From positions 62,001 to 126,000 of the forward strand of contig NZ_JAAKEN010000004.1 of the NCBI RefSeq assembly GCF_011039175.1: a stretch of DNA of 64,000 nt. Reading direction: 5' to 3'. Positions 1 to 64,000 of the stretch are shown here, piece by piece. How positions within the stretch are numbered: position 1 is the stretch's first letter; every line of letters begins with the position of its first letter. A program made the position numbers and the translations under genes. This DNA is from Slackia sp. ZJ119. Lineage in GTDB: Bacteria > Actinomycetota > Coriobacteriia > Coriobacteriales > Eggerthellaceae. Under the pieces are notes generated by a model. It saw only the letters and a list, made by a program, of their open reading frames with translations. It was not told where the DNA came from and searched no databases.

Positions 1-194
1 AGGGCCAGGAAAAGCGCGGCAACGCCGTCGCCGTCAGCGCGAAAGTTCCGCTGGGCAACATGTTCGGTTACGCGACCGACCTGCGCAGCGGCACCCAGGG
101 CCGTGCCACCTACACCATGCAGTTCGACTCCTATGAGCCGGTGCCCAAGTCGGTGGCCGAGGAAATCATCAGCAAGGCCGGCGGCAACGCCTAG
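1..194 (+). CDS. fusA: Elongation factor G, C-terminal fragment (partial)
   Basis: The window opens inside this gene; the reading frame begins at base 3 and ends at TAG 192-194. The visible 63 residues are the end of EF-G domains IV-V: the [10 protein letters not shown] segment followed by [11 protein letters not shown], then a tail ending SKAGGNA. EF-G is the GTPase that drives ribosomal translocation. rpsJ follows 31 bases later, so this is the usual str/S10 junction, but tuf is missing between them and lies at 47.6 kb instead. The start and the GTPase domain are outside the window. Confidence 0.97.
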
Positions 195-225
195 GCGCCC
201 GCTGTGAAGTTGGAGGTATAGAAAA

Positions 226-534
226 GTGGCTAATCAAAAGATTCGCATTCGCCTCAAGGGCTACGACCATGAGATTGTGGACCAGTCCACCAAGCTCATC
301 GTCGACACCGCCCTCAAGACGGGTGCCAAGGTGTCCGGCCCCATTCCGCTGCCGACGGAGCGCAACCTGTATTGCGTCATCAAAGGGCCCCATGTGAACA
401 AAGACTCTCGCGAGCAGTTCGAGATGCGCACGCACAAGCGTCTCATCGACATTCTCGAGCCCACGCCCAACACGGTGGACTCGCTCATGCGCCTCGACCT
501 CCCTGCCGGCGTCGACATCGAGATCAAGCTCTAA
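226..534 (+). CDS. rpsJ: 30S ribosomal protein S10
   Basis: Encodes 102 residues, the normal S10 length, with the family opening [15 protein letters not shown] and the closing VDIEIKL. S10 is a 30S head protein and, as NusE, also joins the transcription antitermination complex. The start is a GTG placed a few bases after a good Shine-Dalgarno sequence (GGAGGT, 212-217); no better start is upstream. It is the first gene of the S10 operon, followed after 13 bases by rplC. No promoter is evident between fusA and rpsJ, so readthrough from the str operon is likely. Confidence 0.98.
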
Positions 535-547
535 GGGGGAATGAGAC

Positions 548-1168
548 ATGATTAACGCCATCTATGGCAAGAAGATCGGCATGACGCAGATCTTCGCCGA
601 AGACGACACCGTCGTTCCCGTGACGGTCATCCAGGCCGAGCCCAACACCGTGTGCCAGGTGAAGACCGAGGCCACCGACGGCTACGAAGCCGTGCAGCTG
701 GGCTTTGGCTACATCAAGCCGCGCAAGGTGAACCAGCCCATGGCCGGCCACTTCGCCAAGCAGGGCGCCGAGCCGAAGCGTTATCTGCGCGAGGTGCGCG
801 TGGAAAACGCCGGCGAGTACAAGGTGGGCGACACCCAGACGGTCGCCGCCTTCGCCGAAACGAAGAAGGTCGACGTCACCGGCACGTCGAAGGGCAAAGG
901 CTTCGCCGGCGTCATGAAGCGCTACGGCTTCCGCGGCGGCCCGGGCGGCCACGGTGCGCACTTCCATCGCGCTCCCGGTTCGGTCGGCCAGTGCGCCACG
1001 CCGTCCCGCGTGTTCAAGGGCCTGCGCCTGCCGGGCCACATGGGCTGCGACACGGTGACGGTGCGCAACCTGGAGGTCGTGCGCGTTGACGAGGACATGA
1101 ACCTCATCCTCGTGAAGGGCGCGGTCCCCGGCAGCAAGAATGGCATCGTTCGCGTGCGCATGGCCTAA
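548..1168 (+). CDS. rplC: 50S ribosomal protein L3
   Basis: Encodes 206 residues, typical of bacterial L3. It starts MINAIYGKKIGMTQIF, and the central loop around residues 115-145 contains GKGFAGVMKRYGFRGG and the HGAHFHR stretch that reaches toward the peptidyl-transferase centre. L3 is an early-assembly 50S protein contacting 23S rRNA. The ATG at 548 follows a purine-rich ribosome-binding site (AAGGGGGA); an ATG at 541 is out of frame. Lies between rpsJ and rplD in standard S10-operon order. Confidence 0.98.
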   Translation: MINAIYGKKIGMTQIFAEDDTVVPVTVIQAEPNTVCQVKTEATDGYEAVQLGFGYIKPRKVNQPMAGHFAKQGAEPKRYLREVRVENAGEYKVGDTQTVAAFAETKKVDVTGTSKGKGFAGVMKRYGFRGGPGGHGAHFHRAPGSVGQCATPSRVFKGLRLPGHMGCDTVTVRNLEVVRVDEDMNLILVKGAVPGSKNGIVRVRMA

Positions 1169-1197
1169 GGCTGCGCGTCTCTAAGGAGTTTTCAACC

Positions 1198-1821
1198 ATG
1201 ACGACTATCGACATTCTCAACGCGAGTGGCGAAAAGGCCGGCACTGCCGAGCTCGCCGCCACCGTGTTCGACATCGAGCCGAACGTGCCCGTCATGCACC
1301 AGGTCGTGCGCTCTCAGCGTGCATCTTGGCGTGCCGGCACGTCCAACACGCTCACCCGCGGCAAGGTGCGCGGCGGCGGCAAGAAGCCGTGGCGCCAGAA
1401 GGGCACCGGCCGTGCCCGCCAAGGCACCATCCGTGCGCCCCAATGGCGCGGCGGCGGCGTGGTCTTCGGGCCGCATCCCCGTTCCTACGCCTTCCCGGTG
1501 AACAAGAAGGAAATCAAGCTGGCCATGCGCAGTGCGCTTGCCGCAAAGCTTGCCGACGGCCAGCTGACCGTGGTGGAGGACTTCAAGTTCGAGAAGCCCC
1601 GCACCAAAGACGCCGTGGCTGTCATGAAGGCGTTGAAGCTGGAAGGCCGCACGACGGTGCTCATCGGCGACGACGCGGTCGAGGCGTTCCTTTCCTTCCG
1701 CAACCTGCCGAAGGTCACGGTCATGCCCTGCACGGCCATGAACACCTACGATCTGCTCGACAACAAGAACCTCGTTCTGACCGAGACCGCTCTCAAGTAC
1801 ATCGAGGAGGTGCTTGCATAA
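1198..1821 (+). CDS. rplD: 50S ribosomal protein L4
   Basis: Encodes 207 residues. The conserved extended loop is at about residues 45-95 ([20 protein letters not shown], then the RAPQWRGGG turn), the part that lines the nascent-peptide exit tunnel. In enterobacteria L4 represses its own operon by binding the S10 leader; the corresponding leader here lies upstream of the window's view, so that regulation cannot be judged. A strong Shine-Dalgarno (AAGGAG, 1182-1187) precedes the ATG. The stop TAA shares its last base with the rplW start, implying translational coupling. Confidence 0.98.
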
Positions 1822-2105
1822 TGCAGAAGGATCCCCGCGAAGTCATCATCCGCCCCATCATCACGGAGCACAGCTACGACATGATGGAGCAGAACAAGTA
1901 CACCTTTGAAGTGGCCAAGACCGCGAACAAGGTGGAGATCCGCCAGGCCATCGAAGCCATCTTCGGCGTGAAGGTCACCAAGGTGAACACGCTGAACGTG
2001 AAGCCGAAGCCCAAGCGCGTGCGCTACCGCAAGGGTTACACCCGCACGTGGAAGAAGGCCATGGTCACCCTCGCCGAGGGTGAAACCATCGAGATCTTCG
2101 GCTAG
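1821..2105 (+). CDS. rplW: 50S ribosomal protein L23
   Basis: Encodes 94 residues and is recognisable from VIIRPIITEHSYDMM and the VKVTKVNTLNVKPKPKR region. L23 sits at the tunnel exit and is the docking site for trigger factor and SRP, which is notable because a trigger-factor gene lies in the segment that follows. Its ATG overlaps the rplD stop by one base. The TAG stop at 2103-2105 is itself the first three bases of a 160-bp repeat, so the gene ends inside a mobile-type element. rplB, which normally follows directly, is displaced to 12485. Length is normal, so the protein appears intact. Confidence 0.97.
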   Translation: MQKDPREVIIRPIITEHSYDMMEQNKYTFEVAKTANKVEIRQAIEAIFGVKVTKVNTLNVKPKPKRVRYRKGYTRTWKKAMVTLAEGETIEIFG

Positions 2106-2262
2106 GGAAACGCTGACTAAGGCCGTCTTGCCCTGCGTTTGCAGGGTGGATGGCTGGGGGCCGAAAACCGAACGAGCGCACTGGCGTGCGTGAATGAGGT
2201 TTGAGGCCTCCAGACGCCGCCCTGCAAACGCAGGGCTGGCGGAATCAACCAGCGTTTCCCTA
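2103..2262 (+). repeat. 160-bp TA-flanked inverted-repeat element, copy 1
   Basis: The element starts TAGGGAAACGCTGACTAA and ends with the imperfect inverse AATCAACCAGCGTTTCCCTA, so it has terminal inverted repeats of about 16-18 bp flanked by TA on each side. A second copy of exactly 160 bp lies at 8440-8599 in opposite orientation; the two align over their full length with scattered substitutions. No reading frame is inside. This is the form of a miniature inverted-repeat transposable element; TA duplication fits IS630- or IS5-group transposases, but the parent is not in the window. Confidence 0.85.
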
Positions 2263-2288
2263 AGCCTCGACGACATCCGTCGAACGCA

Positions 2289-2317
2289 GGGCGTCCCGCA
2301 TTCGGGGCGCCCTTTTT
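2289..2317 (+). terminator. Rho-independent terminator after rplW and repeat copy 1
   Basis: A 9-bp GC stem (2289-2297 with 2304-2312, one T-G pair) with loop GCATTC is followed by five T residues. It lies just past the 160-bp repeat and would end the rpsJ-rplW transcript, separating the first four S10-operon genes from rplB. It appears well formed. Confidence 0.8.
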
Positions 2318-2564
2318 CGTGCGCGAAACGTCGATGGGCGTGCGCGGGGCGAGGCGGCGTCTCGAAGGCGTCGGTGCGAAGCGTGCGTGCCTTTCGGCAT
2401 CGCCGCACGTCGCGCGGGCAGCCTCTGCAATACCTTGACCTGATGGCTCATATTTCGCCCGGCGCAGTTCTCTTGTCCCTCAGGCGAGTTCTTTCCAATT
2501 TGCCGCACATATTGATACGCATTTCGGTATCATAGAGACCAAATCAAAACAAGGGAGGGGCGCC
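2318..2564 (+). promoter_or_regulatory. Promoter region of the ABC exporter, with dyad at 2513-2532
   Basis: This gap holds no gene. TGATAC (2513-2518) and GTATCA (2527-2532) form a 6-bp inverted repeat with an 8-base spacer, immediately upstream of the exporter ATPase; it could be a repressor operator. The area around it is AT-richer than its surroundings. A purine-rich ribosome-binding site (AGGGAGGGG) precedes the ATG at 2565. No confident -35/-10 pair was identified. Confidence 0.35.
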
Positions 2565-3266
2565 ATGGCCTTTGTCGAATTCCGCAACGTCAGCAAAATC
2601 TATACGATGGGCGAGGTCGAAGTCGCCGCCGTCGACGGCATGAGCTTCGACATCGAAGCTGGCGAGCTTGTGGTCATCGTGGGTCCGTCGGGCGCTGGCA
2701 AAACCACGCTGCTCAACCTGCTTGGCGGCATGGACAGCGTCACGTCGGGCGTGGTCACGCTTGACAACCGTCCGGTGAGCGACTTTTCCGAGGTGGAGCT
2801 AACCTATTACCGCCGCTATGACATCGGGTTCGTCTTCCAGTTCTACAACCTGGTGGCCAATTTGACGGCGAAGGAGAACGTCGAGCTGGCCGTGCAGATC
2901 TGCGAAAACCCGCTCGATCCGGTGAAGATGCTCGAACTGGTGGGCTTGGGCAATCGCTTGGACAACTTCCCCGGCCAGCTGTCGGGCGGCGAGCAGCAGC
3001 GCGTCGCCATTGCACGTGCGCTTGCGAAGAACCCGAAGCTTCTGCTGTGCGACGAGCCGACGGGTGCGCTCGACTACCAGACGGGCAAGGCGGTGTTGAA
3101 GCTTTTGCAGGACACGTGCCACAATACCGGCAGGACCGTGGTCATCGTGACCCACAACACCGCGTTCGAAGCCATTGCAAACCGCGTCATCCACGTGCGT
3201 GAGGGCCGCGCGGACAAGGTGACCATCAACCGCCGGCCCGTTTCTGCCGACACGATAGATTGGTAG
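2565..3266 (+). CDS. ABC transporter ATP-binding protein (MacB/LolD type)
   Basis: Encodes 233 residues with every nucleotide-binding motif: Walker [13 protein letters not shown] near residues 45-56, Q-loop in FVFQFYNLV, signature [15 protein letters not shown] near 143, Walker [13 protein letters not shown], and the H-loop VIVTHN. The family drives FtsX/MacB-type permeases that move lipoproteins, peptides or drugs, or that regulate wall hydrolases, rather than importing solutes. The partner permease begins 4 bases after the stop. The pair sits between the two inverted 160-bp repeats in the interrupted S10 operon. The substrate cannot be told from sequence. Confidence 0.92.
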
Positions 3267-3270
3267 ACCC

Positions 3271-6200
3271 GTGAAAAACGCATTCGCAACCGAAATCAGG
3301 CGCTCCATCAGGGGGTCTATCGGGCGCTTTGTGGCCATTGCGGCCATCGTGGCGCTCGGCAGCGGCTTTTACGCCGGCCTTCTGACGACGCCGACCGACA
3401 TGAATCGGGCCGCCGACGCCTACTTCGACGACACCGGGCTCATGGATGTTCGCGTCGTGTCGCCTTTGGGCCTCACGTCCGAAGACGTGACGGCGATCGC
3501 CGGGGTCGAGGGCGTCGAATCGGTCATGCCGGCCTACCAGACCGACGCGATGGTCTACATGGCGGGCGAAGAGTACGCCACCCGCGTCCATTCGCTGCCG
3601 CCGGCCGCCGCCTCGTCGGACACGTCCGACGGCGTCAGCTCCAAGACGAGCCATCCGGCGTATCTCAACCGGCCCATCCTCGTGGAAGGGGAGTGGCCTG
3701 ACGGCACGGGCGAATGCGTGCTGTCTGCCGATTTGGTCATAACCCAGAACGTGTCGATCGGCGACGTCGTGAAGATCGAGAAGGACTCCGACGAAGAAGC
3801 GACGGAGACGGAAGAGGGCGCCGCCGAGCAGGCGGGCGGCGAGGACCTGCAGCAGGCCGAAGCGGCCGCCGACGTCGATCCGGGCGCACTCGGAGAGCCG
3901 CTTGCCGACGACGCGGCAGGCACCGGCGTCGAAGCTGCCGCCAACGATGCGGCAGGTGCGGACGTCGCAGCCGCCGAGGCTGCCGAAACGGATGCCGAAG
4001 CGGCCGCCGCCGAGGCCGACAGCAGCATGGGCGCACTCGACGCCGAGGTGACCACCCCGACGTTTTCCTATGACGACGAGGCCGACGACATGCTAGCTTC
4101 CGACACTTACACGGTGGTGGGCTTCGTCAGCGCTCCGTATTATTCCGTGTCGTCGCCCATGGGCACCACGGCGCTGGGCTCGGGCAGCATCCAGCAGTTC
4201 ATGTACGTGCCCGAGGCCGACTTCACCGGCGAAGACCTGCCGTATTCCGAAGTGTTCGTGACCGTGTCGGGCGCTCGCGAGCTCGACGCGTCGTCGGGGG
4301 CCTACGAGCGCCGCGTCGGCGAGGTGGTCCAAGGCATCGAGGCCATCGCGCCGGAGCTGGCCCATGCGCGGGTCGAGTCGCTGCGCGGCGAGGCGCAGGC
4401 CGAGCTTGACGACGCCCGTGCCGAGTACGACCGCCAAAAGGCCCTTGCCGATTCGAAGATGCAAGAAGTCGCCACCGAGCTTGAAGACGCCGACACCCAG
4501 ATCGCCGAAAACGAGCAAAGCCTCAAAGACGCCCAGGAAAAATACGACACGGGCACCAAGGAGCTCGAGAAGAAGAAAAAGGAGTCCGAAGAGCGCCTGA
4601 AGGAAGCCGAAGAGGCCCTTGCGAAGAACGAAAAAGAGCTCGAAGCCGCCAAGAAGCAGATCGATGAAGCGAGCGCCCAGCTCGACGAGGGGTGGAAGGT
4701 CTACAACGACGGAGCCTCCGCCTTGAACGACGCATGGCAGGAATGGAAGAGCCAGGCCGATCCCTTCTACGAAAACCTGAAGAGCGCCCAAGACGCTGTG
4801 GGCGAGCTGGAAACGCAGCTGGAAACCGCCGAGAAGAACATCCAGCTCTACGACGACGCGCTGGCGCAAAACCCCAGCAATGCGGCCGAGCTTGAGGCCG
4901 AGCGCGCAGAGTACGTCAAGGTGAGGGACGACTGCGAAGCAGCGCTTCCCGCCGCCAGAAAGACGCTTTCGGACCTGCAGGCCCAGCAGGGCTCCATCGA
5001 TTCGGCAAAAGCCGACCTGGACAAGCAGCAGTCCGACATGGAGGCCGCGAAGGCCAAGATGGACGAAGAGCAGAAGAAGTTCGAGAAGGCCAACGCGGAG
5101 TACAACGCCAACGTCGAGCAGCTGGCCGTGGGCAAGCGCGACCTGGCCGCCCAGAAGGTCAAGGCCGAAACGGAGCTGGAAGAGGCTCAAAAAGCGCTTG
5201 ACGAGGCGAAAAAGCAGATCGAAGACGGCAAGAAGGAGCTGGAGAGCGCCAAGGACGAGGTGCGCACCGGCAAGACCGACTTCGAGGAGTCCAAGGTCAA
5301 CGTGAACAAGCAGCTCGTCGACGCCGAGCGCGAATTGGCAAGCGCCCAGCAGCGCATCGACGATCTGGAGGAATCGGACTGGTACGTGCTCGACCGCGAC
5401 GAGAACTACGGATCGGCCTCCTACCAGGCCGACGCCGACCGCATCGCGTCCATTGCCGCGGTGTTCCCGCTCATTTTCTTCCTGGTGGCCGCGCTTGTGG
5501 CGCTCACGACCATGACGCGCATGGTCGACGAGGAGCGGCAGTTCATCGGCACGCTCAAGGCCATCGGCTACGACCGCCGCAAGATCGCGACGAAGTACCT
5601 CGTCTACGCCGCGCTTGCGTCGGGCTTGGGCGCCGTCGTGGGCATCCTGCTGCTCTCCGAGGCGCTGCCCCTTGTCATCATGAAGTCCTACGCCGTCATG
5701 TACTTCATCCCGGTGCCGTTCCCGATGCCTTTGGACGTGCCTGTCGCGCTTCTGGCGGCGGGTTTGGGCGTCGGCATCACGCTCGCCGCCACGGCGGCTG
5801 CTGCCTGGAAGGTGCTGCGCGAACGTCCCGCCCTGCTCATGCTGCCTCCGGCGCCGAAGGCCGGCAAGCGCATCCTGCTTGAGCGCACGCCGCTGTGGAA
5901 GCACCTTTCGTTCACGTGGAAGGTCACGCTGCGCAACCTCTTCCGCTACAAGCGCCGCTTCGTCATGACCGTCGTCGGCATCGCCGGCTGCACGGCGCTG
6001 CTGCTCACGGGGCTGGGCCTGTCCGATTCCATCGGCGACATTTTGGACAAGCAGTACGGCGAGATCACGAAGTACAACGCCACCATCACGCTTGACGAGG
6101 ACATCATCGACACCGACCGCAAATCGGTGGATGCGGTTTTGCATGACAGCGAAATGGCCACCGCCGCCACCGACGTGCTGATCGACCAAATGCTCGCAAG

Positions 6201-7068
6201 CGGCCCGCAGGCTTCCGAGAAGTCGTTTGAGCTCGTCGTGCCGAGCGATCCGACGACGTTCGGCGAGTTCTTCACGATGCGGACGCGCATCGGTCACCAG
6301 GAAGTCGAGCTGCCGGAGAACGGGTTCGTCCTCACGGAGAAGATCGCCAAGGTCTTGGGCGTGGGCGTGGGCGACTTCGTCACGCTCATCGAGCAGGACG
6401 ACGTGGGCAACGCGACCACCACAAGCTATTCGGTGCAGGTCACCGGCGTGGTTGAGAACTATCTGTACAACTATGGGTTCATGGGGCCCAACCTGTACAA
6501 GAGCACCGTCGGCGAGGCGCCTCAGTTCGACGCCATCTTTGCGAAGGCCACGGACAACTACGACAACCGCAGTCTGCTGACCGAGCGGCTGCGCGACATC
6601 CCCGGCGTGAAGACGGTGCTCTACAACGACGAGACCATCGACACGTACCGCACCATGCTGCAAACGGTGAACAAGGTCGTGATCGTGCTGGTGCTGGCCG
6701 CGGCGTTGCTTGCGTTCGTCGTGCTGTACAACTTGAGCAACATCAACATCACCGAGCGCATCCGTGAGATAGCCACGCTCAAGGTGCTCGGCTTCACGCC
6801 TGGAGAGACGTGCGGCTACATCTACCGCGAGATCGTGCTGCTTGCCATCATAGGGGCGCTGTTCGGCCTGCTGCTCGGCGTCGGCATGGAAAGCTTCGTG
6901 GTCGTGACGGCCGAGGTGGACCAGACCATGTTCGGCCGCGAGATCCACCTGCTGAGCTTCGTCGCCTCGTTCCTGCTCACGCTCGTGTTCACCGGCATCG
7001 TGCTTTTGGCCATGCGGCGCAAGATTTCGCGTGTCGACATGGTGGAAAGCCTGAAAAGCAACGAGTAG
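3271..7068 (+). CDS. FtsX-type ABC permease with giant coiled coil
   Basis: Encodes 1265 residues. An N-terminal membrane segment is at about 14-37, then an extracytoplasmic part, an Ala/Glu/Asp-rich acidic stretch at about 173-260, and a very long heptad-rich coiled coil at roughly 361-707. An FtsX membrane block begins near 726, followed by a second extracytoplasmic domain and a second FtsX block near the C terminus (LKVLGFTPGE motif). Start is GTG 4 bases after the ATPase stop, with no clear Shine-Dalgarno, so coupling is likely. FtsX-family permeases with coiled coils occur in Gram-positive bacteria; they act as mechanotransmitters or exporters rather than channels. The role here is unknown. 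Confidence 0.88.
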   Translation: MKNAFATEIRRSIRGSIGRFVAIAAIVALGSGFYAGLLTTPTDMNRAADAYFDDTGLMDVRVVSPLGLTSEDVTAIAGVEGVESVMPAYQTDAMVYMAGEEYATRVHSLPPAAASSDTSDGVSSKTSHPAYLNRPILVEGEWPDGTGECVLSADLVITQNVSIGDVVKIEKDSDEEATETEEGAAEQAGGEDLQQAEAAADVDPGALGEPLADDAAGTGVEAAANDAAGADVAAAEAAETDAEAAAAEADSSMGALDAEVTTPTFSYDDEADDMLASDTYTVVGFVSAPYYSVSSPMGTTALGSGSIQQFMYVPEADFTGEDLPYSEVFVTVSGARELDASSGAYERRVGEVVQGIEAIAPELAHARVESLRGEAQAELDDARAEYDRQKALADSKMQEVATELEDADTQIAENEQSLKDAQEKYDTGTKELEKKKKESEERLKEAEEALAKNEKELEAAKKQIDEASAQLDEGWKVYNDGASALNDAWQEWKSQADPFYENLKSAQDAVGELETQLETAEKNIQLYDDALAQNPSNAAELEAERAEYVKVRDDCEAALPAARKTLSDLQAQQGSIDSAKADLDKQQSDMEAAKAKMDEEQKKFEKANAEYNANVEQLAVGKRDLAAQKVKAETELEEAQKALDEAKKQIEDGKKELESAKDEVRTGKTDFEESKVNVNKQLVDAERELASAQQRIDDLEESDWYVLDRDENYGSASYQADADRIASIAAVFPLIFFLVAALVALTTMTRMVDEERQFIGTLKAIGYDRRKIATKYLVYAALASGLGAVVGILLLSEALPLVIMKSYAVMYFIPVPFPMPLDVPVALLAAGLGVGITLAATAAAAWKVLRERPALLMLPPAPKAGKRILLERTPLWKHLSFTWKVTLRNLFRYKRRFVMTVVGIAGCTALLLTGLGLSDSIGDILDKQYGEITKYNATITLDEDIIDTDRKSVDAVLHDSEMATAATDVLIDQMLASGPQASEKSFELVVPSDPTTFGEFFTMRTRIGHQEVELPENGFVLTEKIAKVLGVGVGDFVTLIEQDDVGNATTTSYSVQVTGVVENYLYNYGFMGPNLYKSTVGEAPQFDAIFAKATDNYDNRSLLTERLRDIPGVKTVLYNDETIDTYRTMLQTVNKVVIVLVLAAALLAFVVLYNLSNINITERIREIATLKVLGFTPGETCGYIYREIVLLAIIGALFGLLLGVGMESFVVVTAEVDQTMFGREIHLLSFVASFLLTLVFTGIVLLAMRRKISRVDMVESLKSNE

Positions 7069-7137
7069 GCGGCGGGCTGTACGCTACAATGCAGCGATTC
7101 GAACATCTATCCGTATACGAAACGAGGAACCGACTCC

Positions 7138-8442
7138 ATGAAGGTAACCGAAAAGAAGGCCGGTGAAGGCCGTGTCAGGCTGGACGCCGTGGCGTCTCCC
7201 GCCGAAGTCAATCATGCGTTCAAAGTTGCCGAACAGTCGTTTGCGCAGCAGGCGGGGCTGCGGCCCGTGTCCGGCAAGACCGTCGCCCAGGCCGCCGAAG
7301 AGCAGCTGGGCATCAAGGACCTCGATTCCATCATCCGCAAAGACGCGCTCGAGTTCTTGGCGCCGTTCGCCATCGACAAGCGCAACCTCGTGCCGGCCTA
7401 TCCGTCCGCTCCCAGCTCCACCGAGGTGCTGCAGCGCAACAAGCCGTTCGAATTTACCCAGGTGGTCACGTTGAAGCCCGACTACGAGCTCGACTCGTAC
7501 GACCCCGTCTCCCTTGTCGTGCCGTCGCTTGACATCGACCCGTCCGAGGTCGAGGCGCAGATCGCCCGCATCCTCGACAACTACGCCGACTACGAGCCGG
7601 CGGATCCGCGACCGGTCCAGCAGGGCGATGCGATGGACGTGGCGCTTTCGGTCTCCCAGGGGGGCAAGCCGCTCGACGCCCTGAACACCGACAACCGCCT
7701 CTACATCATGGGCATGGGCTTCATGCCGCCGAGCTTCGACGAGAACGTGCTCGGCATGAACGTGGGCGAGACGAAGACGTTTTCCTTCGTGCTTCCCGGC
7801 GCGGAAAGCGAAGACGAATTCGAATGCACCGTCACCATCAACGAGATGAAGCGCAAGAAGGTGCCCGAGCTGACCGACGAATGGGTTGCCTCGCATTTTC
7901 CCATGTATCCGAGCGCCGAAGCCATGCGCGAGTTCGTCGAGACGGGCATGGCCGACGAGCTTCGCCGCCAGCGCGACGAGTTGATGACGACCATGGCGGC
8001 CGCTGAGATCGCCAAGCGCTTCCACGGCAAGATCGACGACGCGGTGTACGAGGCCATGCGCAAGACGCTGCTCGAGAACATGCAGCTCAATGTGACGGCG
8101 CAAGGCGTTTCGATGAACGACTTCATCCAGAGCCAGGGCGGCGAGCAGCAGTTCGGCATGATGCTCATGCTGCAGACGCGCCAGATGCTCGTGCAGGGCT
8201 ACGCCCTTGACGCGGTGTTCCGTCACGAGAAGATGGAGCTGACCGACGAGGACGTGATGGCCGCCGCCGCGTCCATCAACCCGCAAAACCCCGCCGCCGG
8301 CAAGCGGTCGATGGAAGAGATGGGCCGCGGGTTCGCGCTGCGCGAAATGGCCGCACGCACCAAGGCCAACAAGTGGCTGGTGGAAAACGCCATCGTTTCG
8401 GAGGTCGACCCGGAAAGCCAAGGCGACGAGCCGACGGCTTAG
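7138..8442 (+). CDS. tig: Trigger factor, divergent
   Basis: Encodes 434 residues with trigger-factor architecture: N-terminal ribosome-binding domain (1-115), FKBP-like insertion (about 150-245, with GMGFMPPSFDENVLGMNVGE matching the family's GSGSFIPGFEEQLIGMKVGE pattern), and a helical C-terminal chaperone domain. The ribosome-docking loop, normally GFRxGKxP, reads LRPVSGKTV, so the key Phe-Arg is lost. Trigger factor binds L23 at the tunnel exit and folds nascent chains. It lies 69 bases after the permease and before repeat copy 2, whose first bases are its TAG stop. Whether a canonical tig with clpP exists elsewhere is not visible. Confidence 0.82.
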   Translation: MKVTEKKAGEGRVRLDAVASPAEVNHAFKVAEQSFAQQAGLRPVSGKTVAQAAEEQLGIKDLDSIIRKDALEFLAPFAIDKRNLVPAYPSAPSSTEVLQRNKPFEFTQVVTLKPDYELDSYDPVSLVVPSLDIDPSEVEAQIARILDNYADYEPADPRPVQQGDAMDVALSVSQGGKPLDALNTDNRLYIMGMGFMPPSFDENVLGMNVGETKTFSFVLPGAESEDEFECTVTINEMKRKKVPELTDEWVASHFPMYPSAEAMREFVETGMADELRRQRDELMTTMAAAEIAKRFHGKIDDAVYEAMRKTLLENMQLNVTAQGVSMNDFIQSQGGEQQFGMMLMLQTRQMLVQGYALDAVFRHEKMELTDEDVMAAAASINPQNPAAGKRSMEEMGRGFALREMAARTKANKWLVENAIVSEVDPESQGDEPTA

Positions 8443-8599
8443 GGAAACGCTGATTAATTCCGCCAGCCCTGCACTGGCGAGCCGGCACCTGGCGGCTTCA
8501 GATCTCGTTCACGCACGTCAGTGCGCTCGCTCGATCTTCAGCCCCCAGGCATCCGCCTCGCCAGCGCAGGACAAGACGGCTTTAATCAACGTTTCCCTA
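8440..8599 (-). repeat. 160-bp TA-flanked inverted-repeat element, copy 2
   Basis: Reverse-oriented partner of the element at 2103-2262, exactly the same length. Its left end TAGGGAAACGCTGATTAA supplies the stop codon of the trigger-factor gene and its right end reads TTAATCAACGTTTCCCTA. Read in reverse complement, it aligns along its whole length with copy 1. The two copies bracket the exporter and trigger-factor genes as a 6.5 kb inverted-repeat-bounded block. Confidence 0.85.
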
Positions 8600-8632
8600 G
8601 GGAAACACTGAGGAAAATCGTCAGCGTTTTTT
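8598..8632 (+). repeat. Collapsed repeat relic (two repeat ends 9 bp apart)
   Basis: Directly abutting repeat copy 2, sharing its terminal TA, is TAGGGAAACACTGA, then 9 bases, then TCAGCGTTTTTT. These are a left and a right end of the same element with nearly all of the interior missing. It looks like a deletion derivative inserted at the end of copy 2. Confidence 0.5.
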
Positions 8633-9047
8633 GAAAGCCGAGGCAGGCTGTTTTCCAGATCGAGCAGAGACGGGGGTCGGGTTTGTTCCTGGCCCCTTTT
8701 CATGCGTGTGGGCCAGGCGTTCGGGGCGGGCGTGCGAACGTGGCGGCATGCGGTCAAGGTTTGCGCGAGAAAAAGGGGAGCGGCCGGTCGAATCCGTGCA
8801 AGATCCGCGTGGGATTTCGGCAAGAACCGGGCAAGAAACCGCGTCGTTTCCGATGAGGTTTCTGCAAGGTCTGGGTCAAAGGCGTGCAAGGTCTCCGCGC
8901 TATGATGGGCCCACCGCGACGGAGGACGCCGCACACCGCCGCTGCAAGCGTCCGGTTTGCCTCTCGTTCGTTCCCTTCGGTCGGGCTTGCCGCCGCCGGC
9001 GTGCGGGCCTTCGTCCGGACCCGAGCCGTTCGATGGAAGGACCTGTC
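8633..9047 (+). other. Non-coding gap upstream of the nuclease-family gene
   Basis: About 415 bases without a convincing gene. Between 8745 and 8900 the phrase GCAAGGTC or close variants (GTCAAGGTTTGCG, TGCAAGATCCGCG, TGCAAGGTCTGGG, TGCAAGGTCTCCG) recurs four times, possibly a degenerate direct repeat. TATGAT at 8901-8906 resembles a -10 box but lacks a matching -35. The frame of the following gene stays open through part of this stretch, but its composition is not protein-like. Confidence 0.4.
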
Positions 9048-9866
9048 ATGCCAATGCCCGTTGCCCCGCGCCGCCTCTCAGACCGGCACCTGTTCGCCCA
9101 GGTGCTCTACGAAAACCCCGAACTGTGCCGCCAGGTGCTCGAACGCGTGCTGCGCCTGTGCATCGGGTCGGTGGAGTTCACCGCCGAGCAGGCCGAGCTG
9201 TATCCGCCCGAGCGTCGCGCCGTGCGCTGCAAGGCCCAGGCGCAAGACTCGCAGGCGTCGTTTTACGTCGAGATGCGCATGGACCCGGAAGGCGACGCAG
9301 CTCGTCGGATGCGCTTTTGCCACAGCCGCTTCGACCAGGAGTTTTCCGAGCAGGGCTGCACGCCCGAGGAAGCGCCGCGGGTCTTCACCGTCTTTTTCTG
9401 CCTGGCCGATCCGTTCGGTTTCGGTCGCCCCGTGTACACGTTTCGCCGCATGTGCGACGAGGACGCCTCCGTCTCGTTCGGCGACGGCCAGCTCGACATC
9501 GTGCTTGCCGCCGACGGCAACCTGTCGCTGGCGCCGGGGCCGGTGGCGTCGCTTCTGGCGTATCTCAAAACCGGCGAAGTCGACGGGTGCGACGGGCTGG
9601 TCGTGCATCTCGACAAGGCGGCCGAGGCCGTGCGCACAACGCGCTCCTGGAACGAAAGCGTGCGCCGCTACGAGCAAGACCGCGCGTTTTCGCAATCGCA
9701 GGCCTGGGAGTCGGGTGTGCAGGCCGGACGCGAGCTGGAGCGGGCGGAGCTGCTCGACCGACTGGTCGAAGAAGGCGTGATCGCGCTTGAGGAGGCGCGG
9801 CGGTGCCGAACGGGGGAGCGAAGCGCTGCCTTGGCCCTTGCGCCAGCGCTTGGCGCCGTCTCGTAG
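9048..9866 (+). CDS. PD-(D/E)XK nuclease family transposase-like protein, probably inactive
   Basis: Encodes 272 residues resembling the Rpn/PDDEXK transposase family: an N-terminal helix SDRHLFAQVLYENPELCRQV, then a segment where the family has a catalytic Asp in a strand followed by IEMQ. Here that region reads RRAVRCKAQ and YVEMRM, so the usual Asp is replaced and the Gln is Arg. The C-terminal part (RSWNESVRRYEQDRAF, then an EExV-rich helix) is also family-like. Start chosen at ATG 9048 because AAGGA lies 7 bases upstream; ATG 9054 is the alternative. Active members promote RecA-independent recombination; this one may be decayed. Confidence 0.6.
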   Translation: MPMPVAPRRLSDRHLFAQVLYENPELCRQVLERVLRLCIGSVEFTAEQAELYPPERRAVRCKAQAQDSQASFYVEMRMDPEGDAARRMRFCHSRFDQEFSEQGCTPEEAPRVFTVFFCLADPFGFGRPVYTFRRMCDEDASVSFGDGQLDIVLAADGNLSLAPGPVASLLAYLKTGEVDGCDGLVVHLDKAAEAVRTTRSWNESVRRYEQDRAFSQSQAWESGVQAGRELERAELLDRLVEEGVIALEEARRCRTGERSAALALAPALGAVS

Positions 9867-9952
9867 AGCTGCAGGAGACGCAGCCTTGAGGATCGCGTAT
9901 ACTGGAAGGCGTTTTGTCATTGAAGCGAAGCGCTGTTCCGAGGTGCATATCC

Positions 9953-12139
9953 ATGAAGAAGTACTTGTTGTTGAACGGACCGAACCTTGACATGCTCGGC
10001 ATACGCGAGCCGGGCGTCTATGGAAGCCAGACGCTGAAGAACCTCGAGAAGCGCGTTCGCAAACATGGGAAGAAGCGCGGCGTGAAAGTCGACTGCTTCC
10101 AGTCGAACAGCGAATCGGCCCTCGTCGAGCTTATCCACGAGGCTCGCAAGACCTACGCCGGCATCGTGTACAACCCCGGAGCCCATACGCATTACTCCTA
10201 TGCGCTGCGCGACGCGCTCGGGTCGATCGACGTGCCGTGCGTCGAGGTGCACATCTCCAACGTGGACGCCCGCGAGCCGTTTCGCGCGGTGTCGGTCATT
10301 GCGCCGGCATGCGTGGCCCAAGTGAAGGGCAGGGGCTTCCAGGGGTACTGCGACGCGCTCGACCTGCTGATCGCCGGCTTGGACGAGCGCTTGGGAGAAG
10401 GCTATGCCGACCGGGCCACGCACGGCGAGGTGGTCGTGCCGGCAGGGGCGGCGGCCGTCGCGGAAGCGGCGGGCGCGGCCGACGTCCAGGCGCCAGAGCC
10501 GGCCGCTGCCGACACGGAGGGCGAGGACGCGGCGCCGGCCGGCGAACCGTCGCAGGAAGGCGCATCTGGCGAGCTGGAAGAAGCCGCCGCTGCGCCGCCT
10601 GCCGACGCCGAGGCTCCCGGGGCCGCCACGCTGCTTCCGGCGTCGGTGGGCGCGGCGCTCGAGGGTCTCGACCTGACGCTGGCATGGGCGGCCTGCTCGC
10701 AGCAAGACGACGCCGCGCCGAACGACGACGGGCCTGTCGTCGCCGCCCGCGTAGAGGCTTCCTCTTCTGCGTTCGTCGAAGCTTTGGCCCCGGCCGCCTC
10801 TGAAACGGAAGAGCCTGCCCCGCTGGTCGACTTGCCGCGGGAAGAGCTTGCTGCGTCGATTGACCTCTCGCAGGAAAAGCCTGCCTTGCCGGTCGACCTG
10901 CAGCAAGAAGAGCAGCCTGCCCCGTCGGCCGCTCTGCCGCGGGAAGAACCCGCCCCGCTTGTCGCCCAGCCGCAGGCGGACGCCGCTGCGCTCGACGACC
11001 CTGCGGCGCAAAGCCGCCGCCTCGGTGCGCTGCGTGCCGTTCTTGCCGAGCAGGGCGCAGACGCGATGCTTGTGCGGTCGACGTCGAACGTCGCGTGGCT
11101 GACGGCCTTCGACGGCGTGTTCGACGACGAGGCGGCCCACGGCCTTCTGGTGACGGGGTCGTCGGCCGTGCTGCACACCGACAGCCGCTACGAAAGCGCT
11201 GCCCGGTCGGCGGCGGCGAGCGCCGAAGGCGTTTCGGTCAGCGTCGAGCGCACGTCCCATGGCGCGTTCGCCGTGCAATCGGTCGCTCCGGCTGCGGCGT
11301 CGGCTTCGTTGTTCAAGCGCACAAAACCTGCCACGCTCGCCATTGAAGACTCCATGACCCTGGCTGAGTTCCGTGCGCTTCGATCCGAGGTCGCCAAGCA
11401 GAAGGCCCCGCTCAAGCTGAAGGAGACCTCGCAGGCGGTGTTGCGCCTTCGTGCCGTGAAGTCGCGGTCCGAGGTCGCGCGAATGCGGGCCGCCCAGGCC
11501 ATTTCCGATGCGGCGTTCGCCCACATCGTCGGATTCATGCGCCCCGGCATGACCGAGCGCGAGGTCCAGAGGGAACTGGAGGACTACATGCTGCGCCAAG
11601 GCGCCCAAGGCCTGGCGTTTCCGTCCATCGTGGCCGCCGGCGCCCATGCGGCCAGCCCGCATGCCGTTGCGAGCGACGTGCGGCTCGAATCGGGCATGTG
11701 CGTCGTGCTCGACTTCGGCGCACGGGTGTTCGGCTACTGCTCGGACATGACGCGCACGGTGTTTCTCGGCGACCCGGCGCCGCGTCTGCGCTCGGCCTAC
11801 CAGACCATTCGGCAGGCCAACGAGGCCGTGGAAGCCGCGCTGCGCCCCGGCGTGACGGGCAAGGCCATGCACGAGCTGGCCGAATCGGTCTTGGAATCGG
11901 GCGGCTTCGGCGGGGCGATGGGGCACGGCCTTGGGCACGGCGTCGGCATCGACGTCCACGAGCTGCCGAACCTCTCGCCGCGCAACCCCGATGCGCTCGT
12001 TGCGGGAAACGTCGTCACCGTCGAGCCGGGCATCTATTTGGAAGGCGAGTTCGGCATGCGGCTCGAAGACTTCGGCGTCGTCACCGACGAGGGCTTCGAG
12101 GTCTTCACCGCCTCGTCCCACGACCCCGTGGTGCTTTAA
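9953..12139 (+). CDS. aroQ: AroQ type II dehydroquinase fused to M24 aminopeptidase P-like protein
   Basis: One 728-residue frame. Residues 1-145 are type II 3-dehydroquinate dehydratase: NGPNLDMLGIREP, the catalytic Tyr in GVYGSQTL, the His in NPGAHTHYSYALRDAL, and VEVHISNVDAREPFR. An Ala/Glu/Pro-rich linker (about 146-350) has a degenerate PREEPA-like repeat. Residues 355-470 are a creatinase-type N domain; 480-728 are an M24 peptidase with metal ligands in LDFGARV, SDMTRTV, GHGLGHGVGIDVHE, VEPGIY and RLED. Shikimate synthesis and proline-peptide trimming are unrelated reactions; adjacent aroQ and pepP/pepQ genes are common, a fusion is not. Start is ATG 9953 after GAGGTG. Confidence 0.9.
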   Translation: MKKYLLLNGPNLDMLGIREPGVYGSQTLKNLEKRVRKHGKKRGVKVDCFQSNSESALVELIHEARKTYAGIVYNPGAHTHYSYALRDALGSIDVPCVEVHISNVDAREPFRAVSVIAPACVAQVKGRGFQGYCDALDLLIAGLDERLGEGYADRATHGEVVVPAGAAAVAEAAGAADVQAPEPAAADTEGEDAAPAGEPSQEGASGELEEAAAAPPADAEAPGAATLLPASVGAALEGLDLTLAWAACSQQDDAAPNDDGPVVAARVEASSSAFVEALAPAASETEEPAPLVDLPREELAASIDLSQEKPALPVDLQQEEQPAPSAALPREEPAPLVAQPQADAAALDDPAAQSRRLGALRAVLAEQGADAMLVRSTSNVAWLTAFDGVFDDEAAHGLLVTGSSAVLHTDSRYESAARSAAASAEGVSVSVERTSHGAFAVQSVAPAAASASLFKRTKPATLAIEDSMTLAEFRALRSEVAKQKAPLKLKETSQAVLRLRAVKSRSEVARMRAAQAISDAAFAHIVGFMRPGMTEREVQRELEDYMLRQGAQGLAFPSIVAAGAHAASPHAVASDVRLESGMCVVLDFGARVFGYCSDMTRTVFLGDPAPRLRSAYQTIRQANEAVEAALRPGVTGKAMHELAESVLESGGFGGAMGHGLGHGVGIDVHELPNLSPRNPDALVAGNVVTVEPGIYLEGEFGMRLEDFGVVTDEGFEVFTASSHDPVVL

Positions 12140-12484
12140 GCATCGTTTCCGCGGGCGCGGTGCTATTTGTGGACGAGCAATGGATCCTTTGCGATGCACG
12201 TCTCCTTTCATCGATTCGTCCTTGCCGCAACCGCCCGCTTCCCTTAAACTGCTGCTTTGTGTCTTCGGGTGTATGGATACACCCGGGCGCGTGGAAAGCC
12301 GGCGTCGCTGCGGACAAGCCTCCCCACGTCCGTCTTCGGCCATCGGGTTCCACGACCTGTACGAGGATGTCTCGGGGTGCGGAGAGGCGCGCGAGCGAGC
12401 ATCCAAACCAGGGCGAAGCGACACGCTTGCGCACAAAAGGGTTGCGCGCGGGCGGGCGTGGACGCCCGTAGAAAGGACCAGAGC
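12140..12484 (+). promoter_or_regulatory. Promoter and long leader of the rplB-secY operon
   Basis: TTGCCG (12222-12227) and TAAACT (12245-12250) are 17 bases apart, a good vegetative promoter. Transcription would start near 12257, giving a leader of about 230 bases. The leader opens with a near-perfect hairpin (CGGGTGTAT, GG, ATACACCCG; 12266-12285) and ends with another (CGGGCG-TGGA-CGCCCG; 12453-12468) just before the GAAAGGA ribosome-binding site. A structured leader suggests control, but no known ribosomal-protein target motif was recognised. Confidence 0.5.
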
Positions 12485-13315
12485 ATGGGAGTAAAGCAGT
12501 ACAAGCCGACCAGTCCCGGCCGACGCTTCCAAACGGTTTCGGACTTTGCCGAAATCACCACGTCGAAGCCGGAAAAGTCGCTGCTTGCGCCGCTGCCGAA
12601 GAAGGCGGGGCGCAACAACAACGGTCGCATCACGACGCGCCACAAGGGCGGCGGCGTGAAGCGTCGTTACCGCATCATCGACTTCAAACGCAACAAAGAC
12701 GGCGTTCCTGCGAAAGTCGCAACCATTGAATACGATCCCAATCGCAGCGCCCGCATCGCCCTGCTCCACTACGTGGACGGCGAGAAGCGCTACATCTTGC
12801 ATCCGAAGGGCCTCATGGTCGGCGACGTGGTCGTCAGCGGTCCGGATGTGGACATCAAGCCCGGCAACGCCATGCCGCTCGCGAACATCCCCGTCGGCAC
12901 GCTGGTGCACGCCATCGAGCTGCAGCCGGGCAAAGGCGCGGCCATCGCGCGTTCCGCCGGCACGAGCGTCCAGCTCATGGGCAAGGAAGGCAAGTACGCC
13001 ATCCTGCGCATGCCCTCTTCCGAAATGCGCCGCGTGCTGCTCACCTGCCGCGCCACCATCGGCGAGGTCGGCAATGCGGAACACTCCAACATCAAGATCG
13101 GCAAGGCCGGCCGCAATCGCTGGCGTGGCATCCGTCCGACCGTCCGCGGCACCGTCATGAACCCGGTCGACCATCCCCACGGCGGCGGCGAAGGCAAGAA
13201 CAAGACGTCTGGCCGTCATCCCGTTTCTCCCTGGGGCGTGCCCACGAAGGGTCATCGCACGCGCAACAAGAAGAAGGCTTCGAGCCGTCTGATCATTCGT
13301 CGTCGCAAGAAGTAG
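12485..13315 (+). CDS. rplB: 50S ribosomal protein L2
   Basis: Encodes 276 residues, the standard L2 length. It starts [16 protein letters not shown] and carries the conserved [15 protein letters not shown] block, the [12 protein letters not shown] segment whose His lies near the peptidyl-transferase centre, and the basic tail. L2 is required for subunit association and peptidyl transfer. ATG 12485 follows a GAAAGGA site; the longer upstream open frame is leader sequence with no protein character. It normally follows rplW directly; here 10.4 kb of foreign-looking genes separate them, and it starts a new transcription unit. Confidence 0.98.
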
Positions 13316-13337
13316 CGCAAAGCGTTAAGGAGTAATA

Positions 13338-13613
13338 GTGAGTAGAAGTTTGAAGAAAGGTCCTTTCGTCGAGCCGCGACTTCTTGAGCGCATCGAGAAG
13401 ATGAACGCCGAAGGCGAGAAGAACGTTGTCAAGACCTGGTCCCGCGCCAGCACCATCTTCCCGGAAATGGTCGGCCACACCATCGCCGTCCATGACGGCC
13501 GCAAGCATGTGCCGGTCTACATCACCGAATCGATGGTCGGCCACAAGCTCGGCGAGTTCGCCCCCACCCGTACGTTCAGGGGACATTCTGCCGACAAGGG
13601 TAAGAGAAAGTAG
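13338..13613 (+). CDS. rpsS: 30S ribosomal protein S19
   Basis: Encodes 91 residues with the family opening [18 protein letters not shown] and the [19 protein letters not shown] core. S19 sits in the 30S head with S13 and contacts the A-site finger region. Start is GTG at 13338, preceded by AAGGAG at 13327-13332; no ATG fits. Lies 22 bases after rplB and 11 before rplV in canonical order. Confidence 0.98.
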
Positions 13614-13624
13614 AGGGGTGAACA

Positions 13625-13966
13625 ATGGAAGCTAAAGCAATCACGCGCCACGTCCGCATTTCGCCCCGCAAGTGCCGTGTCGTCGTCGATCTCATTCGCG
13701 GCAAGTCCGTCTTGGCCGCCAACGAGATTCTGACCTTCACGAATCGCGGCGCCTCCGAGGTCGTGCAAAAGACCTTGAATTCCGCTGTGGCCAACGCTGA
13801 GAACCTGCATCACGTGCGTCCGGAATCCCTCGTGGTGAAGGCATGCTACGTGGACGAAGGCCCCACCATGAAGCGTATTCGTCCCCGCGCCAAGGGTTCG
13901 GCATCCCCGATCCGCAAGCGCACCAGCCACATCACCATCATCGTTGCACCGCGAGAGGAGGCCTAG
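13625..13966 (+). CDS. rplV: 50S ribosomal protein L22
   Basis: Encodes 113 residues. Conserved [20 protein letters not shown] near the N terminus and the beta-hairpin region [18 protein letters not shown] near residues 80-100, which lines the exit tunnel and is where macrolide-resistance mutations arise in other bacteria. The ATG follows a GAGGGGTGA site. It is followed by rpsC after 5 bases. Confidence 0.98.
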
Positions 13967-13971
13967 GATTC

Positions 13972-14691
13972 ATGGGTCAGAAAGTTAGCCCTACCGGGTT
14001 CCGCCTTGGCATCACCGAAGATTGGCGCAGCCGCTGGTATGCCGACAAAGACTATGCGAGCAACCTCGCCAACGACATCGCCATTCGCCGGTTCCTTGAC
14101 AAGAAGCTTGCCCGCGCCGCCGTCTCGAAGGTCGAGATCGAGCGCGCCGGCGACAAGGTGAAGATCGCCATCACCACGGCCCGCCCCGGCGTGGTCATCG
14201 GCAAGAAGGGCGTGGAGATCGACGCGCTGCGCAAGGACCTGGAAAAGATCGTCGGCGGTCCCGTGAACGTGGAAGTCGTCGAGGTGAAGCGTCCCGAGCT
14301 GGACGCGCAGCTCATCGCCCAGTCCGTTGCCGAGCAGCTCGAGGGCCGTGTGGCCTTCCGCCGCGCGATGCGCAAGGCCGTGCAGTCCGCCCGCAAGTCC
14401 GGCGCCCAGGGCATCCGAATCCAGTGCTCCGGCCGTTTGGGCGGCGCTGAAATGAGCCGCCGCGAGTGGTACCGCGAAGGCCGCGTGCCGCTGCATACCC
14501 TGCGTGCGAAGATCGACTACGGCTTCTGCACCGCTGCCACCACGATGGGCTCCATCGGCGTGCAGGTGTGGGTGTACCACGGCGAGGTTCTGCCGGGCCA
14601 GAAGCTCACCCATCCGGCGCTCGAGGGGACGGGACGTCCCGAGCGCCGTCGCAACAACCGCAACGACCGCAACGACAGGGGGCGCAAATAA
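13972..14691 (+). CDS. rpsC: 30S ribosomal protein S3
   Basis: Encodes 239 residues. It begins [18 protein letters not shown], contains a KH RNA-binding domain with the GKKG loop at about residues 70-80 ([16 protein letters not shown]), and ends with a basic Arg/Asn-rich tail. S3 lines the mRNA entry channel and has helicase activity there. The ATG at 13972 was chosen over longer in-frame extensions because it gives the conserved N terminus and follows GAGAGGAGG by a suitable distance. rplP begins on the base after its stop. Confidence 0.98.
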
Positions 14692-15114
14692 ATGCTCGTA
14701 CCTAAGCGTGTGAAGCACCGCAAGGTGCAACGCGGCTCCATGAAGGGCCGCGCCAAGGGCGGTACCAAGCTCAACTTCGGCGACTATGGCATTCAGGCCC
14801 TCGAAGCCCACTGGATCACCAACCGCCAGATCGAGGCCGCCCGTATCGCCATGACCCGTTACATGAAGCGTGGCGGCAAGGTGTGGATCGACATCTTCCC
14901 CGACAAGCCCATCACCAAAAAGCCCGCCGAAACCCGCATGGGCTCGGGCAAGGGCAACCCGGAGGCTTGGGTCGCCGTCGTGAAGCCGGGCCGCATCATG
15001 TTCGAGATCGCCGGCGTCGACGAGGCCACGGCGAAGGAAGCCCTTCGTCTGGCCATCAACAAGCTGCCGATCAAGTGCAGGATCGTGACGCGTGAGACGG
15101 AAGGGCAGGAGTAA
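14692..15114 (+). CDS. rplP: 50S ribosomal protein L16
   Basis: Encodes 140 residues: [15 protein letters not shown] at the start, then the [20 protein letters not shown] helix and [17 protein letters not shown]16 organises the A-site and is added late in 50S assembly. There is no spacing to rpsC upstream or rpmC downstream, so the three genes are translationally coupled. The ribosome-binding site lies within the end of rpsC (ACAGGGGG). Confidence 0.98.
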
Positions 15115-15309
15115 ATGAAAGCAGCAGAGATCCGTGAGCTGTCTGCCGAGGAATTGCAGGCAAAACTCAAGGAAGCGCGTGCCGAGCTTTTCAATCTGCG
15201 CTTCCAGATGGCGACCAGCCAGCTTGACAACACCTCTCGCGTGAAGCTCGTCAAGAAGGACATCGCCCGTTTGTTGACCGAAATGCGTGCGCGCGAGCTG
15301 AACGCTTAA
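15115..15309 (+). CDS. rpmC: 50S ribosomal protein L29
   Basis: Encodes 64 residues forming two helices: [20 protein letters not shown], then [16 protein letters not shown] and the closing [13 protein letters not shown]29 is a small protein next to L23 at the tunnel exit. It starts on the base after the rplP stop; GGGCAGGA within the end of rplP can serve as ribosome-binding site. rpsQ follows 21 bases later. Confidence 0.97.
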
Positions 15310-15330
15310 AGCTAGGAAGGTAGGATATTC

Positions 15331-15591
15331 ATGAGCGAAGAGCGCAATGCCCGCAAAATGCGCCAGGGCGTCGTGGTCAGCGACGTCAACGACAAGACCA
15401 TCGTCGTGAAGGTCGAGGAGCGCAAGCCGCATCCGGTATACAAGAAGATGATGACGACCACCAAGAAGTTCCATGCCCATGACGAGAAGAACGAAGCCGG
15501 CATCGGCGACACCGTGCTCATCATGGAGACGCGTCCGCTGTCCAAGATGAAGCGCTGGCGTCTGGTTCGCATCGTTGAGAAGGCCAAGTAA
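15331..15591 (+). CDS. rpsQ: 30S ribosomal protein S17
   Basis: Encodes 86 residues with the OB-fold signature [38 protein letters not shown] and the [16 protein letters not shown] end. S17 is a primary 16S-binding protein of the 30S body. The ATG follows GGAAGGTAGG. A small stem (TCCAAG/CTTGGA) sits in the 54-base gap before rplN. Confidence 0.98.
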
Positions 15592-15645
15592 TCCTCTCCA
15601 AGCACACAGACTTGGACGATTGCTGAGAAGAAAGTTAGGTATGTC

Positions 15646-16014
15646 ATGATTCAGATGCAAACCAGGCTTGCCGTCGCCGACAACTCCGGCGCGCGCAAGG
15701 TGCAGTGCATCAAGGTCCTGGGCGGCTCGAAGCGCCGCTACGCAGGACTTGGTGACGTCATCATTTGCAGCGTGAAAGAAGCCATGCCCAATTCCAACGT
15801 GAAGAAGGGCGACGTGGTGCGCTGCGTCATCGTGCGCGTGAAGAAGGAAGTCCGTCGCAGCGACGGCAGCTACATCCGTTTCGACCAGAACGCCTGCGTG
15901 CTGATCGACAACAACGGCCAGCCGCGCGGCACCCGTATCTTCGGGCCCGTCGCCCGCGAGCTGCGCGACAAGAAGTACATGAAGATCGTGTCGTTGGCAC
16001 CGGAAACGCTGTAG
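15646..16014 (+). CDS. rplN: 50S ribosomal protein L14
   Basis: Encodes 122 residues: [32 protein letters not shown], the [20 protein letters not shown] core and the C-terminal [19 protein letters not shown]14 forms the B8 bridge with 16S rRNA and the RsfS silencing site. The ATG follows AAGTTAGG. Normal length and order; rplX follows within 13 bases. Confidence 0.98.
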
Positions 16015-16027
16015 GGAGGTGTGCCAG

Positions 16028-16345
16028 ATGAATTCCATGAAGATCAAGAAGGGCGACAAGGTCCGCGTTATCGCCGGCAAGGACAAGGGCAAGGAAGGCG
16101 AGGTCACTCGCGCTCTTCCCAAGCTGCATCGCGTCGTCGTCAAGAACGTCAACGTTGCGAAGAAGTCCATGCGCCCCACGCAGCAAAACCCCCAGGGCGG
16201 CATCGTGAGCATCGACGCTCCCATCCAGGTTTCCAACGTCATGCTCGTGTGCCCCTCCTGCGGCCAGCCGACCCGCGTCGGCAAGCGCGAGGAAAACGGC
16301 AAGCGCGTGCGCTTCTGCAAGAAGTGCAACGCCACCATCGACTAG
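16028..16345 (+). CDS. rplX: 50S ribosomal protein L24
   Basis: Encodes 105 residues. The N-terminal KOW motif is [17 protein letters not shown], and the C-terminal part has two CxxC pairs (CPSC and CKKC) that form a zinc-ribbon-like hairpin found in many bacterial L24 proteins. L24 is one of the two assembly-initiating 50S proteins. ATG 16028 is preferred because GGAGGT lies 7 bases upstream; ATG 16037 is an alternative, and GTG 16019 overlaps the ribosome-binding site. Confidence 0.97.
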
Positions 16346-16358
16346 TCAGTGTCCATGA

Positions 16359-16384
16359 CCCCCGCCGGCGCACGTCGGCGGGGG
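16359..16384 (+). promoter_or_regulatory. Strong stem-loop between rplX and rplE
   Basis: A perfect 9-bp GC stem (CCCCCGCCG with CGGCGGGGG) closes an 8-base loop. No T-run follows, so it is not a standard terminator; it may stabilise or process the polycistronic mRNA or act as an attenuator within the spc part of the operon. Confidence 0.55.
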
Positions 16385-16432
16385 ACCGAGGGTCGGAAAT
16401 CCTTGGTTTAATTCATCGAAAGGAAGGTTGCC

Positions 16433-16984
<552 letters not shown>

Positions 16985-16992
16985 CATGTCCG

Positions 16993-17019
16993 TCCGGCCG
17001 CCTGCCACAGGCGGCCGGA
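16993..17019 (+). promoter_or_regulatory. 12-bp perfect stem-loop after rplE
   Basis: TCCGGCCGCCTG (16993-17004) pairs perfectly with CAGGCGGCCGGA (17008-17019) around a three-base loop. There is no T-run. It may be a Rho-independent-like pause or a processing or stability element between rplE and the rpsN promoter. Confidence 0.6.
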
Positions 17020-17052
17020 ATGCTGCGGATTGTCGAATGTTTCTGTGTGCGC

Positions 17053-17081
17053 TTGTGATGCACGGCCGTACAGAGTATCAT
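17053..17081 (+). promoter_or_regulatory. Internal promoter before rpsN, followed by a dyad
   Basis: TTGTGA (17053-17058) and TATCAT (17076-17081) with exactly 17 bases between them match a vegetative promoter. About 40 bases downstream lies a 7-bp dyad, CGCATTA-N5-TAATGC-G (17123-17141), in the presumed leader of rpsN, which could be an operator. This would let rpsN-secY be transcribed separately from the upstream genes. Confidence 0.5.
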
Positions 17082-17235
17082 GTCCGGTTGCTGCGTCTTA
17101 TGCAGCGGCGCATTCGACAGTCCGCATTATTCTGTAATGCGAAGTGTCATTTGCGTCTTTTGCCGTAAGGACAAACCTGCAGGCGGGAGGCTCGGTGTGC
17201 CATCCGGCTTCCCAAGAAAAGAAAGAAGGAAATGC

Positions 17236-17421
17236 ATGGCAAAGAAATCGATGATCGCTAAGGCCAAGCGCGAGCCGAAATTCTCGACGCGCCAGCACAA
17301 CCGCTGCACGCGTTGCGGACGCCCGCGTTCCTACTACCGCAAGTTCGGCCTGTGCCGCGTGTGCTTGCGCGAGATGGCCAACAAAGGCGAACTGCCCGGC
17401 GTGACGAAGGCTTCCTGGTAA
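17236..17421 (+). CDS. rpsN: 30S ribosomal protein S14, zinc-binding (type Z)
   Basis: Encodes 61 residues: [18 protein letters not shown], then CTRC and CRVC as a Cys4 zinc ribbon, ending [10 protein letters not shown]. The short length and four cysteines identify the zinc-dependent form; many actinobacteria also hold a longer zinc-free copy for zinc starvation, not seen here. S14 is a late 30S head protein. ATG 17236 follows GAAGGA; the out-of-frame ATG 17232 was rejected. A good promoter lies about 155 bases upstream. Confidence 0.97.
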
Positions 17422-17530
17422 TCAGTCGCAGCAACCGTCAAGTTGGGCGGGCCACGACGAAGGCGGAAGCGCTACGGGCGCTGACGAACCAGGTCGTGAC
17501 GCTCATCACGAACCAAAGGAGAAACACACT

Positions 17531-17929
17531 ATGACCATGACCGATCCCATCGCAGACATGCTTACGCGCGTGCGTAACGCTAACTCTGCCGGCAAGGACA
17601 CCGTGTCCATGCCTACAAGCAAGAAGCTTGTTGAGATCGCCCGCATCATGACCGAAGAGGGTTATGTGCAGGGATTCGAGATCATCGACGGCGAGCCTCG
17701 CGGCACCCTTGAGATCACGCTCAAGTACGGCGAGAAGAAGGCCCGCATCATCCGCGGCATCAAGCGCATCTCCAAGCCGGGTCTGCGCATCTATGCCGGC
17801 AAAGACGAGCTGCCCCGCGTGCTCGGAGGCCTCGGCACCGCAATCATTTCTACCAGCAACGGCGTTATGACCGACCGTGACGCACGTAAACGAGGCATCG
17901 GCGGCGAAGTCGTTGCCTACATTTGGTAA
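17531..17929 (+). CDS. rpsH: 30S ribosomal protein S8
   Basis: Encodes 132 residues: [37 protein letters not shown] and the C-terminal [21 protein letters not shown]8 is a primary 16S-binding protein; in E. coli it represses the spc operon by binding the rplE start region. Whether that applies here is not visible. The ATG follows AAAGGAG; ATG 17537 would give a form two residues shorter. Confidence 0.98.
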
Positions 17930-17947
17930 CGGACAGGAGGGTTTGAT

Positions 17948-18490
17948 ATGTCTCGTATCGGCAAGCAGCCCATTACCGTTCCCGCAAGCGTTACGGTAAC
18001 CATCGACGGCAGCACCGTCACCGCAAAGGGCCCGAAGGGCGAATTGACGCGCACGTTCCAGCCCATGATGAACATCACGCAGGAGGGCGACGAGATCATC
18101 GTCACGCGCCCGGACGATTCCCGCGAGGCCCGCAGCTTCCACGGCCTGACCCGCACGCTCATCGCCAACATGGTCGAAGGCGTCGAAAAGGGCTTCTCGA
18201 AGAAGCTGCAGCTCGTCGGCGTCGGCTACCGCGCCGCGCTCAAGGGCAAGGACCTGGAGATGCAGCTCGGCTATTCGCACCCCGTTGTGGTCGTGGCTCC
18301 CGACAACATCACGTTCGAGGTGCCCAGCCAGACCGAGATCGTCGTTTCCGGCCCCTCGAAAGAAGCGGTCGGCCAGGTGGCGGCCAACATCCGCAAATGG
18401 CGCAAGCCCGAGCCGTACAAGGGCAAGGGCATTCGCTACGAAGGCGAGCGCATCCGTCGCAAGCTTGGCAAGGCTGCCAAGGGCGACTAA
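17948..18490 (+). CDS. rplF: 50S ribosomal protein L6
   Basis: Encodes 180 residues with two L6 repeats: [20 protein letters not shown], then [24 protein letters not shown], and the closing [21 protein letters not shown]6 lies near the factor-binding site. ATG 17948 follows GACAGGAGGG, one of the strongest Shine-Dalgarno sequences in the window. rplR follows after 38 bases. Confidence 0.98.
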
Positions 18491-18528
18491 TCTGGCCATC
18501 GCATACGTTTGATTTCGAAGGGACAATC

Positions 18529-18897
18529 ATGAACAAGTGCCAAAAAAAGCAAGCTGCGTTGGCCCGTCGCCATCGTCGCGTGCGCGGTAAGATCTCCGGA
18601 ACGGCGGTCCGTCCCCGCATGTGCGTCACGCGCAGCAACTCCAACCTGTACGTGCAGTTCGTCGACGACGTGGCAGGCAAGACCCTGTGCGGCGTGTCGA
18701 CGCTGGGCCCGGACTTCAAGGAAACGGGCAAGAGCGGCGCCACCGTCGAGGGCGCGGCCGCTCTCGGCGCCATCGCGGGCGCCAAGGCGCTCGAAGCGGG
18801 CATGACCGAGGTCGTGTTCGATCGTGGCGGCAACCTGTATCACGGGCGCATCAAGGCCTTGGCCGACGCCGCCCGCGAAGCTGGCCTGGTATTCTAG
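18529..18897 (+). CDS. rplR: 50S ribosomal protein L18
   Basis: Encodes 122 residues: a basic N terminus ([18 protein letters not shown]), [20 protein letters not shown], and C-terminal [21 protein letters not shown]18 delivers 5S rRNA with L5. Start at ATG 18529 with GAAGGGA upstream; in-frame upstream sequence belongs to rplF overlap and is not conserved. rpsE follows 12 bases later. Confidence 0.97.
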
Positions 18898-18909
18898 AAG
18901 GGAAGTCGA

Positions 18910-19440
18910 ATGGCTCGTAACACGAAGCAAGAAAACGCCGCCGCTCCCGAGCTTGAAGAGCGCGTCGTTTACATCAACCGCGTCGCCAAGGTCGTCAAGG
19001 GCGGTCGTCGTTTCGCTCTGACCGCGCTGGTGGTCGTCGGCGACGGCAATGGTCGCGTCGGCATCGGCATGGGCAAGTCCCAAGAAGTGCCGATCGCCAT
19101 CAAGAAGGGCGTCGAAGACGCGAAGAAGAACATGTTCACCGTGCCGCTGACCGAGGCGAAAACGGTTCCGCACGAGATCATCGGCGAATTCGGTGCGGCC
19201 CGCGTGCTCATCAAGCCGGCTGCCCCTGGTACCGGCGTTCTGGCCGGCGGCGCTGCCCGCGCCGTCATGGAGCTGGCCGGCGTCACCGACGTCATCACCA
19301 AGTCGCTCGGCTCTGACAACATCATGAACGTCGTCAAGGCCACCGGCGAAGGCCTCATGCAGATGGAAAGCGCCGAGCAGGTCGCTGCCCGCCGCGGGAT
19401 GACCGTGGGCGAGATCTACGGCTGGAAGGAGCGCAAGTAA
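18910..19440 (+). CDS. rpsE: 30S ribosomal protein S5
   Basis: Encodes 176 residues. The dsRNA-binding fold is clear: [34 protein letters not shown], and [21 protein letters not shown]5 sits at the mRNA entry site and influences fidelity; the N terminus is slightly longer than the E. coli protein. ATG 18910 follows GAAGGGAAG. Its stop overlaps the rpmD ATG by one base. Confidence 0.98.
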
Positions 19441-19634
19441 TGAGCGAGACGAAGACGCTGCGCGTCAAGCAGATCAAAAGCGCCATCGGCTACAACAAGG
19501 ACCAGGGCGCCACGCTTCGCAACTTGGGCCTGGGCAAGATCAACCGCGAGAACGTCCTGCCGGACAACCCGAGCGTGCGCGGCATGATCTTCAAGGTCAA
19601 GCACCTCGTGGAAGTCGTCGAGGAAACTGCCTAG
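19440..19634 (+). CDS. rpmD: 50S ribosomal protein L30
   Basis: Encodes 64 residues: [38 protein letters not shown], then [17 protein letters not shown]. Matches bacterial L30 with a few extra terminal residues. The start shares a base with the rpsE stop, so coupling is expected. It is followed by an unusually long 173-base gap before rplO that contains a large hairpin. Confidence 0.97.
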
Positions 19635-19643
19635 TCGCGTTCT

Positions 19644-19687
19644 GCGTTTCGCGCCGTGCGGGCACGCGTCCCGGCGGCGCGAAACGC
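19644..19687 (+). promoter_or_regulatory. 13-bp inverted repeat between rpmD and rplO
   Basis: GCGTTTCGCGCCG (19644-19656) and CGGCGCGAAACGC (19675-19687) are perfect inverse repeats around an 18-base loop. No T-run follows. It is the third strong hairpin placed in a gap of this operon and may be an mRNA-processing or attenuation element. Confidence 0.55.
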
Positions 19688-19807
19688 GAGCGCATGTCAG
19701 GTCCGCCGCGCCCCCTTGGCGCAGGCGGGCCGTTTTGAGTCCGCCAGCTGCGAGCTGCTGGCACCGGATTGTTCCGGAAACAGCGAAAGACAAGGAGAAC
19801 ACATCCC

Positions 19808-20257
19808 ATGGAACTGAAAGATCTCAAGCCGGTATCGGGCACCAACAAGAACCGCAAGCGCAAGGGCCGCGGCCAGGGCTCTGGCAACGGCAAGACGGCC
19901 GGCCGCGGCATGAACGGCCAGAAGTCCCGCGCCGGCGGCGGCAAGGGTCCCGGCTTCGAGGGCGGCCAGACGCCTTTGGCGCGTCGTCTTCCCAAGCTGC
20001 CCGGCTTCCGCAACATCAACCGCGTGGAATACCTGCCGGTCAACGTCAGCCGCTTGGACGCGAAGTTCGAGGCCAACGACGTGGTGGATGGCGATTCTCT
20101 GAAGGCCAAGGGCATCATCAAAAAGGCCGATGCGCTGGTGAAGGTGCTGGGCGACGGTGAGATCACCAAGCCCTTGACCGTGAAGGTTGACAAAGTGTCG
20201 GCTTCCGCCAAGGCGAAGATCGAGGCGGCCGGAGGAAAGGTCGAAGAGCCTTGCTAA
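19808..20257 (+). CDS. rplO: 50S ribosomal protein L15
   Basis: Encodes 149 residues: [20 protein letters not shown], the Gly-rich [17 protein letters not shown], and [19 protein letters not shown] late-assembling 50S protein that threads through 23S rRNA. ATG 19808 follows AAGGAG. Its last seven bases overlap the secY start codon region, linking the two translationally. Confidence 0.98.
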
Positions 20258-21531
20258 GCTCTATTGTCAATGCGTTCAAGATTCCCGAGCTGCGCAAGAA
20301 GATCTTCTTCACGCTCGCGATCATTGCGCTGTACCGCCTGGGCGCCTACATTCCGGTGCCCGGCATTCCGTTCAACCAGTTCGCCCAGTCGTTCCGCGAC
20401 GCCGGCGTGTCGATGACCATGCTCGACCTGTTTACCGGCGGTGCGCTTTCGAACTTCTCGGTGTTCTCGCTCGGCATCATGCCCTACATCACGGCATCCA
20501 TCATCATGCAGCTGATGCAGGGCGTCATTCCGGCGGTCGGACGTTGGGCGAAGGAAGGCGATGCGGGTCGCCGCAAGATCACGCAGATCACGCGTTACCT
20601 CACGCTGGGCTTGGGCCTCATCAACGCGGTGGGCTACCTGTTGCTGTTCCAGTCGCCGCAGTACGGCGTCGTGTTCTCCGACGCGGTGCCGGCCTGGTTC
20701 ACGAGCATCGTCGTGGTGTTCACGCTCGTGGTGGGCACGGCGCTCATCATGTGGATGGGCGAGCTCATCACGCAGCGCGGCGTGGGCAACGGCATGTCGC
20801 TCATCATCTTCATCTCCATCGTCTCGGGCGTTCCCGGCGCCATTTTCTCGTCGATCAACTATACGGCCGACCTGGGAATGGGCATTGCCGTCACGCTGCT
20901 CATCATCCTCGTGGTGCTGGCCTGCATCCCGGCCATCATCTTCGTGGAGCGTGCGCAGCGCCGCATCCCGGTGAACTATGCCAAGCGCATCCAGGGCCGT
21001 CGCCAAATGGGCGGCCAGTCCACCTACATCCCGTTGAAGGTGAATGCGGCCGGCGTCATCCCGATCATCTTCGCAAGCTGCCTCATCTACTTCCCGGCAC
21101 AGCTGGCGGCGCTGTTCAACGTCGATTGGCTCAACAGCTTCGCCAACGCCATTTCCACGGGCTGGATCAACTGGGTCCTCAACGTGGTGCTCATCGTCTT
21201 CTTCGCGTACTTCTACACCTCGATGGTGTTCAATCCCGAAGAGACCGCCGAGAACCTCAAGAAGCAGGGCGGCTTCATTCCGGGCGTCCGTCCGGGCACG
21301 GCGACGATGCAGTACATTAAAAACGTGCTGCACCGCGTGACGCTGCCGGGCGGCATCTTCGTCGCGGTCATCGCGGTGGTGCCGTCCATCATCTTCTACT
21401 TCACCGGCAACCAGCTCATTCAGGCGTTTGGCGGCACGTCCATCCTCATCATGATCGGCGTTGCGCTCGACACCATGAACAAGGTGGAAAGCCAGCTGAA
21501 GATGCACAACTACGAAGGCTTCTTCAAATAG
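20251..21531 (+). CDS. secY: Protein translocase channel subunit SecY
   Basis: Encodes 426 residues with ten expected membrane segments. Recognisable parts: N-terminal [28 protein letters not shown], the TM2 plug region [20 protein letters not shown], and the cytoplasmic loop [10 protein letters not shown]. SecY forms the pore through which SecA or the ribosome drives proteins. Start is TTG at 20251, overlapping rplO by 7 bases; GGAGG lies at 20231-20235, and this gives the family N terminus, whereas the next ATG would truncate it. A terminator follows, closing the ribosomal-protein operon. Confidence 0.97.
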
Positions 21532-21576
21532 GAAGCCGGGCGGCCGCGCCGACGCGCCCCGCTTGTGCGAGCTTGG

Positions 21577-21613
21577 AAAGGCCTGGGCATCGAAAGGTGC
21601 CCGGGCCTTTTGG
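21577..21613 (+). terminator. Rho-independent terminator after secY
   Basis: AAAGGCCTGGGCA pairs with TGCCCGGGCCTTT (one T-G pair) around an 8-base loop, followed by TT. It separates the rplB-secY operon from adk, which has its own promoter. Confidence 0.75.
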
Positions 21614-21741
21614 CGTTCGGGCGCCGCGCCGCCGCGTCTCGTCCGGCCGCCCGGCGGCTTGGACGGACGGCTCAACGCCGACGTCATTCATAAAGGTTCT
21701 CTGCCACTTGGGTCTCGAGGGGCGCAGGCTGCCGCGACGTT

Positions 21742-21750
21742 TGCTACAAT
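21742..21750 (+). promoter_or_regulatory. Extended -10 promoter of adk
   Basis: TG-C-TACAAT at 21742-21750 is an extended -10 element; the -35 position (about 21722) is poor, as expected for this class. Transcription would begin about 30 bases before the adk ATG. Confidence 0.5.
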
Positions 21751-21787
21751 GAGCAAATCGATCATCCGTCGAAAGGAACCTGGCATT

Positions 21788-22414
21788 ATGAACATCGTAC
21801 TGTTGGGCGCTCCGGGCGCCGGCAAGGGAACCCAGGCAGCGCTCCTCGTTGAAGAATTCGGCACTCCGCACATTTCCACGGGCGACATGCTGCGTGCGGC
21901 CGTCAAGGCGGGCACGCCGCTGGGCAAGGAAGCCAAGAAGTACATGGATGCCGGCGATCTGGTGCCCGATGACGTCATCATCGGCCTGGTGGCCGAGCGT
22001 CTGCAGCAGCCCGACACCGAGGCCGGCTTCATCTTGGACGGCTTCCCGCGCACAAGCGCCCAGGCCGTCGCGCTCGATGCGCAGCTTTCCGAGCTGGGCC
22101 GCCCGCTCGACGCCGCGCTGCTCATCGACGTTGATTCGGAAGTCATCGTAAAGCGTCTGACGAGCCGCCGCATGTGCAAGGAATGCGGCTACATCGGCAG
22201 CGCTGCCGACGAGTCCTGCCCCAAGTGCGAAGGCGAAATGTACCAGCGCGACGATGACAACGAAGCCACGGTGCGCAACCGCTTGGACGTGTACGAGAAG
22301 TCCACGGCGCCGCTCATCGACTACTATCGCGGCTGTGACTCGCTCGTGTCCATCGATGGCGACCGCGACCCGCAGGCAGTCTACGCCGACGTCAAAGAAG
22401 CCCTGCACGTCTAG
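21788..22414 (+). CDS. adk: Adenylate kinase
   Basis: Encodes 208 residues. P-loop GAPGAGKGTQ at residues 7-16, NMP-binding HISTGDMLRAAV, and FILDGFPRTSAQA. The LID domain has CKECGYIG and CPKCEG, a Cys4 zinc site typical of Gram-positive enzymes. Converts AMP plus ATP to two ADP. ATG 21788 follows GAAAGGAACC. In most Gram-positives map, infA and the alpha operon follow adk; here a membrane-protein gene does, so those genes have been separated. Confidence 0.97.
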   Translation: MNIVLLGAPGAGKGTQAALLVEEFGTPHISTGDMLRAAVKAGTPLGKEAKKYMDAGDLVPDDVIIGLVAERLQQPDTEAGFILDGFPRTSAQAVALDAQLSELGRPLDAALLIDVDSEVIVKRLTSRRMCKECGYIGSAADESCPKCEGEMYQRDDDNEATVRNRLDVYEKSTAPLIDYYRGCDSLVSIDGDRDPQAVYADVKEALHV

Positions 22415-22444
22415 GTGCTCTGCGGCCTGTGACGCCGAGTTTTC

Positions 22445-24622
22445 ATGCCGTCGGTTCGCGACAACGCCACCTATTTCTGCCGCAGCTTCATGGATCGCCA
22501 TGGAGCTGCGGTTTTACATTTTGCGAAAGTCGCGGCCGTGCTCATCGCCTGCGCCCTGGCGCTCGAGGTCTTTGTGTTCAACATGAACTTCTATCTGACG
22601 GCAGGGCTTGAGCCGCGCGACGTCACGCGCGAATGCGGCCTGCCGGAAAACGACATCGGCCAGCTCATGCTCACCGAAGCGAACCATGCCGTCGTGCTGC
22701 AAGGCCTCGACCAGGCGGTCGAGAACGTGTGGCTCGACTTCGACGGCGAACAGCCCGCCCAGCTGCTGGAATGCAAAGTCTTGTTCACCGACGAGGCGCA
22801 CAAGACGTTTTTCGACACGACGGAATACACGCGCGGCGTGCCGATCGTCGACGTGTCCACGGTGTCGGAAAAAAGCGAGTACTTGAACCTCAATGCGTCG
22901 GGGCGTGTGCAGGCGCTCGAAATCGAGCTCGTGGGCGACGAGGTGCGCTATCCGGTGCTGCTCGACAAGGTGGTCGTCAACGCCAACCGCCCGTTCGACT
23001 TCAGCAAGACGCGCTTCGGGGTTGCGCTGGGCATTCTGTGCCTCGTCTATGCATTCCGGCCGCGCTCGGCCATCTATCGCTGGCCGCTGCGCGTGCGTCC
23101 AAGGTTGACCAAAACGATCATCATTGTGGTGTTCGTCGTGGAATGCCTGGTCATGACGTCGTATCTGTTCTTCGGGTCGAACTTGGTGGGGGTGGCCACC
23201 AGCTCGTACAACTACGGGTCGTGGGACGGCGTGAGCGTGGCGAACACGTTCGAGGTGGGCGGCGAGAACGCCCAGCAATACGCCGAGTTGGCAAAATCGT
23301 TCACGCGCGGCCAGCTGTGTTTGGAGGAAGAGCCCCCCGAATGGCTCAAGGCGATGGACGACCCCTACGACAAGGGCGCGCGCGACGAAGCGCAGAAGGA
23401 GACGGGGGAGGACTACCTGTTCGACGTGGCCTATCACGACGGGAAGTACTACGTGTATTTCGGCGTGGTGCCGGTGTTTTTGTTCTACCTGCCGTTCTAC
23501 CTGGTCACAGGCGCGAATTTTCCCACGGCGCTCGGCGTTTTGGCAAGCGTGCTGGCATTTGCGGGCGGCTGCACGGCGCTGCTCGATCGCTTTGCGCGCC
23601 ACCACTTCAAGCGGGTGAGCCTGGGGCTGTTCTTGCTGCTGCAGATCCCGCTCGTCGCGTGTTCGGGTGTTTTGTACCTGCTGAAGTTTCCGACGTTCTA
23701 CTCGCTGCCCATCGCGCTGGGTTTGGCGTTCAGCGTGTGGGGGCTGTATTTGTGGATGGTGGGACGTTCGGCGGCGCATCCGTGCCGCTGGTATGCGGCC
23801 GGGTCGCTGTGCATGGCGCTCGTGGCGGGATGCCGCCCGCAGCTGCTCGTGCTGTCCTGCGTGGCGTTCCCGCTGTTCTGGCGCCGCTACATCACCGAAA
23901 AACGCCTGTTCACGGGTGCGGGCGCCCGCGAATTCGCCTGTCTTGTCGCGCCGTATGCCGCGGTGGCGCTGGCCATTATGGGGTACAACGCGGCGCGTTT
24001 CGGCTCGCCGACCGATTTCGGTGCCAGCTACAACCTCACCGTCAACGACATGACGCGCCGCGGGTTCAACCTGGGACGGATCCTTCCCGCCCTGTTCGCC
24101 TATTTCCTGCAGCCGCCGTGCGTCACGGGCGTGTTCCCCTATGTGCAGCCGGCGCCGTTCGACACCACCTATCTGGGGCAGACCATCAAAGAGGCCACGT
24201 TCGGCGGCATTTTCGCGTGCCTGCCGGTGCTGTGGATCCTCGCTGCGTCGCGCCGCATCCTGGCCTTGCGCGTGAGCGAGCGGGCCACCCACACCACCGC
24301 CGGGGTCGTGGTCGCGCTGGTGGCGGGCGGCGTGGTCGTGGCGCTGGCCGACGCGCAGATGGCGGGCATCCTCGAGCGTTACTTCGCCGACTTCAGCTTC
24401 ATGTTCCTGGCTGCGGCCGTGCTGCTTTTGTTCGTCGCCAACGAGCGGCTGGCGCCAGGCACGCCGGCATCTTCGCTTTTCCAGAACGCGCTGCTGGCCG
24501 TCGTGGCGCTGTCGGTCGTCTACGTGGCGCTCGTGTGCTTCGTGCCCGAAGTGGGCTGGTATTCCGACATCTACGACTGGGCCTACCAAAACGTCATCGA
24601 AGCGGCCCAGTTCTGGACCTAG
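22445..24622 (+). CDS. Polytopic membrane protein, glycosyltransferase-like, function unknown
   Basis: Encodes about 725 residues. One membrane segment near residues 28-48 precedes an extracytoplasmic domain of about 140 residues, then roughly ten more membrane helices. The motif DGKYYVYFGVVPVFLFYLP resembles membrane glycosyltransferases of the PMT/GT-C kind that use lipid-linked sugars, but no catalytic Asp-Glu motif could be assigned with confidence. The start is uncertain: ATG 22445 or ATG 22490, neither with a strong ribosome-binding site. It follows adk by 30 bases and may be co-transcribed. Confidence 0.6.
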   Translation: MPSVRDNATYFCRSFMDRHGAAVLHFAKVAAVLIACALALEVFVFNMNFYLTAGLEPRDVTRECGLPENDIGQLMLTEANHAVVLQGLDQAVENVWLDFDGEQPAQLLECKVLFTDEAHKTFFDTTEYTRGVPIVDVSTVSEKSEYLNLNASGRVQALEIELVGDEVRYPVLLDKVVVNANRPFDFSKTRFGVALGILCLVYAFRPRSAIYRWPLRVRPRLTKTIIIVVFVVECLVMTSYLFFGSNLVGVATSSYNYGSWDGVSVANTFEVGGENAQQYAELAKSFTRGQLCLEEEPPEWLKAMDDPYDKGARDEAQKETGEDYLFDVAYHDGKYYVYFGVVPVFLFYLPFYLVTGANFPTALGVLASVLAFAGGCTALLDRFARHHFKRVSLGLFLLLQIPLVACSGVLYLLKFPTFYSLPIALGLAFSVWGLYLWMVGRSAAHPCRWYAAGSLCMALVAGCRPQLLVLSCVAFPLFWRRYITEKRLFTGAGAREFACLVAPYAAVALAIMGYNAARFGSPTDFGASYNLTVNDMTRRGFNLGRILPALFAYFLQPPCVTGVFPYVQPAPFDTTYLGQTIKEATFGGIFACLPVLWILAASRRILALRVSERATHTTAGVVVALVAGGVVVALADAQMAGILERYFADFSFMFLAAAVLLLFVANERLAPGTPASSLFQNALLAVVALSVVYVALVCFVPEVGWYSDIYDWAYQNVIEAAQFWT

Positions 24623-24800
24623 GAACGCACGTGTTCGCGTGTCCGCCCGCACGAAGAGCCGGGTAAAGCGTCGGGCCTCTCAAAGGCCCTGGCGCAGGCG
24701 TGTAGGCCTTTTCCGCTGATTTCGCGCCGTTTTCCCCTGTTCGCCAGCGAAGCGCTACTCTTGTCGTCAGCGCATCCTTGCATTCGAGAAAGGACCTTTC

Positions 24801-25526
24801 ATGGAAATCGTGATCGCGAGCTCTTATGATGACATGAGTCGCCGCGCCGCCGACGTGTTCGCCGCCCAGGTGCAGCAAAACCCCGAAAGCGTGCTCGGCC
24901 TGGCCACCGGGTCGACCCCTATCGGCCTGTACGCCGCGCTGGTGAAGGACTATGAGGACGGCGCCGTCGATTTCTCGAAGGTGAAGACGTTCAACTTGGA
25001 CGAATACCGCGGCCTCGACCCCGAGCACGACCAGTCCTACCGCTACTTCATGCAGAAGAACCTGTTCGACTACGTGAACATCGACGTTGCGAACACCCAC
25101 GTGCCCAACGGCGCCGACCCGGACGCCGAAGCGGCGTGCGCGGCCTATGAGGCGGGCATCGCCGAGGCGGGCGGCATCGATCTGCAGCTGCTCGGCCTGG
25201 GCCACAACGGCCACATCGGCTTCAACGAGCCGTGCGACTGCTTCCCGGTCGACACGCACCTGGTGGAGCTGACCGAAAGCACCATCCAGGCCAACAGCCG
25301 CCTGTTCGACAGCGTCGACGACGTGCCGCGCGAAGCCTACACCATGGGCATCGGCACCATCATGAAGGCCCGCCGCATCGTCATGGTCGCCAGCGGCAAG
25401 GACAAGGCCGAAATCGTGAAGGCCGTCGTGAGCGGCCCGGTCACGCCCGAGGTGCCGGCGTCGGTGCTGCAGCTGCATCCGAACGTCACCGTGTTCGTGG
25501 ACGCCGAGGCGGGCTCGCTGCTGTAG
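24801..25526 (+). CDS. nagB: Glucosamine-6-phosphate deaminase
   Basis: Encodes 241 residues. Substrate-binding LGLATGSTPIGLYAAL, FNLDEYRGL with the catalytic Asp, and LGLGHNGHIGFNEP containing the catalytic His. Converts glucosamine-6-phosphate to fructose-6-phosphate and ammonia, the last step of amino-sugar degradation into glycolysis. ATG 24801 follows GAAAGGA. It ends at a strong terminator before nagA, so nagB and nagA are separate transcription units although in the same pathway. Confidence 0.97.
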   Translation: MEIVIASSYDDMSRRAADVFAAQVQQNPESVLGLATGSTPIGLYAALVKDYEDGAVDFSKVKTFNLDEYRGLDPEHDQSYRYFMQKNLFDYVNIDVANTHVPNGADPDAEAACAAYEAGIAEAGGIDLQLLGLGHNGHIGFNEPCDCFPVDTHLVELTESTIQANSRLFDSVDDVPREAYTMGIGTIMKARRIVMVASGKDKAEIVKAVVSGPVTPEVPASVLQLHPNVTVFVDAEAGSLL

Positions 25527-25562
25527 ACGCGCTCGAGTCTCGTTCCAAAAAAGAAACAAAAC

Positions 25563-25602
25563 AGCCCTCTTCGTGGGAACGGCCGCGAAGAGGGCTATTT
25601 TT
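25563..25602 (+). terminator. Rho-independent terminator after nagB
   Basis: AGCCCTCTTCG (25563-25573) pairs with CGAAGAGGGCT (25586-25596), followed by A and five T. A textbook terminator, partly supported in reverse by an upstream A-rich run. Confidence 0.85.
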
Positions 25603-25653
25603 ATACGCAACAGGCGCACGGGACGCCGCATTCCGACACCGAAAGGACCCATC

Positions 25654-26772
25654 ATGCGCATCGTAGGAGGTCAGGTATTCACGGGAAACAAGTTCGAGCG
25701 ACGGGACGTGGCCATCTCGGGCGATCGGTTCGTCGAGGCCGCCGAAGTGCGCGACGACGGCCAGACCATCGACGCGGCCGGCTGCTACGTCATTCCGGGC
25801 CTTGTCGACATTCACTTTCACGGCAGCGCCGGGTCCGACATGAGCGACGGCGACCTGGAAGGGCTGCACCGCATGGGCGCCTACGAGGCGTCGCGCGGCA
25901 TCACCGCCATGTGCCCGGCCACGATGACGCTGCCTGAAGACGTGCTGCTTCGCGCGGCGAAGGCGGCCCGGGCCTACGAGCCGGCCGCGGACGAGGCGGC
26001 GCTTGTGGGCATCAACATGGAAGGCCCCTACATCTCGCCGGGAAAGGTGGGCGCCCAGAATCCGGCTCACGTGCGGACCCCCGACGCGGAGGAGTTCAAG
26101 CGCCTGCAAGAAGCGGCCGGCGGCCTGTTCAAGCTGGTCGACATTGCCCCCGAAGAGCCCGGCGCAGACGAATTCATCGAAGCCCTCGCGTCTGACGTGC
26201 GCATTTCGGTGGCGCACACGAAGGTCGACTACGACACCGCCAAACGCGCGTTTGCCAAGGGCGCCCGCCATGTGACGCACCTGTACAACGCCATGCCGGG
26301 CCTGCACCACCGCGATCCCGGCCCCATTCCGGCGGCGGTCGAAAACCCTGACGTAACGGCAGAGATCATCGCCGACGGCGTGCACATCCACCCGGCCATG
26401 GTGCGGCTGGCCTTCAAGCTGTTCGGCGATGACCGCATGGTGCTCGTGAGCGACACGCTGCGGGCGGCGGGCCTTGGCGACGGCGTGTACGACCTGGGCG
26501 GCCAAGACGTCACGGTGGAAGGCCCGGTGGCCACCATCGCGGCCGGAAACCTGGCGGGCAGCGTGAGCGACCTCATGCGCTGCCTTGTGGTGGCCGTGCG
26601 CGACATGGGCATTCCGCTTGCCAGCGCGGTGAAGGCGGCCGCGTCCAATCCCGCCCGCGCCATCGGCCTTGCCGATCGAGGCGCCATCGAGGTGGGGCGC
26701 ATCGCCGACGCGGTCGTGCTCGACGAAGACCTCAACATCCGCCACGTCATCGTGCGCGGCACTGTCCTGTAA
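25654..26772 (+). CDS. nagA: N-acetylglucosamine-6-phosphate deacetylase
   Basis: Encodes 372 residues. Metal site HFHG near residue 60, NMEGPYISPGKVGAQNPAH, the AHTKVDYDTA and THLYNAMPGLHHRDPG histidines, DGVHIHPAM, and VSDTLRAAG carrying the catalytic Asp. Removes the acetyl group from GlcNAc-6-phosphate, feeding nagB. ATG 25654 follows GAAAGGA. With nagB and the downstream lyase, epimerase and kinase it forms a full amino-sugar degradation route. Confidence 0.96.
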   Translation: MRIVGGQVFTGNKFERRDVAISGDRFVEAAEVRDDGQTIDAAGCYVIPGLVDIHFHGSAGSDMSDGDLEGLHRMGAYEASRGITAMCPATMTLPEDVLLRAAKAARAYEPAADEAALVGINMEGPYISPGKVGAQNPAHVRTPDAEEFKRLQEAAGGLFKLVDIAPEEPGADEFIEALASDVRISVAHTKVDYDTAKRAFAKGARHVTHLYNAMPGLHHRDPGPIPAAVENPDVTAEIIADGVHIHPAMVRLAFKLFGDDRMVLVSDTLRAAGLGDGVYDLGGQDVTVEGPVATIAAGNLAGSVSDLMRCLVVAVRDMGIPLASAVKAAASNPARAIGLADRGAIEVGRIADAVVLDEDLNIRHVIVRGTVL

Positions 26773-27069
26773 CCATGTTTCCGCATATGTGCGGTAAAAC
26801 GGGGCCGCAGGGCCTGAAATCGTGAAAACAGGTCCCGCGGCGGGAAAAAACAGCCGCTGAACTCGTGTTTCTTTTCGCGTTTCGGCGCGTTTTCGCACGC
26901 CGTCGGCACGGGGCCGTGCGCCGACGCGCCGCTTTCGTTACAAAATGCGAACTCTTTTTCCACAGACACCGCATCTGCCTATACTAAGAGTATTGGTGTC
27001 CGGAAAGGGAGCGGACACAAGACGGTTGCGGGACTCGTTGCCCGCCGAGCCAGAAAGGGGGAACACGCA
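26773..27069 (+). promoter_or_regulatory. Promoter region of the Dpp-type transporter operon
   Basis: No gene here. TTTCCA (26957-26962) and TATACT (26980-26985) are 17 bases apart, a plausible promoter. Just downstream GTGTCCG and CGGACAC form a 7-bp stem (26996-27018) in the leader, before the GAAAGGGGG ribosome-binding site. Near the nagA end, CCGCA-TATG-TGCGG is a small dyad. Confidence 0.45.
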
Positions 27070-28026
27070 ATGAACAATCTTTTACGTCTCGTGGGGAACA
27101 GGCTGATTGCCTTGCCCATCATGGTGCTTGGCGTGACGTTCTTGGTATTTTTCATCATGTCGTTCTCGCCTATCGACCCTGCTTATTCGGCGCTTGGTGA
27201 AAGCGCCAGCCCGGAGGCGTTGGCCGCCTACCGCGAGCAGCACGGTCTGAACCAGCCTTGGATCGTGCAGTACGGCCTGTTTTTGGGCGGCTTGCTCCAA
27301 GGCGACTTGGGAACGTACGGCGCTGCCGGCAACTCGGTGCTCGACCGCGTGGCCGAAGCGCTGCCGGTGACGCTGCAGCTGACGTTCATCGGCCTCATCA
27401 TCGCCGTGGTGCTTGCCGTCGTTTTGGGCATCGTCTCGGCGGTGTACCGCGACCAGTGGCCTGACCAGGTCATTCGCGTCTTTTCCATCCTGTGCATCGC
27501 GACGCCGTCGTTCTGGCTCGCCGTGCTCCTCATCCTGCTCTTCTCGTCCACGCTGCACCTGCTGCCGGCCTCTGGCGACCTGCCGAACTTCTTCGACGAT
27601 CCGGGTGGCTACATGGCCCGCATCATCATGCCGGCCTTCGCCTTGGGCATTCCCGTCGCCGGCACGCTGACCCGCGTCATCCGCACGTCGATGGTCGAAG
27701 AGCTCGACAAGGACTATGTGCGCACCGCCATCGGCGCCGGCATTCCGCGCCGCACCGTCATCGCCCGCAACGTGCTGCGCAACGCGCTCATCACGCCGGT
27801 GACCGTGCTCGGCCTGCGCATCGGCTACCTTATCGGCGGCGCCGTCGTCATCGAGGTCATCTTCAACCTGCCGGGCATGGGCATGACCATTCTCCAGGGC
27901 GTGCAGGGCAACTACCCGACGTTGGTGCAGGGCGTGACCGTCACCGTCGCCGTGACGTTCATCATCATCAACATCATCGTCGACATGCTCTACATCCTCA
28001 TCAACCCACGCATTAGGACGGTGTAG
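27070..28026 (+). CDS. ABC transporter permease, DppB type
   Basis: Encodes 318 residues with six membrane segments. N-terminal LIALPIMVLGVTFLVFFIMS is the typical first helix of DppB-like permeases, followed by a periplasmic loop and the EAA-like coupling loop (VRTAIGAGIPRRTVIARNVL). Imports peptides, nickel or sugars depending on the binding protein. Here the neighbourhood points to an amino sugar, possibly sialic acid. ATG 27070 follows AAAGGGGG. The fused permease-ATPase begins 5 bases after its stop. Confidence 0.92.
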   Translation: MNNLLRLVGNRLIALPIMVLGVTFLVFFIMSFSPIDPAYSALGESASPEALAAYREQHGLNQPWIVQYGLFLGGLLQGDLGTYGAAGNSVLDRVAEALPVTLQLTFIGLIIAVVLAVVLGIVSAVYRDQWPDQVIRVFSILCIATPSFWLAVLLILLFSSTLHLLPASGDLPNFFDDPGGYMARIIMPAFALGIPVAGTLTRVIRTSMVEELDKDYVRTAIGAGIPRRTVIARNVLRNALITPVTVLGLRIGYLIGGAVVIEVIFNLPGMGMTILQGVQGNYPTLVQGVTVTVAVTFIIINIIVDMLYILINPRIRTV

Positions 28027-28030
28027 TCCC

Positions 28031-30060
28031 ATGGTCCAACTTCGCGGAAACCTAACGAAAAAGATGGAGGACAATGCCGGCAAGGTGCACTTCCGCAAAT
28101 GGAAGGCCATGTCGATGGGTGCTCGCGTGTCGCTCGTCGTGCTCGTCCTCATCGTGCTTGCCGCCATCTTCGCGCCCATCGTGGCGCCCCATGATCCCCT
28201 TGAGATCTTCCTGGCCCGCCAGCCACCGTCGTCCGAATTCCTGTTCGGCACCGACGACAAGGGCCGCGACGTGCTGTCGCGCATGATCTACGGCGCGCGC
28301 TATTCGCTGACCATCGGCCTGTGCGCGACCGCCTTCGCGCTCTTCTTCGGCGCCATCTTCGGCTCTATCGCCGCTGTGGCGCGCAAGAGCGTCTCTGAAG
28401 TCATCATGCGCTGCATGGACATCGTCATGTCCTTCCCGGGCATCGCGCTGGCCTGCGTGTTCGTGACCGTGTTCGGCAACAACCTGCCGTCGCTCATCTT
28501 CGCCATCGGCTTTTTGTACATCCCGCAGATCTGCCGCGTGGTGAGGGCCAACGTCGTCAGCGAATACGGCCAGGACTACGTGCGCGCCGTCATCGTGTCC
28601 GGCGCCCGCGCCCCGTGGATCCTGTTCAAGCACGTGGTGCGCAACTGCATAGCGCCGGTCATGGTGTTCACCATCGTGCTGGTGGCCGACGCCATCGTCT
28701 TTGAAGCGTCGCTGTCGTTCATCAACGCCGGCATTCCGGAGCCGACTCCCACCTGGGGCAACATCCTCGCCGACGCCCGCGCCGGCGTGCTTGCCGGCCA
28801 GTGGTGGCAGGCGCTGTTCCCGGGCTTGGCCATCATGATCACGGTTTTGTGCCTCAACATCTTGTCGGAAGGCATGACCGACGCCATGGCCGCCGCGCCG
28901 AAGGCCCCCATCCAGGCCTCCGACGCCAACCTCAGCTCCGACCGCGAGGCCGACCGTCTCGTCGCCGACCCGACGCTGGCCTACAAGGCCCAGGCCGCTT
29001 CGCTTGAGCGGCGCTTGGCCGACTTGCGGGCGATGGAGGACAGGAGGACGGACCGCTTCGAAGCCGACACCGCCACGCCGCCCATTCTCGAGGTCAAGGA
29101 CTTGTGCATCAAGTTCCCGCGCCACGGCGACGTGGACGTGGTCGACCATGTGAACTTCGTTGTGCGCCCGCACCAAACCATGGGGCTGGTGGGCGAGTCA
29201 GGCTGCGGCAAGTCCATCACGTCGCTCACCATCATGGGCCTGCTCGACAAACGCGCGAAGGTGTCTGGCGAGATCCTCTACAACGGCGTGAACCTGCTCG
29301 ACTTGTCGCAGAAGGAAATGAACGACCTGCGCGGCACGGAAATCGCCATGATCTACCAAGACGCGCTGTCCTCGCTCAACCCCTCGATGCTCATCAAGTC
29401 GCAGATGAAGCAGCTGACGACTCGCGGTGGCACCCGCAGCGCCGAAGACCTGCTGGAGTTGGTGGGCCTCGATCCCAAGCGCACGCTTGATTCCTACCCC
29501 CACGAGCTTTCCGGCGGCCAGCGCCAGCGCGTGCTCATCGCCATGGCGCTCACCCGCGACCCGAAGGTCATCATCGCCGACGAACCTACCACCGCCCTTG
29601 ACGTGACCGTGCAAAAGCAGGTCATCAACCTGCTGAACGACCTGCAGGCCGAGCTGGGCTTTGCCATGGTCTTCGTCAGCCACGACCTGGCGCTCGTTGC
29701 GGAAGTGGCCAACTCCATCACGGTCATGTACGCAGGCCAGGTAGTGGAGCAAGGTCCGGTCAAAGACATTTTGCAGGGGCCTGTCCACGAGTACACGCGC
29801 GGCCTGCTCGGCTCGGTGCTTTCCATCGAGGCCGGCGGCGCCCGCCTGCACCAGGTGCCCGGTTCGGTCCCCAGCCCGGCGGACTTCCCCAAGGGCGACC
29901 GCTTCGTGCCGCGGTCCAGCCATCCGGAGATCGTCTCCGACGTGCGCCCGGTTTTGAAGCGCATTCCGGGAACGGACCATTACTACGGCGAATTGCCTGA
30001 TCCCGAGCTTGTCCGCTTGGGCATCAATCCCAACCCGCCGGCTCCAGGAGGGCAGTTGCT

Positions 30061-30064
<4 letters not shown>
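28031..30064 (+). CDS. Fused ABC permease-ATPase (DppC-DppD type)
   Basis: Encodes 677 residues. Residues 1-290 form a DppC-like permease: a first helix near 35-55, FGTDDKGRDVLSRMIYGARY and the coupling loop YVRAVIVSGARAPW. After a charged linker (about 295-345) comes a DppD-like ATPase with Walker A GESGCGKSITS near 388, signature LSGGQRQRVLIAMAL and Walker B VIIADEPTTALD. The frame is continuous and both halves look intact, so this is a real fusion; similar fusions occur in actinobacterial Dpp- and SAT-type transporters. It overlaps the next ATPase gene by four bases (ATGA). Confidence 0.93.
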
Positions 30065-30978
<914 letters not shown>

Positions 30979-30987
30979 GTGTCAAAC

Positions 30988-32031
30988 ATGATGGACGCGT
31001 CGAAATTCAGAGGCGTGGTGCCCCCCGTCGTCATTCCCCTTGACAAGGACCGGCATCTCGACGTCGAAGCCTTGCACCGCACGATCAACCGCATGATCGA
31101 TGCCGGCGTCGACGGACTGTTCTTTCTGGGGTCGAGCGGCGAGGTCGCCTTTATAACCGACACCCAGCGCCAGCACATTTTCCAAGAGGCGGCGGCGGCC
31201 GTCAACGGGCGCGTGCCTCTCATGGCGGGCGTCATCGACATGGAGACCATGCGCGTGGTCGACCAGGTGAAACGCGTCGAAAGCTTTGGCGTCGACGCGG
31301 TGGTGGCCACGGCCCCCTTCTACGCGCTCGGCGGCCCGAAAGAAGTGGAGCGCCATTTCCGCGCCATTCGCGAGCACACGGACCTGCCGCTGTTCGCCTA
31401 CGATTTGCCGGTGTGCGTGCACACCAAGCTCGACCCCACGATGCTTGTGCGCCTTGGCAAAGACGGCGTGCTGCAGGGCGTGAAGGATTCCAGCGGCGAT
31501 GACGTGGCCTTCCGCTGGATGGTGCTCGAAAACGAAGACGCCGGCCACCCCTTGCAGCTGTTGACCGGGCACGAGGTGTGCGTCGACGGCGCGTATCTGG
31601 CCGGCGCCGACGGATCGGTGCCGGGCCTGGCCAACGTCGACCCGTACAGCTACGTGGAGCAGTGGCAGGCGGCATGCGCCGGCGACTGGCAGCGCGTGCG
31701 CGTGCTGCAAGACCATCTGGCCCGTCTCATGTTCATCACGCGCCGCGTGAAGGCGACCGTCGGCTTCGGCGCCGGCGTGGGCGCCTTCAAGACGGCCCTG
31801 TGGCAGATGGGCGTGTTCAACACGAACCAGATGCGCGAGCCGGTGCAGCCCCTTGCCGGCGAAGACGTCGACCACATTTTGCAGGTGCTCGAATGCGAAG
31901 GCCTCATGCGCGGCGGCAAGCCGAACGGCAAGTGCCGCTGCGTCATCGGCAAGTCGATCGAGCAGGCGCAGCAGTCCGCCGCGGAAAAGCGCGACGTGGT
32001 GCCGCCGAGCGGGGAAGCGTCCACGATGTAG
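30988..32031 (+). CDS. N-acetylneuraminate lyase-like (DapA/NanA family)
   Basis: Encodes 347 residues, longer than the usual 290-300 because of a C-terminal extension. TIM-barrel aldolase motifs: FFLGSSGEV phosphate/carboxylate loop, Tyr138 in YDLPVC, and the Schiff-base Lys166 in GVKDSSGD, positions that nearly match Tyr137 and Lys165 of E. coli NanA. Probably splits a 2-keto sugar acid into pyruvate plus an aldose; the AGE epimerase and ROK kinase next door favour sialic acid, but DHDPS or KDG-type activity is possible. ATG 30988 is chosen with AGGTG upstream; GTG 30979 is the alternative. Confidence 0.75.
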   Translation: MMDASKFRGVVPPVVIPLDKDRHLDVEALHRTINRMIDAGVDGLFFLGSSGEVAFITDTQRQHIFQEAAAAVNGRVPLMAGVIDMETMRVVDQVKRVESFGVDAVVATAPFYALGGPKEVERHFRAIREHTDLPLFAYDLPVCVHTKLDPTMLVRLGKDGVLQGVKDSSGDDVAFRWMVLENEDAGHPLQLLTGHEVCVDGAYLAGADGSVPGLANVDPYSYVEQWQAACAGDWQRVRVLQDHLARLMFITRRVKATVGFGAGVGAFKTALWQMGVFNTNQMREPVQPLAGEDVDHILQVLECEGLMRGGKPNGKCRCVIGKSIEQAQQSAAEKRDVVPPSGEASTM

Positions 32032-32060
32032 GCCTGTCTGGGCGCGACAAGCGGTTTTGC

Positions 32061-32091
32061 AAGCGCCGGCGCACCGAGCCGGCGCTTTTTT
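32061..32091 (+). terminator. Rho-independent terminator after the lyase
   Basis: AAGCGCCGGC (32061-32070) pairs with GCCGGCGCTT (32078-32087) and runs into six T residues. It closes the transporter-lyase operon; the epimerase and kinase that follow need a separate promoter. Confidence 0.85.
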
Positions 32092-32243
32092 CGCAGTGCG
32101 CGGCCGGCGGCGCCCTTTGGCGCGAACGCGGGTTTTCTGATGTCGTGCAGCGCCAACGGTTGGCTGACAGTTTCGCCGTTTGAGCCTTCGCGCACTAGAA
32201 TGAAGGCAGCTTTGCTTACAAAGATCGAACGAAAGGGGGACCT

Positions 32244-33464
32244 GTGACAGACAAGATCGAAGGCGACCGCGAACTGGTCGTATGGCGCGATTGGATCCGT
32301 GACGAGCTTGATGCGTGCCAGGCGTTTTGGCTCGAACACGGCATCGACCTGGTCAACGGCGGCGTGTACACCTGCCTCGACCGCGAAGGCGCGGTCTATT
32401 CCACCGACAAGAGCGTGTGGATGCAAGGCCGTTGCGCGTGGACCTATGCGTATCTGTGCCATGTCTATGGCACGCGTCCCGAATGGCTGGAGGCGGCGAA
32501 AAGCTGTCTGGAGTTTTTGGAAAGCCATTGCATCAACCATGAGGCGTCAGACCGCCTCTACTTCACGGTCACGGCGGACGGCCGCCCGTTGCGCCAGCGC
32601 CGCTACTGTTTTTCGGAAGGGTTCTACTGCATCGCCAACGCCGAATACTATGGCGTGACCGGCGACGAGGCGTGTCTGGCCCGCGCCCGCCGCGCCTATC
32701 GGCTGGTGTACGACCTCAACAACGGCGTCATTGAAGACCCGGCGGGCCTTGGTCCGAAGACCATCGCGGAAACGCGTGCGGGGCGGGCGCTGGGGGATCC
32801 GATGATCTTCCTCAACATCATTTCGATCATGCGCCGCGTCGACGCCGCCCATGCGGAGGAATACGACCGCCACGCCCGCGAGTGCACCGACCGCATCGTG
32901 CGCGAGCATTACCGGCCCGAGCTGGGCTGCACGCTCGAAAGCGTCAACCTCGAAGGCGAGCCGGAGCTCGACTACACCGCAGGCCGCGTCGTGAACCCCG
33001 GACATGACATCGAGTGCAGCTGGTTCATGATGCAAGAGGCCAACTACCGCGGCGACGAGGAGCTGCACGCCACGGCCCGCGACATGTTCCGCCTGGCCAT
33101 CGAGGCCGGCTGGGACGACGAATACGGCGGGCTGCTCTACTTCATCGACGCCTGCGGCAAGCCGCCCGAGGCCTACGAGCACGACATGAAGCTGTGGTGG
33201 CCGCACAACGAGATCATGATCGCGGCGTCTATGGCCTATCGCGACACGGGCGACCCGTACTTCCGCGACTGGCTCGTGCGCACGCTCGAATACTGCAAGG
33301 CCCACTTCGCCGACCCCGAGTTCGGCGAATGGTACGGCTACTTGCGCCGCGACGGCCTGCCGACCGAGCCGTCCACGAAAGGTTCCACGTTCAAAGGCCC
33401 GTTCCACGTGCCGCGAGCGCTGTGCATGACCGAGCAAATACTCAACGAGATCTTAGGAGACTGA
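32244..33464 (+). CDS. N-acylglucosamine 2-epimerase (AGE) family protein
   Basis: Encodes 406 residues, typical for the alpha6/alpha6-barrel AGE family. Visible features: GGVYTCLDREG, KSVWMQGRCAWTYAYL, FSEGFYCIANAEYYG, the PGHDIECSWFMM histidine region and KLWWPHNEIMIA. Interconverts N-acyl-mannosamine and N-acyl-glucosamine, the step after sialic acid cleavage. Start is GTG 32244 after AAAGGGGGA. The kinase gene follows 5 bases after its stop. Confidence 0.85.
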   Translation: MTDKIEGDRELVVWRDWIRDELDACQAFWLEHGIDLVNGGVYTCLDREGAVYSTDKSVWMQGRCAWTYAYLCHVYGTRPEWLEAAKSCLEFLESHCINHEASDRLYFTVTADGRPLRQRRYCFSEGFYCIANAEYYGVTGDEACLARARRAYRLVYDLNNGVIEDPAGLGPKTIAETRAGRALGDPMIFLNIISIMRRVDAAHAEEYDRHARECTDRIVREHYRPELGCTLESVNLEGEPELDYTAGRVVNPGHDIECSWFMMQEANYRGDEELHATARDMFRLAIEAGWDDEYGGLLYFIDACGKPPEAYEHDMKLWWPHNEIMIAASMAYRDTGDPYFRDWLVRTLEYCKAHFADPEFGEWYGYLRRDGLPTEPSTKGSTFKGPFHVPRALCMTEQILNEILGD

Positions 33465-33469
33465 CGATC

Positions 33470-34846
33470 ATGAACTACTTGGGCATCGACTACGAGCTGA
33501 AAACCGCCCCGAAGCTCGACCCCGGCTTCATTCCCTTCGGCGTGTGGATGAAGGCCTACCTTGCAGGCGCCGACCAGCCGATCCGCATCGCGGTCGAGCG
33601 CGAAGACGGCCTCGTGTCCGTGCGCGACTCCGCGATTCGCGGGCCTGAGTTTGCCGAAGCAAACTTTCGCTATGTCGAGCGGCTCGTGAAGTTCGAGCTG
33701 TGGTCCATCGGCGGCTTCCGCGTCTACATCCAGGGCTGCGACGACATCGCCGCCCGCTTGGCCGAAGCGTACTCGCCCGAGGGCGCCCGCGCGTTCGACT
33801 ACGGGTTCGTGATGGACGTCTACGAGCGTCCGCTTGAAGTGCTCGCCTGCACGCCCGAAACGTTTCCTGCGGCCAACGAAGGCGCCAAGGCCATCGGCGG
33901 GCACATGGAGGGCTGCCGCATCGGGTTTGACGCCGGCGGGTCCGACCGCAAGGTGTCGGCCGTCATCGACGGCGAGCCGGTGTATTCCGAAGAGGTGGTG
34001 TGGTTTCCTAAGATCACCGAAGACCCGGAATACCACTTCAACGAGATCGTGACCGCGTTCAAGACGGCCGCGTCGAAGATGCCGCGCGTGGACGCCATCG
34101 GCGTGTCGAGCGCCGGCACGTTCGTGGGCAACAGCCCCATGGTGGCGTCGCTGTTCATCAAGGTGCCGCGCGAACAGCGCGACCTGGTGAAGTCCATCTA
34201 CGACCGCGCCGGCGCGGAAATCGGCGACGTGCCGCTGGTCGTGGCCAACGACGGCGACGTGACCGCCCTTGCCGGCTTCATGTCCACGGGCAAAGGCGAC
34301 ATTTTGGGCATCGCCATGGGCACGAGCGAGGCCGTGGGCTACGTGAACGACGAAGGCAACGTGCTCGGCTGGATCAACGAGCTGGCCTTCGCGCCGGTGG
34401 ACCTGTCTCCGTGCGCCATGCAGGACGAGTGGTCGGGCGACTTCGGCGTGGGCTGCAAGTACTTCAGCCAAGACGCCGTCATCAAGCTGGCGCCGGCCGC
34501 GGGCATTTCGCTCGACGCCGAACTGTCGCCGGCCGAAAAGCTGAAGGTGGTCCAAGGCCTTGCCAACGACGGGCATGAAGGAGCGCTCGACATCTTCCGC
34601 AGCATCGGCACGTATCTGGCGCACACCCTGGTGCTGTACAGCTCGTTCTATGAGATCAAGACGCTGCTCGTGCTCGGGCGCGTGGCGTCGGGCGTCGGCG
34701 GCGATTTGGTCGTGGACGTGTGCAACGACGTGCTGGCGGCCGAATACCCCGAGCTGGCGGACGCCATCAACGTGACGCTGCCCGACGAGATGATGCGCCG
34801 CGTCGGCCAGTCGGTCGCGGCGGCCAGCCTGCCGGCGCTCGCCTAG
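33470..34846 (+). CDS. ROK/ASKHA-type sugar kinase with long N-terminal extension
   Basis: Encodes 458 residues. The kinase core starts near residue 147 (RIGFDAGGSDRKVSAVIDGE, phosphate-1 loop), then IGVSSAGTF, VVANDGDVTALAG with the catalytic Asp, and IAMGTSEAVGYV. It lacks the clear Cys-rich zinc motif of typical ROK proteins. The first 145 residues form a separate domain with no recognised relative. Likely phosphorylates ManNAc or GlcNAc given its neighbours. It follows the epimerase by 5 bases with AGGAGA as ribosome-binding site. Confidence 0.7.
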   Translation: MNYLGIDYELKTAPKLDPGFIPFGVWMKAYLAGADQPIRIAVEREDGLVSVRDSAIRGPEFAEANFRYVERLVKFELWSIGGFRVYIQGCDDIAARLAEAYSPEGARAFDYGFVMDVYERPLEVLACTPETFPAANEGAKAIGGHMEGCRIGFDAGGSDRKVSAVIDGEPVYSEEVVWFPKITEDPEYHFNEIVTAFKTAASKMPRVDAIGVSSAGTFVGNSPMVASLFIKVPREQRDLVKSIYDRAGAEIGDVPLVVANDGDVTALAGFMSTGKGDILGIAMGTSEAVGYVNDEGNVLGWINELAFAPVDLSPCAMQDEWSGDFGVGCKYFSQDAVIKLAPAAGISLDAELSPAEKLKVVQGLANDGHEGALDIFRSIGTYLAHTLVLYSSFYEIKTLLVLGRVASGVGGDLVVDVCNDVLAAEYPELADAINVTLPDEMMRRVGQSVAAASLPALA

Positions 34847-34875
34847 CAAGCCCCCGGCGCCGACCGGCGTTGTCC

Positions 34876-34914
34876 TAAAAAAGAAGCCGCCCCGAACGGG
34901 GCGGCTTCTTTGTG
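34876..34914. terminator. Bidirectional terminator between kinase and binding-protein genes
   Basis: AAGAAGCCGCCCC pairs with GGGGCGGCTTCTT (34881-34893 with 34898-34910). T residues follow on the plus strand and an A-run precedes it (T-run on the minus strand), so it serves both converging genes. Confidence 0.88.
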
Positions 34915-34954
34915 TGCAGACAGCCGATAAAAAGCTTGGCTGACCAGGATGTTC

Positions 34955-36592
34955 TTACGCCGGGGACACGTCCAGGAAGCGCAGGCCGGTAGAGCCGATG
35001 GCGATGAAGTTCTTCACCTTGTCGGCGTAGTACGCGGTCACGACCTGGCGGTGCACCAGCGGGTACAGCGGCACTTCTTCGGACAGCAGGTCGAAGCACT
35101 CGGCCCACTTGGCCTTCTGCTCTTCGCCTTCGGCGACGAACGCCGCGTCCATGAGCTCGTGCAGCTTGTTGTAGCCGTCGGAGTCCTTCCAGGAAGAACG
35201 CTTCTGGGTCCAGCTGTTGTCGCCGTACCACCAGTTCATCAGCAGGTCGGGGTCGGTGCCGAAGCAGCCCGGGTCGCCCGGGGCCACCACGATGTCGAAC
35301 GGCTGCACGTCGTCGTCGGTGTCGCAGCGGTTCGCATACAGCGAGCTGGAGGCCTGCGAAGAGATCTGGGCGTCGATGCCGAGCTCTTTCAGGTTGGACT
35401 GGATCTGCGGGGCCATGGCCTCGATCCAGCCGGCGTCGGTGGTGTCGATGGTGATGGACAGGCTGGACACGCCGGCCTCGTCAAGCAGCTGCTTGGCCTT
35501 GTCCTTGTCGTAGGCGTAGTTGTTCTTCGCCGGGCCGGTGTAGGAGGCGTGCGTGGCCGGCAGGAAGCTGTCGGGCTTGGTGGCGACGTCGGGCAGGGCG
35601 TTCATGATCATCTTGTCGTAGTCGATGGCGTACAGGAACGCTTGACGCACGCGCACGTCGTCGAACGGCTTCTTCTTCGTGTTGAACATCATGAAGCCCA
35701 CGGCGAAGCCCATGGCGTTCTCGGTGACGGCGCCGGTGGACGACGCCTGCGCGATCAGGTTCGAAGGCACGTTTTCCATGATCTGGACGGTGCCGTCGGT
35801 GAGCGCGGTGGTGCGGGCGGTGTCGTCGATGATGATGTCGTAGGTGAGCTTGTCACAGGTGGCCGGGTGCTTGCCGTTGTAGTTGGGGTTCGGCACGAAC
35901 ACGAGCTGGCCGCCGTCCTGGCCGTTGAGCGCCTCGTACATGTAGGGGCCGGAGCCGACCGGCTTGGCGGTGAGCTCTTCGTCGGTCGCCGCGGTGGGCA
36001 CGACGAGCGCGAGCGCCAAACGCGTGGTGAGCAGCGAGGTGGGCGTGTTCAGCTTGATGGCGACGGTGGCGTCGTCTTTGGCTTCCATCGAGTCGATGAA
36101 GGAGAGCATCGGGGCGTAGAGCGAGCCGTCGGCGCCCACGGTGCGGCTGTAGGATTCCGCGACGTCGGCCGCGGTCACGGCGGTGCCGTCAGAGAACTTC
36201 GCGCCCTCGCGCAGCTTCACCTCGTACTCGGTGTCGGAGATCTGCACAGGCTCGCCGTCGGCCAGGGCCGGGTAAGGCTTCATGGTGGCCATGTCGAGCA
36301 TGTACAGGCCTTCGATGACGTTCCAGTTGGCGCCCTGGGCAAGGCCCGACGAGTTGTTCAGCGGCAAGAAGTTGTCCGTCTGATAGCTCATGGCCGCGCG
36401 AAGCTCGCCGCCGCCCGCGTTTTCGGCGGTGCCGGAATCGGCAGGCTCGGGGGTGCTTTCAGAGTCGGTGCTGGAAGACGAGCTGCCGGAGCTGCAGCCG
36501 GCCAGTGCCAGGCTGGCGCCTGCCGCGGCGATGGCGCCGCCCGCGACGAAAACGCGGCGAGACAGGGGCTTGTTGCTAGAAAACTGGTGCAT
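34955..36592 (-). CDS. ABC transporter solute-binding lipoprotein (family 5)
   Basis: Encodes 545 residues. A twin-Arg-like SRRVFV and hydrophobic helix precede the lipobox LALAGC, so Cys33 would be lipidated and the protein anchored outside the membrane. A Ser/Thr/Glu linker follows, then the SBP_bac_5 fold with EYEVKLREGAKFSDG and VRQAFLYAIDYDKMI. This family serves Dpp/Opp-type transporters, so it is the likely partner of the permease-ATPase operon upstream, although encoded convergently as a single gene. Binding specificity cannot be read from sequence. Start GAGGGAACCT-ATG on the minus strand. Confidence 0.92.
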   Translation of the reverse strand: MHQFSSNKPLSRRVFVAGGAIAAAGASLALAGCSSGSSSSSTDSESTPEPADSGTAENAGGGELRAAMSYQTDNFLPLNNSSGLAQGANWNVIEGLYMLDMATMKPYPALADGEPVQISDTEYEVKLREGAKFSDGTAVTAADVAESYSRTVGADGSLYAPMLSFIDSMEAKDDATVAIKLNTPTSLLTTRLALALVVPTAATDEELTAKPVGSGPYMYEALNGQDGGQLVFVPNPNYNGKHPATCDKLTYDIIIDDTARTTALTDGTVQIMENVPSNLIAQASSTGAVTENAMGFAVGFMMFNTKKKPFDDVRVRQAFLYAIDYDKMIMNALPDVATKPDSFLPATHASYTGPAKNNYAYDKDKAKQLLDEAGVSSLSITIDTTDAGWIEAMAPQIQSNLKELGIDAQISSQASSSLYANRCDTDDDVQPFDIVVAPGDPGCFGTDPDLLMNWWYGDNSWTQKRSSWKDSDGYNKLHELMDAAFVAEGEEQKAKWAECFDLLSEEVPLYPLVHRQVVTAYYADKVKNFIAIGSTGLRFLDVSPA

Positions 36593-37008
36593 AGGTTCCC
36601 TCCATTCGGATCATGCGAACATCGCCGAAACATGCGTCGCGATGCTCAAACAATGCGCGCACGCATAGCACGACACGCTCCATTATGCTGAGAGACAGGG
36701 GGAAAACTTCGGCAACGGAGAATTCATGACGAACTGTAAAGTTTAGTCCTTTACTTATAGATTATCTGACCTGGGTTTATGAAGATTGCCTAACCAATGA
36801 TTAACAAATAAGTAACAAAAAATATGACTGGCCAGATCAGGAAAAGAGCGGGCGCGGTCTCCGATTACCGAAAAGGACTCGCAAGAATGCGGCAATCCGG
36901 CAGGAGTGGGCCTGATGCCTTGACCCCTCGGCTATTATGAAACGGTACGTGACGCATGTCACAAGATGAGCATGCTCGTTCGAGCAAATCCCTGCCAAAG
37001 GAGAGAAC
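36593..37008. promoter_or_regulatory. Divergent regulatory region, binding protein / nifJ
   Basis: The centre (36720-36830) is markedly AT-rich. GTAAAG (36736-36741) and CTTTAC (36749-36754) form an exact dyad with a 7-base spacer. Upstream of nifJ, TATTAT (36933-36938) may be a -10, and GTGA-N6-TCAC (36949-36962) is a CRP/FNR-like palindrome overlapping the expected start of transcription, a position that would favour repression. No gene lies here. Confidence 0.4.
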
Positions 37009-40000
37009 ATGGCGAGAGAATTCAAGTCAATGGACGGCAACACTGCTGCGGCTTACGTGTCCTATGCGTTCACTGAAGTTGCCGGCATTTACCCTATCAC
37101 CCCGTCAAGCCCCATGGCAGACCTCGTCGACCAGTGGTCTGCTGCGGGTCGAAAGAACATCTTCGGAACGCAGGTCAAGGTTTGCGAGATGCAGTCTGAA
37201 GGCGGCGCCGCCGGCACCGTGCACGGGTCGCTGGCCGCCGGTGCGCTGACCACCACCTACACGGCTTCCCAAGGCCTGCTTCTCATGATCCCCAACATGT
37301 ACAAGATCGCCGCCGAGCAGCTTCCCTGCGTGTTCCACGTGTCCGCACGCACCGTGGCCACCCACGCCCTCAACATCTTCGGTGACCACTCCGACGTCAT
37401 GGCCTGCCGCCAGACCGGCTTTGCGATGCTTGCCGAAGGCAGCGTGCAGGAAGTCATGGACCTGTCCGCCGTGGCGCACCTGTCCGCCATCAAAGGCCGC
37501 GTGCCGTTCCTCAACTTCTTCGACGGCTTCCGCACGTCTCATGAGATCCAGAAGGTCGCCGTGTGGGATTACGACGACCTGGCCGAGATGTGCGACATGG
37601 AAGCCGTGCAGGCGTTCCGCGACCACGCGCTCAACCCCGAGCGTCCGGCCATGCGCGGCAGCCATGAGAACGGCGACATCTTCTTCCAGCACCGCGAGGC
37701 CTGCAACGGCACCTACGACGCGCTGCCGGCCGTCGTCGAGGAATGCATGGACGCCGTCAACGCCCGCCTCGGCACCGACTACAAGCTGTTCAACTACTAC
37801 GGCGCTCCGGACGCCGACCGCGTCATCGTGGTCATGGGGTCGTTCAGCGAAGTGGCCGAGGAAGTGGTCGACTACCTCAACGCCCAGGGCGAAAAGGTGG
37901 GCCTCATCAAGGTGCGCCTGTACCGTCCGTTCGTGACGAAGCGCTTCGTGGAGGCCATTCCGGCCACCTGCAAGAAGATGGCCGTGCTCGACCGCACGAA
38001 GGAGCCGGGCTCCATTGGCGAGCCGCTGTACCAAGACGTCGTCAACGCGCTCGTGCACGAGGGCGTCGAAGGCATCAAGGTCATCGGCGGCCGTTACGGC
38101 CTGGGCTCGAAGGACACCCCGCCCGCGTCGGTGTTCGCGGTGTATTCCGAGCTTGCGAAAGACGAGCCGCGCCGCGAATTCACCATCGGCATCGTCGACG
38201 ACGTGACGAACCTGTCGCTCGAAGAGCCCGCCGACGCCCCCAACACGGCGGCGCCGGGCACCATCGAATGCAAGTTCTGGGGCTTGGGCGGCGACGGCAC
38301 CGTCGGCGCGAACAAGAACTCCATCAAGATCATCGGCGACCACACCGACAAGTATGTCCAGGCTTACTTCCAGTACGACTCGAAGAAGACCGGCGGCGTC
38401 ACCATTTCGCACCTGCGCTTCGGCGATTCGCCCATCCGTGCGCCGTACTACGTCAACAAGGCCGACTTCGTGGCCTGTCACACGCCCGCCTACATCACGA
38501 AGGACTTCCCGATCGTCTACGACGTGAAGCCCGGCGGCACCGTCATGATCAACTGCCAGTGGACGCCTGAAGAGCTGGAAAAGCAGCTGTCCGCGAAGGC
38601 GAAGCGCTACATCGCCGGCAACGACATCAAGCTCTACACCATCAACGCCATCGACCTGGCCATCGAGATCGGCATGGGCAAGCGCACGAACACCATCTTG
38701 CAATCGGCGTTCTTCACGCTCGCGGGCGTCATGCCTCAAGAGGACGCCATCCGCTACATGAAAGACGCCGCCACGAAGTCCTACCTGAAGAAGGGCCAGG
38801 ACGTCGTCGACATGAACCATCGCGCCATCGAGGCGGGCGCCACGGCGTTTGTCCAGGTGGAAGTGCCTGAAAGCTGGAAGACGCTCGCCGACGACGCAGA
38901 AGCCGCCCCGCTTGCCGGCAAGCCGGAGCTGGTGGAGATGGTCGGCACCATCATGGAGCCGGTGTCGCGCATGGAAGGCGACGCGCTGCCGGTGTCGGCG
39001 TTCATGAAGCACGTGGACGGCCAGTTCGAGCTGGGCGCCTCGGCTTACGAGAAGCGCGGCGTGGCCGTGACCGTTGCCAGCTGGGACCCCGAAAAGTGCA
39101 TCCAGTGCAACCAGTGCTCGTTCGTGTGCCCGCATGCCACCATTCGTCCGTACGCGCTGACGGCCGAAGAGGCCGCCGCCGCGCCCGAGCAGACGAAGAT
39201 GGTCGCTGCGAAGGGCAAGGCCGCCCAGGCCGCCGGCTACCAATACGCGCTGGCCGTGTCCCCGCTCGACTGCATGGGCTGCGGCGTGTGCGTGACGGTG
39301 TGCCCGACCGACTCGCTTTCCATGAAGCCCACCGAAGAAGAGCTGCCGCAGCAGCCGGTGTTCGACTACTGCGTGTGCGACGTGGCCGACAAGCCCGACA
39401 TGCAGGACGCCACGGTGAAGGGCAGCCAGTTCAAGCAGCCGCTGCTGGAGTTCTCCGGCGCGTGCGCAGGCTGCGCCGAGACGGCCTATGCTCGCCTGGT
39501 CACGCAGCTGTTCGGCGACCGCATGTTCGTCGCGAACGCCACGGGCTGCTCGTCCATCTGGGGCAACCCGGCCGCGACCTCGCCGTACGCGGTGAACAAG
39601 GACGGCCACGGCCCCGCGTGGTGCAACTCGCTGTTCGAGGACAACGCCGAGCACGGCATGGGCATGCTTTTGGGCTACGAAGCGGTGCGCAACAAGATGG
39701 TCGCCGACACCGAGGCGCTGCTTGCCGCCTGCGCCGACGACGCGGCGCTCACGGAAGCCGCGCAGGCCTGGCTTGACGCCCGCAACGACGCCGAGGCTTC
39801 CAAGACGACCGCTGCCGCCTACGTCGCCGAGCTGCGTCGCCTTGCCGGCGCCGCAACGCCTGAGGCGAAGACCGCCCAGGGCATTGTGGACAACGCCGAG
39901 TTCCTCACGAAGAAGTCCGTGTGGATCTTCGGCGGCGACGGCTGGGCCTACGACATCGGCTACGGCGGCCTTGACCACGTGCTTGCCAGCGGCCAGGACG

Positions 40001-40566
40001 TGAACGTGTTCGTGTTCGACACCGAGGTGTACTCCAACACCGGCGGCCAGGCGTCCAAGGCGTCCAACATCGGCCAGGTGGCGCAGTTCGCCGCAGCCGG
40101 CAAGGACATCAAGAAGAAGAGCCTGACCGAGATCGCCATGGCATACGGCTACGTCTACGTGGCGCAGGTGGCCATGGGCGCGAAGATGCCGCAGACGCTC
40201 AAGGCCCTGCAAGAGGCCGAGGCGTATCCGGGCCCGTCGCTCATCATCGGCTACTCGCCGTGCGAGATGCACTCCATCAAGGGCGGCATGATGAACTGCC
40301 AAAACGAGATGAAGAAGGCCGTGGACTGCGGGTATTGGAACCTGTTCCGCTACAATCCGGCAGCGCCCGCCGGCAAGAAGTTCACGCTCGATTCCAAGGA
40401 GCCTGCCGGCGGTTACCGCGACTTCCTCATGAACGAGGCCCGCTACAGCCGCCTGACGCGCGAATTCCCCGATCGCGCCGAAGACTTGTTCGAGCACAAC
40501 GAGGAAGAGGCCATGGCTCGCTTCAGGCACCTGGAGAAGCTCAAGGACCTCTACGCGCAGGACTAG
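37009..40566 (+). CDS. nifJ: Pyruvate:ferredoxin (flavodoxin) oxidoreductase
   Basis: Encodes 1185 residues, the full fused form. Domain order: N-terminal pyrimidine-binding domain with YPITPSSPMAD and YTASQGLLLMIPNMYKIA; domain II; the gamma/EKR region; a 2[4Fe-4S] ferredoxin domain with CIQCNQCSFVCP near residue 697 and CMGCGVCVTVCP near 755; then the TPP domain with cysteines CAGCAE near 819 and GGDGWAYDIGYGG near 974. Oxidises pyruvate to acetyl-CoA with reduced ferredoxin, central to anaerobic metabolism. ATG 37009 follows AAAGGAGAG. Confidence 0.97.
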   Translation: MAREFKSMDGNTAAAYVSYAFTEVAGIYPITPSSPMADLVDQWSAAGRKNIFGTQVKVCEMQSEGGAAGTVHGSLAAGALTTTYTASQGLLLMIPNMYKIAAEQLPCVFHVSARTVATHALNIFGDHSDVMACRQTGFAMLAEGSVQEVMDLSAVAHLSAIKGRVPFLNFFDGFRTSHEIQKVAVWDYDDLAEMCDMEAVQAFRDHALNPERPAMRGSHENGDIFFQHREACNGTYDALPAVVEECMDAVNARLGTDYKLFNYYGAPDADRVIVVMGSFSEVAEEVVDYLNAQGEKVGLIKVRLYRPFVTKRFVEAIPATCKKMAVLDRTKEPGSIGEPLYQDVVNALVHEGVEGIKVIGGRYGLGSKDTPPASVFAVYSELAKDEPRREFTIGIVDDVTNLSLEEPADAPNTAAPGTIECKFWGLGGDGTVGANKNSIKIIGDHTDKYVQAYFQYDSKKTGGVTISHLRFGDSPIRAPYYVNKADFVACHTPAYITKDFPIVYDVKPGGTVMINCQWTPEELEKQLSAKAKRYIAGNDIKLYTINAIDLAIEIGMGKRTNTILQSAFFTLAGVMPQEDAIRYMKDAATKSYLKKGQDVVDMNHRAIEAGATAFVQVEVPESWKTLADDAEAAPLAGKPELVEMVGTIMEPVSRMEGDALPVSAFMKHVDGQFELGASAYEKRGVAVTVASWDPEKCIQCNQCSFVCPHATIRPYALTAEEAAAAPEQTKMVAAKGKAAQAAGYQYALAVSPLDCMGCGVCVTVCPTDSLSMKPTEEELPQQPVFDYCVCDVADKPDMQDATVKGSQFKQPLLEFSGACAGCAETAYARLVTQLFGDRMFVANATGCSSIWGNPAATSPYAVNKDGHGPAWCNSLFEDNAEHGMGMLLGYEAVRNKMVADTEALLAACADDAALTEAAQAWLDARNDAEASKTTAAAYVAELRRLAGAATPEAKTAQGIVDNAEFLTKKSVWIFGGDGWAYDIGYGGLDHVLASGQDVNVFVFDTEVYSNTGGQASKASNIGQVAQFAAAGKDIKKKSLTEIAMAYGYVYVAQVAMGAKMPQTLKALQEAEAYPGPSLIIGYSPCEMHSIKGGMMNCQNEMKKAVDCGYWNLFRYNPAAPAGKKFTLDSKEPAGGYRDFLMNEARYSRLTREFPDRAEDLFEHNEEEAMARFRHLEKLKDLYAQD

Positions 40567-40603
40567 GACCTGCGGGTTCGCGCGAGCGGTTTCTCTGACG
40601 ACG

Positions 40604-40635
40604 AGGCCCCTGCCTATGCGGCGGGGGCCTTTTTG
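40604..40635 (+). terminator. Rho-independent terminator after nifJ
   Basis: AGGCCCCTGCC pairs with GGCGGGGGCCT around TATGC and is followed by four to five T residues. Confidence 0.8.
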
Positions 40636-40644
40636 CGGGCGGGG

Positions 40645-40752
40645 CTTGGGGCTGCAGGCCGAGCGAGCGCGTGTGCGTGCGCAAACGAGGCCTGAAGCCT
40701 CCGGGCGCCGCCATGCGGGCCCGGGGCTGGCGGAATCAGCCAGCGTGTCCCT
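40645..40752 (+). repeat. Truncated copy of the 160-bp repeat family
   Basis: About 108 bases matching the right two-thirds of copy 1 (2103-2262), including CTGAAGCCTCCGGGCGCCG and GGCTGGCGGAATCAGCCAGC, ending GTGTCCCT. The left end is missing. Its right end supplies the TGA stop of the minus-strand gene at 40736-41671, the same arrangement as at rplW and tig. Confidence 0.7.
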
Positions 40753-41671
40753 CGGCCGCGCCGGCCGCCTGTGCGCGGCGGTAGCGGGCCCGCAGCGCGG
40801 CGGCTTCCCTTTTTTCGAGGGGCGGCATCGGGCGGGGGGCGCCGCCTGCCGGGTAGGCCTTCTGGCCGGCCGTCTGCACAGACGAGGGATGCACGTAGAA
40901 AGAGCGCACGAACAGCCCCAGGTCGCGGCAGCGCGAGGCCAGGGTCGCCCCATGCGTTTCGACGACGCTGCGCATCAAGGGCGCCTGGTGGTCGCAGACG
41001 AACAGGTGGCAGTAGTGCCACGTCGACGTGTCGGTGCGCTCGCCGCGGTACGCCACTTCGAAGAAGACCCCTTCGAGCGCATCGACGAACCCGTGCATCT
41101 GGCGGTAGTCGGCAAAGGTCAAGCAGACGCCGCGTTTGAGCGCTTCCATCAAATCGGCCTGGTCGCGGGCGCTTTTTTGCGGCAGTTCCTCGCGCGTGCG
41201 CACCGGGCGGGACTGTGGGCGGGGCTTATCGGCTTCATCGGCGGGCCCGGCGAGGCCGAACAGGCGGGCGATGTGCCTTTGCGCGTCGGGAAACGCATGC
41301 CGCTCGCGCATGCCGCCTTTGGAATAGTGGATGACGAGGCGGGAAAACGACAGCCCCTGCTGCCGCGCCTGGTAGGCGACGGTTTCTCGCCGGGCGTTCA
41401 GTTCGGCGCGGGCAGTGGGCTCGTCGAGGTAGACGCCGATGAGGTGCGCTTTCGGCGCGTCCGCAGGCTTCGCCGCGCGTTCTTCGTCGGGAGCGACGTA
41501 GAGGCTGTTTATGTGCGCCAGGATGTATTCGGCGCTGTCGGGGGAATCGCTCCAGGTCAGACGAATGGCTTCAGCGAAACGGCGGTTGTTTTGCTCGATG
41601 CGCAGCGCGTCGAGCGTCTGTGGCGAGGCGTCGTTCAAATATCCCGTGATGCCGGTTTCCAAGCTGTGCAT
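40736..41671 (-). CDS. Uncharacterised protein with an internal repeat-like arrangement
   Basis: Encodes 311 residues; not recognised. No signal peptide or membrane helix. Two segments resemble each other: HLIGVYLDEPTARAELNARR...SRLVIHYS (about 75-118) and HLFVCDHQAPLMRSVVETHG...RSFYVHPS (about 220-262), suggesting a duplicated alpha/beta module. The C-terminal tail is Ala/Arg-rich and its last residues (EGHAG) and stop codon come from the 160-bp-type repeat, so the original end may have been replaced. A CAAAC-N4-GTTTG dyad (41708-41721) lies just upstream of its start. Single gene, convergent with nifJ. Confidence 0.65.
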   Translation of the reverse strand: MHSLETGITGYLNDASPQTLDALRIEQNNRRFAEAIRLTWSDSPDSAEYILAHINSLYVAPDEERAAKPADAPKAHLIGVYLDEPTARAELNARRETVAYQARQQGLSFSRLVIHYSKGGMRERHAFPDAQRHIARLFGLAGPADEADKPRPQSRPVRTREELPQKSARDQADLMEALKRGVCLTFADYRQMHGFVDALEGVFFEVAYRGERTDTSTWHYCHLFVCDHQAPLMRSVVETHGATLASRCRDLGLFVRSFYVHPSSVQTAGQKAYPAGGAPRPMPPLEKREAAALRARYRRAQAAGAAEGHAG

Positions 41672-41785
41672 GGCTGCTCGCTTCCGAAAATGCTGTCAAG
41701 CAAGATCAAACATTTGTTTGTATTTATGGTACCACGCCTTTCCGGGAAAGACAAGGAAAACTTGCAGCAATGCGAAAAGCGCCGC

Positions 41786-41818
41786 CCGCCCTCGCGCGAG
41801 GGCGGGCGAGGGCGGGCG
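41786..41818 (-). terminator. Terminator of the minus-strand aminotransferase gene
   Basis: The palindrome GCCCGCCCTCG/CGAGGGCGGGC (41791-41816 region) is followed on the minus strand by GCGCTTTT. It lies about 100 bases beyond the aminotransferase stop. Confidence 0.6.
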
Positions 41819-41915
41819 TCTCTTGGCAGCAGGCGAGCGGAAGGCTTTCACGCGAATGCGGGCGACGCGCCGGGCGAGGCCGGGTGCAAACGCCCGTCCG
41901 CCCGCGACCAGGCTA

Positions 41916-43211
41916 TTAAGCTTCGGCCAGCGCCTTTTCGACGGCGGCCAGCTTCACGCAGGTCACGAACACGTCCATGGCCTCGTCCAGCTCTTCGAGC
42001 GGCGGCAGCGTCGGCGCGATGCGGATGTTGCTGTCGTGCGGGTCGCGCCCGTAGGGGTAGGTGGCGCCGGCGCCGGTCATCGTGACGCCGGCCTCTTTCG
42101 CCAGGGCCACGATGCGCTTCGCCGTGTTCGCCGGCGCGTCGAACGATATGAAGTAGCCGCCCAAAGGCGTGCTCCACGAGCAGTCGGGCACGTCCGCGAG
42201 CGCCGCGTCCAGCTTGCGTGCCACCAGCTCGAACTTCGGGCGGATGATGTCGGCGTGGCGCTGCATGTGCGCGGCGATGCCCTCGGCGTCTTCAAGGAAG
42301 GCCACGTGGCGCAGCTGGTTGATCTTGTCGTGCCCGATGGTTTGGGTGCCCATGGCCCGCTTGGCCTCGGCGAGGTTTTCCGCCGACGACGCGAACGCCG
42401 CAAGCCCGCTGCCGGGAAAGGTCACTTTCGAGGTGGATGCGAACTTGAAGGGGCGGTTCGGGTTGCCGGCCCGCTCGCACGCCGGGCGGATGTCGGCGAC
42501 CTTGCGCTGCCGGTCGGGATCGGCGTACAGGTGGTGCACGCCGTAGGCGTTGTCCCAGAAAATGCGGAAGTCGGGCGCGGCGCACGCCATGGCGGCCAGG
42601 CGCTCGACCGTCTCGTCGGAATAGGTGACGCCGGTGGGGTTGCCGTATTGCGGCACGCACCAGATGCCCTTGACGGACGCGTCGTTTGCGGCCAGACGCT
42701 CCACTTCGTCCATGTCCGGCCCGGCCTGCGTCATCGCGACGGGAACCATCTCGATGCCGAACGATTCGGTTATGGCGAAGTGACGGTCGTAGCCGGGGGA
42801 GGGGCAGATCCATTTCACCTGGTCAAGCGTGCTCCACGGCGCATGTCCCCCCGTGCCGAACATCCAGCAGCGTGCCAGCGCGTCATACATCGCGTTCAGG
42901 CTGGAATTCCCCAGCACGATCACGTTTTCAGGCTCGTCGTCCAAAAAGCACGCCATGAGCCGCTTCGCTTCGGGCAGCCCGTCCAAAACGCCGTAGTTGC
43001 GGGCGTCGGTGCCGTCTTCGGCGAAGCACTCGTCGGTCGCGACGATGTCGGACAGAAGCGTCATGCTCAAGTCGAGCTGGGCGCGTGCGGGCTTTCCGCG
43101 TGCCATGTTGAGCGCAAGCCCCTTCGCGACGAAAGCCTGGTGCTGCCGTTCGAGGGAAATCTTCTGCGCCTGAAGCTCGGCAGGCGTCATGTCGGCGATG
43201 TTCATGGTCAA
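41916..43211 (-). CDS. PLP-dependent aminotransferase (aspartate/alanine type, MocR-like subgroup)
   Basis: Encodes 431 residues of fold-type I. LNMARGKPARAQLDLS near the N terminus, PSPGYDRHFAI, the VPQYGNPTGVTYSDE cofactor loop, FWDNAYGVHHLY, and the PLP lysine in STSKVTFPG. This arrangement matches the class-I subgroup found in actinobacterial aspartate aminotransferases rather than AspC. It probably interconverts aspartate and oxaloacetate. The start ATG was chosen for the AAAGGTTTG upstream on the minus strand; a second Met follows two residues later. Confidence 0.85.
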   Translation of the reverse strand: MTMNIADMTPAELQAQKISLERQHQAFVAKGLALNMARGKPARAQLDLSMTLLSDIVATDECFAEDGTDARNYGVLDGLPEAKRLMACFLDDEPENVIVLGNSSLNAMYDALARCWMFGTGGHAPWSTLDQVKWICPSPGYDRHFAITESFGIEMVPVAMTQAGPDMDEVERLAANDASVKGIWCVPQYGNPTGVTYSDETVERLAAMACAAPDFRIFWDNAYGVHHLYADPDRQRKVADIRPACERAGNPNRPFKFASTSKVTFPGSGLAAFASSAENLAEAKRAMGTQTIGHDKINQLRHVAFLEDAEGIAAHMQRHADIIRPKFELVARKLDAALADVPDCSWSTPLGGYFISFDAPANTAKRIVALAKEAGVTMTGAGATYPYGRDPHDSNIRIAPTLPPLEELDEAMDVFVTCVKLAAVEKALAEA

Positions 43212-43535
43212 ACCTTTCAGCGTGGTTGTGCGTGCGGCGGTCGTTTTCTTACCTATTACTATAGTACTCGCAAAGTCGTGCTCCCTTCGCGACCTTCCAT
43301 CTACCGAACAAAGCGCTCGGTGGGTGCTCCATCATAGTAAAGCGCGTCGAACCGTTATAATGTGGCCGGTTTTGAAGCGTTGGCTCGCGCGGAAGGAGAC
43401 GCGCAGCTGCCATGCATGCCAATGGACTCGGCGCACACGGATTTCATCGGCATGCATTGGTCATGGGCTGGAAAGGCTTTTGAGCGCTCGGTGGAAACGC
43501 GGCGGGTGGATGCCGCGGTGGAAGAAGGGAGCGCC
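43212..43535 (+). promoter_or_regulatory. Divergent promoter region and leader hairpin of putP
   Basis: TATAAT at 43356-43361 is a perfect -10 for putP, with a weak -35. The resulting leader of about 170 bases contains ATGCATGCCAATG (43412-43424) facing CATCGGCATGCAT (43445-43457), 12 of 13 bases complementary, a strong stem-loop before the ribosome-binding site. TACTATAGTA (43257-43266) is a perfect 10-bp palindrome near the minus-strand gene. No gene lies here. Confidence 0.45.
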
Positions 43536-45155
43536 ATGAACGGCGATTTCTGGGTGCTTTTTGCGATGTTGATATACTTCATCGTCGTGCTCACCATTGG
43601 TTTTGTGTATGCGAAGCGGTCGAACTCGTCCGCGTCGGAGTACTTCTTGGGCGGCCGCAAGGTGGGGCCGTGGCTGACGGCGCTTTCCGCCGAGGCGTCG
43701 GACATGTCGGGATACCTGCTCATGGGCCTGCCGGGCGTGGCGTATTTCACCGGCGCGTCCGATGCGGGCTGGACGGCCGTCGGCCTGGCCATCGGCACGT
43801 ACCTCAACTGGCGTTTCGTGGCGAAGCGCCTGCGCATGTACTCGGTCGTGGCGGGGGACGCCATCACGCTGCCGGGCTTTTATTCCAAGCGCTTCCACGA
43901 CGACAAGAACATCATCGCCACCATCGCGGCGCTGATCATCCTCGTGTTCTTCTGCGTGTACGTGGGCAGCTGTTTTGTTACCTGCGGCAAACTTTTTAAC
44001 ACGCTGTTCGGCCTCGACTATGCCACGATGATGGTGCTGGGCGCCATCATCGTGTTTCTCTACACGCTCGTCGGCGGGTACCTTTCCGTTGTGGCGACCG
44101 ACTTCGTGCAGGGCTGCCTCATGTTCTTCGCCCTGGCCGTCGTGCTCATCGGCTCCATCACGGCTGCGGGCGGCGTCGACAACACGGTCGCGTTTCTGCA
44201 GAGCATCCCCGGCTTTTTGAGCGGCACGCAGATAGCCGTTCCCGTGCTTGACGATGCGGGTGCGCAAATGACCGAGAACGACATGCCGGTCTTCGGCGAC
44301 GCTGCCGAATACGGCCTGCTCTCCATCGTGTCCATGATGGCTTGGGGACTCGGCTACTTCGGCATGCCGCAGGTGCTCGTGCGCTTCATGGGCATTCGCA
44401 CGGCCCAGGAAGTGACGCAGTCGCGCCGCATCGCCGTGGTGTGGGTGTTCATCTCGCTGTTCTGCGCCATCTGCATCGGTCTGGTCGGCCGCGTCCTCGT
44501 TCCCGTGGAGTTCGGCACGCAGTCGGCCGCTGAAAACGTCTTCATCGTGCTGTCCCAGATGCTTCTGCCGTCGTTCGTCTGCGGCGTCGTGGTGTCGGGC
44601 ATTCTGGCCGCGTCCATGTCGTCCTCGTCGTCGTACCTGCTCATCACGGGCTCGTCGGTGGCCGAGAACATCTTCCGCGGCGTGCTGAAGCGGGACGCTA
44701 CCGACCGGCAGGTCATGATCGTCGCGCGCATCACGCTCATCGTGGTGTTCTTGCTCGGCATTCTCATCGCGGCCGACGAGAACTCGTCCATCTTCATGGT
44801 GGTGTCCTATGCCTGGGCCGGCCTGGGCGCGTCGTTCGGCCCGCTCACGCTGTGTGCGCTGTACTGGCGCCGCACGAACATGCAAGGCGCCATCGCGGGC
44901 ATGGTCGTCGGCACGGCGACCGTGCTGATCTGGCACAACTTCATCAAGCCTTTGGGCGGCGTGTTCGGCATCTACGAGCTGCTGCCGGCGTTTTTGCTGG
45001 CGCTTGCGGCCATCATCGTGGTGTCGAAGCTGACGCCGCCGCCGTCGGAGGCCGTCATGTACGAGTTCGACCACTACATGGACCACGAAAACGACGAGGA
45101 CGCCCTGCAGGTCAGCGCCGAGCGTGCCGCCCAGCGCCTCGGACAGATGGAGTAG
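43536..45155 (+). CDS. putP: Sodium/proline symporter
   Basis: Encodes 539 residues with about 13 membrane helices of the SSS family. Features: EYFLGGRKVGPWLTALSAEA, SGYLLMGLPG, the conserved Na-site region ASMSSSSSYLLITGSS, and a charged cytoplasmic C-terminal tail. PutP imports proline with sodium, for catabolism or osmoprotection. ATG 43536 is chosen because AAGGGAG precedes it and the first helix starts directly; longer frames upstream are leader. No putA is nearby. Confidence 0.9.
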   Translation: MNGDFWVLFAMLIYFIVVLTIGFVYAKRSNSSASEYFLGGRKVGPWLTALSAEASDMSGYLLMGLPGVAYFTGASDAGWTAVGLAIGTYLNWRFVAKRLRMYSVVAGDAITLPGFYSKRFHDDKNIIATIAALIILVFFCVYVGSCFVTCGKLFNTLFGLDYATMMVLGAIIVFLYTLVGGYLSVVATDFVQGCLMFFALAVVLIGSITAAGGVDNTVAFLQSIPGFLSGTQIAVPVLDDAGAQMTENDMPVFGDAAEYGLLSIVSMMAWGLGYFGMPQVLVRFMGIRTAQEVTQSRRIAVVWVFISLFCAICIGLVGRVLVPVEFGTQSAAENVFIVLSQMLLPSFVCGVVVSGILAASMSSSSSYLLITGSSVAENIFRGVLKRDATDRQVMIVARITLIVVFLLGILIAADENSSIFMVVSYAWAGLGASFGPLTLCALYWRRTNMQGAIAGMVVGTATVLIWHNFIKPLGGVFGIYELLPAFLLALAAIIVVSKLTPPPSEAVMYEFDHYMDHENDEDALQVSAERAAQRLGQME

Positions 45156-45161
45156 CGCCAA

Positions 45162-45211
45162 GCGGGGCGGTGCGCCCAGGCGTCGCCCCGTTTTTGGCGA
45201 CGCCTGGGCGC
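45162..45211 (+). terminator. Overlapping alternative hairpins after putP
   Basis: CGGGGCG (45162-45168) can pair with CGCCCCG (45184-45190) followed by TTTTT, a terminator. Alternatively GCGCCCAGGCGTCGCC (45172-45187) pairs perfectly over 16 bp with 45196-45211, sequestering the terminator's right arm. The two folds exclude each other. Confidence 0.65.
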
Positions 45212-45271
45212 CGGCGGAAAAGCCGTTCTGGCGCCGGTCTTGCCGCGAACGCGACGTATATTCTGCATCGA

Positions 45272-45293
45272 CAGGCCCTTCGGGGCCTGTTTT
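45272..45293 (+). terminator. Second terminator between putP and the NlpC gene
   Basis: CAGGCCC-TTCG-GGGCCTG followed by TTTT. A compact UUCG-loop terminator about 60 bases after the first. The rest of 45300-45545 holds no gene; GGTATCAT near 45499 may be the -10 of the next gene. Confidence 0.75.
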
Positions 45294-45559
45294 CATAAGG
45301 CGGCGGCGCGGCTTCGCGACGGCAACGATGCGCCCTGCGACGGAAACGGCACGGTTGCGGGACGGTTTCGCCACGGCAAAATGCGAACGCCGGTACCGTC
45401 TTGTGGGGCTTGTGAAGACCCCCTTGCGGCGATTTTCGCATGAACTGGGTTTATGAAAGGGGGTTCACAACCGTTTTTCAAGGCCCTTGGCAACGTGGTA
45501 TCATCGGTGTCCGCATTGCCCGTACTCACACTACGTGCTCAATCAAGGGAGGATATTTC

Positions 45560-46813
45560 ATGAGCGAGCATCTTATCGGACTCAGCAGGCGAGCATTCAT
45601 CGGCGGGGCTTTCGGCATCACCGCCGCATCGCTTTTGATCCCCGGCACTGCCTTTGCAGAGACCGCGGCAGAAAAGCAAGCAGAGGCCGACGCAGTTCGC
45701 AACCAGCTCATCGGTCTGCAGGCCGACCTGGAAACCGCGGCCGACGACTACTACCGCGCTCTTGACGAACAGGAAGCCGCCCAGGCTGCCATGGAGCAAG
45801 AGCAGGTCAAGATCGACAACACGAACCAACGCATCGAGGTTTTGCAATCGCAGCTGAGCGACCGTGCCCGTTCCATGTACCGTTCCGGAGCCACCAGTCT
45901 CATCGACTTTGTGCTGGGGGCCGCCACGTTCGAGGAGTTCACTTCCAACTGGAAGCTTCTGACCTCCATGAACGACAACGATACCAAAATGGTCGACCAG
46001 ACGAAGGCCGCTCGCGAAGAGCTTGAGGCGGCCAAGGCCGAATACGCGAACCAAGAGAAGATCGCCGCCGACCGCGCCGCTGAGGCGCAGGCCATCCAAG
46101 AGGACGTGCAGGCCAAGATCGACAACGCGACGGTGCTCGTGTCGCAGCTCGATGCCGAGGCGCAGCGGCTGCTCGAAGAGGAGCAGGCGGCTGCAGCAGC
46201 GGCGGCCGCGGCCCAGGCGGCCGCCGAGGCCGAGGCGCGTCGCCAGGCCGAACAGGCTGCCGCGGCAGCGGCCGCAGCTCAGGCGCCCCTGCAGGAAACC
46301 GCCACGGAAACCGTCACGCAGGAAGTCGTGCAGGAAGACGGCACGGTCACCTATGAAGAGGTGGAAGTCCCGGTCGAGAGCGACTCGGCCGATGCGAGCG
46401 GCGGGTCGCAGACCGGCGTCGACGCCCCGGTCGTCTATCCGGTCGAGCAGGCGCCGGTCGTCGCAGGCGACAACAGCGCGGTCGTGGGATTTGCCATGGG
46501 CCGCATCGGCTGCCCGTACGTGTGGGGCGCCGAAGGCCCCGACGCGTTCGACTGCTCGGGTCTGGTCACGTGGGCCTATCGCCAGATCGGCATGAGCCTG
46601 CCGCATCAGAGCGAGGCGCAGTATTCCAGTGCGCGCAACGTCGTGTCCGTCTCCGAGGCGCGTCCGGGCGACGTGCTGTGGCGCTACGGCCACGTCGGCA
46701 TCGCGTGCAGCTACGGCGGCGAGCACTACGTGCATGCCCCTACGTTCGGCGCCTATGTGCGCGACACCGACCCGCTTTCGTGGAGCCAGTTCACGAACGC
46801 GCTGCAGTTTTAA
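45560..46813 (+). CDS. Secreted NlpC/P60 peptidoglycan endopeptidase
   Basis: Encodes 417 residues. A twin-Arg signal (LSRRAFIGGAFG) with probable cleavage after AFA-33 sends it outside. Residues 35-225 are coiled coil, then an Ala/Glu-rich and acidic linker, and the C-terminal NlpC/P60 domain: catalytic Cys332 in DCSGLVTW, His378 in YGHVGIA, and the third polar residue in YVHAPTFG. Cuts D-Glu-diamino acid bonds in peptidoglycan; the coiled-coil resembles RipA/PcsB-type proteins that are activated by FtsX complexes. ATG 45560 follows AAGGGAGGA. Confidence 0.93.
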   Translation: MSEHLIGLSRRAFIGGAFGITAASLLIPGTAFAETAAEKQAEADAVRNQLIGLQADLETAADDYYRALDEQEAAQAAMEQEQVKIDNTNQRIEVLQSQLSDRARSMYRSGATSLIDFVLGAATFEEFTSNWKLLTSMNDNDTKMVDQTKAAREELEAAKAEYANQEKIAADRAAEAQAIQEDVQAKIDNATVLVSQLDAEAQRLLEEEQAAAAAAAAAQAAAEAEARRQAEQAAAAAAAAQAPLQETATETVTQEVVQEDGTVTYEEVEVPVESDSADASGGSQTGVDAPVVYPVEQAPVVAGDNSAVVGFAMGRIGCPYVWGAEGPDAFDCSGLVTWAYRQIGMSLPHQSEAQYSSARNVVSVSEARPGDVLWRYGHVGIACSYGGEHYVHAPTFGAYVRDTDPLSWSQFTNALQF

Positions 46814-46835
46814 GGGCGCGAAAGCGACGGAAAAC

Positions 46836-46866
46836 AGGCCGAGGCTTTCAGCTTCGGCCTTTTTTC
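46836..46866 (+). terminator. Rho-independent terminator after the NlpC gene
   Basis: AGGCCGAGGC-TTTCA-GCTTCGGCCT followed by six T residues. Confidence 0.87.
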
Positions 46867-47063
46867 ATGCAGATCGCATGTGCTGCATCGCACGGGCGAG
46901 ACAGGGGACCCGTGCGGCGCCCACGCGTCCGCCGATAGGGCGAATGCCGCAACGAATGGGCATATGACCTCGTGTTATACTTGCTTTTGACCCTTGGCGG
47001 CGCCCGCTTTTCCGCGCAAGTTTTAGAGGATTCGTGGAGAGACGCCCGAGGGCGTGGTAATGG

Positions 47064-47092
47064 TTGACACGACCGTTTCCCTGACGTATTAT
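47064..47092 (+). promoter_or_regulatory. Consensus promoter of the tRNA-tuf operon
   Basis: TTGACA (47064-47069), 17 bases, TATTAT (47087-47092): the best vegetative promoter in the window, fitting a strongly expressed stable-RNA operon. TATACT at 46976-46981 could be a second start point upstream. The remaining 46867-47060 holds no gene. Confidence 0.75.
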
Positions 47093-47168
47093 TCATTTCG
47101 CTCGTTTGGAGGCATCGAAGAACGAGCCGCAGCTTGAAAATTGCACATGAATGAAAGCAGCGAATTAT

Positions 47169-47253
47169 GGGCGTGTGCCCGAGTGGCTAAAGGGGACGGG
47201 CTGTAAACCCGTTGGCTATGCCTACCTAGGTTCGAATCCTAGCGCGCCCACCA
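47169..47253 (+). tRNA. tRNA-Tyr (GTA)
   Basis: 85 bases including an encoded CCA. Acceptor GGGCGTG pairs with CGCGCCC; anticodon loop CTGTAAA gives GTA; a long variable arm marks it as class II, as expected for tRNA-Tyr in bacteria. First of three tRNAs ahead of tuf. Confidence 0.95.
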
Positions 47254-47259
47254 TCTTTC

Positions 47260-47335
47260 GCCTGTGTAGCTCAGTCGGTAGAGCACTTCGTTGGTAACGA
47301 AGAGGTCACCGGTTCAAGTCCGGTCGCAGGCTCCA
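47260..47335 (+). tRNA. tRNA-Thr (GGT)
   Basis: 76 bases with encoded CCA. Acceptor GCCTGTG pairs with CGCAGGC (one G-T pair), anticodon loop TTGGTAA gives GGT, T loop GGTTCAAGTCC is standard. Confidence 0.95.
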
Positions 47336-47434
47336 TTTGTCAACAGGCTCTTGCCAGTTGCTGGATGCCTTCAGTCCTTGGCGTTTCAAGTTTCTGAAGC
47401 GTGCTACAGCATCTGGGCAGTTCAAAGAGTACAT

Positions 47435-47511
47435 GGCGGTGTAGCTCAGTTGGTTAGAGCACACGGTTCATACCCGTGGCGTCACTGGTTCAAATCCAGT
47501 CACCGCTACCA
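47435..47511 (+). tRNA. tRNA-Met (CAT), elongator-like
   Basis: 77 bases with encoded CCA. Anticodon loop TTCATAC gives CAT. The anticodon stem CACGG/CCGTG lacks the three GC pairs of initiator tRNA, so it is an elongator Met (or a lysidine-modified Ile isoacceptor). First acceptor pair is G-T. Confidence 0.9.
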
Positions 47512-47523
47512 TTGAATAGTGTT

Positions 47524-47552
47524 GCGTCCGCATGCCGGACGCTTATTATTAT
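47524..47552 (+). promoter_or_regulatory. Stem-loop between tRNA-Met and tuf
   Basis: GCGTCCG-CATGC-CGGACGC followed by TTATTATTAT. It could trim the 3' end of the tRNA transcript or act as a weak attenuator before tuf. Confidence 0.5.
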
Positions 47553-47595
47553 GGGTTCCAATTCGCGCAAGCGTTTTTCCTAAAGGAGGAATTAC

Positions 47596-48798
47596 ATGGC
47601 TAAGGAGAAGTTCGAGCGTTCGAAGCCGCATGTTAACATTGGCACGATTGGCCACGTTGACCACGGCAAGACCACGTTGACCGCTGCTATTTCCAAGACT
47701 CTGTCCGAGAACGACGGTTCGCATGGTACTGCCACCGCTGACTTCACTGCCTTCGATCAGATCGACAAGGCTCCTGAAGAGCGCGAGCGCGGCATCACCA
47801 TCTCCATCGCTCACATCGAGTATCAGACCGACACTCGTCACTATGCTCACGTTGACTGCCCCGGCCATGCCGACTACGTCAAGAACATGATCACGGGTGC
47901 TGCTCAGATGGACGGTGCCATCCTGGTTATCGCCGCCACCGACGGCCCCATGGCCCAGACTCGCGAGCACATCCTGCTCGCCCGTCAGGTCGGCGTTCCC
48001 TACATCGTCGTCTTCCTCAACAAGTGCGACATGGTCGACGACGAAGAGCTCATCGAGCTCGTCGAGATGGAAGTTCGCGAGCTGCTCGACAGCTACGAGT
48101 TCCCGGGCGACGACACCCCGATCATCCGCGGTTCTGCTCTGAAGGCGCTGGAAGGCGACAAGGAGTGGCAGGAAAAGATCTGGGAGCTCATGGACGCGGT
48201 CGATTCCTACATCCCCACGCCGGAGCGCGACGTCGACAAGCCGTTCCTGATGGCTGTCGAGGACACCATGACCATCACCGGCCGCGGCACCGTTGCCACC
48301 GGTCGTGTGGAGCGCGGCGTTCTGCACATCAACGACCCGCTGGAGATCGTCGGCATCAAGGAGACCCAGAACACGGTCTGCACCGGCATCGAGATGTTCC
48401 GCAAGCTGCTTGACGAGGCCCAGGCCGGCGACAACATCGGCTGCCTGCTCCGCGGCATCAAGCGCGAGGAAATCGTTCGTGGCCAGGTTCTCTGCAAGCC
48501 CGGCAGCGTGACCCCGCACACCGAGTTCGAAGGCCAGGTCTACATCCTGACCAAGGAAGAGGGCGGTCGTCACACCCCGTTCTTCGATGGCTATCGTCCG
48601 CAGTTCTACTTCCGTACTACCGACGTTACGGGCGTTGCCCACCTTCCCGAGGGCACCGAAATGGTTATGCCTGGTGACAACGTCACCATCAAGGGCGAGC
48701 TCATTCACCCGATCGCCATGGAAGAGGGCCTCAAGTTCGCTATCCGCGAGGGTGGCCGCACCGTTGGCTCTGGCCGCGTGACCAAGATCTTCAAGTAG
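47596..48798 (+). CDS. tuf: Elongation factor Tu
   Basis: Encodes 400 residues: P-loop [23 protein letters not shown] and [10 protein letters not shown], followed by domains II and III ending [11 protein letters not shown]. Delivers aminoacyl-tRNA to the ribosome. ATG 47596 follows AAAGGAGG. Codon choice is less GC-skewed than neighbours (more T-ending codons), as usual for a very highly expressed gene. Located with the tRNAs and secE-nusG, not with fusA. Confidence 0.98.
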
Positions 48799-48818
48799 CA
48801 TTCTCTGCTGAGAAAACG

Positions 48819-48850
48819 GGCGGGCTTGGCTTGCCGGGCCCGCCTTCTTT
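48819..48850 (+). terminator. Probable terminator after tuf
   Basis: GGCGGGC (48819-48825) pairs with GCCCGCC (48838-48844), followed by TTCTTT. Imperfect T-run, so partial readthrough into rpmG is possible. Confidence 0.7.
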
Positions 48851-48912
48851 CTGAATTCATGTGTATGTCAATCAAGCGCCGCACCAAGCGAGAGATTTTA
48901 TAAGGAGCATCC

Positions 48913-49062
48913 ATGCGTACGTTAGTCACTTTGGCATGCACTGAGTGTAAGCGTCGTAACTATACGACCAAGAAGAACAAGCAGACCCATCCTGACCGTA
49001 TGGAGTTGAAGAAGTACTGCAAGTGGTGTCGCAGCCACACGGTGCATCGCGAAACCCGTTAA
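48913..49062 (+). CDS. rpmG: 50S ribosomal protein L33
   Basis: Encodes 49 residues. CTEC near residue 9 and CKWC near residue 38 form a Cys4 zinc ribbon; the rest ([20 protein letters not shown]) is typical L33. Many bacteria hold a second, Cys-less L33 for zinc starvation. ATG 48913 follows TAAGGAG. It precedes tRNA-Trp, secE and nusG, the usual L33 position in Gram-positives. Confidence 0.97.
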
Positions 49063-49084
49063 GCGTCAGAGGTTGTACGAGCAT

Positions 49085-49160
49085 AGGCCAGTAGTTCAAT
49101 TGGTAGAGCGTCGGTCTCCAAAACCGAAAGTTGAGGGTTCGAGTCCTTCCTGGCCTGCCA
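49085..49160 (+). tRNA. tRNA-Trp (CCA)
   Basis: 76 bases with encoded CCA. Acceptor AGGCCAG pairs perfectly with CTGGCCT; anticodon loop CTCCAAA gives CCA; T arm GGGTTCGAGTCC. Lies between rpmG and secE. Confidence 0.96.
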
Positions 49161-49263
49161 GCTCGAAACAATGAGCAGCTTGCTTCAGGTTGCTAAGTTC
49201 CAGCAGCTTGAGATCAGGCTGCTTGTTTACTGTATAGACGTGTGTTCAATCGTGAGGAATGCG

Positions 49264-49716
49264 ATGGCGAAGAAATCGAAAACACAGCGCGCCAAGGCTT
49301 CTGCCGCCCGCCAGGCCCGCAAGGAAAAGGCGAAAGAGCTCAAAGAGCTTGAAGCCGCTGGCGTGACCAAGGCCGCCGAAGAGACGCCCGCGAAGCCGGA
49401 AGAGAAGAAAATCTCGCTGTTCAAGAAGTCGTCCGACGATGCGGAGAAGGCCCCTGCCAAGCAGGAGGCGGCCAAGCCCGCGAAGAAGGCGGCGGACAAG
49501 AACGCCAACCCCGGCATCGTCAAGCGCTTCACCGGCTTTCTGAAGGACGTGAAGGGCGAGCTGAAGCGCGTGACGTGGCCGACGAAGCAGGACGTGCTTC
49601 GTTGGAGCGTCGTCGTGGTCGTGGCGTTGCTGTTCTTCGGCATCTACGTGACCGTTCTCGATGGCATCGTGACGCAGATTCTCGTCGGCATTTCCGGCTT
49701 GGCGAACTTGGTGTAG
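49264..49716 (+). CDS. secE: Preprotein translocase subunit SecE
   Basis: Encodes 150 residues. A long Lys/Ala/Glu-rich cytoplasmic N terminus (about 1-90) precedes the conserved amphipathic FLKDVKGELKRVTWPTKQDV and the single membrane helix near 120-142. SecE clamps SecY. Actinobacterial SecE commonly has such an N-terminal extension. ATG 49264 follows GAGGA; the in-frame upstream stretch overlaps the tRNA and is not used. nusG follows 10 bases later. Confidence 0.94.
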   Translation: MAKKSKTQRAKASAARQARKEKAKELKELEAAGVTKAAEETPAKPEEKKISLFKKSSDDAEKAPAKQEAAKPAKKAADKNANPGIVKRFTGFLKDVKGELKRVTWPTKQDVLRWSVVVVVALLFFGIYVTVLDGIVTQILVGISGLANLV

Positions 49717-49726
49717 GAGGGCGACC

Positions 49727-50257
49727 GTGGCAAAAAAGTGGTACGTGTTGCACACCTACTCCGGTTACGAGAACAAGGTGAAGACGAACCTTGAGACGCG
49801 CATCGAAACGATGGGGCTTGAGAACAACGTATTCTCCATCCAGATTCCGACCGAAATGGTGACCGAGATAAAAGACGGCGGCCGCCGCGTCGAGAGCGAG
49901 AAGAAGGTCTTTCCGGGCTATGTGCTCGTGCGCATGGAGCTGGACGACCGCAGCTGGGCGGCAGTGCGCAACACGCCCGGCGTCACGGGCTTCGTGGGCT
50001 CGGACGGAAAGCCGGCCCCGCTCACGCGCGACGAGTACAACAAGATCATGAAGCGGTCGAACCACGAGGCGCCGAAGAAGACGTCGACAAGCCTCGAGGT
50101 CGGCCAGACCGTCAAGGTGACGTCCGGCCCGCTGGCCGAGTTCGACGGCATCGTGGCCGAGGTCTCGCCCGATGCGGGCAAGGTCAAGGTTATGGTTTCC
50201 ATCTTCGGCCGCGAAACGCCTGTCGAGCTGTCGTTCGACCAGGTCTCGCGCATTTAG
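49727..50257 (+). CDS. nusG: Transcription termination/antitermination factor NusG
   Basis: Encodes 176 residues: KKWYVLHTYSGYENKVK, FPGYVLVRMELDD, the VRNTPGVTGFVG linker and a C-terminal KOW domain (GPLAEFDGIVAEVSPDAGK). It binds RNA polymerase and couples it to S10 or Rho. Start is GTG 49727 after GGAGGG; it gives the conserved N terminus. It is followed by a 110-base gap before rplK. Confidence 0.97.
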   Translation: MAKKWYVLHTYSGYENKVKTNLETRIETMGLENNVFSIQIPTEMVTEIKDGGRRVESEKKVFPGYVLVRMELDDRSWAAVRNTPGVTGFVGSDGKPAPLTRDEYNKIMKRSNHEAPKKTSTSLEVGQTVKVTSGPLAEFDGIVAEVSPDAGKVKVMVSIFGRETPVELSFDQVSRI

Positions 50258-50367
50258 CACAACAACGCTTCCAAGCGGTTCGTGCCCAGTGGACAAGGGG
50301 CTTCTCACGAACGCGCTCGGCATAGAACAAGTACGAGTTTGTAGAACTTTGAAAGGAATGCGACACC

Positions 50368-50856
50368 ATGGCTGAAAAGAAGGCTACGGGTTTCATCAAG
50401 CTTCAGATTCCTGCGGGCGCGGCAAACCCGGCCCCGCCGGTCGGCCCGGCGCTCGGTGCCCAGGGCGTCAACATCATGCAGTTCTGCCAGGCGTTCAACG
50501 CCCAGACGCAGGACCAGAGCGGCACCATCATCCCTGTTGAGATCACCGTCTACGAGGACAAGTCCTTCACGTTCGTGTGCAAGACCCCGCCGGCGGCCAT
50601 CCTCATCAAGGAAAAGCTCGGCATCCAGTCCGGCTCGGGCATCCCGCAGCTGCAGGCGGTCGGCACGCTGACCGAAGACCAGCTTCGCGAGATCGCCGAG
50701 ATCAAGCTGCCCGACCTGAACGCGAACACCGTCGAGGCCGCCATGGAGATCATCGCCGGCACCGCGCGTTCTATGGGCGTGCGCATCGAAGGCCGCGAGA
50801 TGAAGAAGAAGTACGTGCCGTCGAAGAAGGTCGCGGCCATGCTGCAGGGCAAATAA
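50368..50856 (+). CDS. rplK: 50S ribosomal protein L11
   Basis: Encodes 162 residues, about 20 more than usual. The N-terminal domain carries [20 protein letters not shown] and the C-terminal rRNA-binding domain ends at [11 protein letters not shown]; after this comes a basic Lys-rich tail ending MLQGK. L11 forms the GTPase-associated centre and is the thiostrepton target. ATG 50368 follows GAAAGGA. rplA follows, then, unusually, neither rplJ/rplL nor rpoB. Confidence 0.97.
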
Positions 50857-50964
50857 GCCAGCAGCCCTACGTTGTGCATGAGCGCGTCCGCTGAACGGGC
50901 GACGCGCCGGCAATAGACCAGTGGAAGGGCGAAAGCCCGATAGCTACCACGAAAGGAAAGCATC

Positions 50965-51678
50965 ATGTCCCAAAAGCGCTCCAAGAAGTACCAGGCAGCC
51001 CTCGAGCTCATCGGCGAAGAGACGTACGCTCCGCTCGCGGCCTTCGCGAAGCTGAAGGAGGTCTCCACGGCCAACTTCGACGAGACCGTCACCGCCGACT
51101 TCCGTCTGGGCATCGACACCCGCCAGGCCGACCAGCAGCTGCGCGGCACCGTCAGCCTGCCGAACGGCTCGGGCAAGGAAGTGCGCGTGGCCGTGTTCGC
51201 CGAAGGCGAAGCCGCTCGCGCCGCCGAAGAGGCTGGCGCCGACATCGTAGGCACCGACGAGGTCATGGCCCAGGTGCAGGCCGGCGAGTTCAACTTCGAC
51301 GCCGCCGTCGCCACGCCGGACCAGATGGGCAAGGTCGGCCGTTTGGGCAAGATCCTCGGCCCCCGCGGCCTCATGCCGAACCCGAAGCTCGGCACGGTGA
51401 CCAACGACGTGGCCAAGGCCATCAAGGAACTCAAGGGCGGCCGCGTGGAATACCGCGCCGACCGTTACGGCATCGCGCACGTCATCATCGGCAAGGCGTC
51501 CTTCGACGCCGAGAAGCTGGCCGAGAACTACGGCGCCGTGTATGACGAGATCCTGCGCATGAAGCCGTCTGCGGCCAAGGGCAAGTACGTGAAGTCCATC
51601 ACGGTGTCCGGCACGATGACCCCTGGCGTCCCGGTCGATTCTGCCGTGACCCGCAACTATGCCGAGAATGCCGAATAA
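50965..51678 (+). CDS. rplA: 50S ribosomal protein L1
   Basis: Encodes 237 residues: [33 protein letters not shown], the [20 protein letters not shown] signature and [12 protein letters not shown]1 forms the mobile L1 stalk and in many bacteria represses rplK-rplA translation; a GGGC-GAAA-GCCC hairpin (50925-50937) in the gap before it could be relevant. ATG 50965 follows GAAAGGAAAG. Confidence 0.98.
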
Positions 51679-51708
51679 CGCGTTTCGATAGAACTTGTTT
51701 GCAAGCGA

Positions 51709-51735
51709 GAAGCCCTCTTCGGAGGGCTTCTTTTG
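51709..51735 (+). terminator. Rho-independent terminator after rplA
   Basis: GAAGCCCTC-TTCG-GAGGGCTTC followed by TTTT; a UUCG-loop terminator 30 bases after the rplA stop. Confidence 0.87.
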
Positions 51736-51819
51736 TGTCTGGGGGAGGGTTTCCAGGTGTTCGGAGCAGCATGGCTGTTGGACGGCGCTTCCGCCGCGAC
51801 GGCTTTGCTGGCTCGTGGG

Positions 51820-52035
51820 ACGGCCGCCGCGCCGACGGAGCTCCGCTTTGACGCGTCGGCTTCTCGAGCCAAGGTCTCGAGAAGCCTTTGGCTGGGACCA
51901 AAGCTCCGCCCCGCCGGCGCGGCGGCCTGCTGCGAGGTGGGCATTGTCGCCGATTAGGCTCCACGCGCGAGGCGTCGTCGGCCTGAGCCAAGGTCTCAGG
52001 CCTCCTTTGGCTTGGCCTCGGTTGCGCCGTCGTGG
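51820..52035. repeat. Two tandem structured elements with invariant CCAAGGT loops
   Basis: Element A has a perfect 11-bp stem (GGCTTCTCGAG/CTCGAGAAGCC, 51858-51886) and element B an 8-bp stem (GGCCTGAG/CTCAGGCC, 51980-52002); stems differ but both close the same 7-base loop CCAAGGT. Each is followed by CCTTTGGCT, which can pair with AGCCAAGG of its own loop region. Outer segments also pair (for A, GGCCGCCGCGCCG with CGGCGCGGCGGCC). No gene fits the stretch 51736-52145; a further 9-bp stem lies at 52074-52103. Confidence 0.6.
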
Positions 52036-52145
52036 CGGAAGTGCCTGCTGCAAGGCGGGGCATGCTTGATATGCCGTTAGTCAGTCTGATTTCGGACTAA
52101 CGGGTTCAGCGCTTGTCTCGGTCGTACGGGGTGCCCATTTCCTGC

Positions 52146-52183
52146 AAAAAGAAGGCGAGCAGCCAGAAGGGGTGGCTGCTCGC
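52146..52183 (-). terminator. Terminator of the minus-strand molbindin gene
   Basis: On the minus strand GCGAGCAGCCA and TGGCTGCTCGC (52155-52165 with 52173-52183) form an 11-bp stem followed by CTTCTTTTTG. Confidence 0.85.
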
Positions 52184-52217
52184 GCAGGAAGGGAGAGAGT
52201 GGAAAGAAGGGTTGTGG

Positions 52218-52646
52218 CTAGTCGATTGCCACCATGACGTCAGTTGATTTGATGATTGCCGTTGCTGTATCACCTACTTTCAGGCTGAGGTCGCTGATGG
52301 CCTCGTTCGTGATGGACGCCTTGATCGATGCTTCGGCGCATCCCAGGTCGATGGTCACATGGCCGTTGACGGCACCTTCGGTGATGGCGGCGATGGTTCC
52401 CTGCAGCTGGTTGCGAGCGGAGATGGTGGCGATAGCCTCGTCACCCGTTGCAACCATGACGTTCGATGTTTTGATGACCGCGTACGCGTCTTTGCCCTCT
52501 TCGAGGCCGAGGCTGTCGATGGCCTCGTTGGTTATGTCCGCCTTGATGGTTTTGTCGCCGCATTCGATGGCGACGATGCCGTTGACGGCTCCTTTCTTCA
52601 CTGAAGCGACCTTGCCTTTGATGAAGTTGCGTGCCGAAATCTTCAC
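52218..52646 (-). CDS. Molbindin-type protein, two tandem Mop (TOBE) domains
   Basis: Encodes 142 residues made of two 70-residue repeats: each begins with SARN (residues 4-7 and 76-79), continues GKVASVKKGAVNGIVAIE or GTIAAITEGAVNGHVTID, then ITNEAI and a closing VIKTSNVMVA or IIKSTDVMVA. This is the di-Mop fold that stores or senses molybdate or tungstate in the cytoplasm. Start is GTG at 52646 on the minus strand after AAAGGAG. An AT-rich inverted repeat sits directly upstream and a terminator downstream, so it is a single-gene unit. Confidence 0.92.
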   Translation of the reverse strand: MKISARNFIKGKVASVKKGAVNGIVAIECGDKTIKADITNEAIDSLGLEEGKDAYAVIKTSNVMVATGDEAIATISARNQLQGTIAAITEGAVNGHVTIDLGCAEASIKASITNEAISDLSLKVGDTATAIIKSTDVMVAID

Positions 52647-52674
52647 AAGACTCCTTTCGTCGAGTTGCTCTGTC

Positions 52675-52704
52675 GCATATTATACTCAAACAGAAATTAT
52701 ATGC
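52675..52704 (-). promoter_or_regulatory. AT-rich inverted repeat upstream of the molbindin gene
   Basis: GCATATTAT (52675-52683) and ATTATATGC (52696-52704) are 9-base inverse repeats with one mismatch and a 12-base spacer, 29-58 bases upstream of the start. Position and AT-richness fit a promoter with an operator, possibly for a molybdate-responsive regulator. The rest of 52705-52900 holds no gene. Confidence 0.45.
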
Positions 52705-52900
52705 AACTAAGAATAATAAAACTTTTGGAGGATCGGGCTTGTCTTTGGCAAGGATCCTGCTTCGAGGGCGGGAGTGCGCTGCTTCGGTCGAAGGGCGAGG
52801 GGCGCTCGCGTCGCCTGCGGCCTTGCGGGAAGGCCTCAGGCGCTGCGCGTGTCGGCGCGAAAGGCGCTGCGTGGTTCTTCGCGCACAAGCGGCCGCGCGG

Positions 52901-54148
52901 TCAGCCTTGCTTTCGGCCGACCTGCGTGTTGTCGTGCGTGCGGTCCTGCAGGTCCTTGATGGGATTCGGCGCCTCTTCGCGGCGGTAGTCTTCGCCGAAC
53001 TGGTCGATGTGCTCTCTTGCGACGATGTGGCTCGGCACGTCCTGCACGCGTCCGTTCACATGATCGTTCCAGGTGAAGAAGCGGTGCTCGGCCGGAAGTT
53101 CGCGCACGTCGACGAAGTCTTCTGCCTGCGCGGTGTTTTCAACGGTTGCCGCCAGCACTTCGCGCACGTACTCCTTCGTGGGCTGCAAGTCGAGCTTCTC
53201 GGGGAATTCGCCGTCGCCCAAAAGCTCGTGCCAGTCTTTTCCTTCGTGTTTTTCCAGCAGCTCTGCGGCTATGAACAGGTGCATGGTTTCCTGCTCGAAG
53301 TGCTCCTGCCAGATCTTGCGGATGTGGGCGTCGGTTTCGGTTTCGTAGAACGACCAGTACAGATAGCACTCCTGGTACTCATGCAGAAGCAGGTTCTCAA
53401 GCCAGGTCAGCGACGGGTCGAGCAGTGCGCCGTACTGCGTGACATGCTGCTCTTCCACCATGCCGATTTCCTGGTACAGGTCGCGGCCGGGGCCTTCAGG
53501 GATGGTGTTGCCGACGTTCATGTAGAAATTCATGGTCTGCTGCTCGCCGGCCGTCAGCGTCATAGTGGACAAAACCGTGCGGATGTCGGCCGTGCGTGCG
53601 TTGTTGAAGCGGCGCACCGTGTCCATCGGGTGGCGGTGGTGCGCGATGGTCGGGCGGCCCGGCGTGATCTCGATGGTGTCAAGCGTCAGCTGGTGCGCTG
53701 GGACGTCGCCGTCGAAGTCGAGCAGATTCGCGTATCGATACAGGTGGTCGAAGTCTTCGAGCAGGGCGAAATCCATGCAGGCCTTCGCGTAGGCGTCCGG
53801 CTCGCGCATGGCCAGGCATGCGGTCAGGTCGACGGCCAACTGTTCGTAGCTGATCGTCGTCTCGAGCGGCGTCTCGTTGCTGGGCGACAGCCAGTTCACG
53901 TGCTTTTGCTGCAGCTGTTCTTGGCGGCGGCACAAGGCGATGTCGCGGCGCAGGTCGTTGTCGGTGCAATGGCGGTGGAAGTTGTGGCCGAAAAGGGCGG
54001 CCTCCACCTCGATGCCGTTCATCAAAATGACGCGCTCTTTTGTAAAGGGGTCGGCGTCGAGCTTGTTGTAAGGCTTGGCGGCGATCCCTTTCCAATTCGG
54101 CGTCAGTTCCAAGATGGACTTTGAGGGCTTCTCGTTGAACGGGTTCAT
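52901..54148 (-). CDS. Ferritin-like diiron protein of unknown function
   Basis: Encodes 415 residues from MNPFNEKPSK, start chosen for the strong AGGAGGAG on the minus strand; the longer frame upstream is Arg-rich and not protein-like. Helical throughout, with two ExxH motifs about 53 residues apart (EEQH near 232-235 and ETMH near 285-288) and Glu-rich LLHEYQECYLYWSFYETE between them, the layout of ferritin-like carboxylate-bridged diiron proteins. N-terminal VEAALFGHNFHRH may add ligands. No signal peptide. It could be an oxidase, oxygenase or oxygen scavenger; its neighbours give no clue. Confidence 0.7.
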   Translation of the reverse strand: MNPFNEKPSKSILELTPNWKGIAAKPYNKLDADPFTKERVILMNGIEVEAALFGHNFHRHCTDNDLRRDIALCRRQEQLQQKHVNWLSPSNETPLETTISYEQLAVDLTACLAMREPDAYAKACMDFALLEDFDHLYRYANLLDFDGDVPAHQLTLDTIEITPGRPTIAHHRHPMDTVRRFNNARTADIRTVLSTMTLTAGEQQTMNFYMNVGNTIPEGPGRDLYQEIGMVEEQHVTQYGALLDPSLTWLENLLLHEYQECYLYWSFYETETDAHIRKIWQEHFEQETMHLFIAAELLEKHEGKDWHELLGDGEFPEKLDLQPTKEYVREVLAATVENTAQAEDFVDVRELPAEHRFFTWNDHVNGRVQDVPSHIVAREHIDQFGEDYRREEAPNPIKDLQDRTHDNTQVGRKQG

Positions 54149-54537
54149 GAAACTCCTCCTAATCGGGAAAGGCGAATGACGCAAGGCTGCAACCTGGGGT
54201 TCCGTACGGCGCAAGGCCATCGTAGCCGCGACGGCCATTCGCTGTCGAGGCGTGCGGCGGCCTTGTTTTGCCTGCGTGCCGAAGCCGTTGAGGGCGAGAC
54301 ACCGTTGCTGCGGCGGGCGAAAGAAACGTGAGGGATGCGCGGGCAGGTAAGCTGGAAGCCGCCGCCTGCAAGGTTGCGGAGGGCTTGCGGACGGGCAACA
54401 TCGCCGACGCCGGAGTGCCGTCGCGGTAGGAGCCTTGCGGCGTGTGGGGCGCATGAAGAGCCTGGGGTGAAGCGCGCTGTGCGGGTCGGGGGCGGGTGGC
54501 CTGGATTTGTGCCGGCCGTGCCTGAGTGGGGGAGTTT
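54149..54537. other. Non-coding gap upstream of the ferritin-like gene
   Basis: About 390 bases of GC-rich sequence with no supported gene; open frames here are Arg/Ala/Pro-rich without ribosome-binding sites. The promoter of the ferritin-like gene should lie in 54150-54300 on the minus strand but no clear -35/-10 pair was identified. Confidence 0.4.
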
Positions 54538-54795
54538 AATGTGAAGAAAATGTGTATTGGAGATTATGAAAGGCTACTTAGCTGGCTTGCGCATCATTTT
54601 CGGGATTTTCCCGCGTGTTGGAGGCATTTCGACGTTGGTTTTGGCTGCTTTTGGCAGGTTTTTGCGTCCTGGTGTTTCAAAATGACCGCATATAGACATA
54701 ATATTGTATTATTCTCAAAAGGGAATATCTAAGAAATGATGCGCGAGGTTCGAAAATAGCCTCTTAAAATCTCCAACACACAAATTCTTCACATT
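54538..54795. mobile_element. 258-bp AT-rich element with long inverted repeats (MITE-like)
   Basis: The left end AATGTGAAGAAAATGTGTAT and the reverse complement of the right end, AATGTGAAGAATTTGTGTGT, match, and the similarity continues inward (TTGGAGATT, AGGCTA, GCGCATCATTT, then ATTTTCCC/ATATTCCC) for nearly 80 bases. The sequence is AT-rich, unlike its GC-rich surroundings, which points to foreign origin. No transposase frame fits. It could also fold as one long RNA hairpin. It is unrelated to the 160-bp repeat family. Confidence 0.7.
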
Positions 54796-55123
54796 GAAGC
54801 ACGTCAGCAATAGGAATACCGGCTCTCCAACCCGTCCGCAGCGCCACCGCCCACGTCCTCAGGCCCCGCCCGCACTCCTGCCGCCGGCATCCTTCAGCCC
54901 GCCTGTGCTTCTGCTTGCCCCGTATTCAGTAAAACCCCAGGCAGGCCCTATTCGCGCCCTCTGGCTCATCTGCGGCCCTGCCACCCACGCCTTCTTGCCC
55001 AACTGCGGCCCTGCCGCCCGCGTTTATGAGGCGTAGGCGGTCCTGCTGCCCGCATCTACGGCCCATCTGCGGTTCTACCGCCCGCGCTGCCTAGTCCTCC
55101 CGCGCTTGCTCCGCTCACGCGCC
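54796..55123. other. Non-coding gap with degenerate tandem repeats
   Basis: Pyrimidine-rich on the plus strand. From about 54960 to 55093 the phrase ATCTGCGGCCCTGCC or close variants (AACTGCGGCCCTGCC, GCGGTCCTGCTGCC, ATCTGCGGTTCTACC) recurs four times at intervals of roughly 30-36 bases. No gene with a ribosome-binding site is present. Confidence 0.45.
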
Positions 55124-56413
55124 CTACTTCAGCTGCTTGCCGTTGGTGTCCCAGTAAAAGCGCTTGAACTTGCGGATCTGGTTTTCGTACATCACCTTTG
55201 CCCACAGGTTGTGCGCTGCGGTGTCGGGTGCGTACGACAGCACGTAGGGGTCGGTCGTATCGCGCAGCGCGGACAGGCACTGCGCAAGCAGCGCGGCGTC
55301 GGAGACGGAGCGTTTCAGCACGTAGGGCGGCACGACGGAGAACACGAACGGGCGATAGGCCTCTTCGCGGGGGATGGTCTCGCCGGTGACGAACTCGCGC
55401 ACGATGAGCGTCGTGAAGTTCACCCCGCCCAGGCTCATGTAGTAGGTGTTGCGCCCGCAGCGCGTGTTCACCTCGAAGAAGCGGAACGACCCGTCGCGGG
55501 CGTCGTACTTGACGTCGAAGTTCGCAAAGCCCCGATACCCCAGCTCGCGCAACATCTTCTGCGCGTTTTCGATGACGGCCTCCTCGCGCTGCCCCATGAT
55601 GCACACCGGGTTGCCGAGCGCGGTGGGGTCGTGGTCTTGCAGGCACACCACGCCGCCGGACACGACGCGCACGTCGCCGGTCGCGTCGGAAAACGTCGTC
55701 AGCGTGCGAATGGCCTCGTCGCCGCCGGGAATGAAGTCCTGCAGCACCAGCTCGTTGTCGTAGTCCGACGTGCGGATGGACTGCCACACGTCTGCCAGCT
55801 CTTCGGGCGACTCGATCTCGTAGATCTTGCGCCACCCCTTGATGGTCGCTTCCTGGAACTGCGCCGAATTCGACGGCTTCGCAATGAGCGGGTAGGGAAA
55901 GTCAGCCACGGGCAACTCTTCAGGTCCGTCCGGGCCGCATGAGAAATACCAGGTCTTGGGGTAGGGGATGCCCAGCTTTTCGCACACGTCGTAGAAGTTG
56001 CGCTTCTGCGTGATGTTGTCGAGCAGCGCAAAGTCGATGTAGGGCACCACGTATCCGGCCGCCTGCAGGCGGGCCTTCGAGCGCGAGATCATGCGTGCGT
56101 GCACGTCGTCGCAGCCCAGGATGAGGGGCACGGCGCGTGCGTCGGCTGCCGTCAGCTCGACGGCGATCGACTCCAGCGCGGCGCAGAGCGATTCGGCGTC
56201 GTGCACGTTCACCCCCATGCGGTAGTCGGTGAAGCGGCTCGCGGAGAGCATCTTCACGTCCTGGGTGGCCAGCACGATGCAGGTGGGAATGCCGTAGGCG
56301 CGGTTGAGCTCGCGCACGTACGAATAGGCCAGGATGTCGCCGCCGACGATGACGGGCTTCAGGTGGTCGCGCACCTCGTCGGGCGCGAGACGGGGGGTTT
56401 GCGAATCGGTCAT
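55124..56413 (-). CDS. ATP-grasp ligase, D-aspartate ligase-like
   Basis: Encodes 429 residues. N-terminal VIVGGDILAYSYVRELNRAYG preATP-grasp domain, then ATP-grasp motifs: PLIAKPSNSAQFQ, LVLQDFIPGGDEAIRT, and FRFFEVNTRCGRN with the metal-binding Glu and Asn. Length and layout fit carboxylate-amine ligases such as the D-aspartate ligases that add a side chain to peptidoglycan precursors. Start ATG chosen for CGAGGAG on the minus strand; an ATG 13 codons upstream lacks one. It is divergent from asparagine synthase. The acceptor cannot be proven from sequence. Confidence 0.75.
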   Translation of the reverse strand: MTDSQTPRLAPDEVRDHLKPVIVGGDILAYSYVRELNRAYGIPTCIVLATQDVKMLSASRFTDYRMGVNVHDAESLCAALESIAVELTAADARAVPLILGCDDVHARMISRSKARLQAAGYVVPYIDFALLDNITQKRNFYDVCEKLGIPYPKTWYFSCGPDGPEELPVADFPYPLIAKPSNSAQFQEATIKGWRKIYEIESPEELADVWQSIRTSDYDNELVLQDFIPGGDEAIRTLTTFSDATGDVRVVSGGVVCLQDHDPTALGNPVCIMGQREEAVIENAQKMLRELGYRGFANFDVKYDARDGSFRFFEVNTRCGRNTYYMSLGGVNFTTLIVREFVTGETIPREEAYRPFVFSVVPPYVLKRSVSDAALLAQCLSALRDTTDPYVLSYAPDTAAHNLWAKVMYENQIRKFKRFYWDTNGKQLK

Positions 56414-56595
56414 GGCTCCTCGGATCGTTGCACAGACGGGACCTTGCTGCATGCAGCGGGACGATTATCCCACAGCCGTGCGGGCGGCTGGGAAACCCCG
56501 GACAAATGACGCAGATCTGTGGGCGTTTGATGAAAAGGTCGCGTCTTAGTCCCGCACTCGCGCGTTCTTCGCGCGGCGAGCGCGAGCGGGTGGCG

Positions 56596-56601
56596 TATCA
56601 T
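56596..56601 (+). promoter_or_regulatory. Putative -10 element of asnB
   Basis: TATCAT, 65 bases before the asnB ATG, in the divergent gap 56414-56666. The -35 position is GC-rich and unconvincing. The gap otherwise shows no gene. Confidence 0.35.
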
Positions 56602-56666
56602 AGCCCAACGCATTCAAGCAAGGCCTCCCTTGCGTTTTTTCTGGCTTTCAAAGGAGCAGTATATAT

Positions 56667-58628
56667 ATGTGTGGTTTCGTGGGGTTCACGGCGCAGGACT
56701 ATGACCGCGCCACGAACGAACTCATCGTCAAGGACATGGCCGACCGCATCGCGCACCGCGGGCCTGACGCCGAGGGCTTTTTCGTGGACGACGACCTGGC
56801 CATGGGCTTTCGGCGCCTGTCCATCATCGACCTTGAGCACTCAAACCAGCCCATGCAAAACGCCGACGGCACGGTGACCGTCACGTTCAACGGCGAAATC
56901 TACAACTTCCAAGAGCTGCGCACAGAACTGCAGGGACTTGGCTACGAATTCGTGACCAACGGCGACACCGAGACCGTCGTGCACGGCTACGAAGCCTGGG
57001 GCACCGACGTGTTCGAGCGTCTGCGCGGCATGTTCGCCATCGCCATCTGGGACGCCCCGAAAAAGCGCCTCGTGTGCGCCCGCGACCTGTTTGGCATCAA
57101 GCCGCTGTACTACCAGCACGCAGGCGAGCGCCTCATGTACGCCAGCGAGATCAAGGCGTTTTTGGCGCATCCGAAGTTCCAAAAGGAGCTCAACCGCGAC
57201 ATGCTGCCGCAGTATCTGTGCTTCGAGTACATGAACGACTCGCAGACCATGTTCAAAAACGTGCACAAGCTTTTGCCGGGCCACTTCATGGTGTTCGAGA
57301 ACGGCCGGCTGACCACGCAGTGCTATTACCGTATCACGTACAAAATCGATACCACCAAGACCATCGACGAATGGGCCGACGTCATCAACGAGGCCTTCGA
57401 CGAATCGGTGGCCGCCCACGAAATCGCCGACGTGGAGATCGGCAGCTTTTTGTCCGGCGGCATCGACAGCTCGCTGGCGGCCTATTGCATGGGCCAGCAC
57501 GCCGACGCGGTGAAGACGTTCTCGGTGGGCTACGACATCGGCTGCGAAGACAAGCTGGCCGAAATCGCCGCCCAGCCCGACTTCGACATCAAGCTCAACG
57601 AACTGGACGACTCCCGCGCTTTCGCGAAATGGGCGAATCTGCCGAACTTCGAAACCCAGGTCACGGCCGAGCAGTTCCTCGACATCGTGCCCACCGAGCA
57701 GTACCACATGGACGAGCCGCTGGGCGCCCCCAGCGCCATTCCGCTTTTCTTCGTCAGTCGCCTGGCCCGCCAGCAGGTCAAAGTCGTGCAGTCCGGCGAG
57801 GGCGCCGACGAGCTGTTCGGCGGCTACTGGATCTATCACGACCAGCTGGAATTCGAGAAGTACTTCAAGGTGCCCGGACCTGTGCGTGCGGCCGCCGGCG
57901 CCGTGGCCGAAAAGCTGCCGCCCTTCCACGGCCGGCGCTTCCTCATGCGCGGCTCGGGCGGGCTGGAGAAGAGCTATCAGCGCGCCTCGATGAACTACAT
58001 GTGGGACGAAATCCCCAACGTCTTGCGCGACTACCGCGGCCCCTGCAAGCCGTGGGAGTGGTGCCGTCCGCACTTCGAAGAGGCCGCCAAGCAAGACATC
58101 GACGTGGTCACGCAGACCCAATACGTCGACATGGTCAGCTACATGCCCTACGACATCTGCCTGAAGGCCGACAAGATGTCCATGTCGCAGTCGCTTGAGC
58201 TGCGCGTTCCCTTCCTCGACAAGAAGGTGCTCGACGTGGCCCTGCAGCTGCCGACCGACTGCCGCGTCACCGACGACCACGCCAAGTACGCGTTGCGCGT
58301 GGCGGCCAGCAAGCTCGGCTTCCAGAAGAAGGTGGCGAACATGCCCAAGCAGCCCTTCATCACGCCGCTGACCGTCTGGCTGCAGACCGACCTGTACTAC
58401 GACCGCATCAAGGCGGCCTTCACGAGCGACGCCGCGAAGGAGTTCTTCAACGTGGACTACCTGGTGCAGATGCTCGACGACCACAAAAGCGCTGATTTCT
58501 CCACGGTGGAAGGCCGCGGAAAGCTTAAAATGATGCGAATCTGGAACATCTATTGCTTCTTGTGCTGGTACGAGGTGTTTTTCGGCGAGACGTCGAAGTC
58601 CCTTGCGCCGAAGACGAAGGTGGCGTAA
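56667..58628 (+). CDS. asnB: Asparagine synthase (glutamine-hydrolysing)
   Basis: Encodes 653 residues. N-terminal nucleophile Cys2 in MCGFVGF, glutaminase motifs AHRGPDAEGF and NGEIYNFQEL, then the synthase PP-loop SFLSGGIDSSLAA near residue 265 and SGEGADELFGGYW. Converts aspartate to asparagine; close relatives (AsnH) instead amidate D-aspartate cross-bridges in peptidoglycan. The divergent ATP-grasp ligase makes that role possible. ATG 56667 follows AAAGGAG. Just after its TAA stop is a relic of the 160-bp repeat end. Confidence 0.94.
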   Translation: MCGFVGFTAQDYDRATNELIVKDMADRIAHRGPDAEGFFVDDDLAMGFRRLSIIDLEHSNQPMQNADGTVTVTFNGEIYNFQELRTELQGLGYEFVTNGDTETVVHGYEAWGTDVFERLRGMFAIAIWDAPKKRLVCARDLFGIKPLYYQHAGERLMYASEIKAFLAHPKFQKELNRDMLPQYLCFEYMNDSQTMFKNVHKLLPGHFMVFENGRLTTQCYYRITYKIDTTKTIDEWADVINEAFDESVAAHEIADVEIGSFLSGGIDSSLAAYCMGQHADAVKTFSVGYDIGCEDKLAEIAAQPDFDIKLNELDDSRAFAKWANLPNFETQVTAEQFLDIVPTEQYHMDEPLGAPSAIPLFFVSRLARQQVKVVQSGEGADELFGGYWIYHDQLEFEKYFKVPGPVRAAAGAVAEKLPPFHGRRFLMRGSGGLEKSYQRASMNYMWDEIPNVLRDYRGPCKPWEWCRPHFEEAAKQDIDVVTQTQYVDMVSYMPYDICLKADKMSMSQSLELRVPFLDKKVLDVALQLPTDCRVTDDHAKYALRVAASKLGFQKKVANMPKQPFITPLTVWLQTDLYYDRIKAAFTSDAAKEFFNVDYLVQMLDDHKSADFSTVEGRGKLKMMRIWNIYCFLCWYEVFFGETSKSLAPKTKVA

Positions 58629-58629
58629 A

Positions 58630-58654
58630 GGCGGCTTTGATCAGCGTTTTTCCC
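58630..58654 (-). repeat. Solo end of the 160-bp repeat family
   Basis: GGCGGCTTTGATCAGCG followed by TTTTTCCC, one base after the asnB stop, matches the right end of repeat copy 2 (GACGGCTTTAATCAACG, GTTTCCC) with a 2-base insertion in the T-run. It appears to be a remnant of an excised or decayed copy. Confidence 0.5.
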
Positions 58655-58700
58655 GGGGGATGGGCAGGCGCAAGATGACGAGAAAGAGCAAGGGATACCG

Positions 58701-61223
58701 TTGAAACTGGTAGTGACCGAGAAGAACGACGCGGCGCAGAAGATCGCCGATCTGCTGGGCGTGAAGAAGCCGAAGGCCGACAAGGTGTACAACACGCCGG
58801 TCTACCGCTTCGAGGTGGACGGCGAAGAGTGGGTGACCATCGGCCTGCGCGGCCACATTTTGGAGCCCGACTTCACGCCGTCGATGGTGTACAAGAAGCG
58901 CGGCGGCTGGAAAGGCGTCACGGCGGAAGGCGAGATCGTGCCGGCGTCGCTTCCCGACAGTCTGCCCAAGCCGCCGTTCAAGAAGAAAAAGCCGTTCACG
59001 GAAGACGGCGTTGAGCTCAAGGCGTGGAAGATGGACGCGCTGCCGTATCTGGTGTACGCGCCCATCGAAAAGCTGCCGAAGGAAAAGGACATCATCCGGT
59101 CGCTGAAGAACCTGGCAAAGAAGGCCGACTCCATCGTCATCGCGACCGACTTCGACCGCGAAGGCGAGCTGATCGGGTCTGACGCGCTCTCGTGCATCCA
59201 GGAGGTGAACGCGACCGCGCCGGTGTCTCGCGCCCGCTATTCGGCGTTCACGAAAGAAGAGATCCACCACGCCTTCGACAACCTGGTGGAACTCGACGGC
59301 GCCCTGGCCGCTGCCGGCGCGTCCCGCCAGGACATCGACCTTATCTGGGGCGCCGTGCTCACGCGCTACCTCACGCTCGTGAAGTTCGCCGGCTACGGCA
59401 ACGTGCGCAGCTCCGGCCGCGTGCAGACGCCCACGCTCGCGCTCATCGTGGCGCGGGAGCGCGAGCGGCTGGCCTTCAAGCCGGAAGACTACTGGGTCAT
59501 CCGGGGCGCGTTCGACGCCGGCGCTGCGGCAGGTCCCACCGACGGGCAGGGCCCAGGCGCGTTCGAGGCGCCCACGGCCACGGCCCGCTTCAAGAGCCAA
59601 GCCGAAGCCGACGCCGTCATGGCCCAGGTCAGCGGCGTGAAAAGCGCCATCGTCGCAAGCGTCGAGAAGAAGAAGCGCACCGTTGCCGCGCCCGTTCCGT
59701 TCAATACCACCTCGCTCATGGCGGCGGCTTCCGCCGAAGGTCTCACGCCGGCGCGTACCATGCGCATCGCCGAAAGCCTCTACATGGACGGCTACATCTC
59801 CTATCCCCGCGTCGACAACACGGTCTACCCGGCGTCGCTCAGCCTGGAAGACACCGTGCGCGCCATCTCGGGCAACCCGGCCTATGCGCCGTACTGCGCC
59901 GAGCTGCTGTCGCGCGGCAAGCTCGTCGCCACGCGCGGCAAGAAGGAGACGACCGACCACCCGCCCATCTATCCCACGGCCGCAGCCACGCCCGACGACT
60001 TGTCTCCGGCCGACTACAAGCTCTACAACCTCATCGCGCGGCGCTTTTTGGCCACGCTTTCCGAAGCGGCCGTGGTCGAGGGCACGAAGGTGTCGCTCGA
60101 CGTGGCGGGCGCCTCGTTCGTCGCGAAAGGCGACGTGCTGGTCAAGCCGGGATTTCGCGCCATCTACCCCTACGGCCTGAAAAAGGACGAATCGCTGCCG
60201 GCCATGGAACAGGGGCAGGCCGTCGCGTTCAACGGCGCCACGTGCACCAAAAAGCAGACCGAGCCGCCCGCGCGTTACAGCCAAGGCAGGCTCATCCAGG
60301 AAATGGAGAAGCTGGGGCTTGGCACCAAGTCGACGCGCCATTCCATCATCGAGCGCCTGTACCAGGTGAAATACGTGCAGAACGACCCGCTTGAGCCAAG
60401 CCAGCTGGGCATGGCCGTGTGCGATGCGCTCGAGAAGTTCGCGCCGCACATCGTGCATCCGGAAATGACCGCCGAGCTGGAAAGCGAGATGGACGCCATC
60501 GCCGCAGGGTCGATCAGCAAAGACCAGGTGGTCACCACGAGCCGCAACCTGTTGTCCGAGCAGCTGGCCGACCTCATGCCGCACTCCGAAGAGGTCAACG
60601 CCGCGCTGGCCGACGCCGTGGCCGCCGACGCCTACGTGGGGCCGTGCCCGAAATGCGGCAAGGACCTGCAGCTTCGCGCCAGCCAGAAGACGCGCTCGAT
60701 GTTCATCGGATGCGCGGGCTGGCCGGACTGCGACGTCACCTATCCTTTGCCCCAAGGCCGCGTGGAGGCCGTGCCCGAGAAGTGCTCGACCTGCGGCATG
60801 CCCCAGGTGAAGGTGACCGCGTTCCGCAGCAAGCCGCGCACGCTGTGCATCGACCCGAACTGCCCGACCAACCAGGAGCCTTCCATCGTAGTGGGCGAGT
60901 GTCCCGCCTGCAAGGCGAACGGCAAGCAGGCCAACCTCATCGCGCAGAAGAACCCGCGCACGCTCAAGCGCTTCATCCGCTGCGAGAACTACGAGGAATG
61001 CGACACCGGCTACCCGCTGCCGCAGTACGGCGCGTTGGAGGCCACCGGGGAAGCGTGTGAGGACTGTGGAGCGCCGCTCGTGATCGTGCACACCAACCGA
61101 GGGCCTTGGAAGCTGTGCCCGAACTTCGACTGCCCGTCCAAGGAAAAGGAAGAGGCCGCGAAGTCGTCCGCGAAGAAGAAGCCCCGCAAAGCGCCTGCCC
61201 GCAAGAAGGCGGCGGCGAAGTAA
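58701..61223 (+). CDS. topA: DNA topoisomerase I (type IA)
   Basis: Encodes 840 residues. Toprim motif VIATDFDREGELIGSDAL near residues 150-170, catalytic Tyr in GYISYPRVDNTVYP near 365, and KSTRHSIIERLYQ. The C-terminal region has several zinc-ribbon units with CxxC pairs (CPKCGKDL, CSTCGMPQ, CPACKANG, CEDCGAPL) and a Lys/Ala-rich basic tail. Relaxes negative supercoils. Start is TTG 58701 after AAGGGAT, giving the conserved MKLVVTEKNDAAQKIA; no ATG fits. Confidence 0.95.
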   Translation: MKLVVTEKNDAAQKIADLLGVKKPKADKVYNTPVYRFEVDGEEWVTIGLRGHILEPDFTPSMVYKKRGGWKGVTAEGEIVPASLPDSLPKPPFKKKKPFTEDGVELKAWKMDALPYLVYAPIEKLPKEKDIIRSLKNLAKKADSIVIATDFDREGELIGSDALSCIQEVNATAPVSRARYSAFTKEEIHHAFDNLVELDGALAAAGASRQDIDLIWGAVLTRYLTLVKFAGYGNVRSSGRVQTPTLALIVARERERLAFKPEDYWVIRGAFDAGAAAGPTDGQGPGAFEAPTATARFKSQAEADAVMAQVSGVKSAIVASVEKKKRTVAAPVPFNTTSLMAAASAEGLTPARTMRIAESLYMDGYISYPRVDNTVYPASLSLEDTVRAISGNPAYAPYCAELLSRGKLVATRGKKETTDHPPIYPTAAATPDDLSPADYKLYNLIARRFLATLSEAAVVEGTKVSLDVAGASFVAKGDVLVKPGFRAIYPYGLKKDESLPAMEQGQAVAFNGATCTKKQTEPPARYSQGRLIQEMEKLGLGTKSTRHSIIERLYQVKYVQNDPLEPSQLGMAVCDALEKFAPHIVHPEMTAELESEMDAIAAGSISKDQVVTTSRNLLSEQLADLMPHSEEVNAALADAVAADAYVGPCPKCGKDLQLRASQKTRSMFIGCAGWPDCDVTYPLPQGRVEAVPEKCSTCGMPQVKVTAFRSKPRTLCIDPNCPTNQEPSIVVGECPACKANGKQANLIAQKNPRTLKRFIRCENYEECDTGYPLPQYGALEATGEACEDCGAPLVIVHTNRGPWKLCPNFDCPSKEKEEAAKSSAKKKPRKAPARKKAAAK

Positions 61224-61289
61224 GCGTCCGCGTTCGGCCGCCGGGCCGGGGCGGGGGTGTCGGCAGCCTCAACGAACGCGTCGTTTTCG

Positions 61290-61315
61290 TGCTATACTCT
61301 GTTGTACGTACAACA
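61290..61315 (+). promoter_or_regulatory. Promoter and perfect palindromic operator of the RelB-PIN pair
   Basis: TG-C-TATACT (61290-61298) is an extended -10. Two bases on is TGTTGTACGTACAACA (61300-61315), a perfect 16-bp palindrome between the -10 and the AGGAGG ribosome-binding site, the position expected for autorepression by an antitoxin. Confidence 0.7.
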
Positions 61316-61326
61316 GGAGGTGCGAC

Positions 61327-61644
61327 ATGGACGCCATGGTTACGGCTCGGATGTCGTCGGACAAGAAAGAGGCGGGGAACCGGGTGCTGGAATCGCTCGG
61401 CACCAATGCCTCGCAGGCCATCAACGGCTTCTATGACTACGTGATAGAGCACAAGCGGCTGCCGTATCAGGAGCGCCCGAAGCGCCGCGCGTTCACCTCG
61501 AAAGAGATTGCGGAAGCGAAAGCGTTCGTGGACGGCGTTGGCAAGCGGCGGACCGAGGGCCGTTTTTCGCACATGACCATCAAGGAGGCTCGGCGCGAGC
61601 GGACGGGCGTGCAGGCCGATGCGAATGCGGGCGATGCGCGATGA
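61327..61644 (+). CDS. RelB/DinJ-family antitoxin
   Basis: Encodes 105 residues. The N terminus MDAMVTARMSSDKKEAGNRV is the ribbon-helix-helix of RelB/DinJ proteins (usually followed by a short helix such as NASQAINGFYDYVI here), and the C-terminal half is Arg/Lys-rich and likely binds the toxin. It would repress its own promoter via the palindrome at 61300. ATG 61327 follows AGGAGG. Its stop overlaps the toxin start (ATGA). Confidence 0.85.
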   Translation: MDAMVTARMSSDKKEAGNRVLESLGTNASQAINGFYDYVIEHKRLPYQERPKRRAFTSKEIAEAKAFVDGVGKRRTEGRFSHMTIKEARRERTGVQADANAGDAR

Positions 61645-62093
61645 GGCTGTTTCTCGACACGAACGTCGTGCTTGACTTCTTGGACGCCCGCCCGACCTTC
61701 GACGATGCGACGCGCCTGCTCATGATGCTGGGCTATCTGCGCGAGTTCGAGGTGTGGATGAGCGCCTCGCAAACGACGGACCTCTTCTACGTTTTGAGCA
61801 ACGGCGGCCGGGCGTCGCAGGCGGAAGAGGCCAAACGGAGCATTCGCCAGGCGCGGCGCTTCATCCGCGTGTGTGCTCTGACGGAGGAGGACGTGGACGA
61901 AGCGCTCGATTCGTCGTGGACCGATTTCGAGGACGCGTGTGTCCATCAATGCGCACTGCGGCTGAAGGCGGACGCCATCATCACGCGCAACCAGAAGGAC
62001 TTTGCGAAGTCGGCGATCAAGGTGTTCGACGCAGCGGGCCTTTTTGCGTATCTGGAACAGGAAAAGGGCCTGGCGTACGACTATATGGCGTGA
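61641..62093 (+). CDS. PIN-domain toxin (putative ribonuclease)
   Basis: Encodes 150 residues with PIN motifs: LFLDTNVVLDFLDARP (acidic residue 1), EDVDEALDSSWTDFEDACVHQCA (central acidic cluster), and ADAIITRNQKDF. VapC-type PIN proteins cleave tRNA or rRNA when free of antitoxin. Coupled by a four-base overlap to the RelB-like gene. VapC normally pairs with other antitoxin families, so the RelB-PIN pairing is a hybrid, though such combinations are known. Confidence 0.87.
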   Translation: MRLFLDTNVVLDFLDARPTFDDATRLLMMLGYLREFEVWMSASQTTDLFYVLSNGGRASQAEEAKRSIRQARRFIRVCALTEEDVDEALDSSWTDFEDACVHQCALRLKADAIITRNQKDFAKSAIKVFDAAGLFAYLEQEKGLAYDYMA

Positions 62094-62241
62094 CCAGGGC
62101 GGGCGGGTTGTCGGCCGCGGCGGCGCGGCGGGCCGGGGCGGCCTCAGCATGCTGCGGAACCAGCCGCCGGAGGCGTGCCCCGCAAAGCGGCCAAATCCAC
62201 CTTGCGGCAAAACCGCGCCCGCGCGGCGCGACGCCCTTCGC

Positions 62242-62247
62242 TATACT
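62242..62247 (+). promoter_or_regulatory. -10 element placing the hydratase gene on a leaderless transcript
   Basis: TATACT ends 8 bases before the ATG of the next gene, so transcription would start at or within two bases of the start codon. No Shine-Dalgarno is present, consistent with leaderless translation as is common in actinobacteria. Confidence 0.5.
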
Positions 62248-62255
62248 TGCACACC

Positions 62256-63113
62256 ATGGATACGATCATCGAAAAACAACAGGTCGCGGCCGCCGTGCGA
62301 GCGGTCATCCCGCATCTTGCCTGCGAGCTGCCCTCCGACGTGGAAGCCGCGCTTGTGCGTGCGCTCGAGGCGGAAACGAACCCGCGCGGACGTGCGGTGC
62401 TGGCCCAGCTCGTCGAAAACGCGCGGATCGCCCGCGAAGACAACGTGCCCATCTGCCAGGACACCGGCACCGTGTGGGTCAGCTTGGAAGTCGGGCCGGG
62501 CGTGCTTGTGGCCGCCGACGTGTTCGCCGACGTGGACGCGGCGGTGGCCGAAGCGTATGAGACGGCCCGCCTGCGCAAGTCGCTCGTGCGCGACGCGCTG
62601 CTTGACCGCACGAACACCGGCGACAACACGCCGGCGTTCTGCGACGTGCATCCGGTCGCCGATCGGGGCGTCGCGCGGCTGCACGTCATGCTGAAGGGCG
62701 GGGGGTCGGACAACGCGAGTCGCGTGGTCATGCTGCCGCCGAGCGCCGGACGCGCGGGCATCGTCGAGGAAGTGCTTGCGTGCGTGCGCGAAAAGGCGGC
62801 CAACGCCTGTCCGCCGCTCGTCATCGGCGTCGGCGTCGGCGCCACGTTCGACAAGGTGGCGGACCTTGCGAAGCGGGCCCTTATGCGGCCGCTCGACGAG
62901 CCAGCGCCCGATGCGGACGTCGCCGCGTTCGAAGGCGAGCTGCTCGACGCGGTGAACGCCACCGGCATCGGGCCGGGGGGCCTGGGCGGCAATGCCACGG
63001 CGATCGGCGTGCGCGTGGAAACGGCGCCGTGCCACATCGCCGCGCTGCCGCTGGCCGTCAACATGGGCTGCTCGGCCATGCGCCGCGCCACGATCGACCT
63101 GGCCGCTGGCTGA
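62256..63113 (+). CDS. Class I fumarate hydratase-type, alpha subunit
   Basis: Encodes 285 residues. Fe-S cysteines in the PICQDTGTVWVSLEVG motif (near residue 70), DNTPAFCDVHPV and the C-terminal GPGGLGGNATAIGVRVE with CHIAALPLAVNMGC. This is the N-terminal part of the iron-sulfur fumarase/tartrate dehydratase family, split as in many anaerobes. With the beta subunit downstream it hydrates fumarate to malate, or a related substrate. Start ATG 62256 at the probable transcript start; no ribosome-binding site. Confidence 0.88.
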   Translation: MDTIIEKQQVAAAVRAVIPHLACELPSDVEAALVRALEAETNPRGRAVLAQLVENARIAREDNVPICQDTGTVWVSLEVGPGVLVAADVFADVDAAVAEAYETARLRKSLVRDALLDRTNTGDNTPAFCDVHPVADRGVARLHVMLKGGGSDNASRVVMLPPSAGRAGIVEEVLACVREKAANACPPLVIGVGVGATFDKVADLAKRALMRPLDEPAPDADVAAFEGELLDAVNATGIGPGGLGGNATAIGVRVETAPCHIAALPLAVNMGCSAMRRATIDLAAG

Positions 63114-63177
63114 CGCTTTTCTGCCGTCGCCCTGCTTTCTTTTCGTCCGCTTTCCCAATCTTCGAGGTGACCCGCCC

Positions 63178-64000
<823 letters not shown>

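Follow-up and report, generated by a model that had tools for sequence, protein, structure and literature searches.

Introduction

The known systems closest to the repeat reported here include the REPs and their RAYT transposases. According to PMC3733652, RAYT genes have GTAG repeats or other inverted repeats on their flanks and REPs are placed mostly behind genes, and Di Nocera and colleagues are reported to take GT pairs within stems as a possible sign of an RNA function. The main text of that article does not mention Eggerthella, Slackia, Coriobact, Cryptobacterium or Actinobacteria. Among the papers found in searches on palindromic and miniature repeats in Eggerthella and Coriobacteria, none is an account of the repeat that we describe, judged from titles and abstract openings.

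Here we analysed a stretch of 64,000 nucleotides from Slackia sp. ZJ119 (contig NZ_JAAKEN010000004.1), called the window below. Two hairpins in it are the tips of two copies of a real dispersed palindromic repeat that is restricted to Eggerthellaceae-type gut bacteria and whose broad kind is known. Its unusual property is that across genera each copy keeps the shape but not the letters of the stem. Shared sequence is what normally defines a repeat family. In this one the outer stem has little of it outside close relatives, and it took a structure model to find the relatives.

Two hairpins between rplA and a molbindin gene

The genes that flank the hairpins match Ribosomal_L1 and TOBE (two stretches), and terminator-like sites bracket both elements, one behind rplA on the plus strand (51707-51732) and one behind the molbindin gene on the minus strand (52183-52155). 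A preliminary description of this DNA had noted twin hairpins of 11 bp and 8 bp that share the loop CCAAGGT and are both followed by CCTTTGGCT. All of this was confirmed (Table 1), with a start-to-start spacing of 119 and 74% identity across 47 nt. The longer outer pairing that had been ascribed to both is present in element 1 (29 nt, 83% complementary; fold −73.3 kcal/mol, z −3.9), but in element 2 most of the left outer arm is gone, the outer pairing is no better than chance and the fold is at chance level (z −0.5). The third, 9-bp stem that had been listed with them does exist at 52074-52103, but it has no second copy among the loci examined and looks unrelated to the repeat. Promoters had been named as a further point to check, and a scan of 51650-52250 gave no promoter-like site. 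Over the elements no Rfam 15 family reached its gathering score, the best match being 20.9 bits against a gathering score of 79. At the rplA place of a sister species (G136) there is a single copy with other stems.

Table 1. Positions of the two elements and their parts in the window
Feature	Position	Strand	Basis
Solitary left-arm-like fragment GTTGGACGGCGCTTCCGCCGCGACGGC	51777..51803	+	sequence identical to left arms of full copies
Element 1, complete copy (125-position model)	51812..51937	+ (minus is the strand argued to fold)	covariance model R1 125.6 bits, E 3.7e-22; R2 93 bits
GTGGGAC, 5' foot of the element 1 hairpin; GTNGGAC in most home-genus copies	51815..51821	+	sequence; 22-copy alignment
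Element 1 left outer arm	51822..51841	+	complementarity to right arm
Left half of the conserved TNC/TNC internal loop (TCC; minus GGA)	51842..51844	+	
GACGCGTC, core palindrome, conserved in most copies	51850..51857	+	
Element 1 inner hairpin: GGCTTCTCGAG (51858-51868) pairs with CTCGAGAAGCC (51876-51886), 11 bp, loop CCAAGGT 51869-51875	51858..51886	+	
Conserved CCTTTGGCT of element 1	51885..51893	+	
Right half of the TNC/TNC internal loop (TCC)	51905..51907	+	
Element 1 right outer arm, complement of 51822-51841	51908..51927	+	
3'-foot CTGC, which on the minus strand reads GCAG and is the 5' foot of that hairpin	51927..51930	-	sequence; tag statistics from other genera only
Element 2, decayed; core, inner stem and right part retained	51940..52055	+	R1 81.2 bits, E 2.4e-13; no R2 match reported at E 1
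Element 2 inner hairpin: GGCCTGAG (51980-51987) pairs with CTCAGGCC (51995-52002), 8 bp, loop CCAAGGT 51988-51994; CCTTTGGCT at 52004-52012	51980..52002	+	

A dispersed repeat of Eggerthellaceae

The core pattern CCAAGGTCT..CCTTTGG has 24 exact matches in the window's own genome (G000), against 0 for the reversed control. Twenty-two full copies among these matches were aligned, and a covariance model built from them gave 46 matches in the own genome, including half copies and opposite-strand echoes. When the same model was run on three congeners, there were 30 matches in one and 0 in the other two. The comparisons below use the complete genome of the sister species G136 and the element-free genomes G134 and G135. 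In the stretches searched there were 55 copies of at least 80 bits, 33 of them in G000 and 22 in G136.

Matches at E 1e-4 were found in 24 of 138 Eggerthellaceae genomes, from 9 genera and with the own genome counted; 25 candidates were scored per genome in this survey, so that its copy numbers are minimum values and weak members may have escaped it. A second model built from 64 copies (R2) matched 19 of 396 genomes of the class, 18 from the same family and one from another family of the order, again with copy numbers that are lower bounds and with weak members possibly missed, since eight candidates were scored per genome. Among 396 phylum-wide genomes the own genome alone matches R2. The exact core also occurs in named records from Enterorhabdus sp. 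P55 and from the Eggerthellaceae MAGs ABMPRH_69_3 and Red_deer_4_mag_31, in collections that may omit the window's own genome and very near ones. The suggestion of a new repeat family, made from the two hairpins, is supported, and the covariance-model search that had been proposed found both further copies and covariation in related genomes. One gammaproteobacterial match to the core pattern (L092) was rejected as a family member because no family arms surround it. Viral spread was also rejected, with 0 matches of the core pattern in viral contigs.

Conserved core and covarying arms

In copies from other genera, the consensus runs from the foot CTGTCC through an arm and TNC to GCTCGACGCGTCGTCG..GAG, then either the short loop CCAAGGT or a further hairpin (CTAAC..GTGGAT), then CTC..CCTTTGGCTTGACCTCGCTNC, the complementary arm and the foot TAC or TGC. 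The family is modular, with hairpins inside hairpins. The outer arms are 11-34 nt long in these genera, mostly 20-26. Both sides of the internal loop read TNC in 47 of 49 copies from a pattern search, four of the 49 being from other genera, and in 52 of the 56 copies of the other-genera set. Its middle position pairs in 20 of these 56 copies against 12.7 expected, and thus is not clearly a pair. The other-genera set came from 40 stretches and further loci, with no anchor-pattern row from L172, L182, L189 and L202 or from the further loci L138, L141, L144 and L146; the 58 rows less a nested row (L177) and a same-arm copy (L195) leave 56 (57 in the comparison of fold stability).

The 22 own-genome copies form a 29-pair structure in 96.2% of cells, and 18 of the 29 pairs show double changes. 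The covariation score is 0.426; shuffles give 0.164 and slid structures no more than 0.10. With 64 copies from several genera the score rises to 0.627 (0.152 for shuffles, at most 0.113 for slid structures) and 26 of the 29 pairs show double changes, although this alignment (A3) was fitted to the structure and pair counts lean that way. Copies are not independent of one another, which applies to all counts over copies. In a comparison made independently of A3, the complement score of a copy's own right arm is 40.3 (sd 7.7) against 13.5 (sd 4.1) for the arms of other copies, and in 51 of 56 other-genera copies the own second arm is the single best complement. Selection for structure, which had been proposed from two unrelated stems, is supported by both results.

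How far arms are shared differs between genomes. The last 18 nt of the left arm fall into 15 clusters for 17 copies in G114, 6 for 13 in G079, 6 for 9 in G120 and 18 for the 18 remaining copies from other genera. In the home genus the left arm could be placed in 27 of 33 copies of G000 and 20 of 22 copies of G136, and these form 5 and 3 clusters, respectively. With so few arm types, whole units have spread there together with their arms.

Changes at fixed sites

Orthologous copies show how the arms change. In one pair shared by G000 and G136 (L111:11599, L118:2627), the outer-arm differences are three double changes, without any single one; in two other pairs (L108/L119 and L106/L129) they are single changes. 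At the L104/L113 locus two species have the same outer arm and different enclosed inner modules, and L121:2788 is a chimeric copy. Two orthologous copies carry CCACAGT in place of CCAAGGT. The copy at L097:3996-4120 has an unchanged stem and the inverted loop ACCTTGG, which from its sequence appears to be an inversion between the stem arms. In genus g45 the neighbouring gene was found in five of 15 genomes, and in four of them it stands beside an element, each time with a different arm pair; two of the four arm pairs have a G-rich stretch in common. The fifth genome, from an element-free species, has a plain 11-bp palindrome at this place (the G118 site) instead.

Presence and absence of whole units was observed as well. 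At L111:3011, 181 bp in G000 correspond to 4 bp in G136, with flanks that are 94-95% identical. CGCCGG stands at both junctions and is the sole candidate direct repeat, and the empty site has 4 other bases. The direction is uncertain, and the empty site would also fit a deletion in G136. An ABC ATPase gene (PF00005; L107:2921-4039) contains another copy in frame, close to the gene's start (L107:2956). The G134 orthologue of this gene is without the repeat-encoded stretch, and this reads as an insertion that brought its own arms. At the L192 site (G079, genus g33), two sister species carry unrelated very long palindromes instead of the repeat, as if this gap had been filled repeatedly by different palindrome families. 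Insertion of the core into a pre-existing hairpin was rejected as a general route, because the G136 empty site is without a hairpin and the L107 insertion brought its arms. A weaker form of it may be kept alive by the plain palindrome at the G118 site.

Strand asymmetry

Mismatches in the arms are not symmetric between strands. Read on the plus strand, the 56 other-genera copies have 34 A.C and 8 G.U mismatches and 22 transversions. The A.C excess holds in unique contexts (32 versus 8, p 1.8e-4) and by copies (22 versus 4, p 5e-4). In the home genus there are 44 A.C, 22 G.U and 18 transversions, counted over 46 distinct arm pairs that score at least 28 and are not independent. An A.C excess on the plus strand means that wobble is tolerated on the minus strand, and selection on a plus-strand RNA, which we had considered, is disfavoured by these counts. 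Strand-biased mutation could possibly account for part of the asymmetry. With DNA parameters the minus-strand fold is the more stable one in 54 of 57 other-genera and 45 of 55 home-genus copies, and RNA parameters give 49 and 31, respectively; this partly restates the mismatch asymmetry. TNC/TNC on the plus strand is GNA/GNA on the minus strand. The foot CTRC, which puts GYAG at the 5' foot of the minus strand, is present in 32 of 56 other-genera copies but in 6.9% of random 10-mers, and the window copy has GCAG.

Genomic setting

Gene neighbourhoods were taken from a simple purpose-made ORF caller, without annotation. The 55 home-genus copies lie in 18 convergent, 12 divergent and 23 tandem gaps (19 sense and 4 antisense); of the remaining two, one is within an ORF and the other stands at a contig edge. 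The same stretches have 33 convergent, 34 divergent and 106 tandem gaps of 60 nt or more in total. In G079, all 13 scored copies (of 14 stretches) are behind a sense gene, with the core 29-92 nt past the stop codon, while copies of G114 are found in both orientations relative to genes. In G136, 17 of 22 full copies are co-oriented with replication (one-sided p 0.008), the origin being taken at the record start, with which GC skew and coding direction broadly agree. Since genes too are co-oriented with replication, the two biases are not separated. The T run of an intrinsic terminator is rare after the hairpin. On the plus strand 3 of 56 copies have TTTT in the 15 nt that follow the 3' foot and 2 of 55 have it near the 3' end, and on the minus strand it follows the hairpin in 0 of 56 and 2 of 55. 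At one relative's locus there is an ordinary TPP riboswitch on the minus strand (L146:2039-2147).

RAYT-like genes and comparison with known mobile repeats

RAYT-like genes are present in five of nine element-bearing genomes tested (G059, G074, G079, G114 and G120). They were not found in the element-bearing G000, G136, G060 and G078, nor in the element-free G134 and G135. G136, G060 (77% complete) and G078 gave no Y1_Tnp match, and the sole match in G000 (C38:144787-145110, L025) is an IS200/IS605-type transposase (109 bits), in whose locus no element lies. For all eight RAYT-like proteins the best NCBIfam match is REP_Tyr_transpos, at 54-79 bits and thus below the curated cut-off of 80. No element was found up to about 1.5 kb on each side of the eight matches (R1; best E with R2 1.1). 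With no element found close to a RAYT-like gene and no RAYT in the home genus, membership in the REPs is unproven.

The repeat is like GTAG REPs and REPINs (PMC3733652, PMC3116915, PMC8266576) in forming many-copy intergenic palindromes mostly behind genes, with an interrupted stem and a non-autonomous nature. It also resembles the REP hairpins read by TnpA_REP in having a candidate tag at one foot, an interrupted stem and a preference for one strand. Unlike REPs, whose family stems are about 5-13 bp, the repeat has long arms that differ between most copies outside the home genus, and these vary more than the stems of REP families. It has a large conserved core at its tip and does not stand beside RAYT-like genes, with the window's genus having no RAYT. 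A short stem common to the copies of one genome was not found; the arms of the home genus are shared but long. By analogy, the repeat would work like a REP, and we do not claim that it is one.

MITEs such as Correia, ERIC and the Rickettsia palindromic elements are likewise small, dispersed and folding, with presence or absence of whole units, and the one in-frame gene copy is of a sort that is common for Rickettsia palindromic elements (PMC10969869). Unlike MITEs, the repeat has no family-wide conserved terminal inverted repeat, and its outer arms differ between copies. No parent insertion sequence was found, Y1_Tnp being the only family searched by name. The attC sites of integrons have a largely free stem sequence, as the repeat has, and end boxes of the form RYYYAAC / GTTRRRY. 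With this consensus, none of the 56 copies has an end box near either foot. The likeness to attC sites is that these are read as one folded strand in which unpaired bases matter for recognition (PMC3053210). Unlike attC sites, copies of the repeat are scattered singly, and no cassette role was seen.

Discussion

The repeat is a dispersed family with covarying arms, with presence or absence of units between species and with a strand asymmetry of mismatches. We propose, with a probability of roughly 0.55, that it is a non-autonomous mobile palindromic DNA repeat, kept as a single-stranded hairpin of the minus strand and moved by a Y1 (HuH) transposase of the RAYT kind. We infer that the form under selection is single-stranded DNA and that the enzyme moving it is RAYT-like. 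The hairpin is about 120-155 bp long, and the sole presence/absence unit measured in the home genus is about 175-181 bp. The minus strand would form a long hairpin as single-stranded DNA, in the order of a foot like GTAG or GCAG, an arm, the GNA/GNA internal loop, the core with its short inner hairpin, and the complementary arm. The transposase would read the foot, the interrupted stem and the core, and not the letters of the arms. Moving copies would take their arms along, which would give the shared arm types of the home genus, and arms would later drift in compensated pairs, which would give the private arms of old copies. Most copies lie behind stop codons or between convergent genes, which would be the places of least harm.

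The alternative that deserves most attention, though we consider it unlikely, is an element at the RNA level, in which the hairpin is transcribed with the preceding gene and protects the mRNA end or blocks read-through. Such an element would act both ways between convergent genes, and arms would covary because any long hairpin suffices. The position of all 13 scored G079 copies shortly behind a sense gene agrees with it, and so do the convergent and sense-tandem copies of the home genus (18 of 55, and 19 of 23 tandem), which are not independent. The unrelated palindromes at the G079 site and the 11-bp palindrome at the g45 site look as if a hairpin were wanted there. The location of REPs behind genes and the hint from GT pairs (PMC3733652) keep this alternative alive. 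However, where the plus strand is the sense strand, in G079, the arm mismatches are 17 A.C and 2 G.U, the reverse of the tolerance expected of RNA, which speaks against selection on the mRNA. The two orientations in G114, the rarity of T runs and the ordinary terminator on each side of the window copies are also against it. A structured RNA, which the preliminary description had offered as one possibility, gains little support, since the copies stand between two terminator-like sites with no promoter found and wobble favours the minus strand. In the home genus a minus-strand RNA would be antisense in 19 of 23 tandem neighbourhoods. In G079 it would be antisense to all 13 upstream genes, but not consistently so in G114. 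The more specific idea that each hairpin can switch folds, with CCAAGGT pairing alternately with CCTTTGGCT, is in our view highly improbable. Loop and tail are indeed invariant in all 22 aligned own-genome copies, which were picked by a pattern that contained most of both. Yet switching is not a feature of the family: many relatives keep the CCTTTGGCT tail and have another hairpin in place of the loop, one loop is inverted and two orthologous copies have CCACAGT, wobble shows no bias toward the plus strand, and no Rfam family comes near its gathering score.

Two further explanations concern the DNA itself. The copies could be passive palindromes, that is, functionless scattered repeats in which template switching during replication copies one arm onto the other. 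This would explain arms that are different yet complementary, the inversion at L097:3996, the chimera L121:2788 and the module exchange at L104/L113, and the co-orientation with replication of 17 of 22 copies is in its favour. We doubt it, because the T.C and C.T mismatches of the internal loop survive beside complementary arms, the core is largely invariant, and the excess of A.C over G.U on the plus strand needs a strand-specific step. The second explanation, a rather improbable one, is a mobile element that inherits shape and not sequence. During or following a move, snap-back synthesis on the minus strand would use one arm to make the other anew, giving the copy a new, self-complementary pair of arms about a core that stays fixed. 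The surplus of G.T over A.C mismatches on that strand would then be a footprint of misincorporation in this synthesis. The shared arm types of the home genus speak for ordinary movement of arms with the unit and make this less probable. Taken together, the hairpins in the preliminary description are confirmed as observed, and their interpretation is partly supported.

If the arms of the repeat are read by shape alone, sequence-based repeat finders will miss such elements, and the copies offer a natural series of compensated stems for the reading of a folded strand by an enzyme or by replication. The question whether RAYT-type enzymes read shape alone becomes testable, and the repeat explains part of the spacer DNA in these gut bacteria.

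Other modules and palindromes

Half copies have the common left arm followed by another long hairpin module (GGAATAGGCAGGGGGAGGG..CCCTCCCCCTGCCGATTCC) and were seen at L114:2935, L115:2662, L103:10120, L104:9667, L098:8151 and L110:2428. A third module type is present at L123:2360, L127:1206, L094:1717 and L099:4196. The very long palindromes of the two g33 sister species are at L233:1170-1515 and L234:1780-1960, and one of them is TCGTAGGGCAGAGATTCTATCTCTGCC.. in sequence. A second, unrelated dispersed palindrome, the near-perfect GACAGAGGGACGGRGTATTCGTCAG...CTGACGAATACYCCGTCCCTCTGTC, occurs at several places of the own genome (L107:5356, L103:11969, L094:3096 and L112:3027), sometimes near an element.
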